Position numbers and translations under genes: made by a program
Notes under the pieces: generated by a model
The model's input: the letters and a program-made list of their open reading frames with translations, nothing else
What the model was told of the DNA's origin: nothing
The model's database searches: none
Part shown: positions 1-48,762 of the stretch, in pieces
Layout of the letters: each line of letters starts with the position of its first letter
How positions within the stretch are numbered: position 1 is the stretch's first letter
Virus record (IMG/VR): IMGVR_UViG_3300028388_005617
Span: 1 to 48,762 of that record
DNA from: a virus
Strand: one strand, 5' to 3'
DNA length: 48,762 nucleotides

Positions 1-273
1 GGTGTATTTGACTGAATTATTTCGTTCAATCACTTCAAGAGCGTCTTCACCAAAGTTTAATTCAGGGTTTTGATACAAAGACACAATCCCTAAGAACCGA
101 CTTATCTCATAGATTGCAAATGGGGTATCAAACGTTTCATCGACCGTGACACTTGCCAACACATTTTTTGACTTTGATACGGTCGATAGCACATTTCCAG
201 GTTTGACCACAAGGGATTGATTGATCGTGTTGAAGTTTTTCAACACCTTGATAGTACGTTCACTTAGTTTCAT
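1..273 (-). CDS. 45: Sliding clamp gp45, N-terminal 91 codons (cut by window edge)
   Basis: This is the DNA polymerase processivity clamp. In T4 a gp45 trimer encircles DNA for the polymerase and is also the mobile activator of late transcription through gp55 and gp33. Translation from the ATG at 273 begins MKLSERTIKVLKNF, very close to the T4 gp45 start (MKLS...LLKNFATIN). A block resembling FAIYEISRFLGIVSLY matches the conserved FDVAIYDLNGFLGILSL region of the T4 clamp. The reading frame stays open to base 1, so the C-terminal part lies outside the window. The start overlaps the stop of the upstream glycosyltransferase gene (ATGA at 270-273), which suggests translational coupling. Identity rests on N-terminal similarity and on the neighbouring gp46, gp47 and gp55 genes. 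Confidence 0.88.
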   Translation of the reverse strand, partial: MKLSERTIKVLKNFNTINQSLVVKPGNVLSTVSKSKNVLASVTVDETFDTPFAIYEISRFLGIVSLYQNPELNFGEDALEVIERNNSVKYT

Positions 274-1133
274 GATTTACTCGCTTTTTTATATCCTTCT
301 TTCACCTTTTCCTCATACTGCTGACTAATTCCGGTAGGATTGACTTCACCAAGATTAGCCAACGCACGAATGCTTGAACCAAAAATATACGTACCAATAT
401 GACTAAGTTCAATCCAAGGGCACATCCAAACTTCTAGCCCTGCCGCACGGGCGTATTGACAAAACATATAATCTTCTGAAAGGTAGCGGTTGCTCTTGGG
501 GTCGATTACCGTATCAAAAAACGCATGGATTTGGCGTGACCCATCAAAATGAGCAGTTCGTGCATGATCAGGCGTATATTTTAGTTCAGGGTAGGATTCT
601 TGAAATTTGATGAACGTTTCCCGGCGGATAGCCATAAATCCTGTACCTGCTTCCATCACTTCCAATGGCTCATCAACTTTAAATGAAGTTGTACCCGGCA
701 CCGGGTTAAACACAAAGTCACCAGTATATTTGTGCAAATTCTGTGGGTATTCATCGGCAAAACCACCATCCACTGCTTGCTTCACCTTTTCCCATGCAAT
801 CGTCTTTTTGGGGTATGGACCAGCAATAATGTCTTTGTCAAGGGCTACCAAGGCTAACACATCATTTGGAGAAAAATTGATGTCACTATCAATAAACACT
901 AGGTGGGTAAAGTCACTTCGTAAAAACTCATCTACAAGATAGTTTCTAGCTCTTGTAATCAATGATTCATTAAACAAATAATGAAATTTGCACGCTACAC
1001 CTAAATTTGCACACTTGTTGGCCAAGTCAATACAAGCCTTGGCATACATGCCAAAGCATTGACCGCCATACATAGGCGTCGCAATCATAATTTTTCGTTT
1101 GCGAAGTTCTTCGCTAGAAATCTCAATTTTCAT
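270..1133 (-). CDS. GT-A-fold glycosyltransferase-like protein
   Basis: This 287-residue protein looks like a nucleotide-sugar glycosyltransferase of the GT-A fold. Near the N-terminus it has KIMIATPMYGG, typical of the first beta strand of such enzymes. Around residues 80-86 it has FIDSDIN, in which D82-S-D84 matches the DXD metal and nucleotide-sugar binding motif. A later AGTGFMAIRRE stretch and the EDYMFC segment resemble acceptor and catalytic regions of family-2-like enzymes. There is no signal peptide or membrane segment, so it probably acts in the cytoplasm. It lies between gp45 and the deformylase-like gene and overlaps the gp45 start by four bases. Similar proteins are, as I recall, common in marine T4-like phages; the acceptor (host surface sugar, virion protein or DNA) cannot be read from the sequence. 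Confidence 0.7.
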   Translation of the reverse strand: MKIEISSEELRKRKIMIATPMYGGQCFGMYAKACIDLANKCANLGVACKFHYLFNESLITRARNYLVDEFLRSDFTHLVFIDSDINFSPNDVLALVALDKDIIAGPYPKKTIAWEKVKQAVDGGFADEYPQNLHKYTGDFVFNPVPGTTSFKVDEPLEVMEAGTGFMAIRRETFIKFQESYPELKYTPDHARTAHFDGSRQIHAFFDTVIDPKSNRYLSEDYMFCQYARAAGLEVWMCPWIELSHIGTYIFGSSIRALANLGEVNPTGISQQYEEKVKEGYKKASKS

Positions 1134-1142
1134 AATTTAAGG

Positions 1143-1817
1143 CTAATCAGTCGTAAAGGTTATTGTGTTACTACCAGTGGATAGTTGTGTGGCTTCTTTG
1201 TTAATGTTGTAGTCTTTTTCTTTTCGTGGTAGACGTTGATAGCGCTCACGCTCCACTGCTTCAATCTGTTCTTGGGAAAGGTTAAGTTCTTTGTAGAGCT
1301 TTTTATTTTCGCGTTGTTGTCGTAAGGCACGCTTCTTGATCATTTTGCGTCTACTATACCCACGGTTAATTTCATAGTCAGAAGCCCTTTCAAAAAACAA
1401 ACGCCCTTCCAACAAATCAATTTGTTGGCAAATAGTACGAGCCGTTATTCCATCAAAGTCTTGCACTTGTAGTGCACCCTTTGGATCGCGAAAACTTACT
1501 TTGATTGATTGTGGTCGATAAATGTTCATGATAATGAATGGATAAGATATACATCCCTCCTTACCATATTGCTTTTTTTCACTCTGTTCTATGATTTCTG
1601 CGTTATACATGGCCGTCCAAAATTCCCCGGCGCCAAATGCAAAACAATGGTATGGGTCGCCAATTTGATTGGCACTAAGCCCATACACACCATAATACTG
1701 CAACGTCTTAATCAAGTCGTTTGCATACTGCACTGTGTCAATCACAGGATCGTTAAAATCAATAGGGGTAGTGGCAGTGGTTAGCCTTTTGTCACCCTCT
1801 TCAACCAATGGTTTCAT
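1143..1817 (-). CDS. Peptide deformylase-like protein with degenerate active site
   Basis: This 224-residue protein has the peptide deformylase framework: motif 1 as GLSANQIG (residues 46-53, family GxGLAAxQ) and motif 2 as EGCISYP (87-93, family EGCLS with the metal-binding Cys, here C89). Motif 3, normally HEIDHLxG with two metal-ligand His and the catalytic Glu, reads CQQIDLLEG (residues 130-138), so both His and the Glu are replaced. I checked this directly on the DNA. A basic, Arg/Lys-rich tail follows from about residue 150 to the end. Active deformylases remove the formyl group from nascent proteins and are a known accessory gene of marine T4-like phages. This version is unlikely to catalyse that reaction by the usual mechanism and may be a binding protein. 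It overlaps the 3' end of gene 46 by 17 bases. Confidence 0.7.
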   Translation of the reverse strand: MKPLVEEGDKRLTTATTPIDFNDPVIDTVQYANDLIKTLQYYGVYGLSANQIGDPYHCFAFGAGEFWTAMYNAEIIEQSEKKQYGKEGCISYPFIIMNIYRPQSIKVSFRDPKGALQVQDFDGITARTICQQIDLLEGRLFFERASDYEINRGYSRRKMIKKRALRQQRENKKLYKELNLSQEQIEAVERERYQRLPRKEKDYNINKEATQLSTGSNTITFTTD

Positions 1818-3522
1818 CGCTCAATACACTAAAGTTCTGTGGTTTCTCAAATTTCAATACACGGTCAAACTTGTCAATCAAAGCATCGCCTTTATGTGAA
1901 ATCAAAAACACGTTTGAATCCACAGTTTTCAACAATTTCATCACGTCGTCAATACCTTGATTGTCTAACGAAGAATCAAACACTTCGTCAAGTAACAATA
2001 AATTTGTTTTTACACTATTTTTCAATGTCGCGATTTTTCTCCAACAAAGCAACAAAGACATGTCAATTCTCATTTTTTCTCCTTCACTAAATGAAGCATA
2101 GGTAAAATCATCTCTATATCTTGATCGTATCGTTTCGTCAAAAGTTTCGTCAAGCTCAAATTCCACAAAAAAGTCCATGTCAGCCAAATACTTATTGATA
2201 AGCTGATTCATGAGGGGCACATACTTTTCAATGATTTTGGCTTTGATACCGTTGTCTTTAAGTATGTCACCTGCTGTGGTGTAGATAGAACGTAAGTTAA
2301 CCTTTTCCTGATACGTCGCTTCAAGGTCATCCACCAACGATTTGGCTTCATCAAGTTGCTTTTGATACTCACTAGACTGTGTTGTAGGTTCTTCAGCATC
2401 ACTAAGCCTTTGTTCAAGGGATCTTATTTGTGAAAGATTGGTTTTAAGCTCACCCTTTGTCTGTGCTTGGACACGCTCAAGGTCTCGCTTTTGTGAGTCG
2501 ATGTGTTGCAATGCATGCAACAGTTGCTCCAACTCATGTCTTTTTGCGTCAAGATCACGTAACTCTTCCTTGAGGGTGTTTGCTGTGGCTTCTAGGTTTT
2601 GCTCTAAGCTAAGCTTATGGTCATGGGCAATGTGTTGCTTACATAAAGGACAATCGTCGCTGTCATCGAAAAATTTGGCTTCTTTTTCAATCTTTTCAAG
2701 GTCTTTTTTTGTGGAGCTTATCGTAGATTTTATGTCATACATTTCGTCTTGGACATCACCAAGCTTAACACACTTTTTTGCTAGGTCTTGAATTTCTTTG
2801 TCTTGCTCTTTTACATGGGTTGCTTTGGCTACAGATTCTGTTCTAATGTCTTCAATTTGTTGCTCAATAGACTCAATGATACGTTGCTGATTTTGATTGG
2901 ACTGCTGCACAAGTTGCTCAAAGCCATCTACTTTTGCATTTGCCACTTGCAGGTCATTTTTGACTTCGACCAAGACTGTTTTTAACTCTGAATTACGTGC
3001 TCTTAGCAATGCACTCATTTCTGAAAAAACGTGTAAGTCAAGCAAATCTTCAATAACCGCTCTACGATCTTGGGTTTTTAACTGCATGAAAGGCACAAAA
3101 GACGATGAACCTAGCATCACAATTTGCGTGAAAGACTTTTGATTAAATCCTAGAATAGACTTTTCAAGAAAGTCTTGCTGATCCTTTGCAGAAGCTTCTT
3201 GATTGATGGGTTTGTCGTTTTTGCAAATTTCAAATAGGTTAGGCTTAATTCCTCGACGAATAAAATAGTGCTGTCCCTTCGTTTCGAATTCCAATTCCAC
3301 CACGGTCTGTTTCTTGTTGATCGAATTGATGAGTTGGTTTTTGTTGACCGCACGGAATGGTTTATTGAAAAGAGCAAAGGTTATCGCGTCCAAAATCGTG
3401 GACTTGCCCGCACCATTATCACCAACGATTAGGGTCGTTGACGTTTTATCAAGTTCAATATGGGTAAAATCATTGCCTGTGGATAGCAAATTTTTCCAAC
3501 GAATACTTTTGAAGGTTATCAT
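1801..3522 (-). CDS. 46: Recombination endonuclease subunit gp46 (Rad50/SMC-like ATPase)
   Basis: This is the ATPase subunit of the T4 gp46/gp47 (Rad50/Mre11) complex, which processes DNA ends for recombination-dependent replication and, in T4, host DNA breakdown. The 573-residue protein has Walker A GDNGAGKS (34-41), long coiled-coil arms, a zinc-hook CPLC at 291-294 at the coiled-coil apex, an ABC signature (FSEGEKMRIDMSLLL) near residue 480 and a Walker B/D-loop block (LLLLDEVFDSSLD) near 510. All the expected elements are present and the length matches T4 gp46 (560). It overlaps the end of gene 47 by four bases, so the two subunits are translated together. Confidence 0.96.
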   Translation of the reverse strand: MITFKSIRWKNLLSTGNDFTHIELDKTSTTLIVGDNGAGKSTILDAITFALFNKPFRAVNKNQLINSINKKQTVVELEFETKGQHYFIRRGIKPNLFEICKNDKPINQEASAKDQQDFLEKSILGFNQKSFTQIVMLGSSSFVPFMQLKTQDRRAVIEDLLDLHVFSEMSALLRARNSELKTVLVEVKNDLQVANAKVDGFEQLVQQSNQNQQRIIESIEQQIEDIRTESVAKATHVKEQDKEIQDLAKKCVKLGDVQDEMYDIKSTISSTKKDLEKIEKEAKFFDDSDDCPLCKQHIAHDHKLSLEQNLEATANTLKEELRDLDAKRHELEQLLHALQHIDSQKRDLERVQAQTKGELKTNLSQIRSLEQRLSDAEEPTTQSSEYQKQLDEAKSLVDDLEATYQEKVNLRSIYTTAGDILKDNGIKAKIIEKYVPLMNQLINKYLADMDFFVEFELDETFDETIRSRYRDDFTYASFSEGEKMRIDMSLLLCWRKIATLKNSVKTNLLLLDEVFDSSLDNQGIDDVMKLLKTVDSNVFLISHKGDALIDKFDRVLKFEKPQNFSVLSDETIG

Positions 3523-4583
3523 AAATTATCCACCGCTTCTGCATACAAAGACTTCAATACATCTTTGAGTTGCTTTTCATGATCTGACTGCAGGCTTTCA
3601 ATATATTGGGTCAAAATCGACAATGTATCTTCAGCATCACCCACAATATCGTCATCACTTATAGTTACTCTTTCAATAGAGTTATCCACAATTTGCACTT
3701 TTTGTGGATCGGTCGAATTGAGTTTATCCAAAAATTTTTCAAAAATTAGCTCATTTTCTTTGTGCTCAATGAAAATTTTAACGTGTTTTCGATTGAACTT
3801 TTCTGCTGTGTTAAGAAATTGTAAAGTTTCTTCCATGCTCTTGCCTTTGTCGTTGTAGGGCAAACGCACAAACATTTCATATGGATTCTGTACAAACGTA
3901 AGCTCACGAGTTTCTGTGTCAAACAAATGAAATCCACATGGGTCACCATAATCATTCCACGTCATTTGGTATGGTGCACCCAAGTAAAGAATGTTGCCTT
4001 GTTGAGATTTGTGGTGGTAGTGTCCAGACATCACCAACTCAAAATTTTTGAATGGTTCTGTGCCAAGACCATGTTCGGAAACTTGCGTTCCGTGCATCAC
4101 GAAACCTTTAAGCTCCAAATGTCCTAACAAATGCGTAGCCTTGGCCTTAGAAACAAACTCAAGACTAGCTTCTTGGTTTTCGACATTTAGCCAAGGCAGT
4201 AGACAGAAATTGACACCATCATAGTCTTGCACAGTGGGTTCTTCAATCACATTGATAAGTTCCCACTCATCAAGAAGCCCTCGAAGGGCATTGACTTGAT
4301 TGGTGTTTTTGTAGTACACATCATGGTTGCCCAAGATGACTTGCAAGTTGATGTTAAGCTCATCAAGGGGTTGCAAAAACATCTGCTTCATCCGTTGAAG
4401 CGTCACAAAATTTATGTTTTTGCGTCGATCGACTAAATCACCAGCATGTAAAACCGTAAAAACGTTATGTTCTATACAGGTTGGGAAAAACACATCGCGG
4501 TAAAACTTTTCAAAGTAATCCAGAAAGTCTTTGTTATCATTACGAACGCCGAAATGAGTATCGGCTAAAATGGCAATTTTCAC
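3519..4583 (-). CDS. 47: Recombination endonuclease subunit gp47 (Mre11-like nuclease)
   Basis: This is the phosphoesterase/nuclease partner of gp46. The metal-binding motifs of the Mre11/SbcD calcineurin-like fold are present in order: ADTHFG (residues 7-12), HAGDLVDRR, LGNHDVYYKN and SGHYHHKS. The length of 354 residues is close to T4 gp47 (339). The start codon is GTG at 4583, not ATG; it overlaps the TGA stop of gene 55 (GTGA), so expression probably depends on translational coupling. The C-terminal region is acidic and would contact gp46. No feature suggests loss of activity. Confidence 0.95.
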   Translation of the reverse strand: MKIAILADTHFGVRNDNKDFLDYFEKFYRDVFFPTCIEHNVFTVLHAGDLVDRRKNINFVTLQRMKQMFLQPLDELNINLQVILGNHDVYYKNTNQVNALRGLLDEWELINVIEEPTVQDYDGVNFCLLPWLNVENQEASLEFVSKAKATHLLGHLELKGFVMHGTQVSEHGLGTEPFKNFELVMSGHYHHKSQQGNILYLGAPYQMTWNDYGDPCGFHLFDTETRELTFVQNPYEMFVRLPYNDKGKSMEETLQFLNTAEKFNRKHVKIFIEHKENELIFEKFLDKLNSTDPQKVQIVDNSIERVTISDDDIVGDAEDTLSILTQYIESLQSDHEKQLKDVLKSLYAEAVDNL

Positions 4584-5110
4584 TTTTTATCTAAAATTTC
4601 ACTAAGAGGATTTTTCTTTTCTTTCTTTTTGGTATTGAAGTGTGCTGCTTCAAACTCTTCAATGAACTTGGACATATTTTCATAGTATAGTTGTTTGGCA
4701 TGATTGACATCGCCTTGTGCTCCTTTCCATTCAACATCACCTTCACGGGCAATGTCACTTTTTTCTTGAAGCTTTAGCACAACATACATCTTTTTTTTCT
4801 CCTTTTTGATACGTCGTATAAAAGCATTCCAAATGATTTGGGTAAAATAGGCAAATGGGTTATTGCTTTTGTTGGGATCAAAACGGTTGACATACATAAG
4901 GCAATTTTCGATTCCATCATAAATCATTTCTTCTTTGAAATCATAACCTGAAAAATTAGGCTTGGTCGAAAGATTGGTCGCAATTTTCAAAAAGCATTCA
5001 CCCAAATATTCAGGTATAGGTACATGATAGTTTTCAGGTGCTTCTGCAACTTTTTCTCTGTACTCAATCAATGCTTTGAGCAATGCTTTGTTATTGATGT
5101 AATCAGCCAT
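4580..5110 (-). CDS. 55: Late-transcription sigma factor gp55
   Basis: This 176-residue protein matches T4 gp55, the small sigma-family factor that directs host RNA polymerase to TATAAATA late promoters with gp33 and the gp45 clamp. The central block with GIENCLMYVNRFDP and NPFAYFTQIIWNAF, followed by a basic RRIKKEKKK segment, is the sigma region-2 core-binding and -10 recognition module characteristic of gp55. Length is close to T4 (185 residues). TATAAATA motifs in front of head and tail genes in this window agree with the role. The gene starts with ATG at 5110 and follows the only sizeable intergenic gap of the window, so it probably opens a transcription unit that continues into 47, 46 and the genes beyond. 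Confidence 0.93.
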   Translation of the reverse strand: MADYINNKALLKALIEYREKVAEAPENYHVPIPEYLGECFLKIATNLSTKPNFSGYDFKEEMIYDGIENCLMYVNRFDPNKSNNPFAYFTQIIWNAFIRRIKKEKKKMYVVLKLQEKSDIAREGDVEWKGAQGDVNHAKQLYYENMSKFIEEFEAAHFNTKKKEKKNPLSEILDKK

Positions 5111-5133
5111 CCGTATAGTTTATTTTTAAGGTA

Positions 5134-5161
5134 ATTTTAATTTTTTTCAAAAAAAAATCAA
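5134..5161 (-). promoter_or_regulatory. Possible sigma70-type promoter before gene 55
   Basis: On the minus strand TTGATT (5161-5156) is followed after 16 bases by TAAAAT (5139-5134), about 24 bases upstream of the gene 55 ATG. Both hexamers are reasonable sigma70 matches, but the region is so AT-rich that chance resemblance is possible. An early or middle promoter here would make sense, because gp55 must be made before late transcription. Confidence 0.35.
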
Positions 5162-5169
5162 TTTAGGAC

Positions 5170-5198
5170 TTGACACGTATTTTTTTTGTTCGTATGTT
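5170..5198 (+). promoter_or_regulatory. Possible plus-strand sigma70 promoter inside a minus-strand operon
   Basis: A perfect -35 TTGACA (5170-5175) is followed after exactly 17 bases by TATGTT (5193-5198, four of six -10 consensus bases). It points away from gene 55, toward two hairpins and antisense to the 3' end of the acidic 179-residue protein gene. No protein gene lies on the plus strand there, so a short RNA is the only evident product. Confidence 0.35.
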
Positions 5199-5263
5199 CT
5201 TTATGTCCCCGGTTGAGAAAACATAAAGACTTCATTAAGACTTAACCATAGCCATTGGTTAAG
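5198..5263. other. Two consecutive inverted repeats in the 55 upstream gap
   Basis: The first inverted repeat has 9-base perfect arms TCTTTATGT (5198-5206) and ACATAAAGA (5221-5229) around a 14-base loop. The second has 8-base perfect arms CTTAACCA (5241-5248) and TGGTTAAG (5256-5263) around a 7-base loop. The second is bracketed by two copies of CATTAAGAC (5233-5241 and 5268-5276). Neither hairpin has an adjacent U-tract in a suitable place, so these are not classic Rho-independent terminators. They could form a processed leader/trailer RNA or a regulatory RNA. Confidence 0.5.
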
Positions 5264-5269
5264 ATAACA

Positions 5270-5809
5270 TTAAGACCCACATTTAAGGATTATTCCATCT
5301 AATTTCAAGGATTTAATCCATTGGTCAATTTCACCATTGGCCGTGTCTTTCTTAGCCCCCACCGTGATGTCATTCATATCTTCAAGGGTAGATTCAATGT
5401 CTTTGATCATTTCAACTTCTTTTTCCGTAGCCTTATTTTGAGCATGGATCAGTGTGGTTGATTGCATATAAATCAATAATAAAGAGTATGATGGCCGTGC
5501 AACGGTAAGTATATGTTTTGTTGGAATATTCACCGAAGATTGTGTGGTGAATGGAATCCATGGCCGTAGCTCAAGATTGCTTTGAGGCCTTAGTTCAATA
5601 TAGTCTTCTTCCTCTTCTTCAAGTTCTTCGACATATTCATCTGCTTCTTCTTCGCTTTCGAAAAAGACCGTAGGCAATCCATAACTTATGGTCATAGGAT
5701 ATTCGACCGTGACCACACCCTTGGAGGGTTGATCGCCAATGACATTGCAAATGATGTCATCGCCATTGATTAGCTTGACAATTCGTATGGCTGTTTTTTT
5801 TGGTTTCAT
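5270..5809 (-). CDS. Conserved acidic phage protein of unknown function
   Basis: This is a 179-residue protein I cannot assign. The N-terminal 35 residues (IRIVKLINGDDIICNVIGD...) look like a small beta-barrel of the Sm-like type, with alternating strands and a GDD turn. Residues about 51-72 are almost entirely Glu/Asp with aromatic residues, and a hydrophobic strand (SYSLLLIYMQS) occurs near 107-117, followed by a charged helical region. I recall small proteins of this appearance next to uvsW in marine T4-like phages, so it probably belongs to the recombination/replication module. It overlaps the uvsW stop by four bases (ATGA). No catalytic motif is visible. Confidence 0.6.
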   Translation of the reverse strand: MKPKKTAIRIVKLINGDDIICNVIGDQPSKGVVTVEYPMTISYGLPTVFFESEEEADEYVEELEEEEEDYIELRPQSNLELRPWIPFTTQSSVNIPTKHILTVARPSYSLLLIYMQSTTLIHAQNKATEKEVEMIKDIESTLEDMNDITVGAKKDTANGEIDQWIKSLKLDGIILKCGS

Positions 5810-7323
5810 GGCCGTGCGTTGATTTTTTGGAGGTCTACCTTGATTTCATTGAAGTCAAATCCTTCTTTTAGGTATAATTTCATTCGCTCAATAGCATGGT
5901 CAAACGCATAATTTTTGGTTTTGGTGTTGGAAAAGTCATCGACCAAATCATATAACGTTGTGGTGGTTTTGGTTGCACTTTTTCTCAATCCTCGTCCTAT
6001 ACTTTGAAGAATTCGTATTTGCGACTTTGACGGTGAAGCAAACACGATGTTGTGGAGGTTTTTTATATTTATACCAGTGCTAAACGTCCCCATTGACGCC
6101 ACAATAATGGTGTTTTGTGACGTTTCGGTGTTTTTACGAATGCGCTCACGTATGTTGGCTGTAACCTCACCAGAAACAAATTGCACATCATGGTTTTGGC
6201 ATTGTTGAGAAATGGATTCAAACAATGGTTTGCCGTGCTTTTCCACAAACTGATATAATACAAGAGTGTTGCCTTTTAATTTACCCACCAAATCCGTGAT
6301 GAATTGATTTCGTTTGGGGTGAGTCACAATAAAATCCACTTCATCTTGATAGGTAGCACTACTCAAAGCCTTGGTTAGCTCACCATATTGTAAGTGAATG
6401 AGTCGTATGTTTAACCCTGCAAGTTGACCCCGATCAATAAGGGTTTTAGTTTTAGCCACACGCTTGGTTTTGCCAAATAGCCCTTGCAAGACAAGTTCGT
6501 GGGTGAATGAGCCATCAAGACTCCCAGTAAGGCCAAAGCGATAAGGCGTGGTTTCCATCGCTGTGAGAATTTTGGTTAGGCTTTTGGCCTTAAACAAATG
6601 AGCTTCATCTCCAAAAACCACATCAAATCTTTCATAGAATGCTTTGCCCATTTTGTAAATGGATTGCCAAGTCGTGATTGTCACATCTTTTTCAATAGAC
6701 TTGTCGACACCTGCCATAATGGTGTGCACATGGGTTTCAACATCCCATCCATTGCGTTGAGAATACTCTTTAAAGTCACCATACATTTGTGAAACAAGCG
6801 ACGTGGTTGGCACAATAATGAGGGTAGGTCTATTAAGTAGCCTTACCAACGTATAGATTATCAATGATTTTCCACTCGCTGTTGGACTCAACAGCAACGC
6901 CCTCGTGTTTTTGAGGGCGTGGGTAATGGCTTCAACTTGATAATCGCGTAACTCAAAGGGTAGTTTAAGGGCTTCAACTGCCTTGGGTAAATGTTTAGCG
7001 ACATCGCTTGTGTCGAGCTTTTTCACATAAAGGGTTTCATCTGCTTCTATGTGTATGCTATTTGCTTCGCAATAGGATACTAGCTCATGTAAAAGCCCAA
7101 CATAGAGTTGGCGGTTTCGTAGATTGAACAAACGAATTTTTCCATCCCACACCTTATTTTTGACCGACGGCATGTAGTTTGCCCCAGGCACATCAAAGGT
7201 GAAATACTCCCATAAATTTTTCAAAAGCCACTGCTCACCACTTAGCTTAAAATAGACATCGTTGAGCTGTGTGAGCTCAATGGTGTCACGTGCCTTTGAT
7301 GAATTTTCTATATTCGATTGCAT
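5806..7323 (-). CDS. uvsW: UvsW DNA/RNA helicase (SF2)
   Basis: This is the superfamily-2 helicase which in T4 unwinds branched recombination intermediates and R-loops and shifts replication from origin- to recombination-dependent mode. The 505-residue protein has a UvsW-type N-terminal DNA-binding region, Walker A SPTASGKS (146-153), DEAH at 239-242, motif III-like FGLTGSLDG (263-271) and a C-terminal helicase domain with motif VI QSIGRGLRKS. Length agrees with T4 UvsW (503). It overlaps the 3' end of uvsY by 38 bases, and the downstream gene starts on its stop codon. A TATAAATA sequence at 6066-6073 inside it is probably fortuitous. Confidence 0.95.
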   Translation of the reverse strand: MQSNIENSSKARDTIELTQLNDVYFKLSGEQWLLKNLWEYFTFDVPGANYMPSVKNKVWDGKIRLFNLRNRQLYVGLLHELVSYCEANSIHIEADETLYVKKLDTSDVAKHLPKAVEALKLPFELRDYQVEAITHALKNTRALLLSPTASGKSLIIYTLVRLLNRPTLIIVPTTSLVSQMYGDFKEYSQRNGWDVETHVHTIMAGVDKSIEKDVTITTWQSIYKMGKAFYERFDVVFGDEAHLFKAKSLTKILTAMETTPYRFGLTGSLDGSFTHELVLQGLFGKTKRVAKTKTLIDRGQLAGLNIRLIHLQYGELTKALSSATYQDEVDFIVTHPKRNQFITDLVGKLKGNTLVLYQFVEKHGKPLFESISQQCQNHDVQFVSGEVTANIRERIRKNTETSQNTIIVASMGTFSTGINIKNLHNIVFASPSKSQIRILQSIGRGLRKSATKTTTTLYDLVDDFSNTKTKNYAFDHAIERMKLYLKEGFDFNEIKVDLQKINARP

Positions 7324-7720
7324 TTTTTATTCCCCATGTACGTTGGCGAATGGTGTCGAGTATGCCTTTGACGTAATCAATCTTTTTTTCTTGGAAAGCA
7401 ACACGTTGTGATAACTTGATGAGCTCATCGTCTGCGTCAAGGTGAGAATTTTGCTCGGCTATGGTCAAATTTTCCAAAAATTGCGGCAGTCCACGCTCGG
7501 TAAGTTCTTTTTTGGTGAGCTTACCCTTGAAATATTTCATCTTGAAATTTTTTTCTTTGGCTAAATCTGTACGCAACTTGACTAGATAAAGCTCTTCTTC
7601 GGTGAGTATATCATGCCATTTGCCTTGAAGCGTGATGGTTCGAAGTGATTCATCGTCAAGTAGGGTTTCGTCAATCTGTAAGTCTTGTTGGGATTCATTG
7701 CGAAGGTCATCTAGTTTCAT
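7286..7720 (-). CDS. uvsY: UvsY recombination mediator
   Basis: This 144-residue protein matches T4 UvsY (137 residues), the mediator that loads the UvsX recombinase on gp32-coated single-stranded DNA. Support comes from the N-terminus MKLDDLRNESQQDLQID (T4: MRLEDLQEELKKDVFID), the charged helical middle with KMKYFKGKL, the conserved spacing to a C-terminal helix containing VKGILDTIRQRTWGIKNAIE, and the position directly upstream of uvsW as in T4. The overlap with the preceding gene (ATG at 7720 on its stop) suggests it is cotranscribed with the virion gene upstream, putting it under the late promoter at 8269 as well as any early promoter. Confidence 0.88.
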   Translation of the reverse strand: MKLDDLRNESQQDLQIDETLLDDESLRTITLQGKWHDILTEEELYLVKLRTDLAKEKNFKMKYFKGKLTKKELTERGLPQFLENLTIAEQNSHLDADDELIKLSQRVAFQEKKIDYVKGILDTIRQRTWGIKNAIEYRKFIKGT

Positions 7721-8250
7721 GTCACGGTTGTAATTGTATAATTGGTATAAGAAAACGTCACAGTGGCCACTTGAACGTCGGAGCCAGTCTCGGTGGCTGA
7801 AAATTCCAATTCCGATAGCGAAGTTGGAAACATTTCAACAAAATCTACCCGTATATTTGGATTAGACTTTGAAGTAAGGATCGTGAGGGAAGCGTCTGTG
7901 TAGATGTTGCCAATTTGAGTCTTTGGTACATTAGGGTCATTTTTCAAATTTGCGAATTGAGGGAAATTTTGATCGAATCCAAGACTTGTGATCCAGTCAA
8001 ATAGCTCACGGTAATTATTCAAATCTTCATCCACCAAAAACGTGACAGTCAATGGATCAAACGTCACCTTATCGCCAGTTCGCTTTAAGTCCACAAAAGG
8101 GTTTGGTGTGATAGATTCACCCACACTCACACCAGGCAAGACAATACGCTGTATAAAATATGTGGTATTGGGTAATTTATTCACGCGGAAGTCAAAATTC
8201 GACCGTGTGAGTGGATTTGGATTGGTTGGTTGGTTGGCTAATATGGACAT
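7717..8250 (-). CDS. Tail-tube (gp19/gp54-fold) family virion protein
   Basis: This 177-residue protein shows the organisation of the T4 gp19 tail-tube family: an N-terminal FRVNKLPNTTYFIQ strand, an LPGVSVG turn, a mid segment FDPLTVTFLVDEDLNNYREL corresponding to TFAEWTITVINDEDFLVRDS of gp19 in this same genome, and a C-terminal FVEMFPTSLSELEF block corresponding to FVNLFPTNVAAIDL. It is therefore a diverged paralogue of gp19 and of gp54. It stands between the gp23 terminator and uvsY and has a perfect late promoter 18 bases upstream, so it is a late gene. Its place in the virion (tube end, neck or hub) is not evident. In related marine phages such genes are, as I recall, listed only as structural proteins. 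Confidence 0.7.
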   Translation of the reverse strand: MSILANQPTNPNPLTRSNFDFRVNKLPNTTYFIQRIVLPGVSVGESITPNPFVDLKRTGDKVTFDPLTVTFLVDEDLNNYRELFDWITSLGFDQNFPQFANLKNDPNVPKTQIGNIYTDASLTILTSKSNPNIRVDFVEMFPTSLSELEFSATETGSDVQVATVTFSYTNYTITTVT

Positions 8251-8268
8251 AAGAACTGTATTTACTTG

Positions 8269-8276
8269 TATTTATA
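8269..8276 (-). promoter_or_regulatory. T4-type late promoter (TATAAATA) before the tail-tube paralogue
   Basis: A perfect TATAAATA octamer on the minus strand, extended to TATAAATACAAG, lies 18 bases upstream of the ATG at 8250. This is the gp55 recognition sequence of T4. It sits just past the gp23 terminator, so a new late transcript starts here and should run through uvsY and uvsW. Confidence 0.8.
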
Positions 8277-8283
8277 TGGCCAT

Positions 8284-8318
8284 AAAAAAAGGGTAAGCCG
8301 AATCAACGACTTACCCTT
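8284..8318 (-). terminator. Rho-independent terminator of the gp23 transcript
   Basis: On the minus strand a 9-bp perfect stem AAGGGTAAG / CTTACCCTT (8318-8310 with 8297-8289) closes a 12-base loop and runs directly into a T-tract (plus-strand A run 8284-8290). It lies about 30 bases past the gp23 stop codon. Confidence 0.85.
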
Positions 8319-8346
8319 AATACGTATAGTATGTTGTTATCCCTTC

Positions 8347-9621
8347 TTAGGTAAGAATATTTACAACTTTTGCTTTACGGTAGTACACGTTAGAGTCATC
8401 CGTGATCGCTCCGTCCGCAGTAGCGAATGGGTTAGCAACCATGCCATAACGTGTCTTGAATCCGATTTTTGGCTGGAATGTGTTTTCACCAACCGCACGT
8501 ACCATTTGTAGTGGAACGTATGGGCAGTAGAATAATCCCGCATCGAATTGTGAACTACCTTTGTAGCCTACAACATAGAAGTCAGTACCTGTTGGGAGGT
8601 ATGGGTCAATATAGACTTTCATACGTCCACCGATAGTACCAGCAAATGTGTTGCTCATTTCATCGACATTCAAGTCAGTCTGAAGTGCTGGGCTGTAATC
8701 TAAGACGCCTGCCATTGCAAGTGCAGAAGCAACATCAGAAGATGTGATAAGAATATTACCTTTTCCACGGCGAGTTGTTTTAGAAAGTGCATTAGCATCT
8801 TGCTCAATCGCAAAGTGTAGCCCTTTGAAACGTTCTGCGTTCCAACGACCATCGGAGTCGATTGCAAGGTCAAATGTACCTGCTGTGTTAGCTCCAGCCG
8901 CACCAACTTGTGCAGTAGAATAGATAGTACGAACGACTTCACGGTTGATTTCAGAAAGAATTTCCGTAGAAAGAATGTTCGCAAGTTCTTGCTCGGCATC
9001 AAGACCATGTACGGCTTTCAAGTCTTGTGCAAGCTCAATTGTGTATTCTGCTTTGAGTTGACGTGTCTTGGCAGCCACAGTCACTTTGTCGATGGTGAAG
9101 CCCATTTCAGCAAAAGCATCTGATTGCTCTGCTGTGTTTGTGGCAATACCTGTACCAAAGTCGATTGTATCTGTGTTAGCAAAGTCAACACTTGCAGCAT
9201 CGTCGTGTGTTCCTGTACCTGAAAATGACGTGTCAGCTTCATTAAACAATGCTTCGCCAGTAGATGGGTCGGTAGAGTTTGCATACTGTGACTTCATCGC
9301 AAAGATGAGTCCAGTTGGTCCAGTCATTGGTTGAACACCAGCCACATCATACGCAATGAGTTGTGGTAGGGAACGACGAACAAGTGAAATTAGGATTGGA
9401 TCGTAACCTTGAACGTCACCAGATGACGCGTTAGGTCCACCAAGATTATTTGAGATGTTGGTTGTTTCGTGAAGAGCATGTGCCTGTTCTTTTAGAGCCT
9501 TTTCTTGGTTCTCTAAAATTACCGCAGTCACGCTTCTACGATATGGATCAGCAATCTTAGAAACGCCTTCGGCGTCTAAAACTGGAGCCCATTTGTTTTC
9601 TAAAGCTTCGGAAAGATACAT
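8347..9621 (-). CDS. 23: Major capsid protein gp23
   Basis: This is the precursor of the hexameric shell protein of the T4-type head, 424 residues against 521 in T4 and about 460 in cyanophages, so it is a short version. The N-terminal propeptide shows the family pattern (PYRRSVTAVILENQE, residues 27-40), and the body contains FAMKSQYANS, DKVTVAAKTRQLKAEYTIELAQDL and LITSSDVASALAMAGVL, which are strong gp23 signatures. An LHE at residues 50-52 followed by T fits the (L/I)-x-E preference of the gp21 protease, so I infer maturation cleavage after E52. The ribosome site GAGAGGAAC lies 9-10 bases before the ATG. A late-promoter-like CTAAATACAAG precedes it and a strong terminator follows it. Confidence 0.96.
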   Translation of the reverse strand: MYLSEALENKWAPVLDAEGVSKIADPYRRSVTAVILENQEKALKEQAHALHETTNISNNLGGPNASSGDVQGYDPILISLVRRSLPQLIAYDVAGVQPMTGPTGLIFAMKSQYANSTDPSTGEALFNEADTSFSGTGTHDDAASVDFANTDTIDFGTGIATNTAEQSDAFAEMGFTIDKVTVAAKTRQLKAEYTIELAQDLKAVHGLDAEQELANILSTEILSEINREVVRTIYSTAQVGAAGANTAGTFDLAIDSDGRWNAERFKGLHFAIEQDANALSKTTRRGKGNILITSSDVASALAMAGVLDYSPALQTDLNVDEMSNTFAGTIGGRMKVYIDPYLPTGTDFYVVGYKGSSQFDAGLFYCPYVPLQMVRAVGENTFQPKIGFKTRYGMVANPFATADGAITDDSNVYYRKAKVVNILT

Positions 9622-9651
9622 TTATTTGTTCCTCTCTTTTGTTTTTTCTTG

Positions 9652-9659
9652 TATTTAGT
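9652..9659 (-). promoter_or_regulatory. Late-promoter-like motif before gene 23
   Basis: Minus-strand ACTAAATACAAG sits about 30 bases upstream of the gp23 ATG. It matches six of eight bases of TATAAATA and shares the TAAATACAAG extension with the motifs at 8269 and 12223, which makes a weak or variant late promoter plausible. Confidence 0.55.
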
Positions 9660-9661
9660 AA

Positions 9662-10642
9662 TTACGAAGTTTTGTAACGGTTTAGAGTACGAAGATAACG
9701 AGACATGTCAGGGCTATACTCTTCAGTCAAATCTGAAATTTGCTCGTCTTGTTGTTCTTCCTGTACTTCTTTGGATAGGTAAGATTCTTTCAAGACTGCA
9801 AGTTTCTCTTGGTAGTCTTCGATAGTTGTAAAGTTAATCCCTTCAGCAAGTGAAGTGATTTTTTCTTTTTCTGTATCGGTTAGACCTTCAAGTTCTTCGT
9901 TAAGTATATGTCTTACTTTAAGATTTTTGTTCATTTCTTTAAGTTCGACATTTACATCTATTTGCTCGTCTAGTCGATTCTGTAAGTCTTGAAGGCGGTC
10001 ATTCATATCTTCGACCAAATCAAGTTTACTTTGAGGTACATCGACATAGTTTGAATCAAATAAATCTTTCAATCCAGTCAAAAATCCTTCTGTGATTTCA
10101 GATTTTAATCCTGATTCAATAGCTAATTCGTTTTGGCTCATCCAATTTTCAACAACGTAATCAATATAGAGATCTACTTTTTCGGCATACTCATTGAGCA
10201 AATACTCCCCATATTCTTCGGCTATTTCTTGGTATCGTTGTTCCACCAAAGATTCAATTTCTGTTGTTTTGGATTCAATAGCGGCTTCAAAAATTGTTTC
10301 AGCTTTTTGCTTGAATTCTTCTGAAAGCTCTTCACCATTGAAAAGTGCTTCAATATCTTCTTTGACGGATAATTCGTTTTCTAGGTCGTAAGACGCGGCC
10401 ATCATTTTCCTCGACATGTTTTTTGTTGTGAGTACAGTGTTTCCAACACCGCGATCAACATCTGCTTTTACTCGATCTCTAAATGCCTGTTCGTCATCCT
10501 TATACATTTTCTTGATTGGGGCTAATGATCTAGCACCCATGACCATGTTCGAAATCGCGACATATTCTTCGTCAGTGAATCCTGGAAACTCTTTCTTAAT
10601 TTGTTTTGCAACTGCTACTTCGTCTAATTGAATGTCTTCCAT
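9662..10642 (-). CDS. 22: Prohead core scaffold gp22
   Basis: This is the main scaffolding protein on which the gp23 shell assembles; it is later degraded by gp21. The 326-residue protein is highly charged and helical, Glu-rich, with long coiled-coil-prone stretches (about residues 95-260) and almost no Cys or Trp, as expected for gp22 (T4: 269). It lies between protease gp21 and capsid gp23, the invariant T4 order 21-22-23. Short (L/I)-x-E sites that gp21 could cut are frequent. The start at 10642 is preceded by a perfect late promoter. Confidence 0.88.
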   Translation of the reverse strand: MEDIQLDEVAVAKQIKKEFPGFTDEEYVAISNMVMGARSLAPIKKMYKDDEQAFRDRVKADVDRGVGNTVLTTKNMSRKMMAASYDLENELSVKEDIEALFNGEELSEEFKQKAETIFEAAIESKTTEIESLVEQRYQEIAEEYGEYLLNEYAEKVDLYIDYVVENWMSQNELAIESGLKSEITEGFLTGLKDLFDSNYVDVPQSKLDLVEDMNDRLQDLQNRLDEQIDVNVELKEMNKNLKVRHILNEELEGLTDTEKEKITSLAEGINFTTIEDYQEKLAVLKESYLSKEVQEEQQDEQISDLTEEYSPDMSRYLRTLNRYKTS

Positions 10643-10675
10643 TTGAAAAGTGTGTTGATTCTTTATTACTATTTC

Positions 10676-10683
10676 TATTTATA
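10676..10683 (-). promoter_or_regulatory. T4-type late promoter before gene 22
   Basis: A perfect TATAAATA octamer on the minus strand lies about 33 bases upstream of the gene 22 ATG, in the 58-base gap after gene 21. It would give separate strong transcription of scaffold and capsid genes. Confidence 0.75.
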
Positions 10684-10700
10684 TATTTTTTAGTTTGAGC

Positions 10701-11351
10701 CTATAAACTAGCAATGAACTTTTGCCAAGCATGAAGTCTTGCTTCTTCGAGCTTCATTTTAGAAGCCACGTCTTGCTCTAATTCTTTTCGTATTTTTTCA
10801 ACATCCTTTTCGACAAGCACACCATTTTCGAAAACCCATTCTTTTCCTTCCATGATTCCTTCAACAAAGGCTTCTGGTGCTGAAGGATCGGCCACAATGT
10901 CGGCAGCGGTGGCTAAGTAAAAGTCATTTTGCACGACTTTTTTGCCTTCGATTTCTTTAAGCGTACCCATGCCACGACTTGAAACGCCAAGGGTTGCCCC
11001 TTCATCAATCAAGTTTTTGACGATGTTACCATAAGGTGTGTCAATAATTTTGGCTTTGCCAATGAAGTTGTCGCCTTGTTCATACATTTCGGTGACCATA
11101 TGGGACACACGCTCAAGATTGATACTTGGTCCATCTGGATGTCCAAGCTCACCAAATGCTCTTTTTTTATCAACGTATTCCTTCACATATCGGTTAACTT
11201 CATTGCGTAGAATTTCTTTAGGGTAGACACGGCCATTCTTGTTCTTTACTTCAGATTGAAGAAAGACACCTTTGATATAGTGACTTTTTTCCCCTTCAAC
11301 TTCTTCTACAAGGACTTCGATATTTTCGTTAAGTTCTTTGAATAGTTTCAT
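10701..11351 (-). CDS. 21: Prohead maturation protease gp21
   Basis: This is the serine protease of the herpesvirus-assemblin-like fold that degrades the T4 prohead core and trims gp23. The 216-residue protein (T4: 212) has the catalytic His in GELGHPDG (H71), the nucleophile Ser in LGVSSRGMG (about 124-125) and a conserved ATAADIVADPSAPEAFV block that carries the downstream structural/catalytic residues. An N-terminal NKNGRVYPKEIL motif is also typical. It starts immediately after the stop of the small basic protein gene. Its expected substrates gp22, gp23 and the small head proteins are its neighbours. Confidence 0.94.
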   Translation of the reverse strand: MKLFKELNENIEVLVEEVEGEKSHYIKGVFLQSEVKNKNGRVYPKEILRNEVNRYVKEYVDKKRAFGELGHPDGPSINLERVSHMVTEMYEQGDNFIGKAKIIDTPYGNIVKNLIDEGATLGVSSRGMGTLKEIEGKKVVQNDFYLATAADIVADPSAPEAFVEGIMEGKEWVFENGVLVEKDVEKIRKELEQDVASKMKLEEARLHAWQKFIASL

Positions 11352-11639
11352 TTAATTGAATCCTAGTGCTTTTCGTTTACGCATGGTACGTTTTCTCTTG
11401 CGAATTGCCATGCTCTGGGTGGCCTTGCGTTTACGTGCTCCTCTTTTTTGGCCTAAACTACGTCGTCTCTTTTCAGCAGGTGAAATTCTAACTAATTTTC
11501 CACCCCGATATGTGTAGCCCTTTTTTGCCGACACTCTTTTGCGTCGTTGAACTTGACCGCCACGTATACGGTTGACTTTTCGAACTCTTTGCTCTTCTAC
11601 ATCACTATCCTGTGCTATGAATTCTTCGAATGTTTTCAT
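11352..11639 (-). CDS. Small, extremely basic prohead/internal head protein
   Basis: This is a 95-residue protein with 34 Lys/Arg and only 7 Asp/Glu, the basic residues clustered in runs such as RRKR, RKRK and RKRKR. The N-terminus MKTFEEFIAQ closely resembles the capsid-targeting signal of T4 internal proteins (MKTYQEFIAE), which packs them into the prohead and is cut off by gp21 after the Glu; here that Glu is Gln. It lies between the core protein gene (overlap ATGA) and gp21, where T4 has 67 and 68. I infer a DNA-binding head-interior protein. Residues 41-54 (a GYTYRGGKLVRIS-like block) may be a small beta hairpin. The exact T4 counterpart is uncertain. Confidence 0.65.
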   Translation of the reverse strand: MKTFEEFIAQDSDVEEQRVRKVNRIRGGQVQRRKRVSAKKGYTYRGGKLVRISPAEKRRRSLGQKRGARKRKATQSMAIRKRKRTMRKRKALGFN

Positions 11640-12199
11640 CCAAACAAACTTTCATTTACTGCCATCGCAAATGCAGTTTTTGAAATAGACGCTTTACGCT
11701 CAAATTTATCTTGCATTTGAGCACTCATGGATTCAACTTTTTTTGCAATTTTTTTTGCTAGTGCTGGCTCAATGGTCATGCTTGATCCGTCTTGAAGTTC
11801 AATAGTACCTTCTTTACCCGAATCTAAGATTTCCATGACGCTTTCTATCACGCCTTCGGGAAGTAAATCGACCAATTCTGCTTCGCCATGAGCATCAATA
11901 AAGTCTTGTGAGCTACCACCAAGACCATCCAACTCTGGTTCATCCGCAAATGGTTCGGCTTCTTGGCCAGGTCGACGTACTTTTGGTTTTTCGTCCTCTT
12001 CTGGTTCTTCTTCTTGGGGGTCAATCTGCTCGTAGTCTTGATAAGGATCTTCTGCTTCGGCGAACATCCCTTGGGCTACATCCATTTTTTTATCAGCAAC
12101 TGCAATTTTTGCACGATCGGTCAAAATTTGCTCAAAATTTTTTGCGAAGTCTGCCTTGTTGCCATCGACTAATGATTGTATAAGCTCTTTAATCTCCAT
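11636..12199 (-). CDS. Acidic prohead core protein (gp67/gp68-like)
   Basis: This 187-residue protein follows gp20 and precedes the basic protein and gp21, the position of the T4 prohead core proteins gp67/gp68. The N-terminal helix with FEQILTDRAKIAVADKKMDV and MFAEAE resembles small core proteins of marine T4-like phages. Residues about 50-95 form a strongly acidic, Pro-rich linker (DPQEEEPEEDEKP). The C-terminal half is helical (ALAKKIAKKVESMSAQM...). It is expected to be part of the core and to be cut by gp21. An ATAAATACAAG late promoter precedes it. The role rests on synteny and composition. Confidence 0.6.
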   Translation of the reverse strand: MEIKELIQSLVDGNKADFAKNFEQILTDRAKIAVADKKMDVAQGMFAEAEDPYQDYEQIDPQEEEPEEDEKPKVRRPGQEAEPFADEPELDGLGGSSQDFIDAHGEAELVDLLPEGVIESVMEILDSGKEGTIELQDGSSMTIEPALAKKIAKKVESMSAQMQDKFERKASISKTAFAMAVNESLFG

Positions 12200-12222
12200 A
12201 AAACTGTGTTATATTTTTCTTG

Positions 12223-12230
12223 TATTTATC
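12223..12230 (-). promoter_or_regulatory. Late promoter overlapping the gene 20 stop codon
   Basis: Minus-strand GATAAATACAAG matches seven of eight bases of TATAAATA and shares the ACAAG extension. It overlaps the TGA of gene 20 (12229-12231) and lies about 23 bases upstream of the core-protein ATG. Confidence 0.6.
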
Positions 12231-13478
12231 AAAAACCTGAACCCTGGCCTTCTTCATCATAAAGCCCTTGTTCTCGTTCTTTGTCAATTTGTTGCTTCAT
12301 TGCGTCAATTTCATTGTCTTTCATACGCAAGATTTCATTTTGTACATACTTCTGTGAAAAGAATTTGCCTACATAATCATTGACTTCTCGCAAGATTCCT
12401 AGTCGTTCACGCAACAATTCTACTTGCTTGGCTTCACGGAAATACGTGTCTTGCTCAAACTCATAGTGAATATTGTTATGAATATCATACCAATCTTCCG
12501 GACTTATGATACCTTTAAGCAACAGCTGTTTTTCAAGCAACGCATCAAACAAATGTGAAAATCGATTACGAATCCTTGTGATAAAGCGATTGAATTTAAG
12601 CTCATCACGGGTTATTTCAGTCGCACGACCCATTGTGAAAGAATTGTCATTTTCAAGACGAGTCACGGGCACATTCAAGGCTTTGTATAGTTTCTTTTGG
12701 AAATATTGAATGTCCTCAAGCTCTCCTAAATTTTGACCCGCAGGTAATGTAGAAATTTCGGTGCCTCGCCCACCTTCTCGCCTTGGAATCCAATAATCTT
12801 CCAACATAGACATATGGCGACGGTCATCGCGGATTTCACCGGTATTGACGTCATAGATGAGCTTATTCTTGTACTTGACCATGATGTCTCGCAGATACTG
12901 CTCTGCTTTCATTTTTGGTAAGTTACCAACGTCAATGTAGAAAATTCGACGCTCGGGGGCTCTTGATATACGATAAATGACCACTGCGTCTTCAAGCATC
13001 CTTAACTGATTCAATGGTTTGATTGCCTTGTGCAAAAACGACAATACTTGATCGTTTCGACCACTTTTTAGTCCGCTTGTAACATAAACCACGGAATCGG
13101 GTGCTATACGTTTTCCTGCTGTTTTTGTACTTGACACATCAGCAATGCCCTTTTCATTGTAGATGTAAAATTCCATTTCCGACTTTACGAATTCTACACC
13201 CTTTTGGTCTTTATCGGTGACTGTTTCTCTTATTTTGCGAATTTTACGTGGGTCAATGCGGGTTATCCCCGTTATGCCTTTGCGAGGATTTTCTTTATCT
13301 ATTTCGATATGATAAGCCCAGATTCTGAATATGCCGATCCTTCAACATCAATATATTGACCGGTTACTCCACCAGCTACGACGGGTATTGAACCGTCATC
13401 ATATTCTTTTTCAACGTAACGTCGCTGCTTGTCGTCATCTTTGACGCGTTCTATTCGAAACCCTAAAAATTCAGCCAT
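12229..13478 (-). pseudogene. 20: Portal protein gp20, interrupted by internal deletion and frameshift
   Basis: gp20 is the dodecameric portal through which DNA is packaged. From the ATG at 13478 one frame encodes MAEFLGFRIERVKDDDK and on to GQYIDVEGSAYSESGL, the typical portal N-terminus, then hits TAG at 13299-13301. A second frame, offset by 2 and closed upstream by TGA at 13342-13344, picks up portal sequence from YHIEIDKENPRKGI (about 13314) through IDPRKIRKIRE, LEDAVVIYRISRAPERR and DYWIPRR to the stop at 12229. Together these give about 417 codons against 524 in T4. The missing part (expected SKYR... to ...RRWYVDGRLF) is roughly 85-110 codons, and its length is not a multiple of three. 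The longest ATG-initiated piece is 13176 to 12229 (315 residues). Portal is essential, so either the assembly lost bases here or this copy is defective. Confidence 0.88.
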
Positions 13479-13505
13479 AGTATAAGTTTAGTTTGGATAT
13501 ATTCT

Positions 13506-13513
13506 TATTTATA
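13506..13513 (-). promoter_or_regulatory. T4-type late promoter before gene 20
   Basis: A perfect TATAAATA on the minus strand, 27 bases upstream of the gene 20 ATG (13478) and directly after the gp19 terminator. Confidence 0.78.
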
Positions 13514-13515
13514 CA

Positions 13516-13552
13516 ACAAAAAAAAGCCTAAGCTTGTAGGCCTAGGCTTTTT
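13516..13552 (-). terminator. Rho-independent terminator after gene 19
   Basis: A 10-bp perfect stem AAAAAGCCTA (13521-13530) / TAGGCTTTTT (13543-13552) with a 12-base loop. On the minus strand the second arm ends in a run of T. It lies about 24 bases past the gp19 stop, so it ends the 18-19 transcript before the gene 20 promoter. Confidence 0.85.
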
Positions 13553-13575
13553 AGAATGAAGTGTTCCAATCGAAA

Positions 13576-14055
13576 TTACGTTGTGGTATTTGACGTGTAG
13601 TGGTCATATTGTAATGTGACCGTAAATTCTTCGATTGCATCATTTGAATCCCATGCAAGATCAATCGCCGCCACGTTTGTTGGGAACAAGTTCACAAAAG
13701 TGACAGTCTTAATGACATCGCCACTGCCTCTTTTCGTACCAGCACGGGTGTGAGTATCAATTCCATCCATCCAACGCTCGAGCGAATCTCTAACGAGAAA
13801 GTCTTCATCGTTGATTACAGTAATTGTCCATTCAGCGAATGTACGATCACCTGCAATTTTGATGTTACGACCAAAGTATGGAACTTCGATACTTCCAATG
13901 GTTGATTCTGGAAGCTGGGCAGCCTTAGCCATGAAGGCCATTTTTTCTGCAGGAAATTCCGCATAGGCCGGTGCACCAAGTGTCACACGGAAAAGGTTAG
14001 GACGTGCACCGCCACCAACCAATTGCCCACGGAAATCTGAAATATTGAACGCCAT
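13576..14055 (-). CDS. 19: Tail tube protein gp19
   Basis: This is the protein whose hexameric rings form the inner tube of the contractile tail. The 159-residue protein (T4: 163) carries the family features: an N-terminal GQLVGGGARPNLFRVTLG, a central DRTFAEWTITVINDEDFLVR strand pair and a C-terminal VTFVNLFPTNVAAIDLAWDS block before the final beta strand. It lies directly downstream of the sheath gene, as in T4. A good ribosome site (AGAGGAT) precedes the ATG at 14055. There is no promoter of its own, so it is cotranscribed with gene 18 and ends at the terminator at 13521-13552. Confidence 0.93.
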   Translation of the reverse strand: MAFNISDFRGQLVGGGARPNLFRVTLGAPAYAEFPAEKMAFMAKAAQLPESTIGSIEVPYFGRNIKIAGDRTFAEWTITVINDEDFLVRDSLERWMDGIDTHTRAGTKRGSGDVIKTVTFVNLFPTNVAAIDLAWDSNDAIEEFTVTLQYDHYTSNTTT

Positions 14056-14074
14056 TTGTTATCCTCTTTTGTTT

Positions 14075-15781
14075 TTAGACGACTCCTGTTACTTCAGAAA
14101 ACTCGACGCCTGATCGAACGGCCACGAAGTTAAGCTGAATGAAGTTTATTGAACGGTTAGGTTTAATGAAAATGTCACCGACAAATTCGTTAGCGTCAAT
14201 CACTTCTCCGGTATTGTTTGTGCTATCACAAACCACTGTGAAGTCGGTAATACCACGTCGGCCTTGAACTTCGCGAAGGAATGGCTCTACCAAGTTTCTA
14301 AATTGGGCTCTTGTAAATTCATCGTTGAATTCAAACAGTAAGAATTTAGAAGCGGTTGATATAGCTTTTTCTAATACAATGAACAAACGTCGGACATTGA
14401 TTCGATCAAAAGCGGATGGCTTACTTTGAAGGGTTTTGTCACCAAACAGCACTGTACCTTGTCCCGGGAATGTTACCACAGGATTTATATTGGCATTGTA
14501 AAGCGTGTCTCTGTCTGCTTTGGCAGGATTGTAGGCTAAGCGTACAAGGTTTAGAATGTTACCTCTATTGAACCCAGCGGGTGAAAACCACGCATCGCGA
14601 GTTAAATCTGTACGGACAATCGTACCCGCGACATCACCATTCAATGGCACATATCGGAACGTATCGTTGTACTTATCAAACATGAGTTTCCAACCCGAAT
14701 CCATCACCGCATATGATGTGTCGCGATTGACATCTGTCTTGAATGCCTTGATGTCAGTAGCTTCAGATCCAGCATTATTAACCACATCTGCACGTTCTGG
14801 CGAAAACACGGCCAATGCATCTTTTCTTGCAACAGCCAAATCAATAACTGATCCAACCACGGTCGAATTAGCCGCACCTGCAATCAAAAGCGAAACATCT
14901 ACATCTTCGGGCGAAGCGAATAAATTGTATCCACCATTTGCTTCAACTTTGTTGACGTTTTGATTACCATTGGCCGCGCCCGAAAGGCTGTCAGATTCAA
15001 CAGCGTCTAAATTTACAAAGGTTGTACCTTGAGACGCTGTACCCCATGTGGCTGTATTTACGCTATCGGTATGAGCCCCAAACCAAATATACTGGGACTG
15101 ATTGTTGATAACGTTTTTGTAATAATTGTTTGTTCCATCCGCGGCTTTTGCATCACTCGCTTTGGACACACCTTCGAATTTTTCTAGGACAGTGCCTGCT
15201 GTTCCAGTCCAAGAGCCATCTTCATCAATGACAACAATATGAAGCTCATCTCCAGAACCCCCTCTTGCTGAAACGTAGTCAGATGTTCCAGGTACAGATT
15301 GAAATAAATCTGCAAATAGCGATGTACTATGGTAGGTAGCAACGGCATAAGCGTCGGTGTTGCCAAGATCGTCCACCATTGATACCTTGAGTGAATCCCC
15401 AAGTGTACCAGGATATTTTGCGACCCAGTTTGTGTCTAAAGTTGACGAAACTGTTTCGTCGTAATGCTCTTCATTTTTTATTAAAATGCCAGTTCCGTTA
15501 GACGTTGAATTCAAAGCACTTGAATTAGCGACACGAACGACATGTAAGGCGTTTCCATACGCAAGGAAACTTGAAGCGGTTAGGAAATCGACTGCTGTGT
15601 CGTCATCCGGCTCGCCAAAACGATCGACCAAAGCTAGTTCTGAATCAATAAGTACGCGTTGCTGAATTGGTCCCCATTGGAAAGCACCAGCAAAGGCACC
15701 AGCTGTGGAAGCAACTCGTGGAACAACATTCGTTAAATCAACTTCAGAAACGTTGACGCCCGGGCTTACTTGAAATGCCAT
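14075..15781 (-). CDS. 18: Contractile tail sheath protein gp18
   Basis: This is the sheath subunit that polymerises around the gp19 tube and contracts on infection. The 568-residue protein (T4: 659) begins MAFQVSPGVNVSEVDLTNVV followed by GAFAGAFQWGPI, the classic start of phage sheath proteins, and ends with the conserved core block RAQFRNLVEPFLREVQGRRGI...FIKPNRSINFIQLNFVAVRSG. The central part is a variable, Ser/Thr/Asp-rich outer domain. The ribosome site GAGGGAG lies a few bases before the ATG. A perfect late promoter is 61 bases upstream, and the gene leads the 18-19 operon. Confidence 0.96.
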   Translation of the reverse strand: MAFQVSPGVNVSEVDLTNVVPRVASTAGAFAGAFQWGPIQQRVLIDSELALVDRFGEPDDDTAVDFLTASSFLAYGNALHVVRVANSSALNSTSNGTGILIKNEEHYDETVSSTLDTNWVAKYPGTLGDSLKVSMVDDLGNTDAYAVATYHSTSLFADLFQSVPGTSDYVSARGGSGDELHIVVIDEDGSWTGTAGTVLEKFEGVSKASDAKAADGTNNYYKNVINNQSQYIWFGAHTDSVNTATWGTASQGTTFVNLDAVESDSLSGAANGNQNVNKVEANGGYNLFASPEDVDVSLLIAGAANSTVVGSVIDLAVARKDALAVFSPERADVVNNAGSEATDIKAFKTDVNRDTSYAVMDSGWKLMFDKYNDTFRYVPLNGDVAGTIVRTDLTRDAWFSPAGFNRGNILNLVRLAYNPAKADRDTLYNANINPVVTFPGQGTVLFGDKTLQSKPSAFDRINVRRLFIVLEKAISTASKFLLFEFNDEFTRAQFRNLVEPFLREVQGRRGITDFTVVCDSTNNTGEVIDANEFVGDIFIKPNRSINFIQLNFVAVRSGVEFSEVTGVV

Positions 15782-15842
15782 AGGTTTTCTCCCTCGAAAT
15801 GTTTTTTGACGTGAATTAAGTTACACTATGTTTACTTTTGAT

Positions 15843-15850
15843 TATTTATA
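15843..15850 (-). promoter_or_regulatory. T4-type late promoter before gene 18
   Basis: A perfect TATAAATA on the minus strand, 61 bases upstream of the gp18 ATG in the 85-base gap after gene 17. Confidence 0.75.
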
Positions 15851-15866
15851 TCTTTGGCAATTTTGA

Positions 15867-17474
15867 CTAGGCTTGGTGCCATACATTGCCTTCATCGTCA
15901 ATGATAACCTCTTTTTGATTTTTGCCATCGTCAATAAATCCAAAGGGTAGAATGTCTTCTATTAAAGAACCTTCGTTTTCTTCTTGAAGTTGTTTTCTCA
16001 CGTCTGTATCTGTGAGTTCTTTGAAATATGGTTGGTCAATGAGCCATGCAAAAAGCACTAAGGTCATGGCTAGGTCATCATGTTTACCATCCTCTGCCCC
16101 ATAAGAATCTTTTCGTGCAACAAATGTGGTGAGCTCCGAAATGGTTTCAAAGTCATTGACAATAAGTTTATCACGTTCAATCATTTCTTTAAGGTTTGCA
16201 CAACCAAAACGTTTGATTGGCGACGTTGTTCTTACACCCGACTGCACCTTTTTGCCAAACCCACCATTGACCTGTTGCCCACTTCGACCTTTGAAGCTCA
16301 CGGCTAGCATATTTTCATATTCGTAATCTGAAATAAGAGAGTCAGCCACAACGATTCCAGCGTCGTTGATTTCAACTAATATATAAGCATTATTGTAATG
16401 CTTGGCCGTTGCTTCAATAACGCTTGGGTACACAATTGGTGTAATGCCTTGGCTACGGTATTTGGCCACTTGCACATACGGTATTTGAGTGACGTCAAAG
16501 ACTGAAAACGCAGAATAGTCACCGCCTATACCTCGACTCACATCCACAACAATCACATAGTCATGATCATTTTCAACATGTTTGTGTACGTCAAGACCAT
16601 TGGATGAATGTTTTGGTGGTCGAAATACCAACGATTTAAGTTTGGATGTTTCAATAAGGGTGTTTTGAGACCCAATAAAATCACAGTCAAATTCTTGGGC
16701 AAATTGTGCTTCGGACGTATTTTTTATGATCTGCTCCTTCCATTCTTCATCTCGACCCGGCACGTCGGACCAGTGAACTGCAATGGGTGTATAACTTGAG
16801 CGTCTTTCTTCGGCGTCGATCCAAAGCTTGTAGAACATATTCAACCCATTAGGGGTTGATACAATAAAGACTTTGGTGGTCTTACCGGAAGAAATGGTTG
16901 GATACACCGACGAAAAAAAGTCATCGGCGATATTATTTGGCACAAAGGCAAACTCATCCAAAAAAATGATATTGTACGATGACCCACGTACTGCACTTGA
17001 CGATGTAGATGAAGCGACAATTTTTGATCCATTTTCAAGTTCAATATTTCCCTTATTCCACACCACCACACCTTGCTGTAACCAAAGTGGCAAATGTTCA
17101 TAAGCTAATTGTGCTTTGGAAAGTAGCTCACGGGCAAGTGCACCCTTATTGGCTAAGATGGCTACATTCTGCTGGTCATTGAAAAGCACATACCAAAGTA
17201 AGTATGCAATAATCGTGGTTGACTTACCACTTTGCCGCGCCATTTTGCAAATGACAAACCGTTTATCATGAAACGTGTTGATCATTTTGGACTGATAATG
17301 ATATGGCTTGAATTGGATCAAGCCTTCGTCCAAATTTACAATTTTGACATAATTTTCTATAAAATATAGAGGGTGCTTGGAGCAACGTATGATTTCCTGT
17401 ATTTGCTCTTCGGTAAATTCAAGCTCGACGTTAGAAGCTTTTAGATTTGGATTACCTAAGTATGTTTCTCTCAT
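15867..17474 (-). CDS. 17: Large terminase subunit gp17 (packaging ATPase/nuclease)
   Basis: This is the motor protein that translocates DNA into the prohead and cuts the concatemer. The 535-residue protein (T4: 610) has Walker A ARQSGKST (79-86), Walker B IIFLDEFAF (169-177, D173 E174), the coupling motif VSTPNG and a C-terminal RNase-H-like nuclease with VVDVSRGIGGDYSAF (first catalytic Asp), EINDAG and the last acidic site in DGKHDDLAMTL. All catalytic positions are present. Its ATG overlaps the TGA of gene 16, so small and large subunits are coupled. It normally docks on the portal, whose gene is damaged in this sequence. Confidence 0.97.
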   Translation of the reverse strand: MRETYLGNPNLKASNVELEFTEEQIQEIIRCSKHPLYFIENYVKIVNLDEGLIQFKPYHYQSKMINTFHDKRFVICKMARQSGKSTTIIAYLLWYVLFNDQQNVAILANKGALARELLSKAQLAYEHLPLWLQQGVVVWNKGNIELENGSKIVASSTSSSAVRGSSYNIIFLDEFAFVPNNIADDFFSSVYPTISSGKTTKVFIVSTPNGLNMFYKLWIDAEERRSSYTPIAVHWSDVPGRDEEWKEQIIKNTSEAQFAQEFDCDFIGSQNTLIETSKLKSLVFRPPKHSSNGLDVHKHVENDHDYVIVVDVSRGIGGDYSAFSVFDVTQIPYVQVAKYRSQGITPIVYPSVIEATAKHYNNAYILVEINDAGIVVADSLISDYEYENMLAVSFKGRSGQQVNGGFGKKVQSGVRTTSPIKRFGCANLKEMIERDKLIVNDFETISELTTFVARKDSYGAEDGKHDDLAMTLVLFAWLIDQPYFKELTDTDVRKQLQEENEGSLIEDILPFGFIDDGKNQKEVIIDDEGNVWHQA

Positions 17475-17950
17475 GATTCATCTTCGCTTGGCTCATTTTT
17501 TGCGTCTTTTAGCATTTTTTGTAAGTCCGAAGTCGACCCCACAAACAAGGCATTGGTGACATTGGTTGGTGAATTTTTGGATTTCTCTTTGAGTTCCTTG
17601 GTTCGTTTTTGAATTTCCATAAGGTCTTTGTTGGTGTCGACAATCGTTCTCATGAGTTGCGACATGACCTCAAATACACGTGGGTGCTCGGTTTCATTTG
17701 CCACCGTCATTAGTCGGTCGAGGGCATCTTGACCTTTGGTGAGTAGGTCATGTAGATTGCTACGTGCAAGTCGGTAATCTTCATCGATTTCGTCTTCACG
17801 CAACCGTTCCTTGGCTTCTTGGTTAGAAACTTCTGCCACCTCAACACGTTCGATTTCTTGTTGAATGGACGTCGCAGTCTTGGTTAAATCCTTCGTTACC
17901 TGAGAAGCGATACCAAGAGCATTGCTAATGTCCTTTTCAAAATCTGCCAT
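17471..17950 (-). CDS. 16: Small terminase subunit gp16
   Basis: This 159-residue protein (T4: 164) lies directly upstream of and overlaps gp17, the universal place of the T4 small terminase. It is helical, with coiled-coil-prone stretches (IQQEIERVEVAEVSNQEAKERL, split across residues 29-50, and a second helix near 85-125) as expected for the oligomeric DNA-recognition subunit. The central RSNLHDLLTKGQDALDRLM segment is the usual gp16 oligomerisation region. No helix-turn-helix is obvious. The assignment rests mainly on synteny, size and coiled-coil content. Confidence 0.85.
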   Translation of the reverse strand: MADFEKDISNALGIASQVTKDLTKTATSIQQEIERVEVAEVSNQEAKERLREDEIDEDYRLARSNLHDLLTKGQDALDRLMTVANETEHPRVFEVMSQLMRTIVDTNKDLMEIQKRTKELKEKSKNSPTNVTNALFVGSTSDLQKMLKDAKNEPSEDES

Positions 17951-17956
17951 GTTGTA

Positions 17957-18724
17957 TTATGATATTGTCGTTGAAAATCCAAAGTCGTCATCTGCGTTTA
18001 TTTCATCAACGGTTTTGCCTTCAAGTGTGGGTGTTGTGGATACGGAAGATTCAATTTCAGAATCTAAAGATGTCGATGAATAAGTCTGAACATTAGCACT
18101 TCGAATAACTTTTGCATCTGTATCGACTGGACCATAAATCAATGCCCTCATCGTAAAACTTAAATTCCAAAGGATTGACCGACGTTGGTCAAAATTGCCT
18201 TCGAACTCTTCTTGAGAAGTAACGGAGTTCAACGCAATAGGAATGTCATCAATAAGTGATAATTCGTCTATTGTGGAAACACTAACATTGAATTCGGGAC
18301 TAAAATAAGGTAAAATTTGCTCTAAAATTCGAGTTCCATCTTCAGCATTTCTTACAAAAATAGAAAGCGAAAAATCAAGATCATATGGGATAGGTACAAA
18401 CTGGGACGTTAGTACCTCATTGTTAGCGGCCAAGGTTGCAACATTTTTACGAACTTTATTAAGCTTCCTCTCTGCTGAATACGTAAGTGACTCTAAATTG
18501 AATCCAATCCTTGGTGTATCAATGGCTACGTTTTGGTCAAGATTTGGGTCGCGTCTAAGACGCACTAAAAACTTTTCTTTTGGACCATAGCTTATTGGCA
18601 CTTTCACAAGCTTGACACCATTTTCACTAGCATCGCGACGAACAATGGTAATGTCATTGAAAAGCGTTCCAAATGCAACGACATACTTACGAATAAGTCC
18701 ATGGTAAAAATTTTGCTGAAACAT
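17957..18724 (-). CDS. 15: Tail completion / sheath terminator gp15
   Basis: This is the protein that caps the finished tail and connects it to the neck (T4: 272 residues; here 255). The N-terminus FQQNFYHGLIRKYVVAFGTLFNDITI is a hallmark of gp15, as are VPISYGPKEKFLVRL and the central IPYDLDFSLSIFVRNAEDGTRILEQILPYFSPEF block. A Ser/Thr-rich tail follows. It lies between gp16 and gp14; its ATG shares bases with the gene 14 stop (TAATG). It is probably part of one late transcript running 13-14-15-16-17. Confidence 0.93.
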   Translation of the reverse strand: MFQQNFYHGLIRKYVVAFGTLFNDITIVRRDASENGVKLVKVPISYGPKEKFLVRLRRDPNLDQNVAIDTPRIGFNLESLTYSAERKLNKVRKNVATLAANNEVLTSQFVPIPYDLDFSLSIFVRNAEDGTRILEQILPYFSPEFNVSVSTIDELSLIDDIPIALNSVTSQEEFEGNFDQRRSILWNLSFTMRALIYGPVDTDAKVIRSANVQTYSSTSLDSEIESSVSTTPTLEGKTVDEINADDDFGFSTTIS

Positions 18725-19575
18725 TAGTAATTGCCCTCGCTAAATGGATCATTTTCACTAAAATCAAACACACTATCAGCTTCTATTTGAAAAATGTCGC
18801 CATCGTCTAGTGGATCAGATTGATCCTTTGTGAATGTGCTTGTTTCTACTGTGAACACCGCATTGCTTGTATTTCCTGTTATGATTTCAGTAGGATTATA
18901 TTGCCCTGTGGCATTGAATACTTGAAGTATGTATGATGAATTTGACCAAGATTTCACTTCAGCCGTTACATTATTTGCATTGCCAGTGACGACTTCGCCA
19001 ATAGTAAAGTCCCCTGTACCAGTGTTGGCCATTTGCAAACTTATCGTTGTGGAATATCTTGATTCAATAGCGTCAATTGTTGTATTTCCAGTATCAATAG
19101 ATTCTCCTGAATAAGTAAATAGCTCACATCTTAATTCATAAGTGTAAAGTTTACCTGCTTGGAAAAATACTTCTTCATGCTCGACAAATTTTATTTCAAA
19201 TAATTTACCACCAAGTGGAAACCAAATTAGATCCCCTTCTTTTGGACGAAGAGGTGAAAGCGATGGAAGTGCATCCTCAAAACGGGATTTTGCCACCGTG
19301 AATGTGATTTCGTCTTGAATTTCAAGTCCAAAGGCTTGAAGGAATTCTCCACCCCCTTGATAGCCATCGACATCTTTTATGTACATTTCAAGAGCAGTCG
19401 CCGATTCAAATTTCGAAATATCGTCTTCGCCAAACAACCGATCTTCATCCACAAGTGTTCGTGGCATGTAAAATGTTTCTACGCCATAAATTTTGATCGA
19501 CTCAATAATTAAGTCCTCAAAAGTGTTTTGCGTGTTGGCAAATGAATAATTTGTGAAGTACGAATTTAGAGGCAT
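18724..19575 (-). CDS. 14: Neck protein gp14
   Basis: gp14 forms, with gp13, the neck between portal and tail. The N-terminus MPLNSYFTNYSF...NTQNTFEDLIIESIKIYG is typical, followed by DLIWFPLGGKLFEIKFVEHE. I start it at the ATG at 19575; a TTG at 19584 in the same frame would overlap gene 13 but is a poorer candidate. The 283-residue product is longer than T4 gp14 (256). The excess is mainly a beta-rich module near residues 187-247 with two GEVVTGNANNVTAEV / TEIITGNTSNAVFTV repeats, also found in other virion proteins of this genome. This looks like an inserted decorative domain. Confidence 0.9.
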   Translation of the reverse strand: MPLNSYFTNYSFANTQNTFEDLIIESIKIYGVETFYMPRTLVDEDRLFGEDDISKFESATALEMYIKDVDGYQGGGEFLQAFGLEIQDEITFTVAKSRFEDALPSLSPLRPKEGDLIWFPLGGKLFEIKFVEHEEVFFQAGKLYTYELRCELFTYSGESIDTGNTTIDAIESRYSTTISLQMANTGTGDFTIGEVVTGNANNVTAEVKSWSNSSYILQVFNATGQYNPTEIITGNTSNAVFTVETSTFTKDQSDPLDDGDIFQIEADSVFDFSENDPFSEGNY

Positions 19576-19576
19576 A

Positions 19577-20317
19577 TCACCCAATCATATCTAATACAAC
19601 GCCTGATGAGCCTGAAATAATATCCTGCTCCATCTTTTCGATTTCTTGTTGCGCTTCGTCGTAAATACGTTGGCCGTTCATGGTGAGTCCACCAGGTAAC
19701 TGAATTCCTTCAAATTTTTTCAAATTTTCACCCCATTGTCGCTTGATCAACTGTGTAGTATAGTCGCGCAACCAGCGATCCCCATAAACGTCCGAAAAAG
19801 ATTCGGGGTCAATGAGCCGGTAGACTTCTAAAATGATGTAATCGCCCACGTCTACGTCTTCCACCCAATCCATATCAATATAGATACGGTTGATATGACG
19901 ATTAAACCTTATTGGCTTTTCACCCACAAACAACTTGTCAGCTTCTGCCAAATTCATCATAGTAATGTAATAATGTGAAAATGTGGCAGATGAAAAATCG
20001 TAGACATCGTTAAGACGAAGTTGGTATCTAACATCAAACATGTTAGCCACACGCTTGTCGGTTGGATCAAAAACGCGCACAACTCCAAGAATCGCGTCAT
20101 CGACTTCGACATACTTATCGTCGATATTTTGTTGGGTGACTTCATGGGCAATGTACGTTCTTTCTGCTCCATCGTAATGATAGTCATGGTAGAATTTTAA
20201 GGCATCGTCAATGCGATCTTCGGCTTGGGTGTCATCAACGTTAATTTCAATGACAGGTTTGCCTAGCTTTCTAAGACAATATTCCTTTAATTCATTTCTT
20301 GTGGTGGGATTGGCCAT
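19577..20317 (-). CDS. 13: Neck protein gp13
   Basis: This is the head-completion/neck protein that seals the packaged head (T4: 309 residues; here 246). The N-terminus TRNELKEYCLRKLGKPVIEINV and the following DRIDDALKFYHDYHYDG are highly characteristic, as is the C-terminal WGENLKKFEGIQLPGGLTMNGQ block. It opens the minus-strand neck/terminase operon and faces the plus-strand heptose cassette. A near-match late promoter (CATAAATA) lies 38 bases upstream. Confidence 0.92.
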   Translation of the reverse strand: MANPTTRNELKEYCLRKLGKPVIEINVDDTQAEDRIDDALKFYHDYHYDGAERTYIAHEVTQQNIDDKYVEVDDAILGVVRVFDPTDKRVANMFDVRYQLRLNDVYDFSSATFSHYYITMMNLAEADKLFVGEKPIRFNRHINRIYIDMDWVEDVDVGDYIILEVYRLIDPESFSDVYGDRWLRDYTTQLIKRQWGENLKKFEGIQLPGGLTMNGQRIYDEAQQEIEKMEQDIISGSSGVVLDMIG

Positions 20318-20354
20318 TTTTTGGTCAAGCTAAATATTTGGTAGATTATGCTTA

Positions 20355-20362
20355 TATTTATG
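20355..20362 (-). promoter_or_regulatory. Near-consensus late promoter before gene 13
   Basis: Minus-strand CATAAATA (seven of eight bases of the T4 late octamer) lies 38 bases upstream of the gene 13 ATG, within the 71-base divergent gap to the heptose cassette. No convincing promoter for the plus-strand cassette is visible in the same gap. Confidence 0.5.
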
Positions 20363-20388
20363 TATCAATACATGACAAGTTCATTTTT

Positions 20389-21606
20389 ATGTACACAGGT
20401 GACATCGTAGTTATTGGCGACGTCTTCATCGACGAATACATCGTTGGCTCTACAAATCGTGTGAGTCCAGAAGCCCCTGTTCCGGTGGTCAATGAGCAAG
20501 AAAGGTTTAGACGCATGGGCGGAGCCGCCAATGTGTTTCGGATCATTCGTGAAAATGCTTCATCGAATGTATACCTTATTGGTGGATTTGATACGAAGGA
20601 CAAAGAATTTTTTGGCAAGGGCGCATTTAGTTGTTTTCCATCACATACTAACATAAAGACAAGGGTTGTTTCTAATGACCAACAAATTGTTCGCGTCGAT
20701 AAAGAAACAAAACATAATGTTGCTTTCTACGACATTAAAGAAGTTCTTGACGACATCGATTTGAACTCGATTGGCCTTGTGGTCTTGAGTGACTATGACA
20801 AAGGCGTCTTACAAAAAGATGACACACAAAAACTCATTGAATATTTATCAATCTATGGCATACCTGTCTTTGTAGATACCAAAGACAAGTTTTCTAAGTA
20901 TGCTGGTGCCCATGTAATCAAGGCCAATGAAACTGAATTTGAAAAATATTTCGAGCCTGTAGGATCGTATTACATCCAAACGCTTGGTAAACATGGGTGC
21001 AAACTTTACACCAATGATTCACTACAAGTGGTCAAAGATTTTGAGTCCGATCAAGTGTATGTGAGCGATGTTACCGGTGCTGGTGACACGTTTCTAGCCT
21101 TTTTATCACTTTATTTTAATGAGCAATGGGACATCACCTATGCTATTGAAATGGCCAACAAAGCTGCGGGGCTTTCGGTGCAACATCTTGGCAATCATTT
21201 AGTCAAACGACAAGATTTAGAACCACGTACCATTTTTACCAATGGGTGTTTTGACATTTTGCATCTTGGCCATATTTCATTGCTAAATTATGCACAATCC
21301 CTTGGCGACAGACTTGTGGTTGGCCTTAATTCTGACCGCTCCGTGAAACGTCTTAAAGGTGAAAATCGCCCCATCAATGATGAGCGTACTCGTAAACGTA
21401 TGCTAGAATTATTGGGATTTGAAGTGCATATTTTTGACGAAGATACTCCATACAACCTTATCAAGAAAGTCAAACCCCATGTCATCGTCAAGGGGGGCGA
21501 TTATGAAGTTAGCGAAGTGGTTGGCCGTGACTTGGCCGAAGTCAAACTTTTTGAGTATGTGGAAGATTTTTCAACAACGAACATAATAGATAAAATTAAA
21601 GAATGA
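20389..21606 (+). CDS. hldE: HldE-like bifunctional heptose-7-phosphate kinase / heptose-1-phosphate adenylyltransferase
   Basis: HldE makes ADP-D-glycero-beta-D-manno-heptose in two steps: a PfkB/ribokinase-type domain phosphorylates C1 of heptose-7-phosphate, and a nucleotidyltransferase domain adenylates heptose-1-phosphate. I start it at the ATG at 20389 (MYTGDIVVIGDVFIDEY), matching the bacterial start; the frame is open further upstream without good initiation. Of 405 residues (E. coli: 477), the first part has RVSPEAPVPVV, GGAANV, LSDYDKGVL and the VTGAGDTF active site (about 228-235). The second has TNGCFDILHLGH (about 284-295), NSDRSVKRLKGENRPIN, VKGGDYEV and the C-terminal STTNII motif. 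Both domains look intact. It leads a three-gene overlapping cassette. Confidence 0.92.
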   Translation: MYTGDIVVIGDVFIDEYIVGSTNRVSPEAPVPVVNEQERFRRMGGAANVFRIIRENASSNVYLIGGFDTKDKEFFGKGAFSCFPSHTNIKTRVVSNDQQIVRVDKETKHNVAFYDIKEVLDDIDLNSIGLVVLSDYDKGVLQKDDTQKLIEYLSIYGIPVFVDTKDKFSKYAGAHVIKANETEFEKYFEPVGSYYIQTLGKHGCKLYTNDSLQVVKDFESDQVYVSDVTGAGDTFLAFLSLYFNEQWDITYAIEMANKAAGLSVQHLGNHLVKRQDLEPRTIFTNGCFDILHLGHISLLNYAQSLGDRLVVGLNSDRSVKRLKGENRPINDERTRKRMLELLGFEVHIFDEDTPYNLIKKVKPHVIVKGGDYEVSEVVGRDLAEVKLFEYVEDFSTTNIIDKIKE

Positions 21607-21965
21607 GACTAGAAGGTTTTCAAAAAAAGGGATGGGGTCATGAGCTCATATGGGCAACCAACAATTTGTACTGTGGCAAACTCATGGTATTTGAAAAGGC
21701 AGGCAACAAATTTTCAATGCACTTTCATGCTACCAAAGATGAGTCTTGGTATGTACTAAAAGGGGAATTTGAGGTCAAGTGGATTCAAACCAAAGACGCT
21801 TCAGAAAGAACAGAAGTGTTGCGAGAAGGCGATACTTGGAGAAACGAGCCACTTGAACCCCATCAACTTATCGCTCGTACAGATGGTGCTACGATTTTGG
21901 AAGTGTCTACACCTGACAGCGTAGAAGACAATTACCGAGTGCAAAAAGGGGATTCCCAAAAATGA
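21603..21965 (+). CDS. Small cupin protein (phosphomannose-isomerase type)
   Basis: This 120-residue single-domain cupin has motif 1 G34..H40-F-H42-x4-E47-x6-G54 (with SMHFHATKDESWYVLKGEF) and motif 2 containing PHQ (H87). The four metal ligands are therefore present. The WGHELIWATN start resembles the cupin domain of type II mannose-6-phosphate isomerases and other sugar-phosphate cupins. It overlaps the end of hldE and the start of hldD by four bases each, so it almost certainly works on the same sugar. It may be an isomerase or epimerase step, but the substrate is not evident. It is not homologous to GmhA or GmhB, the usual missing steps. Confidence 0.75.
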   Translation: MRLEGFQKKGWGHELIWATNNLYCGKLMVFEKAGNKFSMHFHATKDESWYVLKGEFEVKWIQTKDASERTEVLREGDTWRNEPLEPHQLIARTDGATILEVSTPDSVEDNYRVQKGDSQK

Positions 21966-22906
21966 ATCACGTCATAATCACAGGTGGTCTTGGGTTTATT
22001 GGTAGCGAACTGATCACTAGAATTTCAGCCAAAAAAATCACATTGATAGAAACATGGGTGACAAATTCTGTCGCCCAAAGGAACATCAAAATTCACAAAA
22101 TGAAGAATTTGCGTCAAATTTTGCCAAAAGACGTAAAATTTTCAGTTTTACAGCTTGACGAATTCTGGTCAGAAGCCAATTCTGATATGTTCACTGATTG
22201 CGATTTAGTGTATCACCTAGGGGCAATTTCAAATACAAGGTGTACCGATTGGGATTTATTTCAAAAATACAACGTGGACGCCACCATTCGACTTATTCAA
22301 TGGTGTGACCGTCACAATATTCCAATGGTCAATGCTTCATCTGCGAGTGTCTATGGTGGGCACCAAGATATTTGTATTGAAGATAAGACGCCGGAAAAAC
22401 CACTCAATCATTATGCCACATCCAAAAAAATCATAGACAATCATATACGTCACGTCAATGTTGGTATTAGCATTGCGTCACTTCGCTATTTTAACGTGTA
22501 CTCGTTCTATGACATAAGAAACTTAAAGACTGAAGAGCATAAAATCCTTGAACAGCAATCTTCACCACACTACAAATGGAGCCGACAAGTAAAGGTGGAC
22601 AAAGACTACGAAATCAAACTTTTTGAGGGTTCTGAAAAAATCTTTCGCGATTTTATCAATGTTGGGCTAGTGGCCGAGTTGACAGCTCAATTTGGTCAAA
22701 AAATCCTAACACAAAAGGTCAAAGATGTATTTAATATTGGCACATCTACACCACGATCATTCATAGATGTTTTTGATAGTGTCAATGCATTAGCTGATCA
22801 AAAGGCCAAGGCTGTCATGGTTGACTTTCCTGTTGGCTTAAAAGAAGGGTATCAATATTATACCCAAGCATCTATGGATAAAACCTATGCTTTTTTGAAC
22901 TCGTAA
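21962..22906 (+). CDS. hldD: HldD-like ADP-heptose 6-epimerase (extended SDR)
   Basis: HldD converts ADP-D-glycero-manno-heptose to ADP-L-glycero-manno-heptose. The 314-residue protein (E. coli: 310) has a Rossmann GGLGFIGSEL at the N-terminus, YHLGAISNTRCTDWD (as HEGACSSTTEWD in HldD), NASSASVYGG, the YATSK catalytic Tyr/Lys, SLRYFNVY, LFEGSEKIFRDFINVG (family LFEGSENFKRDFVYVG) and a C-terminal KEGYQYYTQASM block (family KGRYQAFTQADL). These HldD-specific blocks separate it from generic UDP-sugar epimerases. It is the last gene of the cassette and is followed by a hairpin terminator. Retention of both HldE and HldD suggests active supply of the L-form for LPS-core or other glycans. Confidence 0.9.
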   Translation: MNHVIITGGLGFIGSELITRISAKKITLIETWVTNSVAQRNIKIHKMKNLRQILPKDVKFSVLQLDEFWSEANSDMFTDCDLVYHLGAISNTRCTDWDLFQKYNVDATIRLIQWCDRHNIPMVNASSASVYGGHQDICIEDKTPEKPLNHYATSKKIIDNHIRHVNVGISIASLRYFNVYSFYDIRNLKTEEHKILEQQSSPHYKWSRQVKVDKDYEIKLFEGSEKIFRDFINVGLVAELTAQFGQKILTQKVKDVFNIGTSTPRSFIDVFDSVNALADQKAKAVMVDFPVGLKEGYQYYTQASMDKTYAFLNS

Positions 22907-22918
22907 GGCAAAGGTTTT

Positions 22919-22938
22919 GGGGGTCACAATCGACCCCC
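22919..22938 (+). terminator. Terminator of the heptose cassette
   Basis: A 7-bp GC-rich stem GGGGGTC (22919-22925) / GACCCCC (22932-22938) with a 6-base loop is followed by TTTCCTTTATTC on the plus strand. It lies between the convergent hldD and carbamoyltransferase genes. On the minus strand the same stem lacks a following T-run. Confidence 0.75.
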
Positions 22939-22944
22939 TTTCCT

Positions 22945-24783
22945 TTATTCTTCTTCGTTGGAGTCGTTTGAGCTTGTATCGTCATGGACTTCAGTCAACG
23001 ATTCGTCTTCGTCATCACCAATAGACAAAATTTCATCCGTATTTTCGACATAAACTAGTTTCCCCAACTCCGGAAGCCATAGGTATTCAAGTCTTGAATG
23101 CTTGAGTGTGTGTAATGCATCTTCAACTGTTTCTACCAATGGGTCACCTGCAAGGTTGAAGCTTGTGTTGAAAAGAATTGGCACATCGCTAAGAGCTTTG
23201 AATTCTGAAATTAACTCGTAGTAATGTTCATTCTGCTCCTTTGTGACTGTTTGTACACGACAAGTATTGTCAACATGGGTAATGGAAGGTATGAGCGACT
23301 CTTTGCCCTCTTTCACATCCACAGCATACATCATATATGGAGACTCTTCCATACCTGCAAGGTCAAACCATTCATGAGCATCTTCTGCTAAGACTGTCCC
23401 AGCAAATGGTCTAAACCACTCACGCCCTTTGACCTTATTGACAAAAGCTTTTCCATCTTCAACGGTTGGATCAAATAGAATAGAACGATTACCCAACGCC
23501 CTAGGACCGGCTTCGCATCTACCTTGTAAGATCGTTACAATATTACCTTGGCGAATAAGCTCTGCAACTTCTTTGCTTGTTGATTCTGTTACTGTAGCTC
23601 CTTCAAGGTCTAGTTCTTCTAAGTCGGAAGCATGGTCATGATCAAATCCTAAGTAAAGTGTGGATAGAGGTTCAATTTCAACGTCTTCTTGAAGTTTGCT
23701 ATACAAAAGCTTGGCTAATCCAACAGACGTTCCACCATCATGGGAAATGGGGTCAACAAATAAGTCAATTTCTGGGAATCTCTTTCTAAGATAATAATTA
23801 GCTACGCAATTAAGCCCATAGCCACCTGAAAGACAAATTTTGGTGCATCCCGTACGGTCAATAGCATACTCAATCAAATCCCCAACCGCTTGTTGGGTTT
23901 GAGTTTGAATTGCATAGGCCAAGTCTGCATAATGTGGCCTCATGAGGTTTTCATTGTTATGCCACGCACGAAGGTCTTTTTGCTTTTCTTCGGGTACGAT
24001 TTCTCCACATCCTTTGTCTTCAAATGGATGAATTTCAGTCAAATCTAAAAAAGCACCCCTTGGATATGCACCTTTGAATATGTTTCGATTTGCACGTCCA
24101 TTGACAATCAAATCCGGCAAATCTTCATTTTCTTTTCCATAGGGTGCTAATCCCATCGTCTTGCCTGCTTCGATAAAGTGAAACCCAAGAAAATCGGTAA
24201 CTGCTTCGTATGCTTTTGTGAGCGTTGGCCTATCGTTTATGATAAACTCAATTTCGGAGTTTGGAAGCATTCGCTTGAAATTTGGAGCGTTATTTTCCCC
24301 CAAACTTGTGTAAAGCATTTCGGGCTTGCCATCTTGGAAATAAAATATGGTTTCAGCTTCAAAGCCAAAGAGCTCTTCTGAAAGATATTTCCTTGAGCCA
24401 CTTCCATCAACGACAAGTGAAATAGCGTCATCAAAACCTGAATTGTAGTACGCACCAGCAGCATGCCCTGCGTGGTGGTCATTGCCCATGCTATGTATTT
24501 TTATTTGTGGATAATGCTTTCTAGCAATGGCTTGGTAGCTATTTTCACCTGTCCAAGGAAGTCGGTCATACTCACTATGTGTACCGCCAATAACCAAATC
24601 GGTAATTTCAAAATTTTGAAGGCCATAGAGCATACCCAGAAATGGATTACCATCTCGTTTGAGCCTTGATAGCCTTTCTTCTTCTACATAGTATAAAAGC
24701 TTTCCATCCCTCACAACAGCAGTTGAGCCATTGTGACCAGGATTGATAGCCATAACCGTGGTTGGTGTATTTTGCTTTGTCAT
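22945..24783 (-). CDS. Carbamoyltransferase (NodU/CmcH/TobZ family)
   Basis: Enzymes of this family transfer a carbamoyl group from carbamoyl phosphate, through carbamoyl-AMP, to a hydroxyl of a sugar or antibiotic. The 612-residue protein has the Kae1-like N-terminal half starting AINPGHNGSTAVVRDG (12-27), the metal-binding HHAGHAAG (103-110) and VVDGSGSR (124-131), CLSGGYGLNCVANYYLR, and a C-terminal domain with GRCEAGPRALGNRSI and RPFAGTVL. Active-site landmarks appear intact. The C-terminus is an acidic Ser/Asp/Glu tail. It starts on the stop codon of the GT9-like gene, so the two are coupled. Carbamoyltransferases occur, as I recall, in many marine T4-like phages; the acceptor here may be the heptose-containing glycan. 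Confidence 0.9.
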   Translation of the reverse strand: MTKQNTPTTVMAINPGHNGSTAVVRDGKLLYYVEEERLSRLKRDGNPFLGMLYGLQNFEITDLVIGGTHSEYDRLPWTGENSYQAIARKHYPQIKIHSMGNDHHAGHAAGAYYNSGFDDAISLVVDGSGSRKYLSEELFGFEAETIFYFQDGKPEMLYTSLGENNAPNFKRMLPNSEIEFIINDRPTLTKAYEAVTDFLGFHFIEAGKTMGLAPYGKENEDLPDLIVNGRANRNIFKGAYPRGAFLDLTEIHPFEDKGCGEIVPEEKQKDLRAWHNNENLMRPHYADLAYAIQTQTQQAVGDLIEYAIDRTGCTKICLSGGYGLNCVANYYLRKRFPEIDLFVDPISHDGGTSVGLAKLLYSKLQEDVEIEPLSTLYLGFDHDHASDLEELDLEGATVTESTSKEVAELIRQGNIVTILQGRCEAGPRALGNRSILFDPTVEDGKAFVNKVKGREWFRPFAGTVLAEDAHEWFDLAGMEESPYMMYAVDVKEGKESLIPSITHVDNTCRVQTVTKEQNEHYYELISEFKALSDVPILFNTSFNLAGDPLVETVEDALHTLKHSRLEYLWLPELGKLVYVENTDEILSIGDDEDESLTEVHDDTSSNDSNEEE

Positions 24784-25706
24784 GTTTTATCACTTATGTC
24801 TTTAACGATATTAGTAAAAATGTCATCGAGTTCTCTTTCCGAAAAGTCAATCACACCATCATTTAGCCTATCTGCTAGGTGACTGTCAAATTGTGCTAGT
24901 CGGATAGGGCTATATTCCTTTTCAAATCCTTCTTTTTCAATAATATTGTGGGTGTTAGGATATGAAATGTTTACTGCAAACGTTGAGCCAAGAATTACCG
25001 AAGATGGTGTTCCAACGCTATAAGCAAGATGTTGGCCTAGCGAGTCCACGCCAATAAAATAATCTGCAAGTTCAATAACTCCAGCCCAACCCCGTTGGTC
25101 AATACGTGGCTTAAAACAAGACTGATCCTGATCAAGTTGCACTTCACCCATGTAAATCATGTTATACTTTTTGGCCAATTTACCCACAAGGTATAGATAA
25201 TTTTTGGCTGTGAGTGAACGCGACGATTCATCCATACCTTCGGGCATACTTTGATCCACTTTGAATGACGAACCAAAAGGTTGAATGACAACGGTCTTAT
25301 TCTTTTTCTGTTGATTTTTGACATCACCCACAACTTGACGTGCCATGTTCCGCTCTGGTGAAGTCAAGTTTAAATTTGGCTTCAACAAGTCTGAATGATC
25401 TTCAGTCCCGTTGATTATTTCGTCAAAAGCTTCGGCCAATGAAATACGTTGATTGATATAGTTGTTATTATAGTATGGCTCTGGCTGTATGATTACCGAG
25501 TCTTTGATTTCATCAAACAATCCTTTTTGATTCGCTGAAAATGTTCTTTTGGTAAGGGCTTTTGAGCCAAAGAAGAAAGACTCAAAGCCATGAACAACAA
25601 CTCGAAAGTCTTCGTCGGGATGTAATTTGGCGTATTTCTCAAGTGCTGGTAGGGCGGTAAGCACACGCCCTGCTCCGCCATTTATCATGAAGGTTTTTGT
25701 AACCAT
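24780..25706 (-). CDS. GT9-type (heptosyltransferase-like) glycosyltransferase
   Basis: This is a protein of about 308 residues with the two-Rossmann GT-B layout of family 9 (ADP-heptose:LPS heptosyltransferases). The N-terminus has INGGAGRVLTALPALEKY, equivalent to the GDVLLTTPALRALR motif. The C-terminal half has VIQPFGSSFKVDQSMPEG, LVGKLAKKYNMIYMG and ELADYFIGVDSLGQHLAYSVGTPSSVILGST, which is the signature nucleotide-sugar site (family [24 protein letters not shown]). I use the ATG at 25706; a TTG at 25715 and an ATG at 25688 are alternatives. It overlaps the carbamoyltransferase start and lies beside genes for ADP-heptose, the donor of this family, so heptose transfer is a reasonable inference. 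Confidence 0.72.
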   Translation of the reverse strand: MVTKTFMINGGAGRVLTALPALEKYAKLHPDEDFRVVVHGFESFFFGSKALTKRTFSANQKGLFDEIKDSVIIQPEPYYNNNYINQRISLAEAFDEIINGTEDHSDLLKPNLNLTSPERNMARQVVGDVKNQQKKNKTVVIQPFGSSFKVDQSMPEGMDESSRSLTAKNYLYLVGKLAKKYNMIYMGEVQLDQDQSCFKPRIDQRGWAGVIELADYFIGVDSLGQHLAYSVGTPSSVILGSTFAVNISYPNTHNIIEKEGFEKEYSPIRLAQFDSHLADRLNDGVIDFSERELDDIFTNIVKDISDKT

Positions 25707-25769
25707 ATTGTACAATAATTAAGAGTTAATCAGTCAATCAATCAATGTAATGACTAGGTGTAATTACAC
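25707..25769. repeat. Two perfect palindromes upstream of the GT9-like gene
   Basis: ATTGTACAAT (25707-25716) abuts the start codon at 25706, and GTGTAATTACAC (25758-25769) covers the end of the preceding small gene. Between them is a short AATC repeat (25734-25747). The palindromes could be operator-like sites for the minus-strand sugar operon, but both are short and AT-rich. Confidence 0.4.
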
Positions 25770-26011
25770 TTATTTAGTAAGTCTTTTAGCAAAGATTTTA
25801 TTTCGCACAAGTCATTTTTCACAAGCTCAATTTCGCCAACTTTTTTCTTAACTTCTTGAAATTCAGCTTGAAGTTGCTCAACTTTTTTGGCTTGGCGTTT
25901 CTTTGCAAGATACGATTTATATGCTGAAAAGTCATTCGCAAGTAATGCTTTTGAATGCACATCTCGAACATAACTATCATTGTTTTCTAATTCAACTGTT
26001 TCATTTGTCAT
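25754..26011 (-). CDS. Small coiled-coil protein of unknown function
   Basis: This is an 85-residue protein. Its first 35 residues contain YVRDVHSKALLANDFSAYKSYLAKK, followed by a heptad-patterned helix from about 40 to 80 (VEQLQAEFQEVKKKVGEIEL). I recall similar short proteins after large tail genes in marine T4-like phages, without a known role. A coiled-coil tail or fibre accessory, or a chaperone for the giant upstream protein, would fit the position: its ATG overlaps the stop of that gene (ATGA), so they are translationally coupled. No enzymatic motif is present. Confidence 0.6.
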   Translation of the reverse strand: MTNETVELENNDSYVRDVHSKALLANDFSAYKSYLAKKRQAKKVEQLQAEFQEVKKKVGEIELVKNDLCEIKSLLKDLLNKCNYT

Positions 26012-29000
26012 GGTGCAAGAGCAAGGACTTTAAGGTCTCGAATTCGTGGGGTTCTATAATAGCATCTGCCTGTTGAACGTAATACCACTTTGATAGCAAT
26101 TGTGTGGAAGTCGGCAAATTCGACACCGTTTGCGTTTGTATAAGTTATTGGGCTAATCGTTGGAACATAGATGTATTCTCTAAAATCATTAAGATTTTCA
26201 CTATCGACATCGGTTTCCGCGGTTAGCTCCATTCTCGTATACGTTTTATTGTCAAAATCGTCGGCATCGTTAATACTTATGACTTTGAAATATACGTCAA
26301 TTTCGGCGTCACTTGGTCGATATGCAGTGAATCTAACTTGAACATCGTTGGCATCAAATCCCCTTGTAAGGGTCATGCGTCTAGTAATATACCGAGCGAC
26401 TGCATTCCCACCTTCCGACGATGTTTCTCCAATAGCTTCCACGTTGCCACTTGAACCTGTCGAAGTGTTGATGGTAACCGTGGGCGTTTCTATGTATCCT
26501 GTACCAGTATTTGCAACATTAAATCCTGTAATCACGCCTGAATCGTCTGTGACTACAAATACATTTGCCCCCGAACCATTGCCATCTGAAATGGTCAAAG
26601 TATCTGTATTAGCGTACCCTGATCCACCTTCAATAATAGTTAGATTGTTAGCAAAAAATTCACCATTGTTGATTTGGTTAGTAACCGTAATTAGACTAAA
26701 TGCTTGTTCATCTAATACAGGAGATACATCTGTACTTTCTGTGGCCAACGTGGCTGACAATTGGAAATATGCATTGTCGCCATTTCTTATAGTACCACGC
26801 GATCTCAAAAAGACATTATCGTCTAAAATAAGAGCGGTATTTGGTGTTTGACTACTATCACTTGCCCTAAAATATGAGTACGTAAAATCTGCCGTGGTTG
26901 GCGTTGTAAGCAATTGATCAGACGTGACTTGGAGCACGTTAAAATCAAAACTATTTTGAACTATATCACCACCTAGTGTGGTATTGGCCGCACCAATTTG
27001 TAGTGTTCCTGTGGTATCAAAAACAGCTTTCCTCAACACAAACATAAGATCTTCTTCTTGAACAGCTGTCCATGTTGAAGCGTTTTGCGATTTGAACAAT
27101 ACCCCTGCATAAGGGTTTTCAACAACGCGATTTCCACCGCCTATGACTTCAGCACCTAACTCTCCAACATACGTTCTATATTCATTTGAGTTTGACAGTA
27201 CCACAAGTGAATACTCGCCGGGTGCAAGATAAAGTGGGTGCTCAAAAGCAAAGTTTGTTGATGTCGCTGTGTTGCTTATGGACGGCGTTTCACTAATATT
27301 GACATCTGCCGCATCTTTGAAAACTTCACTTCCAGGAAGAATTTGCGATGACGATGGATACCCATTTACGTTTGGTCGTATTTGGATAAAGACGGGTAAG
27401 TTTTCGTCTTTTGATTGGAAAAATAAATCCACATCCGTCAAAAATAGCCCATTTGGATAAATTTGAGAATTTACCAAAAAGCTTTGTGCAAGTGGATCAA
27501 TCCACTGCACGGATTGTGTTTGCGAGGTTGTTTGCTCGCGATTTATCACAGAATTGACCGGCCTTGACTCTGTGACAGTTCTTGTACGAACAATGGGCTG
27601 TCTTATGACCGCAACTTGATTTTCAAACGTTTGGCGATTCCCTTGTGCTAAGTAAGTGCCTTCGGCCTTGGACGTGGAAAATGTAAGATTGTTATCGGAT
27701 CGATCAACAATACGCATTTGTCGTTCGCCTGTTCTAAACTGCCCAGCAGGAATGGCAAATGTTCCAGAAACCCCACCACTTGAATTTGAAGTTAATTGGT
27801 CACCAAGTGAACCGCCTGTTGGAGTAACAAATTCATCAACACTTGTTCCATCGAAAAATGAAAAATGGTTGGTATTTGGTTTTAGATTTGTGGCTGTAAA
27901 ATTGACAGTTCTAGCTCTAATAAATGGAATCACGGACACATCAACGAGTCTTCGACCCAAATCACGTCGAATGGTATTGACCCCAAAAGTTCGAACTGTG
28001 CCTGTCCTAAAAGAAATACCTTCGCGTGTTGTTACACTTTCACGTGTTGTTGTGGTCGTTGTGGTAAGTCGGCGACCATTCCGCTGTCGATTGACATCAG
28101 TATCAACAACTCTTGTAGAGGTTTGTGGGGCACCCGTCCAACGCGTTTGCCAGTCGTTCCATTCAGTACCAAATCCATTTTGTCTAACATCTTCTGTTAC
28201 TCGACCGATTTGTTGCCAAGCATCATTATCACCGGTCAAATTGACGGTGACCGTGGGTCTTGTGTCTTGCTCAAACCAAACATCACGTTCTGGGTCAAGA
28301 TTTATACCCCCATTAAAGTTCGTGACATTGTAAGGATTTACATTGATTGGCTTACTTGCAAGGCCTTGCGAAACAAAAGAGGTATTACTAAAAGAAAGAG
28401 TAATCACCCCCGAATTTGAAATAGCCACCCCACTTGAATTTGTGGTATCAACTTTTAATTGCACCGAATTCGAGGTAAATGGAGCTTGCATTTGGTGTTG
28501 CTGAAAATCAATAGCAACGTTGTAGTCTAAGTTTTCAACATCACCTACCGAATGGCCAGTGAAATTATCAACCATCGCACCATTGATGAATTTTTCGATA
28601 CCAAAATCGTCAAAGACTACGGTGTCTAGCGTTTCACGCTCAAGTCGTGACATGATAGCATAGGTTTCAAGAGCACGAACTCTTTTTTCCATATCACCAA
28701 TATCACTCATAGTAAATCGACGATTGTCAATATACTCAATATCAACATCATCGGTGGTTTCCGTGTATGGTGGCAACGTCAACACATAAAGAGTCATCGA
28801 CGATTCCAAATCAAGGGGAGGAGCAGGAAATTCTTGTGACACACCACGAAGAACTTTGAATTCACGGTCTCTTGTAAGAACAATTTTGTCTATACGTGCA
28901 AGGAAATATGCAAAATCAACACTAAGCGTGAAATTTGGATCGGGCAGTCTAAGACCACCATCAAATGTTGTTGTATTCTTGTCGCGCACAGGTCGGAAGT

Positions 29001-31545
29001 CTACCACATCACTTAGGCGAATGGTTTCACCCGTTGAAGGCGACTTGAAGTCCGGAATGTCTGCATAGTCAATGGAGCTATACGAATCAACCGAGAAAAA
29101 CCCTTGATCTGGACCAATAGTACCAGGCTCAAAATAATCAAAGTAAACAATAAGCTCACCTTCTGGAATTTCACGACCAGCAATCAAATTGATTGTAGCA
29201 TGATCGTAAATGTAATCTTTCTGACCATTGTTAAACTTGTAATTACTTGTTACATCAAGTGTGCTATTGCTATAAACGCTATATGTAATATTGTTATAGG
29301 TAGCCGTATTGGCCGCGTCAAAATCAAGAGTAGCATCTTTGCCAGTATCAATGATTTTGACAATTCTAAACACATCAGCAACGTCTAGTGAATCACTTTG
29401 CCCAGCAACCTTGTTTGGGTTAGCCAAAATTTTCTGTCCAGCGATAAGTCTATTCAATTCACTTGTGGTGACAAGATGGCCATTAGAAGTATTGGCATGG
29501 TCAGTTTCGTTTGGTATAGATCCAAAAACTAGTGTCTTGGCTCTTTCAGTCGCATTTTCTGCTTGGAATAGTGCTATGACATCTGCGGTAAATGATTCCG
29601 CAGTGTTACCAGTTTCAAGTGTCAAGACAGTTGAGTCTACACTCAAGTTAGCACTTGCAATCGTGACAATATCTCCATTTGTACGACCTGAACCTGTGCT
29701 ATCGGATACCGAAACAATAAATTGATTGATGTCATCGGAAGAAAGGCCGGAGCCAGTGCCAGGATAAATTTCATCTGTCGTTGATGTAATTGTTGCCGCA
29801 CCATTTGAAAATGTTGCTGAAACTTGGCGACGATACTTGTACTCAATATTAGCACTGCTTTCACGTAAGGTGCTTACAAAAGAATCGGGAAGTGGAAAAG
29901 TTAGCCTGTTTAGACTCGTTTCAAAAAATAGAGTGTTGGCTGTGGCCACAGAATTGACATGTGACGTCAAATCTACATCCGCACTTTCGGTTATGGTTGG
30001 AGGTGCACCATTGGATTTTGTTATGATTGACTCAACGTGCTCCTTTTGTGGAAAGATAGAAAATGGTGACCCACCTGTTGGCACTGCAGTAAACGATGAG
30101 GAAATTTCAATCGTTGAATTTGACTGTGTGTAATCTGAAATGACATACTTGCGACCTTCAACTTCCAAAAGCATGCCATTATATGCGTCATCCACACTAG
30201 ACGATAAGGCAGTATTTGCAAATGTAATCGTGTTGGTAGTTGCAGTAGCAACGTTATCGGTGAGCGTTTCAAATGTTAGGTCGCGAAAGTAAATTCGGAA
30301 TACGTCCGAGCTTTCTCTTCTGTAAGAAATAGGTTTACCCGTACCAATACGCGTACTTTCTAAGGTTGCATTAGACGTCAAGTCAAGGTCTGTGCTCAAC
30401 ACAGAATGTAGATCGACAGTTTCTTGGGTCGTTGTATCAAAAAGACCATCAAGATTTGAGGCCAACACATAATTTCCAAACCGAACGGAAATTTGCTGAT
30501 TTTCAACCGATCGTGTATCACGTGCTTTATCGACCGTTACCGTGTCTGTACCCACAGACTCATACTCATAGCCAAGAACATAGGCTTTACCTGAATCTAG
30601 GGAAACGGTAAGTTGTTCTGTGTTGGAGCTATTTTCAGCAATGTCAATATTGAAAGGTCTTGTGGTATAGTTTCCACTTTCCTCAAAAGTGCGTCGTGCT
30701 AATTCAACGCCTAGTTCACTATAAAGGGGTCGTGAGGTATAACTTTGAAGTACCCCATTTTCAACACGAGTGAGCTCTAAAAACTGATCTAAGTCATCGG
30801 TTGCATCGTCAACCAATTCTATGGCTGTAAGTGTTAGTGAAATTTTGAACCGATAAGCACCGGGTGCGGCAAAATTAAACGAGCCATTGGCAGGATCGAG
30901 CAGACTAGTGTCGTCATCTTCATCAATAATATCTTCATTGATTACCAAGCCAAGACGGTAAGTTGGACTTGATGTGTATTTGTCTAAAATAATAGTCTGG
31001 GAATCACAACGTGCAAAAAAGCCATTGATAAAAAATACACCTTCATCAATACTAGCAAGAGAACCTAGTCCAATTTTACCTGCACCACTTTGAATGGTCG
31101 CTTCAAAGGGTGTGCTATCGTCGGTTTGAATGACTTCACCTGCGGCAAAATCTAGCCCATTGACGCTTTTGACAAAAAGTGTGTTTGGATCAGTACCATC
31201 GGTTGAAAATACTTTGATGACTTTGGCAATCGCCCCAGAAGTTTGCCCTGTAACTTTTTTACCATCAAAATTATCAACATCTATGTCAATGCCAACATGT
31301 TGATTTTCAAGCTTGATAAATGTTGCATTCAAGTCTAGGGTGAGCTGTCCACCCAACACGGGTGAGCCATCTTCAAAGACGTGAAGCCCAAAGCGTTCAA
31401 TTTGATTCTGAAGAATCGTTTGAAGTTGTGTGAGCTCTCTTGCTTGAACTGCGAACGAAGGTCTAAAAAGAACTCTTAGAAAATTCTTTTCTTCGTTGTA
31501 GTCGTCAAAGTATGGATTGGTGTTAAAATTTGTTTCAAGTGCCAT
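26008..31545 (-). CDS. Giant virion structural protein (DUF4815-like N-terminus), probable baseplate/fibre component
   Basis: At 1845 residues this is the largest gene of the window. The ATG at 31545 (MALETNFNTNPYFDDYNEEKNF) is the likely start. The first ~250 residues, with RVLFRPSFAVQARELTQLQTILQNQ and LGLVINEDIIDEDDD, look like the DUF4815 domain of phage tail proteins. The rest is beta-rich and Thr/Ser/Asn-rich with few Lys or Cys, typical of fibre-like proteins. A linker with many Arg/Thr residues occurs near 1180-1250. A repeat-like GGSGYANTDTLTISDGNGSG module near 1640-1700 resembles modules in other virion proteins here. It follows gp8 and stands where T4 has gp9-gp12, so it probably holds or forms the host-recognition fibres. 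Confidence 0.75.
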   Translation of the reverse strand: MALETNFNTNPYFDDYNEEKNFLRVLFRPSFAVQARELTQLQTILQNQIERFGLHVFEDGSPVLGGQLTLDLNATFIKLENQHVGIDIDVDNFDGKKVTGQTSGAIAKVIKVFSTDGTDPNTLFVKSVNGLDFAAGEVIQTDDSTPFEATIQSGAGKIGLGSLASIDEGVFFINGFFARCDSQTIILDKYTSSPTYRLGLVINEDIIDEDDDTSLLDPANGSFNFAAPGAYRFKISLTLTAIELVDDATDDLDQFLELTRVENGVLQSYTSRPLYSELGVELARRTFEESGNYTTRPFNIDIAENSSNTEQLTVSLDSGKAYVLGYEYESVGTDTVTVDKARDTRSVENQQISVRFGNYVLASNLDGLFDTTTQETVDLHSVLSTDLDLTSNATLESTRIGTGKPISYRRESSDVFRIYFRDLTFETLTDNVATATTNTITFANTALSSSVDDAYNGMLLEVEGRKYVISDYTQSNSTIEISSSFTAVPTGGSPFSIFPQKEHVESIITKSNGAPPTITESADVDLTSHVNSVATANTLFFETSLNRLTFPLPDSFVSTLRESSANIEYKYRRQVSATFSNGAATITSTTDEIYPGTGSGLSSDDINQFIVSVSDSTGSGRTNGDIVTIASANLSVDSTVLTLETGNTAESFTADVIALFQAENATERAKTLVFGSIPNETDHANTSNGHLVTTSELNRLIAGQKILANPNKVAGQSDSLDVADVFRIVKIIDTGKDATLDFDAANTATYNNITYSVYSNSTLDVTSNYKFNNGQKDYIYDHATINLIAGREIPEGELIVYFDYFEPGTIGPDQGFFSVDSYSSIDYADIPDFKSPSTGETIRLSDVVDFRPVRDKNTTTFDGGLRLPDPNFTLSVDFAYFLARIDKIVLTRDREFKVLRGVSQEFPAPPLDLESSMTLYVLTLPPYTETTDDVDIEYIDNRRFTMSDIGDMEKRVRALETYAIMSRLERETLDTVVFDDFGIEKFINGAMVDNFTGHSVGDVENLDYNVAIDFQQHQMQAPFTSNSVQLKVDTTNSSGVAISNSGVITLSFSNTSFVSQGLASKPINVNPYNVTNFNGGINLDPERDVWFEQDTRPTVTVNLTGDNDAWQQIGRVTEDVRQNGFGTEWNDWQTRWTGAPQTSTRVVDTDVNRQRNGRRLTTTTTTTRESVTTREGISFRTGTVRTFGVNTIRRDLGRRLVDVSVIPFIRARTVNFTATNLKPNTNHFSFFDGTSVDEFVTPTGGSLGDQLTSNSSGGVSGTFAIPAGQFRTGERQMRIVDRSDNNLTFSTSKAEGTYLAQGNRQTFENQVAVIRQPIVRTRTVTESRPVNSVINREQTTSQTQSVQWIDPLAQSFLVNSQIYPNGLFLTDVDLFFQSKDENLPVFIQIRPNVNGYPSSSQILPGSEVFKDAADVNISETPSISNTATSTNFAFEHPLYLAPGEYSLVVLSNSNEYRTYVGELGAEVIGGGNRVVENPYAGVLFKSQNASTWTAVQEEDLMFVLRKAVFDTTGTLQIGAANTTLGGDIVQNSFDFNVLQVTSDQLLTTPTTADFTYSYFRASDSSQTPNTALILDDNVFLRSRGTIRNGDNAYFQLSATLATESTDVSPVLDEQAFSLITVTNQINNGEFFANNLTIIEGGSGYANTDTLTISDGNGSGANVFVVTDDSGVITGFNVANTGTGYIETPTVTINTSTGSSGNVEAIGETSSEGGNAVARYITRRMTLTRGFDANDVQVRFTAYRPSDAEIDVYFKVISINDADDFDNKTYTRMELTAETDVDSENLNDFREYIYVPTISPITYTNANGVEFADFHTIAIKVVLRSTGRCYYRTPRIRDLKVLALAP

Positions 31546-31566
31546 CAGCAAACATGCTATGTGCTA

Positions 31567-33138
31567 TTAAAATGTAATCGTTATTTTTATGTCCTCAATT
31601 TGGTCGTTAGCACGTGCAATTGGCTGACGATTTTCAATATAAAGGACTTCGCCTGAATCAACTTCTAAGTCACCATCCTCAATGCCATTGATCACATCAG
31701 CCACAGTAGATGTGCCACCAGTAATCGTTTCGGTGTTTTGGAATGTTCCATTAGAGTTGATGACTCGTAGCACACCTGTCGTGTTGTTCATGTCAACAAC
31801 AGTTGCGGTTGCACCGGATGTTCCACCTGTAATCGTCTCATCAATTTCAAATGCAGATGAGGTGTTGGCCACGGTAAGTTTGATAGCTTGATCGGCTAGT
31901 GACACAGTAGCAATATCACCATTTGCAAAATTTGGGTCTTTTAGTAACCCAATTTTCCGGAAATCGTTGCTAATTGTAAAATTATTGGATTCGCTATTCT
32001 CCAATCGCGTATTCATCATAACACGGAAACCACCTAACTCATCGACAGGATCGTTACCATGACCGCCTTTTGGTCCAATAATAGCACGTGCTGTTGCACC
32101 ACTTCCTGTGACTCCAACAGCAGTGGCTTCGGATTCTGTAGTTATAGTCACTGTTGCTCTTGTATAGTCAGCACCAACATTTGAAACTTCAATCGTTTCA
32201 ATATTATTGGCACTTGCATTGACCACTGCATAAGCCACAGCGCCTGCTCCATCCGATCCAGTGGTTATATCAACCCTTGGAGAAAGATACACCGTTGAGT
32301 CGCCACCAATTAGTGAAGTAGAAAAGGCGTCATTTGTAATAATGGTTGCTGACGTACCGGTCACAGAATAGGTGTTGACTACCGATTGCTGACCAATTCC
32401 TGTGCCACCATCGACATAAACACTTGCCCCTTGGAAAAAGGCATTTGACGTGTTAGCACCACTAGATGAAGTGTTGATTGTAAAGGCCGTTGAATTGACC
32501 ACCGAATCTACGGTCGCATTGGCATATTGGTTGAAGTCTGAACCCGCGGCTGTGACCAAAATAATATCAATACCACCATCTACGGCGGATTGTTGTACGT
32601 CGAACTGAAACGAACCGTCATCTGTGGGCAATGTTTGAACGGGTATGTGAGTTGGTGTAATAAATTTCAACGCCTTAGCACCTGAAATTTCGTACATAAA
32701 TTTCCATTTGTAGCCATCCGCAGTTTCAAAAACCGAAGTAGATGTGCCACTTGGCTCAACAGTTGAATTTGCCCCATCATTGTTGAACATCACCTTGTAG
32801 ACAAAAAAGTTGGAGTTCATCACATAGAACTCATTTGCAAACAAATTTGTGGCTTCATTATCATATTGGGTATAAGCAGTACCACTTGTCCAATCGACAC
32901 GGGGTATCACATGAGAAACATCAGCTGTGGCTACCTTTTTGGCCGCGATCATATCACGCCAATGAGAAAATTCGGTCGTTGAAAAAGTGTCGGTTGGTAC
33001 TGGTGGATTTGTGTCATCGACGAATTCACTAACACGTCCTATGAACAAATACATGTTGGTGTTTTCAGCTTCGGAAAATGCTTCTAAGAACTGCTTGGCA
33101 TTGTGAATTCGAAACTTATTGGTAATGATTGCGGCCAT
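31567..33138 (-). CDS. 8: Baseplate wedge protein gp8
   Basis: This 523-residue protein matches T4 gp8 (334 residues) at both ends. The N-terminus has IITNKFRIHNAKQFLEAF and MYLFIGR (T4 IVTSKFRTEKMLNFY... IFITFGR), then VIPRVDW (T4 VIPRRDW) and DGYKWKFMYEIS (T4 DGYVWEYLFEI). The C-terminus GEVLYIENRQPIARANDQIE matches T4 GEMIYMENRPPIIMAMDQTE. The additional ~190 residues are beta-rich insertions, including two ETITGGTSGATATV-type repeats near residues 430-490. gp8 forms a dimer in the wedge that binds gp7 and gp10. It lies between the gp7-position gene and the giant protein. Confidence 0.88.
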   Translation of the reverse strand: MAAIITNKFRIHNAKQFLEAFSEAENTNMYLFIGRVSEFVDDTNPPVPTDTFSTTEFSHWRDMIAAKKVATADVSHVIPRVDWTSGTAYTQYDNEATNLFANEFYVMNSNFFVYKVMFNNDGANSTVEPSGTSTSVFETADGYKWKFMYEISGAKALKFITPTHIPVQTLPTDDGSFQFDVQQSAVDGGIDIILVTAAGSDFNQYANATVDSVVNSTAFTINTSSSGANTSNAFFQGASVYVDGGTGIGQQSVVNTYSVTGTSATIITNDAFSTSLIGGDSTVYLSPRVDITTGSDGAGAVAYAVVNASANNIETIEVSNVGADYTRATVTITTESEATAVGVTGSGATARAIIGPKGGHGNDPVDELGGFRVMMNTRLENSESNNFTISNDFRKIGLLKDPNFANGDIATVSLADQAIKLTVANTSSAFEIDETITGGTSGATATVVDMNNTTGVLRVINSNGTFQNTETITGGTSTVADVINGIEDGDLEVDSGEVLYIENRQPIARANDQIEDIKITITF

Positions 33139-33168
33139 AGTTTTTTAAGAAATTGGAATCTGTATCAG

Positions 33169-33187
33169 TATTTATGTTTGTATTTAG
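33169..33187 (-). promoter_or_regulatory. Possible late promoter(s) before gene 8
   Basis: Within the 56-base gap the minus strand has CATAAATA (33176-33169, seven of eight bases) and ACTAAATACAAAC-like sequence ending at 33181. Either could serve as a gp55-dependent start for gene 8 and the giant protein. Confidence 0.45.
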
Positions 33188-33194
33188 TAAGATA

Positions 33195-34571
33195 TTATAG
33201 ATAGGTTCGTGAACTAGCGGTGGCTTCGGCTACATTAGACGTACCAGCGAAAATTTCAGCGTTACTTGAAACGGCCGCCCCTTGAAGCCCTGTGGCTACA
33301 GTAAAATTGTAAAGGTTATAGTCACTCAAATCGCTTATCGATAAATCACCAAGGTCTACAAACGTCCCTGCTCTTAGCTCATCTATACGTGCTATTGATA
33401 GCTCTAAATCTTCTTCTTCAAATGTAAAGTCTAAGGTATTGAATGGCTCTGGTGAAGGGAAAACGGTGAGCTCATTAAGGAAAGCACTTCTTGTGGCTTC
33501 CAAGTCAAAGGGCAACTCTTCTGTGGACTCAAGAATGAGGATGTGCTCACGCAATTTGTCAATTTGTACATCAAGCCCTGTGGTGTAAAATTGGGTTACA
33601 AGTGTGTTGCCAATTTTATCAAACTCTGTTTGCAAAACAACATTGATAAGCACTTGTCCAAATTGGGCAATCCCTGCAGGTTGTAAGATTTTTCTTACCA
33701 CGTCCCGGTAACGTGAGGTTACAATACCTGAGCGAATGACATAACTAAAAATTTGATAAAAATTTGAATCTTGAATGACTTGATCGCTACTCAAAACTTT
33801 CTTGATTCCAGTATTGTCATCAATAGACTTGACACTTGCAAGAGCACCTTGACCCGAAGCATCGGCTATTGTGACTGTATCACCCACAGAATAGCCACTA
33901 CCCGGACTATCCACATTTACACTAGTGACAATGGAAAAGGGGTTAAGGTTGAACACCGAGCCATTTGCAAAAGAGCCCCGTACAATTTCGGTATCAAAAA
34001 ATGTTCCTGAAACGTCATTCAAAAACAAATTGCTCACTTCAATAGATGTAACGCGTTCACGGGTAACACCATTGATAAACGCTGTCGAATTTGATTGTAA
34101 CCCACGAATTTGTTGACCCACAGCATCAAAGATATTATCGGGTGCTTGTACCCTCATCACAGTATCTACAGTCCAACGACCATCGGATACACGTAAGATG
34201 TTATCACTTGGGGTAATAATTTCAATGTCTTCATTGAAGAGGGCTTTGAAAATAAATTTGAACGCTTCTTCTGTAGACTTGGCTTGGTAAAGCTCACGTA
34301 AGTTTTTGAGCAACAATCGTTGGTTAGCTTCGGTCTGCTCTGGAATGCCTTCGGCTATTTCACTTTCAATGTATTTGAGTATATCTTGTGTGGTATTGTC
34401 AAGATCATTGAAATTGAGCAAATTTCTTGAAGCATTAGTCGCTTGGCCTGATTGCTCTAAAAACTCATAATATGCTTTTAAGAAGGCAACAAAGGTAGGA
34501 TTTTCCGTTGCAAGGACTTCTGGGATCTGTTGCTGAATGAGTGCCGATAAAAAGCGATCGTCAAAAGCCAT
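33195..34571 (-). CDS. Baseplate wedge-region virion protein in gp7 position
   Basis: This 458-residue protein lies between gp6 and gp8, where T4 has gp7 (1032 residues). It begins MAFDDRFLSALIQQQIPEVL, with a helical N-terminal third (FLKAYYEFLEQSG, LLLKNLRELYQAKSTEEAFKFIFKALF) typical of a family of marine T4-like structural proteins. A beta module near residues 215-245 (SPGSGYSVGDTVTIADASG) recurs in other tail proteins here. The C-terminal part is acidic. Whether it is truly homologous to T4 gp7 I cannot say; synteny suggests it supplies the wedge core in a much shorter form. Confidence 0.6.
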   Translation of the reverse strand: MAFDDRFLSALIQQQIPEVLATENPTFVAFLKAYYEFLEQSGQATNASRNLLNFNDLDNTTQDILKYIESEIAEGIPEQTEANQRLLLKNLRELYQAKSTEEAFKFIFKALFNEDIEIITPSDNILRVSDGRWTVDTVMRVQAPDNIFDAVGQQIRGLQSNSTAFINGVTRERVTSIEVSNLFLNDVSGTFFDTEIVRGSFANGSVFNLNPFSIVTSVNVDSPGSGYSVGDTVTIADASGQGALASVKSIDDNTGIKKVLSSDQVIQDSNFYQIFSYVIRSGIVTSRYRDVVRKILQPAGIAQFGQVLINVVLQTEFDKIGNTLVTQFYTTGLDVQIDKLREHILILESTEELPFDLEATRSAFLNELTVFPSPEPFNTLDFTFEEEDLELSIARIDELRAGTFVDLGDLSISDLSDYNLYNFTVATGLQGAAVSSNAEIFAGTSNVAEATASSRTYL

Positions 34572-34572
34572 G

Positions 34573-36381
34573 TTAGATTGTTCCTGCTATAGCCCCAATT
34601 TGAACTTGACCTTCTTCGAGCAATGTTATATCAATGTCAGCATCCAAAATTTGCAAAATGTAATTTCGCTGACTTACCACATCATTTGCACGGGGTTCAA
34701 CGGTTATTTCTAAGTTAGAACCTGCAAATGCACTTATAGTAAAATCAGTAATCACAATTTTTCCATTATCATAATCTACTGTACCTGAATTGTCTTTGAC
34801 GACAACTTTTTCGGTGACGGGTCGACGCACGATTCTTAGTGTTCCATTGTTATCGTCAAAAAAGCAATCACTAAATCCATTGAATGTAAATTGTGTTGAG
34901 GTGACTGCACCATCATACGTTGAAAATGGATGGTAGATTGCGTTGAAAAATGGAACTTCTATTTGTTGAGCAGTGCCGAACTGTGGCGTAATCAGACGTT
35001 TAAGCAAAATTTCCAAATTTGAATTGGTAATAGACACGTCTGTGTCGTCAATCAATCTCAACACCTGTGAATACCTAAAAAACGCGTCAAATTGCTCAAG
35101 TGTACTATTCGAAAAATTTTGGATTGTTGCTAAAACTAGCGCACTTATGTCTGGTCGACTTTTTGTGGTTACATCTGGGTTATACACTGCTTCTATACGT
35201 GGTATGATATAGATAAACTCGGGATCAACGATTTCGGGGCTTATAGAAACAATACTTTTTGGTTGCAGTACCGTGTTGATAATGTTTGTCTTGAGGGCAT
35301 TGGTCAGCGTTGTACCCTCGGCAGGCTTGATGGATACAAAGACTTTTCCAAAAATTTGTGGGTCATTTTCTTCTCCACCCCACGCCTTGACAGAATCAAA
35401 AGATGGAAAGCTCCGCGTTACTTCTGCCGCATAATCCCTAGCGGTTACAAGACGATTTTGAGATTGGAAAATTTTGGGTGCAAGAAATTTGATCGATTCC
35501 ACGTCCATCAAATCACTTCCGCCACTTGCACTTGATTCTGTGGTTATGGAAACATTTGCAAAGCCAATGGAGTCTTCCAAGGAAAAAGTATTGGCTTTAA
35601 AGGCATCATTGCCTTGTGAAACCACGTAATTGATCACAACTCGATTGCCTAAATCAAGGCTTTGCCCTAATATCCCATCACCAAAAACAAGCTTGAATTT
35701 TTCATCTTCACTTTCTTCTAAATAGTAAATTTTTGAACTTGAATCTGCTTCAATCACTGAATCCGACAAGACATAAACTTCATTTTCACTACTGTTTTGA
35801 TTTTCAAAGACGGTCACGCTTATCGTGCTAGTGTCCACATTGGCATTTGGAATCGTGAATGACTCGGGAGCATCACCCGTGGCAATAAATTCGTGAGTAA
35901 AAGGTGTGCCTTGGACAAGGCTTATAGCGTTGGCGGTAAACACTTCAGCATTGCCAGTAGAAGGGCTAAGCGTGACAGCACTTGTATTTACAAAGTCATA
36001 GGTCACAGAATCAATAACCGATGAAAATTTTGTAAATTTTGGCACAGTTATGTTCACAATGTCATCGTCAGTTGTGACAGACATAGCTATCTGTGCAGTT
36101 GCCCCACGCACCGATGTTGGGGTAAACCCAATTTGTTTAGCTCTTGAAACCACAGAATTTCGAAATTGTGCAGTTTCCAAAAACATTTCGGTGGATACCA
36201 TATTAGTGTAAAACGCATTGTAATACGTGTTATAGGCCAAAAGGTCAATAAGCACCGATAAGTTTGAGCCTTCAAAATCATAGTCCTCAAATTGAGATTG
36301 TGAACGTAAAAAGTCTTTAAGGCTTGATTTTATTGAATCAAAGTCAGCGTTGGCTACTTCAAGCAAAGTGTTTGCGGACAT
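34573..36381 (-). CDS. 6: Baseplate wedge protein gp6
   Basis: gp6 forms the inner ring of the baseplate with gp25 and gp53 (gpJ-like family). The 602-residue protein (T4: 660) has the gp6 N-terminus with IKSSLKDFLRSQSQFEDYDFEGSNLSVLIDLLAYNTYYNAFY (residues about 15-56) and MVSTEMFLETAQFRNSVVSRAKQIGFTP, followed by the baseplate-J-like core (GDGILGQSLDLGNRVVINYV; LVTARDYAAEVTRSFPSFDSVKAWGGEEN). Its stop is separated by one base from the next ATG. It is cotranscribed with gp25 upstream. Confidence 0.95.
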   Translation of the reverse strand: MSANTLLEVANADFDSIKSSLKDFLRSQSQFEDYDFEGSNLSVLIDLLAYNTYYNAFYTNMVSTEMFLETAQFRNSVVSRAKQIGFTPTSVRGATAQIAMSVTTDDDIVNITVPKFTKFSSVIDSVTYDFVNTSAVTLSPSTGNAEVFTANAISLVQGTPFTHEFIATGDAPESFTIPNANVDTSTISVTVFENQNSSENEVYVLSDSVIEADSSSKIYYLEESEDEKFKLVFGDGILGQSLDLGNRVVINYVVSQGNDAFKANTFSLEDSIGFANVSITTESSASGGSDLMDVESIKFLAPKIFQSQNRLVTARDYAAEVTRSFPSFDSVKAWGGEENDPQIFGKVFVSIKPAEGTTLTNALKTNIINTVLQPKSIVSISPEIVDPEFIYIIPRIEAVYNPDVTTKSRPDISALVLATIQNFSNSTLEQFDAFFRYSQVLRLIDDTDVSITNSNLEILLKRLITPQFGTAQQIEVPFFNAIYHPFSTYDGAVTSTQFTFNGFSDCFFDDNNGTLRIVRRPVTEKVVVKDNSGTVDYDNGKIVITDFTISAFAGSNLEITVEPRANDVVSQRNYILQILDADIDITLLEEGQVQIGAIAGTI

Positions 36382-36382
36382 A

Positions 36383-36778
36383 TTATTGTAATCTTTCTAG
36401 GAATAAGTCGATTTTTATACGCTCAAAGCTATTGACAATGCTAAAAATGATACCTACATCGTAGCCATCTCTTTGACTATTGATATTTGCCTGAATGTCA
36501 TCCACGACAATTCTTGGCTCACTTGTAGCTAGAACATTTGAAATTTCTTGTTGTATGCCTAGCTCTGTGACCGCTGACAAAGGCTCAAACAACATATTTG
36601 TCACCCTTGAAGAAATGTCTGGCTCAAAAGGTCGCTCAAACCTACGAGTTAGTATCAAATTGCGAACCGATCGCTTGATAGCATCCACATTCGTAAGGCG
36701 TGGAATGTCCGCAGTTACCGGGTGTTTGGTTAACGAAGCACCAAAATCGCTAAAAATGACATTTGACGGGTTAGGCAT
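36383..36778 (-). CDS. 25: Baseplate wedge protein gp25
   Basis: This 131-residue protein (T4: 132) carries the gp25 signature: VDAIKRSVRNLILTRRFERPFEPDISSRVTNMLFEP spread over residues about 29-64, with the invariant pattern of a basic arginine before F.P..G/S..I..LLFEP. gp25 contacts gp6 and gp53 in the inner baseplate and triggers sheath assembly. Counterparts occur in type VI secretion (TssE). The gene lies one base before gp6, as in other marine T4-like phages. Confidence 0.93.
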   Translation of the reverse strand: MPNPSNVIFSDFGASLTKHPVTADIPRLTNVDAIKRSVRNLILTRRFERPFEPDISSRVTNMLFEPLSAVTELGIQQEISNVLATSEPRIVVDDIQANINSQRDGYDVGIIFSIVNSFERIKIDLFLERLQ

Positions 36779-36787
36779 ATAAATTAT

Positions 36788-37360
36788 TTAGTTACTAGGC
36801 GTATAACTTGTCCATGGAATTGACACTGTAGCACCACCACTTGTAAGTCCGGTAGCCAATCCTTGGATTCCTTGGGCTTGAGTAGTCAAAAGCACGGATA
36901 AAGTATTTATCCAAAAACTCACCGATGGGTATGGTGGACTAAGCGGATTATAGGGTATAGTAAAAACGATTGGGGGCACAAACGTTATCACATTTGACAC
37001 CATTGTAACAATTGGTGGGAATGGAACAAGCGCACCAATGGTCGCAGTTGCCCAATACGCCTGAAAAGTTGCGTTCAACCCATTTTGAAATTCAATAAGG
37101 GTATTGAAACCTGATCCACCAAACGCTTCGGTCGCAAGTTCTGTGGCCGTTGGAATATCGGCTGAAGTCACAGGATTGCCTACTGGATCTTGACCACCAC
37201 GTATGGACGTATCATAGGCGGTCAATAAAGCACTTGCCCCATCGGCTGCGGACTCAAAGCCAAGGTAAGGTTCTTCTAAGATTCCTGAAGCTGTTTGCAC
37301 CCACGAGTCTACCATGTCACTAAAATATAGGCCAGCAGGTGGGTCTGGGAGCAAAGACAT
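36788..37360 (-). CDS. Unknown virion-region protein between gp5 and gp25
   Basis: This 190-residue protein has no family I recognise. It begins MSLLPDPPAGLYFSDMVDSW, has an alanine/glycine-rich middle (residues 30-95), then a hydrophobic, proline-rich stretch (VPFPPIVTMVSNVITF, PPIVFTIPYNPLSPPYP, about 106-143) and a Gly/Ser/Thr C-terminus. It lacks the PAAR sequence, although a small spike-associated protein would suit its place right after the gp5 spike gene. There are few charged residues. Its ATG shares bases with the gp5 stop (TAATG), so the two are coupled. Probably a small baseplate/hub protein. Confidence 0.5.
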   Translation of the reverse strand: MSLLPDPPAGLYFSDMVDSWVQTASGILEEPYLGFESAADGASALLTAYDTSIRGGQDPVGNPVTSADIPTATELATEAFGGSGFNTLIEFQNGLNATFQAYWATATIGALVPFPPIVTMVSNVITFVPPIVFTIPYNPLSPPYPSVSFWINTLSVLLTTQAQGIQGLATGLTSGGATVSIPWTSYTPSN

Positions 37361-38598
37361 TATTGGGTTTTTACAATTTCAGAAAGTAATTTTTGCAAAT
37401 CGCCAATGTTGGGAATTGTTGGATCGGTATCAAGACTACCGGGGTGACCGGTTTGTGCATTTGGAATTGGCGGTGCTTGGCCTGGTCCACTTGGACCGGT
37501 TGGCGTTGCATGTGTATGGCCATTAAGCCACTTTATCATTCCTTCAAGCAACGCCACCAATTTATCACCCAACACCACCGGCTCTTCATTGGGAGACGTA
37601 GGTGAGCCATCTGCTCCGACTTCATCTGCCCCCAAATGGACGTCACCGGCAATAGATGTCTGGGTAGCTTGAATTCCATAGTTTTCCGCAACTCGTTTGA
37701 CTGCATTGACATCGACAATGGACAGCTCATTGGATTGAATTTGGTCTGTGACATCATTGGCGTGTAAATGATTTTCGGTGCCTTGATGAAACGTCTTGGT
37801 TTCCCCATAAGTGGCGACATATTTATCTTTGATGACAAGCTCATACTGATCATTGACCGTCTTTGATACTTTCGAGCCATCGGGATGTACTTCATAAAAT
37901 GTGCCTGCCCTATGGTACTCATGAATACGCTCTGCGTTGGGGGTATCGTCAAGCTCAATGACATGACCACTTTCACTTTCCACAACGGAATTGTATGGGT
38001 AGACGGAATCGTATGGGGTATTAGGCTCTGCCCACGACTCACCAGTTTCACCGGGATTTTCACCGGGTAAGGTGACTTCGGCTATGGTGTTGTCACGTTT
38101 TGTTTGGACAATCGTCAAATCAATGTTGGAGTTTCGTGCTAATCTTGAAGTGTCGGGCTCGGTTAGTCTTGACGGGAAAGCTTCTGCTATTTTGGTCGTG
38201 AATGATGAGCCAGTGCCATCTGTGTTGATTGTTATAGACTCAATAGATTTTGGTCGGTCGGCCAAATTTTGAGCAGGGTCATAAAATCCAACTGTCGAAT
38301 CAATAGTTTCTTCGGGTATGCCAGGCACAACGCAAAAAATAGCGGGTCTTTGTGCATGCTCCCCATCAAGAAAATATCCAAACACCCACGATCCTTCAAT
38401 TGGTGGCTTTACTTTGAAATCTGCTTGACTTGGTGCTAAGTTGATAGCCCAAGGCAAATCTTCGGTTGGGATAAAATCTTTGTTCTTGTCATGCACACCT
38501 AAAATCCTAACCTTGACACGACCAAGTTGTTCCGGATCATTGCGGTCTTCAACGACCCCATAAAACCAATAAAATTTTCCTTCTTCAAAAAATACCAT
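37360..38598 (-). CDS. 5: Baseplate central spike gp5 without lysozyme domain
   Basis: gp5 forms the central puncturing spike under gp27. The 412-residue protein (T4: 575) has the N-terminal OB-fold (FYWFYGVVEDRNDPEQLGRVKVRILG, residues 9-34, and GSWVFGYFLDGE), the VgrG-like block VVESESGHVIELDDTPN and YHRAGTFYEVHPDGSKV, and a C-terminal beta-helix ending in NGHTHATPTGPSGPG, where HTH may bind metal. There is no sequence resembling the T4 lysozyme domain that T4 gp5 carries between OB-fold and beta-helix. Marine T4-like phages usually lack it too. It starts on the stop codon of the gp27-like gene. Confidence 0.88.
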   Translation of the reverse strand: MVFFEEGKFYWFYGVVEDRNDPEQLGRVKVRILGVHDKNKDFIPTEDLPWAINLAPSQADFKVKPPIEGSWVFGYFLDGEHAQRPAIFCVVPGIPEETIDSTVGFYDPAQNLADRPKSIESITINTDGTGSSFTTKIAEAFPSRLTEPDTSRLARNSNIDLTIVQTKRDNTIAEVTLPGENPGETGESWAEPNTPYDSVYPYNSVVESESGHVIELDDTPNAERIHEYHRAGTFYEVHPDGSKVSKTVNDQYELVIKDKYVATYGETKTFHQGTENHLHANDVTDQIQSNELSIVDVNAVKRVAENYGIQATQTSIAGDVHLGADEVGADGSPTSPNEEPVVLGDKLVALLEGMIKWLNGHTHATPTGPSGPGQAPPIPNAQTGHPGSLDTDPTIPNIGDLQKLLSEIVKTQ

Positions 38599-39854
38599 TA
38601 TGGTTGCTCTTTGAATGAATCCCTAAGCAATTCCAAATCTGTAAGGAATGACTCTGGGGTTATAGAATGTTTAACTGCTGAAACTAAATACTTGCCTTCC
38701 ATAAACTTATCAAAAGCAGAATCTACATTTTTTACTAGTGGATTCGCATTGCGTCTTGCATAATAGGTTGTTTCACCCGCAGTAAATGACAGAATACCAT
38801 CAAGGGTGACTTCAACTCGTATGTTGTTAATCAATCGTCGTTGCACAGCCTTGCTTGGTAGCCACTTTTCCACATTATCGTTTGATCCCGTGACATGAAG
38901 CATGGTTTTGGTCGAAGGTCTTTCGCCAAATTGACTTGCGAAATCATTGGTGAAAAAATTTCCACGATCTAGGCGACCAAACGAATCGCGGTTGGACGAA
39001 AGATTATGATCGGTTTCGGTGTAAAGCTTCTTAATTGGATCGAATGAAATTAGTCGATTGCCATACATACCATCCACAATATTCTGTCCATTATCAATTT
39101 GCGTTTTGATTTGCTCGGATTTTACAACAAAATCAAATTCAGAAGAAATGCCTAAGTCCTTTGGGTAATTTTTGAATGAAATGCCCGTGTTTGGCAAATA
39201 GTATAGGGGCTTGGTAAAATCTTGCTCAAATAGTTTTGACAGCGACCGAAATTCAAACTGCTCACGCGTTTCAAAAAACACAAAATCACTAACTTGATTT
39301 GTGTTGAGTGTTCTTTTGCGTAGAAGCTCTATAGCTCGAATAGCATTGAGTCGTGGAATGATGAAATTTTGTGTGTCAAATGTGTCATCAACATTCACCC
39401 CTAGGGAAGCCATTTGCGTCACTTCGCCAACCACTTTTTGTACGATTGAGTCTAATTTTTCATTCTGGTACGACTTTGAAATCACAGTGGAAATAGCATC
39501 ATAGTAACCTGTTGATATGAATTGCAAGACAAAAGATTCCGACTGTTCCCCTTCTATTTTTCGATTTTCAAGGCTTTGAATTTGAAACTGTCGACGAAAC
39601 GTATCTTCAGTGTCTCCAATAGTTGAAAAGTCAATTTCAATGAGTTCTTCCCCTACAATAGGTAGCTCTTGCACAAGATTGAGTGAGTCAAGTAGCAAGA
39701 TATTACCGGTCATGAAAGGGCTAAAAATATCTTCAAAGATGTTGATTTCTGCATAAGACTTTGATAAGTCTACAACCTTATCGCCCTTGCCATTGGTCAA
39801 CAAAATGCTGTTGACCGAAACTTTACCCTTAAAATCGTTACTAGACGATTGCAT
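38598..39854 (-). CDS. 27: Baseplate hub protein gp27-like
   Basis: This 418-residue protein (T4 gp27: 391) lies directly upstream of gp5, overlapping it at the stop/start, as expected for the hub trimer that carries the spike. The N-terminal half has the gp27/gpD fold pattern: a strand with SVNSILLTNGKGDKVVDLSKSY, INIFEDIFSPFMTGNILLLDSLNLV and EELIEIDFSTIG. The middle has FVFFETREQFEFRSLSKLFEQ (like other hub proteins), and the C-terminus has GETTYYARRNANPL and LVSAVKHSITPESFLTDLELLRDSF, a typical hub ending. Sequence similarity to T4 is weak, so identity depends on fold pattern and synteny. Confidence 0.78.
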   Translation of the reverse strand: MQSSSNDFKGKVSVNSILLTNGKGDKVVDLSKSYAEINIFEDIFSPFMTGNILLLDSLNLVQELPIVGEELIEIDFSTIGDTEDTFRRQFQIQSLENRKIEGEQSESFVLQFISTGYYDAISTVISKSYQNEKLDSIVQKVVGEVTQMASLGVNVDDTFDTQNFIIPRLNAIRAIELLRKRTLNTNQVSDFVFFETREQFEFRSLSKLFEQDFTKPLYYLPNTGISFKNYPKDLGISSEFDFVVKSEQIKTQIDNGQNIVDGMYGNRLISFDPIKKLYTETDHNLSSNRDSFGRLDRGNFFTNDFASQFGERPSTKTMLHVTGSNDNVEKWLPSKAVQRRLINNIRVEVTLDGILSFTAGETTYYARRNANPLVKNVDSAFDKFMEGKYLVSAVKHSITPESFLTDLELLRDSFKEQP

Positions 39855-40350
39855 CTTTTAACTCACGCAAAATTTGAAGTAAGTAAGCGCTATCCAAAAT
39901 TTTGATTGTACGCTTGGCTTCATTTAATCTGTTTTCGTGCTCAAAAACCGTCACAATAGAACGGCTTCCGCTTGGTAGTGAGTCGTATGTTGTTTGGTCA
40001 ATGGTAAAGCCGCCTGCATTTTCAAGGTGGTGAGTGGTTGTTTGAGCCGTAGTCAAAGAACCATACTTTTGCTCAATGTATTTTTCAAATTCATTCGAAG
40101 ATAAAACCCATTGAGTTGCAGGGTCGTAGATATTGTTGAACAACAAAATGACCCAATCATATTTTGAGTCCCCATAATATTTGTGAGCTAAGATGTCTGG
40201 TCGATCGCCGTCTGCTACCGTATAATCATAGAAAATGCGATTGTCTTTTTGGTTTTGGTCAACAAACTTAACGCGTCGTAAGATGTTGGTAGCCAATTTT
40301 CCATTGACCCGAATCTGATCAAAATTTGAAAAATAGTTTGAACCTGCCAT
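39841..40350 (-). CDS. 53: Baseplate wedge protein gp53
   Basis: This 169-residue protein (T4: 196) has the gp53 signature FDYTVADGD-like segment (IFYDYTVADGDRPDILAHKYYGDSKYDWVILLFNN, residues about 40-73), with a LysM-like ADRPD...AYDYYGD pattern, followed by an NIYDP/W..S motif. gp53 clamps gp6 and gp25 in the inner baseplate. It lies between gp48 and the gp27-like gene and overlaps the latter by 14 bases. Confidence 0.9.
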   Translation of the reverse strand: MAGSNYFSNFDQIRVNGKLATNILRRVKFVDQNQKDNRIFYDYTVADGDRPDILAHKYYGDSKYDWVILLFNNIYDPATQWVLSSNEFEKYIEQKYGSLTTAQTTTHHLENAGGFTIDQTTYDSLPSGSRSIVTVFEHENRLNEAKRTIKILDSAYLLQILRELKDAIV

Positions 40351-40351
40351 A

Positions 40352-41278
40352 CTATTGCGGTGTGAATTGTGAAGTGTTCACGCCATATTTTCTTGACGCT
40401 TCACTTCGTGTAAGTAGCTCCGTCTCTTGGAATGTGAGTGAAAGGCTAACTTCATTTGGCGAACCATCTTCGTGAAAAATGGATTTGTTTTCGTTGTACG
40501 TGACGCTCATGTCAGTCAATACACATGGCAAAAAACTTGGCATAAATGACTCAATATCGGGTGTAAAACTAAGTTTGTAATGATCTGGCACGGTCAAAAA
40601 GCCCGCCCCTTCTGCGGAAACATCCGGTAACATTGTAATTTCAAAAACCTTTATGATGTTATGAAGCATTTCGGATTCCTTCTTGTTTCTTGGCATGAAC
40701 TTATAGGTAAACTGATATGTCCGGAATGAAATTTTTTCAAATAACACACTTTCATTTGGATTAAGTGCAACACCACTTGTTTTTTGAAGTTGGCCAAAGA
40801 CATTGATTCCTGTAAGCGAAGCCCCTGCTTGGATCAAATTCTTTTTGACTTGACTTCCTACCGCACTTTGAACTTCTTGTAAGTCTACATCGCCACCACC
40901 CAAAAAATTTCCAAGCTGATTCCCAAGAGATTGTGAAATTGGTCCTAGCTCTTGAGCACCATAACTCGCTTGAGTTGATCGTACAAAGGCTGGTGGCACA
41001 GGCAAATAGATCGTGGTTATTTCTCGCTGACTACTAGGTTCAAAAAATCCAGCAGGTGTTGTACGTATAGCGGTGAATCCAATTGCCACGCCATCTGAAT
41101 AAATACCAAATGGGAATTCTCTAACAGCCGACGACTGTAAAAACTCGTCAGTGTTTACAAGTCCATCAATATTCAAGGCGTTTTTGATTCTTGAACGGGC
41201 AGAATCGAAAGCGTTTTGTCCTGCAGTGGACAACGTGTTTTTAACGCTCTTTTTTAAGTCTTTAATTTTGAAGCCCAT
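40352..41278 (-). CDS. 48: Baseplate tail-tube cap gp48
   Basis: gp48 caps the hub and, with gp54, starts tail-tube polymerisation. The 308-residue protein (T4: 364) starts MGFKIKDLKKSVKNTLSTAG and contains EFPFGIYSDGVAIGFTAIRTTPAGFF, ITTIYLPVPPAFVRSTQASYGAQELGPI and the C-terminal tube-fold strands (FRTYQFTYKFMPRNKKE; SLSLTFQETELLTRSE). These are typical gp48 blocks. Its ATG at 41278 is only two bases from the divergently oriented gp4 ATG at 41281, so its promoter must lie inside gene 4; a perfect TATAAATA is found there at 41346-41353. It leads the baseplate operon. Confidence 0.9.
   Translation of the reverse strand: MGFKIKDLKKSVKNTLSTAGQNAFDSARSRIKNALNIDGLVNTDEFLQSSAVREFPFGIYSDGVAIGFTAIRTTPAGFFEPSSQREITTIYLPVPPAFVRSTQASYGAQELGPISQSLGNQLGNFLGGGDVDLQEVQSAVGSQVKKNLIQAGASLTGINVFGQLQKTSGVALNPNESVLFEKISFRTYQFTYKFMPRNKKESEMLHNIIKVFEITMLPDVSAEGAGFLTVPDHYKLSFTPDIESFMPSFLPCVLTDMSVTYNENKSIFHEDGSPNEVSLSLTFQETELLTRSEASRKYGVNTSQFTPQ
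41098..41105 (+). promoter_or_regulatory. Possible plus-strand late promoter inside gene 48
   Basis: Plus-strand AATAAATA (seven of eight bases of TATAAATA) lies about 175 bases upstream of the gp4 ATG, inside the divergent gp48 coding region. Since there is no intergenic space, the plus-strand tail operon must start inside gene 48, and this is the best candidate I found. Confidence 0.35.
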
Positions 41279-41280
41279 TT

Positions 41281-41733
41281 ATGGCGTATAAAGGTTTATT
41301 TACACCACAAAATCCTGAAAAATATCGTGGCGACACTACACGTATTATTTATAGAAGTTTGTGGGAAAAAAGATTTATGAAGTATTGTGATAATCATGAT
41401 CAAATTCTTGTATGGGCAAGTGAAGAAATAGCTATACCATACAAGTCACCGGTTGATGGAAAAATTCATAGATACTATCCTGACTTCTTGATAAAGTATC
41501 GAAACAAGGATGGTAAGGTTGAGACAAGGCTAATCGAAATCAAACCAGCCAAGCAAACAAAGCCCCCAAAAAAGAAACTCACAAAAAGGGGCAAACCCAC
41601 TATTGCGTTTTTGCGTGAAGCTCAAACCTATTCAGTCAACGAAGCCAAATGGAAGTCTGCTAAAGAATTTTGTGCCGATCGTAAATGGACGTTTCACATT
41701 TTGACAGAACATGAATTAGGTTTCACTAAATAA
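41281..41733 (+). CDS. 4: Head completion protein gp4 (PD-(D/E)XK nuclease-like)
   Basis: This 150-residue protein is the T4 gp4 (gp50/65) head-completion protein. It has the family start with NPEKYRGDTTRIIYRSLWEKRFMKYCD (residues 11-37), WASEEIAIPY, and YYPDFLIKY...TRLIEIKPAKQ, which forms a PD-(D/E)XK nuclease motif with P67 D68, E86 and K88; E29 may be the fourth residue. In T4, heads lacking gp4 are filled but inactive. The nuclease-like residues suggest trimming or processing of the packaged end. It heads the plus-strand operon 4-2like-54-26-51-tape measure. Confidence 0.9.
   Translation: MAYKGLFTPQNPEKYRGDTTRIIYRSLWEKRFMKYCDNHDQILVWASEEIAIPYKSPVDGKIHRYYPDFLIKYRNKDGKVETRLIEIKPAKQTKPPKKKLTKRGKPTIAFLREAQTYSVNEAKWKSAKEFCADRKWTFHILTEHELGFTK
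41346..41353 (-). promoter_or_regulatory. Late promoter for gene 48 embedded in gene 4
   Basis: A perfect minus-strand TATAAATA lies within codons 22-25 of gene 4 (IIYR), 67 bases upstream of the gp48 ATG. With only two bases between the divergent start codons, this is the natural late promoter of the baseplate operon. Confidence 0.7.
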
Positions 41734-41737
41734 CGAT

Positions 41738-42340
41738 ATGGCCATAAAAGTTTTCGACAGAATCCTTATTCAAGGTATCAATGCTGGGCAAATACCTGCT
41801 CGCACCCAACAAGCACGTGAGTGGTTTAGAAGTCGTGCACGCAGGAGTCGTACAACCACGCCTGGCGATATACAAAAAGCTGAAATTGATCGGGTCAAGG
41901 GTAGGCCTCAAATTGGTAAAATGTATTTTTACAACTACGACCCAAAGTTTAAGAATGACGATAAAGTATTGCCTTACTATGATATTTTTCCATGCACCAT
42001 CATTGTAGACTATACAAAAGACGGCTGGTATGGGCTAAATCTTCATTATCTGCCTTTGAAAGAAAGGGCAATATTATTGGATGCACTATATGGCGTTGTG
42101 TCGGACACTCGATATGATCGGGCTACAGCTTTTCGTATCACGTACAATATGCTCAACACCATGTCTCAATTCAAAGAATTTAGACCAACTTTGAAACGCT
42201 ATATCGCAAATAGAGTTGGGGGTAAAATCATAGAAGTCTTTTCTTCTGAATGGGATATAGCCATGTTCTTACCGGTAGAAAAATTCAAGAAGGCTAGTGC
42301 TCGTAAAGTATGGGCTGACAGTCGCAAAAAAATACGATGA
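41738..42340 (+). CDS. Probable DNA end protector gp2-like protein
   Basis: This 200-residue basic protein directly follows gp4, and T4 genes 2 and 4 are adjacent. The central block GKMYFYNYDPKFKNDD...LPYYDIFPCTIIVDY and GLNLHYLPLKERAILLDALYGVV is a pattern I associate with proteins listed as gp2 (DNA end protector) in marine T4-like phages. The C-terminus has W-x-x-A-x-FLPVEKFKKASARKVWADS. In T4 gp2 caps the ends of packaged DNA and protects it from RecBCD. The N-terminal 50 residues are Arg-rich, consistent with DNA contact. Identity with T4 gp2 is uncertain. Its stop overlaps the gp54 start (ATGA). Confidence 0.55.
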   Translation: MAIKVFDRILIQGINAGQIPARTQQAREWFRSRARRSRTTTPGDIQKAEIDRVKGRPQIGKMYFYNYDPKFKNDDKVLPYYDIFPCTIIVDYTKDGWYGLNLHYLPLKERAILLDALYGVVSDTRYDRATAFRITYNMLNTMSQFKEFRPTLKRYIANRVGGKIIEVFSSEWDIAMFLPVEKFKKASARKVWADSRKKIR

Positions 42341-43239
42341 GTAGGTTAATCAAAGCTGCACTTTCTGGGCGAAGTCAATTCAATGTTGAAAAATTTCGAT
42401 CGCAAATTTCTGCCCTTGGTGGTCTTGCAGGCTCGGCTAATTTCTATGTTAGAATCTACCCACCAAAAACCTTGCTAAGTGTCGACAATGCTTCACGGCT
42501 TTTATATGCTGTCGACAACGCGGCTAATTTGTTTGGGAAGCGAATTCCCTTGGATACTGACTATGCTGAAAGGGCAAGACTTGAAGTGCCCCGTGACTTT
42601 GAATTTTTAGCAAGCACGGCGACCATTCCCGGCAAGACCATAAGCACAAACGACATCACGCAAAACTATGGACCACTTCGAAAGATACCTTATGATGTGC
42701 TATATGAAGACTTGAGCATATCACTATATGTGAGGTCCGCACAAATGGAGCGATATTTTTTCGAAATTTGGCAAAATTCTATCCTTTCTCACTACGACAT
42801 TGGAGCAGGTGGAAAAGACGGCGCACTTCAAGATGCACTTAATTCTGCTTCAGGCACGGTGCTTGATCGACTTGGACTTCAAAATGGTGGTGGTAGTGCG
42901 GCCAAAGTTTTGAAAGAAAATGCTATTTCGTGGTATGAAGATATTATCTCAAGACTTGAAATTTACTACTTCGATCCGGACGGAGAAGAACGATTCAAAG
43001 TCACGTTCTATGAAGTGCTTCCAACTGCTGTGGCGTCAATGCCTCTTGATTGGTCTCAAAGCAATGATGTCATGCGCCTAAGTGTCACCTTTGCATATAA
43101 ATATTACGACATGGAAGTCGTACAACCCACTGAAATCAAGCGTATTGCATATTTCACCAAAGGCTTGGCTGAAGGCAGGACATCACTTTCATCGGTGGCT
43201 TCAACACTTACTGCCACGACAAATTCATTATTAAACTAA
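42337..43239 (+). CDS. 54: Baseplate tail-tube initiator gp54
   Basis: gp54 sits on gp48 and provides the first ring for the tail tube. The 300-residue protein (T4: 320) has the tube fold: a strand with SANFYVRIYPPKTLL, LEVPRDFEFLASTATIPGKTI, YEDLSISLYVRSAQMERYFFEIWQNSI and FKVTFYEVLPTAVASMPLDWSQSNDVMRLSVTFAYKYYDME, which is the gp19-like C-terminal block. Ile/Leu-rich helices fill the middle. It lies in the plus-strand tail operon with gp4 and gp26; in this genome its partner gp48 is on the opposite strand. Confidence 0.82.
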   Translation: MSRLIKAALSGRSQFNVEKFRSQISALGGLAGSANFYVRIYPPKTLLSVDNASRLLYAVDNAANLFGKRIPLDTDYAERARLEVPRDFEFLASTATIPGKTISTNDITQNYGPLRKIPYDVLYEDLSISLYVRSAQMERYFFEIWQNSILSHYDIGAGGKDGALQDALNSASGTVLDRLGLQNGGGSAAKVLKENAISWYEDIISRLEIYYFDPDGEERFKVTFYEVLPTAVASMPLDWSQSNDVMRLSVTFAYKYYDMEVVQPTEIKRIAYFTKGLAEGRTSLSSVASTLTATTNSLLN

Positions 43240-43245
43240 TTGATT

Positions 43246-43962
43246 ATGCCCTTACCTAATTTAAAATCCCCAACACATACTCTAACCATACCTTCTAACA
43301 GTCAAGAAGTGCAATATAGACCATTCTTGGTAAGTGAAGAAAAGATATTGCTTATGGCAATGGAGGGTAATGACCAAACGGAAATCGTAAAAGCACTCAA
43401 GCAAATTATTTCCAATTGCACCAACGACACAGTAGACGTATCAAAGCTCACATTGTTTGACTTGGAATACATCTTTTTAAATTTACGCGCTAAGTCTATT
43501 GGTAATGAAATCGAATTGACTGCCAAAATTAAGTGTGAAAGTCCGGAATGTCCAAAGCAAGTGCCATTGACGGTTGATTTAAACGATGTACAGGTAGTCG
43601 AAAATGAACATCACACTGACAAATATATGCTAAACAATGAAGTGGGTATTGCCTTGAAATATCCATCCATTGATTCGGTAAATAAATTGCAAAGCACGGA
43701 CATGGGCATAGATGAAATGTTTGACATAATTGTGGACTCGATTGACTATATCTATGACACCGAAAACACCTATCCAGCTTCCGAACAAAGTCGCCAAGAA
43801 CTAGTCGATTTTTTAGACTCGTTTACAGATGAGCAGTTCAAGAAAATCATGACTTTTTTTGATACCATGCCACGCCTTGAAAAAGAAGTTGAAGTGACGT
43901 GTCCAAATTGTGGTCGAACCGAAACCACCAAATTGTCGGGGCTTCAAAGTTTTTTCGTCTAG
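43246..43962 (+). CDS. 26: Baseplate hub/tail assembly protein gp26
   Basis: This 238-residue protein begins at the ATG at 43246 (MPLPNLKSPTHTL); a TTG two codons earlier is less likely. It shows the gp26-type pattern: VQYRPFLVSEEKILLMAMEG, TLFDLEYIFLNLRAKSIGNEI, a CESPECPKQ segment and a CPNCGRTETTKLSGLQSFFV terminus, so two Cys pairs (C-x4-C and C-x2-C) may bind zinc. The DSFTDEQFKKIMTFFDTMPRLE region near 185-205 is highly characteristic. In T4, gp26 and gp51 act in hub assembly. Its last codons contain a slippery T TTT TTC and the gp51 sequence continues in the -1 frame, so a longer frameshift product is expected. Confidence 0.85.
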   Translation: MPLPNLKSPTHTLTIPSNSQEVQYRPFLVSEEKILLMAMEGNDQTEIVKALKQIISNCTNDTVDVSKLTLFDLEYIFLNLRAKSIGNEIELTAKIKCESPECPKQVPLTVDLNDVQVVENEHHTDKYMLNNEVGIALKYPSIDSVNKLQSTDMGIDEMFDIIVDSIDYIYDTENTYPASEQSRQELVDFLDSFTDEQFKKIMTFFDTMPRLEKEVEVTCPNCGRTETTKLSGLQSFFV

Positions 43963-44141
43963 GGCTAGGGCACAATTCTCTAGCCAACTATTACACGGTC
44001 ACGTTCCAATTAGTGCAACACCATAAATATTCATTAACGGAAATAGAAAACCTAATCCCATTTGAACGTGACATCTACATTGCGATGCTTCAAAAGTGGA
44101 TTGAAGAAGAAAACGAGCGACAAAAACAAAGGCTAAACTAG
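43246..44141 (+). CDS. Predicted gp26-gp51 -1 frameshift fusion
   Basis: If ribosomes slip back one base at 43950-43956, the gp26 frame reads ...LQSFF and continues RLGLGHNSLANYY into the gp51 frame, giving about 298 residues (237 from gp26, 61 from gp51). The seam falls exactly where gp51-family sequences begin (FFRLALSHN-type, as I recall). This mimics G/GT of lambda and E/E' of P2, tail-assembly chaperones in which a minority product with an added domain binds the tape-measure protein, here encoded next. A slip would be expected in only a fraction of ribosomes. Evidence is sequence architecture only. Confidence 0.6.
43950..43985 (+). promoter_or_regulatory. Programmed -1 frameshift signal (slippery heptamer and stem-loop)
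   Basis: The slippery heptamer T TTT TTC occupies 43950-43956 in gp26 phase (AGT TTT TTC GTC TAG). After a 6-base spacer a stem begins: GGCTAG (43963-43968) pairs with CTAGCC (43980-43985), extended inward by a G-U pair (43969/43979) and a G-C pair (43970/43978) around a 7-base loop. The 0-frame stop TAG lies one codon after the heptamer. Position, phase and spacing match known phage and viral -1 frameshift sites. Confidence 0.72.
43956..44141 (+). CDS. 51: gp51-like segment, read in the -1 frame of gp26
   Basis: These 61 codons encode RLGLGHNSLANYY, then TFQLVQHHKYSLTEIENLIPFERDIY, then a charged EEENERQKQRLN end. I recognise this as the gp51 type (hub assembly catalyst) of marine T4-like phages. 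The frame is open further upstream to a GTG at 43899, but that part is only the shadow of the gp26 CPNCGR region. There is no ATG before the conserved sequence; the first Met is near the C-terminus. I therefore think it is translated mainly by frameshift from gp26. T4 gp51 is required catalytically for hub formation and is absent from the virion, like tail chaperones. Confidence 0.65.
   Translation, partial: RLGLGHNSLANYYTVTFQLVQHHKYSLTEIENLIPFERDIYIAMLQKWIEEENERQKQRLN
44022..44029 (+). promoter_or_regulatory. Possible late promoter before the tape-measure gene
   Basis: Plus-strand CATAAATA (seven of eight bases of the late octamer) lies inside the gp51 segment, about 115 bases upstream of the tape-measure start. 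This could be a chance match in AT-rich coding DNA. Confidence 0.3.
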
Positions 44142-44144
44142 CAA

Positions 44145-46520
44145 GTGGACGATCTTAACAAAGAAATAGCAAATCAAATAGGCGACGAGCTTGAACGATT
44201 TGAAAATGAAAAATCATTTGGTGAGCTAGTCAAACAATTTCGTGAGTCCAATCTTGCAGAAGAAGCTACGGGCACCATTGAAAAACTACGCACAGTTTTA
44301 GAAGCCCTACCAGACGAAATTGAAGAAATCGCTACGACTCCACTTGACAAGGCTGAAGAAATTCTATCTACGCCTGGTGCTACAAATCAAGACATCAATG
44401 ACTTACGCGAAGTTCTTGGCGAGTTTCGCCAACAAGTTGAAGATAATGCCGACATTGATGAAAAGTCAACCAAAAAACTTCAAGAGCTACTTGATGCCAC
44501 AGATAAACGTCTTGAGCTTCAACTTGAAGGGTTTGGACAGAAACTTGCACGACAAGTTGGCGACAACATCAAAGCAGTTACATCCGCTGTCGTTGGTAAG
44601 CTTCAAGAAACAGGAAACTTTTTGGTTTCATCTATTGGTGGTGACAGTCCTTTAGTTCGCAATTTAACAAGTTTTGTCACCCAGGGCACTAAAGACTTTG
44701 TTTTAAATACCAAAAATTTCTTAACCCAGCGAAAAGAAGCGAAGCAACGAAGCGAAGAAAACAAGGAGCGTCTACGAAAAGAGCTTAGTGTACAAGAGCT
44801 TCAAGAAAAACAAGCACAAAAGGCCGCGGAACGTCAAGCGGCTACAGAAGAATATCGTGAGTCAACGACTGAAATCAATCAAAATCAGTCTGAAATTTTA
44901 GAAGCTATAAAAGACGATACATCTGCGATTCGTTCAGTTGTTGAAGGTGAGACTGAATCACCCAAGGTTGAGGGTGAAACGCCTTCTTCACAAGAGCAAA
45001 TGATTCAGGAAGTCGTGCCTGCACAAATTGAATCTACGGAAACGGTTGAAGAGCTTGATGCAAGGATATTAGAAGCTATACGATCAGGTGACATTGAGTT
45101 GGTCAATCAGCTCCAAGCACAAAAAGAACAACTTGCAAATCAGAATGATCTTGCAAAAGAGCAAGTTGAACAGCAAAGTGTCAATCGTGAAGTGCAGCAA
45201 CAAGCTAATCTTGAAGTTGAAGCTGAAAAACAACGCCGTGATGAACGCATGATTCAAGCCATTGAAGGCATTTCAATGAGCGAAGGCGTTGACGTTGAAG
45301 AAGAAAAACTCGATTTGTCATCAGCACTCATGGCCTTGGTTGGATTTACGACTGCATTCATATCTGGATTTGCTTCATCGGTGCAGAAGCAACTACAACT
45401 TGTCTTTGGCCCAATCATAAAAGCGTTCAAAAATTCCAAAATTGGCAAATTAGTATCAAATGTGTTTAGCTCAATACGTGGATTTTTTGCAAATATCGTT
45501 ACAAAATTCAAAGGGTCGAAACTTGGGTCGTTTATTGACGACATCTTTAAGAACATTTCAAAGTCACCCATAGGGAAGTTGTTTACCAAAATTGGCAACA
45601 CCTTCAAGAAACTTGACAAATTTGTGAAACCTTTGTTTGGGTCGGCAGACGAAGTGGCTGGGATTGCAGGCAAATTTATGCGTGTGGGTAAAGCATTAGG
45701 GTCAACACTTGGCAAATTCTTTTTGCCCATCACGGTGTTACTCGCTACCATTGATACGGTAAAAGGATTTATTCAGGGCTTCCGTGAAGGTGGTCTTGTG
45801 GAGGGGGTCAAAGGTGCATTGGAAGGATTGTTTTCTTCCCTTGTGGGAACACCATTGAATCTACTCAAAGATTTGGTAGGGTGGATTGCAGGTAAACTTG
45901 GATTTGAAAACGTCCAAGAACGTCTCGCAGAATTTGATTTCAATGAGTTGTATTCGAAGTTTGTTGACGCGGGGTTTGCGTTTTATGGCAACCTCGGTGA
46001 GTCAATCATGGGTGCATTCAACAAACTCAAAACCTTTTTTGTCGACACGTTCACGGACTTTGATTTGTCCGAAACCTTGGAGTCTATTTCGGGTGTAATC
46101 AACCGATTGTTCACCGCATTGAAAGATGCAACCGTTGGTAAAATCAAAGAGATTGGAGCAAATATCCCTTTGGTTGGCCGATTCTTTGGTGGGGGTGAAA
46201 ATCAAGACCAAGATGTTCAATCAACGACCGAAGTCATCACCCAATCACAATTTGCCGTTCTTGATCAGCCAACAGTAGAGCCAACAACAGTTGAGCTTGA
46301 CGATATGGAAGTCAAACAACGTACTCTTAATAGTACAGTGCAAATGGGTGAAAAGTTTCAACAAAGCCAATCAATGGCAGAACAAGCTCAAGATATGGCC
46401 ATAAAAAATGGGGCGACCGCAACAACGATCGCCCCAATCACAAACCAAAACGTCACAAACTCGTCAAATGCCGTAGTTATTAGACGTGACGTGAGGAATT
46501 CAAAACAAGCTACGATCTAG
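44145..46520 (+). CDS. Tail tape-measure / hub protein (gp29-like role)
   Basis: This is a 791-residue protein with the architecture of a tape measure. The N-terminal half is long, charged and coiled-coil-like (Gln/Glu/Lys-rich, residues about 1-385). Three hydrophobic segments follow: SSALMALVGFTTAFISGFAS near 391-410, FFLPITVLLATIDTVKGFI near 525-543, and LLKDLVGWIAGKLGF near 570-585. The C-terminal tail is Thr/Gln/Asn-rich. The start is GTG at 44145, preceded by AAAGG at 44128-44132, six bases after the gp51 stop and in the same frame. It directly follows the gp26/gp51 chaperone-like pair, the standard place of tape-measure genes. T4 gp29 (590 residues) does this job; I see no clear sequence match to it. 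Its last bases overlap gene 32. Confidence 0.72.
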   Translation: MDDLNKEIANQIGDELERFENEKSFGELVKQFRESNLAEEATGTIEKLRTVLEALPDEIEEIATTPLDKAEEILSTPGATNQDINDLREVLGEFRQQVEDNADIDEKSTKKLQELLDATDKRLELQLEGFGQKLARQVGDNIKAVTSAVVGKLQETGNFLVSSIGGDSPLVRNLTSFVTQGTKDFVLNTKNFLTQRKEAKQRSEENKERLRKELSVQELQEKQAQKAAERQAATEEYRESTTEINQNQSEILEAIKDDTSAIRSVVEGETESPKVEGETPSSQEQMIQEVVPAQIESTETVEELDARILEAIRSGDIELVNQLQAQKEQLANQNDLAKEQVEQQSVNREVQQQANLEVEAEKQRRDERMIQAIEGISMSEGVDVEEEKLDLSSALMALVGFTTAFISGFASSVQKQLQLVFGPIIKAFKNSKIGKLVSNVFSSIRGFFANIVTKFKGSKLGSFIDDIFKNISKSPIGKLFTKIGNTFKKLDKFVKPLFGSADEVAGIAGKFMRVGKALGSTLGKFFLPITVLLATIDTVKGFIQGFREGGLVEGVKGALEGLFSSLVGTPLNLLKDLVGWIAGKLGFENVQERLAEFDFNELYSKFVDAGFAFYGNLGESIMGAFNKLKTFFVDTFTDFDLSETLESISGVINRLFTALKDATVGKIKEIGANIPLVGRFFGGGENQDQDVQSTTEVITQSQFAVLDQPTVEPTTVELDDMEVKQRTLNSTVQMGEKFQQSQSMAEQAQDMAIKNGATATTIAPITNQNVTNSSNAVVIRRDVRNSKQATI
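46403..46436 (-). terminator. Gene 32 terminator embedded in the tape-measure coding sequence
   Basis: An 8-bp perfect stem TGGGGCGA (46409-46416) / TCGCCCCA (46429-46436) with a 12-base loop. On the minus strand it is followed by TTTTTT (plus A-run 46403-46408), a complete intrinsic terminator about 80 bases past the gp32 stop. On the plus strand it encodes part of the tape-measure tail and has no T-run, so plus transcription should pass. Confidence 0.8.
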
Positions 46521-47422
46521 CTTTCTTTTAAGGAATTGAAATAATCCATCACGTCTTCTTCATCGTCGGTTGTGGAAGCACTAACCGTAGGCTGTGGGTC
46601 AGGCTGGCTAACCGTTTTTGACGGCTCAGGGGTTTTGGTTACTTCATCGTGTAAAGCTTCTTTGTTTTCAGTGCTTAGGTTTTCAGAACCATCCATGCCT
46701 AAGACTTTATGCAATCTTGCTTCAAGCTCTTCATATGACTTGAAGTTATTTGGCGAAACGATTTCTTGAAGACTATGTGTCTGGTTGTACACCTCTTCAA
46801 GCTTGGCGTCATCGTCAAATAAGGCTTCGGGCGAATCAAAACTTGATTTGCTATAATCACGATACCCATCGTTTTTGGCAATTTTCATCTTGAAATTTGC
46901 ACCTTCCCATAAATCAAAAGGGTTGATAGGCTTTTCATCTGGGTATTGTGGGTACATCAAGTCATTGATTTTGTCAAAGATTCGCTTCCCAAAACGATAC
47001 AAGAACACTTTGCCTTCATTTTGTGGTGCTTCAGGATCACTCACAACATAGATATTGCTAAAATATGTGAGGCGTCTTTTACGTTTACGGACAATGGCTT
47101 GCTTTTCAGGGTCACCTGTGTTCCATAATTTGGAATTCATATCGGTCACTGGATCTTTTTTGCCAAGTGTGGTCAATGAATTTTCGATATACCATCCACC
47201 CACGTCTTGAAAGCCATGACTATACAATTGAACCCAAGGAATGTCTTCGCCTTGTGCAGGCAAAAATCGAATTACAGCGTATCCATTGCCTGCTTTGTCC
47301 ACAGTTGGTTTCCAATAACGGTCGTCATCATTTTGGTTGGTATTGTTCTTCTTTTCAAGTTCCTGTGCCAATTTATTGAACACAGAATCTCGGTTGTTTT
47401 TTAGTGCTGAAAAATCAGTCAT
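46517..47422 (-). CDS. 32: Single-stranded DNA-binding protein gp32 (zinc ligands missing)
   Basis: gp32 coats single-stranded DNA and organises replication, recombination and repair. The 301-residue protein (T4: 301) has the N-terminal cooperativity domain (FNKLAQELEKKN), the OB-core (WVQLYSHGFQDVGGWYIEN, KRKRRLTYFSNIYVVSDPEAPQNEGKVFLYRFGKRIFDKI across 114-153, PFDLWEGANFKMKI) and an acidic C-terminal tail (TTDDEEDVMDYFNSL). T4 gp32 binds zinc with His64, Cys77, Cys87 and Cys90. Here the His is kept (H69) but the Cys positions read S82, D90 and T93, so that site is lost. It is last in the 33-59-32 operon and ends on a CTAG shared with the convergent gene. Confidence 0.93.
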   Translation of the reverse strand: MTDFSALKNNRDSVFNKLAQELEKKNNTNQNDDDRYWKPTVDKAGNGYAVIRFLPAQGEDIPWVQLYSHGFQDVGGWYIENSLTTLGKKDPVTDMNSKLWNTGDPEKQAIVRKRKRRLTYFSNIYVVSDPEAPQNEGKVFLYRFGKRIFDKINDLMYPQYPDEKPINPFDLWEGANFKMKIAKNDGYRDYSKSSFDSPEALFDDDAKLEEVYNQTHSLQEIVSPNNFKSYEELEARLHKVLGMDGSENLSTENKEALHDEVTKTPEPSKTVSQPDPQPTVSASTTDDEEDVMDYFNSLKES

Positions 47423-47459
47423 TGTTTTTTCGCTTTAGTTATCGTTTTATCCACATGAA

Positions 47460-48071
47460 TCATAACAAATGTTTTTTTAAGATATGCTTGCCCTTGTCCA
47501 CGTTCATCCGTGGCTCTACGAACAAAGCATACTTTTCGACTTTCTTTCGAAATTCTTCGTACAAAATGGAATCTTTGTACGCGTTGTTCCACCCATCAAG
47601 AAAACCAAAAAGCTTGTTTAGATAAATGAGCATATCCACAGAAATCACTTCGTTGACATAGGCCTTGAAAAGGTCAGGCAAATCTTCCGATGTACGAAAA
47701 AGTTGATTGAACCTTGACGATTTATCATTTTCTAAAATAGAATATTCTTGGAATAGAGTCAAACACTCTTGTTCAAAATAGTATGAAAATGCTTGATATT
47801 TTTTTGCAAACTCAGTGTATCTTTTCTTGACGTCAGAGTCCATGAGATTGGGCACCCACATCTTTGGGTTTTCATATAGATTGCAAACCAAAAAGTCAAT
47901 GTACTCGTTGTATGTATAGTCGTTACAAATTTTCAGAAAAATGTAACGGAACTGATCTGACAAGGGCTTTTTATTGGGTATCTTCCCACCATAACGAAAA
48001 AAATTGTATCGCTCGTCTTTGAAGTGGGTGCGAACCGCAAGAAAAGTTTCATACGCCCCATTAGGTGTCAT
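47460..48071 (-). CDS. 59: Helicase loader gp59
   Basis: gp59 loads the gp41 replicative helicase on gp32-coated forks. The 203-residue protein (T4: 217) begins MTPNGAYETFLAVRTHFKDERYNFFRYGGK (residues 1-30), matching the T4 pattern of an N-terminal helix followed by a Y-x-x-x-K/R-Y-N-W element, and is helical throughout. It lies between gp33 and gp32 exactly as in T4 (33-59-32), overlapping gp33 by four bases. Sequence identity to T4 is low, but the domain pattern and synteny agree. Confidence 0.85.
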   Translation of the reverse strand: MTPNGAYETFLAVRTHFKDERYNFFRYGGKIPNKKPLSDQFRYIFLKICNDYTYNEYIDFLVCNLYENPKMWVPNLMDSDVKKRYTEFAKKYQAFSYYFEQECLTLFQEYSILENDKSSRFNQLFRTSEDLPDLFKAYVNEVISVDMLIYLNKLFGFLDGWNNAYKDSILYEEFRKKVEKYALFVEPRMNVDKGKHILKKHLL

Positions 48072-48298
48072 ACACTAAATGGCAAAGAGTTTGATTTTTC
48101 AATCAAGTTTAGATGTTTCGCTTCTTCTTGAATTTCAAGAAAAAGACTTGCGTCAATAAGTTTGGCTGCAACTTCGGCATCCACATCATTTTCTTCGCAA
48201 TATTGAGCCAAGGCTTCAATGGGTGTCATGCCCATTTTTCTCATCATGGATCGAACATTGTTAGAAAAATTGTCTTTAGTTTGAATATTTAAAGGCAT
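48068..48298 (-). CDS. 33: Late-transcription coactivator gp33
   Basis: gp33 bridges RNA polymerase (beta flap) and the gp45 clamp to activate late promoters. The 76-residue protein (T4: 112) is of the short marine type: DNFSNNVRSMMRKMGMTPIEALAQYCEEND (residues 9-38), a helix pair, then LFLEIQEEAKHLNLIEKSNSLPF, with the C-terminal hydrophobic/acidic end expected to touch the clamp. It lies directly upstream of gp59-gp32, as in T4. gp55 and gp45 in the same window complete the late transcription set. Confidence 0.78.
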   Translation of the reverse strand: MPLNIQTKDNFSNNVRSMMRKMGMTPIEALAQYCEENDVDAEVAAKLIDASLFLEIQEEAKHLNLIEKSNSLPFSV

Positions 48299-48299
48299 T

Positions 48300-48762
48300 T
48301 TATATTTTGGTAAAGGAATGGGTTACCCCTGCATCATGACTACCTGTGTTAAAGAGATTCATCGACCAATCCCAAAATTGGAAATGGGGAATCGAGCCAT
48401 GACATGGGTAAAAATCTTCGTCGAGTAATTTTTGATCAAATTCGCCTAATACGACTTTTTTGAAAATTCTTGGATAGCAGAAAGCAATATTTAGTGGTCC
48501 AGAATTCACGCCAATAAACATACCCGACTTGGCAATTTCTTCAACAGTTTCCCAAATGTCCAAGCCACGTCGGTCTATGAATGGAGTATCTTTATCGGTC
48601 TTAGCTCCAACCTGTATGATTTGGTGCGTTTTTCCATATGTCTTGTCAATGTGATCAATCACGTAATCAGGTAAGACATGTTTACCAGTTTCGTAGAAAT
48701 TCATCCCTCCTTCATCCGCACCGCGACCTTCGGTATGGACAATGATACGATTGAAGTCTGGG
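48300..48762 (-). CDS. GT9-like glycosyltransferase, C-terminal part (cut by window edge)
   Basis: The reading frame enters from the right edge (…RIIVHTEGRGADEGG…) and continues for 153 codons to TAA at 48300-48302. It carries HQIIQVGAKTDKDTPF, ETVEEIAKSGMFIGVNSGPLNIAFCYP and KVVLGEF, the second Rossmann half of a GT9/heptosyltransferase-type enzyme (compare FIGVDSLGQHLAYSVGTP in the protein at 24780-25706). An ATG at 48704 lies inside the open frame, but the upstream sequence reads as coding too, so I regard the gene as incomplete here. It is followed by gp33 at one base, so a sugar gene is in front of the replication/late-regulation operon. Donor and acceptor are unknown. Confidence 0.6.
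   Translation of the reverse strand, partial: PDFNRIIVHTEGRGADEGGMNFYETGKHVLPDYVIDHIDKTYGKTHQIIQVGAKTDKDTPFIDRRGLDIWETVEEIAKSGMFIGVNSGPLNIAFCYPRIFKKVVLGEFDQKLLDEDFYPCHGSIPHFQFWDWSMNLFNTGSHDAGVTHSFTKI

Follow-up and report, generated by a model that had tools for sequence, protein, structure and literature searches.

A conserved T TTT TTN slip site and a probable programmed -1 frameshift joining gp26- and gp51-type tail assembly chaperone domains in T4-like phages

The sequence analysed here, termed the window, is the 48,762-nucleotide IMG/VR record IMGVR_UViG_3300028388_005617. Its source is an uncultivated T4-like phage, the window's genes being those of a T4-like myophage and including markers for the major head protein, portal, terminase, tail sheath, baseplate wedge and ssDNA-binding protein. 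The locus of interest contains, in order, a tail-tube-like gene, a putative short chaperone gene of the gp26 type, a gp51-type C domain in the -1 frame and a long tape-measure-protein-like (TMP-like) gene, with a heptamer and a hairpin at the junction of the chaperone gene and the C domain (Table 1). The C-terminus of the gp26 protein resembles a CxxC zinc ribbon in this phage. Elsewhere in the window (20299-24783), two genes adjoin the head-tail connector gene, one assigned to phrog_7878, with a heptose-kinase/adenylyltransferase-like C-terminus, and the other to phrog_1601, a Nol-like carbamoyltransferase.

Table 1. Features of the gp26/gp51-type locus in the window and the basis of each assignment.
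Feature	Position	Strand	Basis
Tail-tube-like gene (phrog_45), upstream of gp26	42337..43239	+	E 3.4e-33
gp26-type gene, 238 aa	43246..43962	+	Pfam T4_baseplate PF12322 E 5e-67; phrog_150 E 1.5e-72
gp26-type gene, assigned role: short tail assembly chaperone form (TAC-N)	43246..43962	+	
-1 slippery heptamer T TTT TTC, gp26 phase	43950..43956	+	read directly in sequence
Stem-loop, 8 bp, 7-nt loop, likely stimulator	43963..43985	+	fold z -2.8; spacing enriched among relatives
-1-frame ORF segment, 61 aa + stop, gp51-type C domain (TAC-C)	43956..44141	+	phrog_634 E 3.7e-27
Probable tape-measure gene, 791 aa, GTG start	44145..46520	+	position, length, composition, phiM12 homologue

A first-pass annotation, made from the sequence alone, had proposed that the gp26 gene ends in an in-phase -1 slippery heptamer, and direct reading confirms this: the 3' end is AGT TTT TTC GTC TAG (AGT 43948-50, TTT 43951-53, TTC 43954-56, GTC 43957-59, stop TAG 43960-43962), leaving one sense codon (GTC) between heptamer and stop. 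From 43956 the -1 frame reads CGT CTA GGG CTA GGG CAC (RLGLGH...) to a stop ending at 44141, in agreement with the further claim that it passes through CGT CTA GGG into a gp51-type protein lacking an ATG of its own; no ATG precedes the conserved part of the 61-aa domain in this frame, where only GTG 43899 and TTG 43908 occur. We rejected the heptamer by itself as proof of slippage, TTTTTTC not being enriched in the window (25 occurrences against 36 expected) and the window's genes containing 106 in-phase XXXYYYZ heptamers. In so AT-rich a window the heptamer arises often by chance; the evidence for a slip site is comparative.

The comparison set comprised 160 IMG/VR loci, found with the gp26 or gp51 domain, and 14 phage records. 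Both parts were detected by tblastn in 171 loci, representing 145 distinct junctions, and since the queries were proteins the searches did not select for synonymous codons. The gp51 domain lies in the -1 frame in all 171 of these loci, and an in-phase T TTT TTN is present at 144 of the 145 distinct junctions, counts that are not independent events given the relatedness among junctions. Its forms are TTTTTTC (107 junctions), TTTTTTT (27), TTTTTTA (nine) and TTTTTTG (one). Given the encoded residues and the codon usage of the family, T TTT would be expected at about 63 of the 144; internal xFF sites of the same genes, the majority of which are a conserved Phe-Phe 32 codons upstream, take the form T TTT TTY in 13 of 163 instances. 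When junctions are thinned to <80% identity, none of the 81 that remain departs from the six T, and flanking third-codon positions mostly vary. The conserved set spans cyanophages, Pelagibacter-/Methylophilales-type phages, rhizobial phages, a Nitratidesulfovibrio phage and Vibrio D525, and inspection by eye reveals the same slip site in Aeromonas Ah1; heptamer, phase, frame and the missing independent start are common to Kyanoviridae-type, rhizobial, Nitratidesulfovibrio, Vibrio and Aeromonas phages. At the sole junction without the heptamer (L149, around position 1897) the gp26 codons up to the slip site are seemingly lost, and the exception appears to reflect either a deletion within gp26 or misassembly of its sequence.

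The gp51-type domain might instead be a separate gene, translated from an independent start or by ribosomes that terminate at the gp26 stop and then reinitiate. Consistent with this, a separate CDS is annotated in P-SSM2, phiM12, RHph_I46 and D525, an in-frame ATG is available at 49 of the 144 junctions, and TAATG overlaps occur in Vibrio K469 and Ackermannviridae A221; conceivable starts of this kind are GTG 43899 in the window phage and, in one clade of cyanophages, an ATG located just past the end of gp26. Against it, 95 of the 144 junctions have no ATG from the opening of the -1 frame to domain residue 8, and in several relatives that frame opens merely 6-9 nt before the slip. A gp51 start codon with its own ribosome site, which the first-pass annotation had named as evidence against its proposal, was not encountered as an ATG with a Shine-Dalgarno sequence among the 144 junctions (0 of the 49 with an in-frame ATG); gp26's own start bears one in 87 of 131 cases. 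Annotated starts of the C domain vary, falling inside the conserved domain in Mosig and Melnitz-3, and a separate gene leaves the invariant in-phase T6 unexplained. We consider independent initiation very unlikely.

The region 3' of the heptamer contributes further evidence. In the window phage the predicted hairpin, described beforehand as an 8-bp stem with one G-U pair and a 7-base loop lying 6 bases on, is found exactly so, its arms GGCTAGGG (43963-70) and CTCTAGCC (43978-85) enclosing the loop CACAATT and beginning 6 nt past the heptamer; the 51-nt fold has an energy of -12.0 kcal/mol (z -2.8). This phage therefore has 3' structure within the spacing of about 5-9 nt expected of -1 frameshift stimulators, and hairpins in relatives start about 5-6 nt past the heptamer. 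Across the relatives, mean folding energy in 40-nt windows is minimal directly past the heptamer (-6.4 kcal/mol, versus about -1 to -5.5 elsewhere), and stems of at least 7 bp cluster at outer-pair offsets 11-16 from the first base of the heptamer (23 cases versus 0.2 per position overall). The registers of these hairpins differ: three clades, the first of them P-SSM2-like cyanophages, have pair sums of 54, 52 and 43, and the window has 48; in the cyanophage clade one pair is changed on both sides, from T-A to G-C. A universal conserved hairpin was rejected: by shuffle z-score about half of the junctions lack a significant one downstream, and the hairpin is accordingly an accessory, lineage-specific element. 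Of the features singled out in the first-pass annotation for alignment across T4-like phages, the heptamer and its phase are thus conserved (144/145), whereas the stem belongs to particular lineages.

Slippage of RNA polymerase on the T run, giving rise to shifted mRNAs, is scarcely credible, for while the conserved element is a homopolymer run that exceeds six T in some relatives, 107 of the 144 runs are six T followed by C, six-T runs are shorter than usually needed for efficient transcriptional slippage, and the strict T TTT TTN phase together with hairpins at ribosomal spacing favours ribosomal frameshifting. We hold it highly probable that ribosomes, by a programmed -1 frameshift, produce two tail assembly chaperones from a single start.

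The T4 proteins provide a comparison for the product of such a frameshift. A profile built on the slipped fusion aligns with T4 gp51 (249 aa) over the N domain, across the junction and on into the C domain (E 4e-10); its match to T4 gp26 ends at the slip position (E 5e-22). In T4 the long form is the single-frame gene 51 and the short form gene 26, on opposite strands. This natural in-frame N+C fusion supports the slipped product as the functional one elsewhere. The analogy drawn earlier with T4 gp26 and gp51 holds insofar as the N and N+C products are homologous, and is inexact insofar as T4 has two separate genes on opposite strands and no frameshift. Vladimirov and colleagues reportedly named gp26 and gp51 as the T4 chaperones, genes 26 and 51 encoding the two forms, and are said to have found frameshifting conserved in several T4-like groups.

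Position and homology to the T4 pair make a TAC-N/TAC-NC system, with a short N form and a long N+C form, a well-supported prediction for this locus. The AlphaFold2 model of gp26 (pLDDT 92) has as its best PDB matches by Foldseek probability both chains of the HK97 tail assembly chaperone 2OB9 (0.57 and 0.44), matches that are not significant (E 0.8-1.9; for the match at probability 0.57, TM-score by target 0.43 and E 0.83); among predicted viral structures the model matches T4-type baseplate hub proteins, and a profile search of the PDB by sequence gave no match. The 791-aa protein encoded downstream has two hydrophobic segments and very low Cys/Trp content, and its gene is homologous to one in phiM12 whose record notes 'similarity to phage tape measure proteins'. 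Where a tape-measure gene was expected to follow, a long TMP-like gene is present, with no detectable homology to T4 gp29; the label therefore relies on position, length, composition and the phiM12 record note. In most relatives a long TMP-like ORF follows the C domain directly or after an ORF of about 100-140 aa. This intervening ORF, absent in the window, occurs in many relatives (L009, L019, L055, L062, L065, L080, L084, L159, L170, L173, L175 and others).

As anticipated in the first-pass annotation, the gene order, with a long TMP-like gene in the tape-measure position, matches the layout of lambda G/GT and P2 E/E', in which a short chaperone and its -1 extended form are encoded directly upstream of the tape-measure gene. 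It differs from those systems in that no sequence relationship to them was found here and that gp26 is larger, with the CxxC C-terminus in the window phage; the lambda heptamer is GGGAAAG, unlike T TTT TTC. We infer the slip, its rate and the chaperone role: the majority of ribosomes would read gp26 to its TAG, yielding the short form, and a minority would pause at the heptamer, aided in the window phage by the hairpin, where both Phe tRNAs would re-pair one base back on T TTT TTC, so that the gp51-type domain of 61 aa is appended. If the two forms act as lambda gpG and gpGT do, the product of the following gene, the tape-measure protein, would be coated by the N part, and tube subunits would be recruited by the C domain of the long form, the rarer of the two.

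A tail-chaperone frameshift in T4-like phages is not new, having already been described in 2022 (Vladimirov, Gautam & Davidson, Virology 2022, as cited in PMC10885494 for the tail chaperones of these phages); some T4-like phages, by the same citing account, use a separate fusion gene in place of frameshifting. PMC12846349 attributes to the 2022 study the poly-T slippery sequences of TAC-N genes in this phage group, and a 2016 review (PMC5009743) still gave T4 as the exception among long-tailed phages. So far as these citing papers portray them, the chaperones of that study share gene family and poly-T slippery sequences in TAC-N with ours, and the window phage is probably an additional member. 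A related case is the TAC locus of Vandenendeviridae and Andersonviridae (PMC12846349), in which the TAC-N gene, lying upstream of the tape measure, likewise has a T-rich site for a conserved -1 frameshift at its 3' end, likewise predicted from conservation and missed by usual annotation, and which differs in its GTTTTT motif and in occurring in other phage families.

The suggestion that routine annotation overlooks frameshifting between genes 26 and 51 is upheld by the annotated slip-bearing public records inspected, none of which gives a joined CDS; the C domain appears in them as a separate, truncated or missing gene. The gene pair is carried by hundreds of marine T4-like phage genomes, and recognition of the frameshift corrects how they are annotated; in cyanophages and related phages it also directs attention to the tail chaperone pair and, through gene position, to the tape measure. 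The comparative data constitute independent support for the published frameshift proposal, of which we know no experimental test.

Certain lineages show variant arrangements. Ackermannviridae (L166, L176, L177, L178) and Vibrio K469 (L167) lack the T6 heptamer, yet their C domain is still in the -1 frame, the Ackermannviridae gp26 genes ending ATT TTC ATT TAA or GTT TTC ATC TGA. The TAATG overlap of A221 and K469 is represented at the same place by ATT or ATC in KFSST3, Matapan and 3M, and in all these records the C domain is unannotated or a hypothetical protein. Considering also that non-homologous hairpins (pair sums 43, 48, 51-54 and 62) start within a few nucleotides of one spacing, we tentatively raise the possibility, to which we give somewhat less than even weight, that the T6 slip site is ancient and has stayed fixed, that the stimulator has been reinvented several times, and that some lineages without the heptamer use another route. 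If stimulators are indeed replaced in this way, the locus would offer a natural series in which to follow the turnover of recoding signals. Aeromonas phage Ah1 (L171, 3714-3887; also Aeh1) has an unannotated C domain after GAT TTT TTC GAC TGA, and the frameshift layout is therefore present in Straboviridae too, beside the two-gene version of T4.
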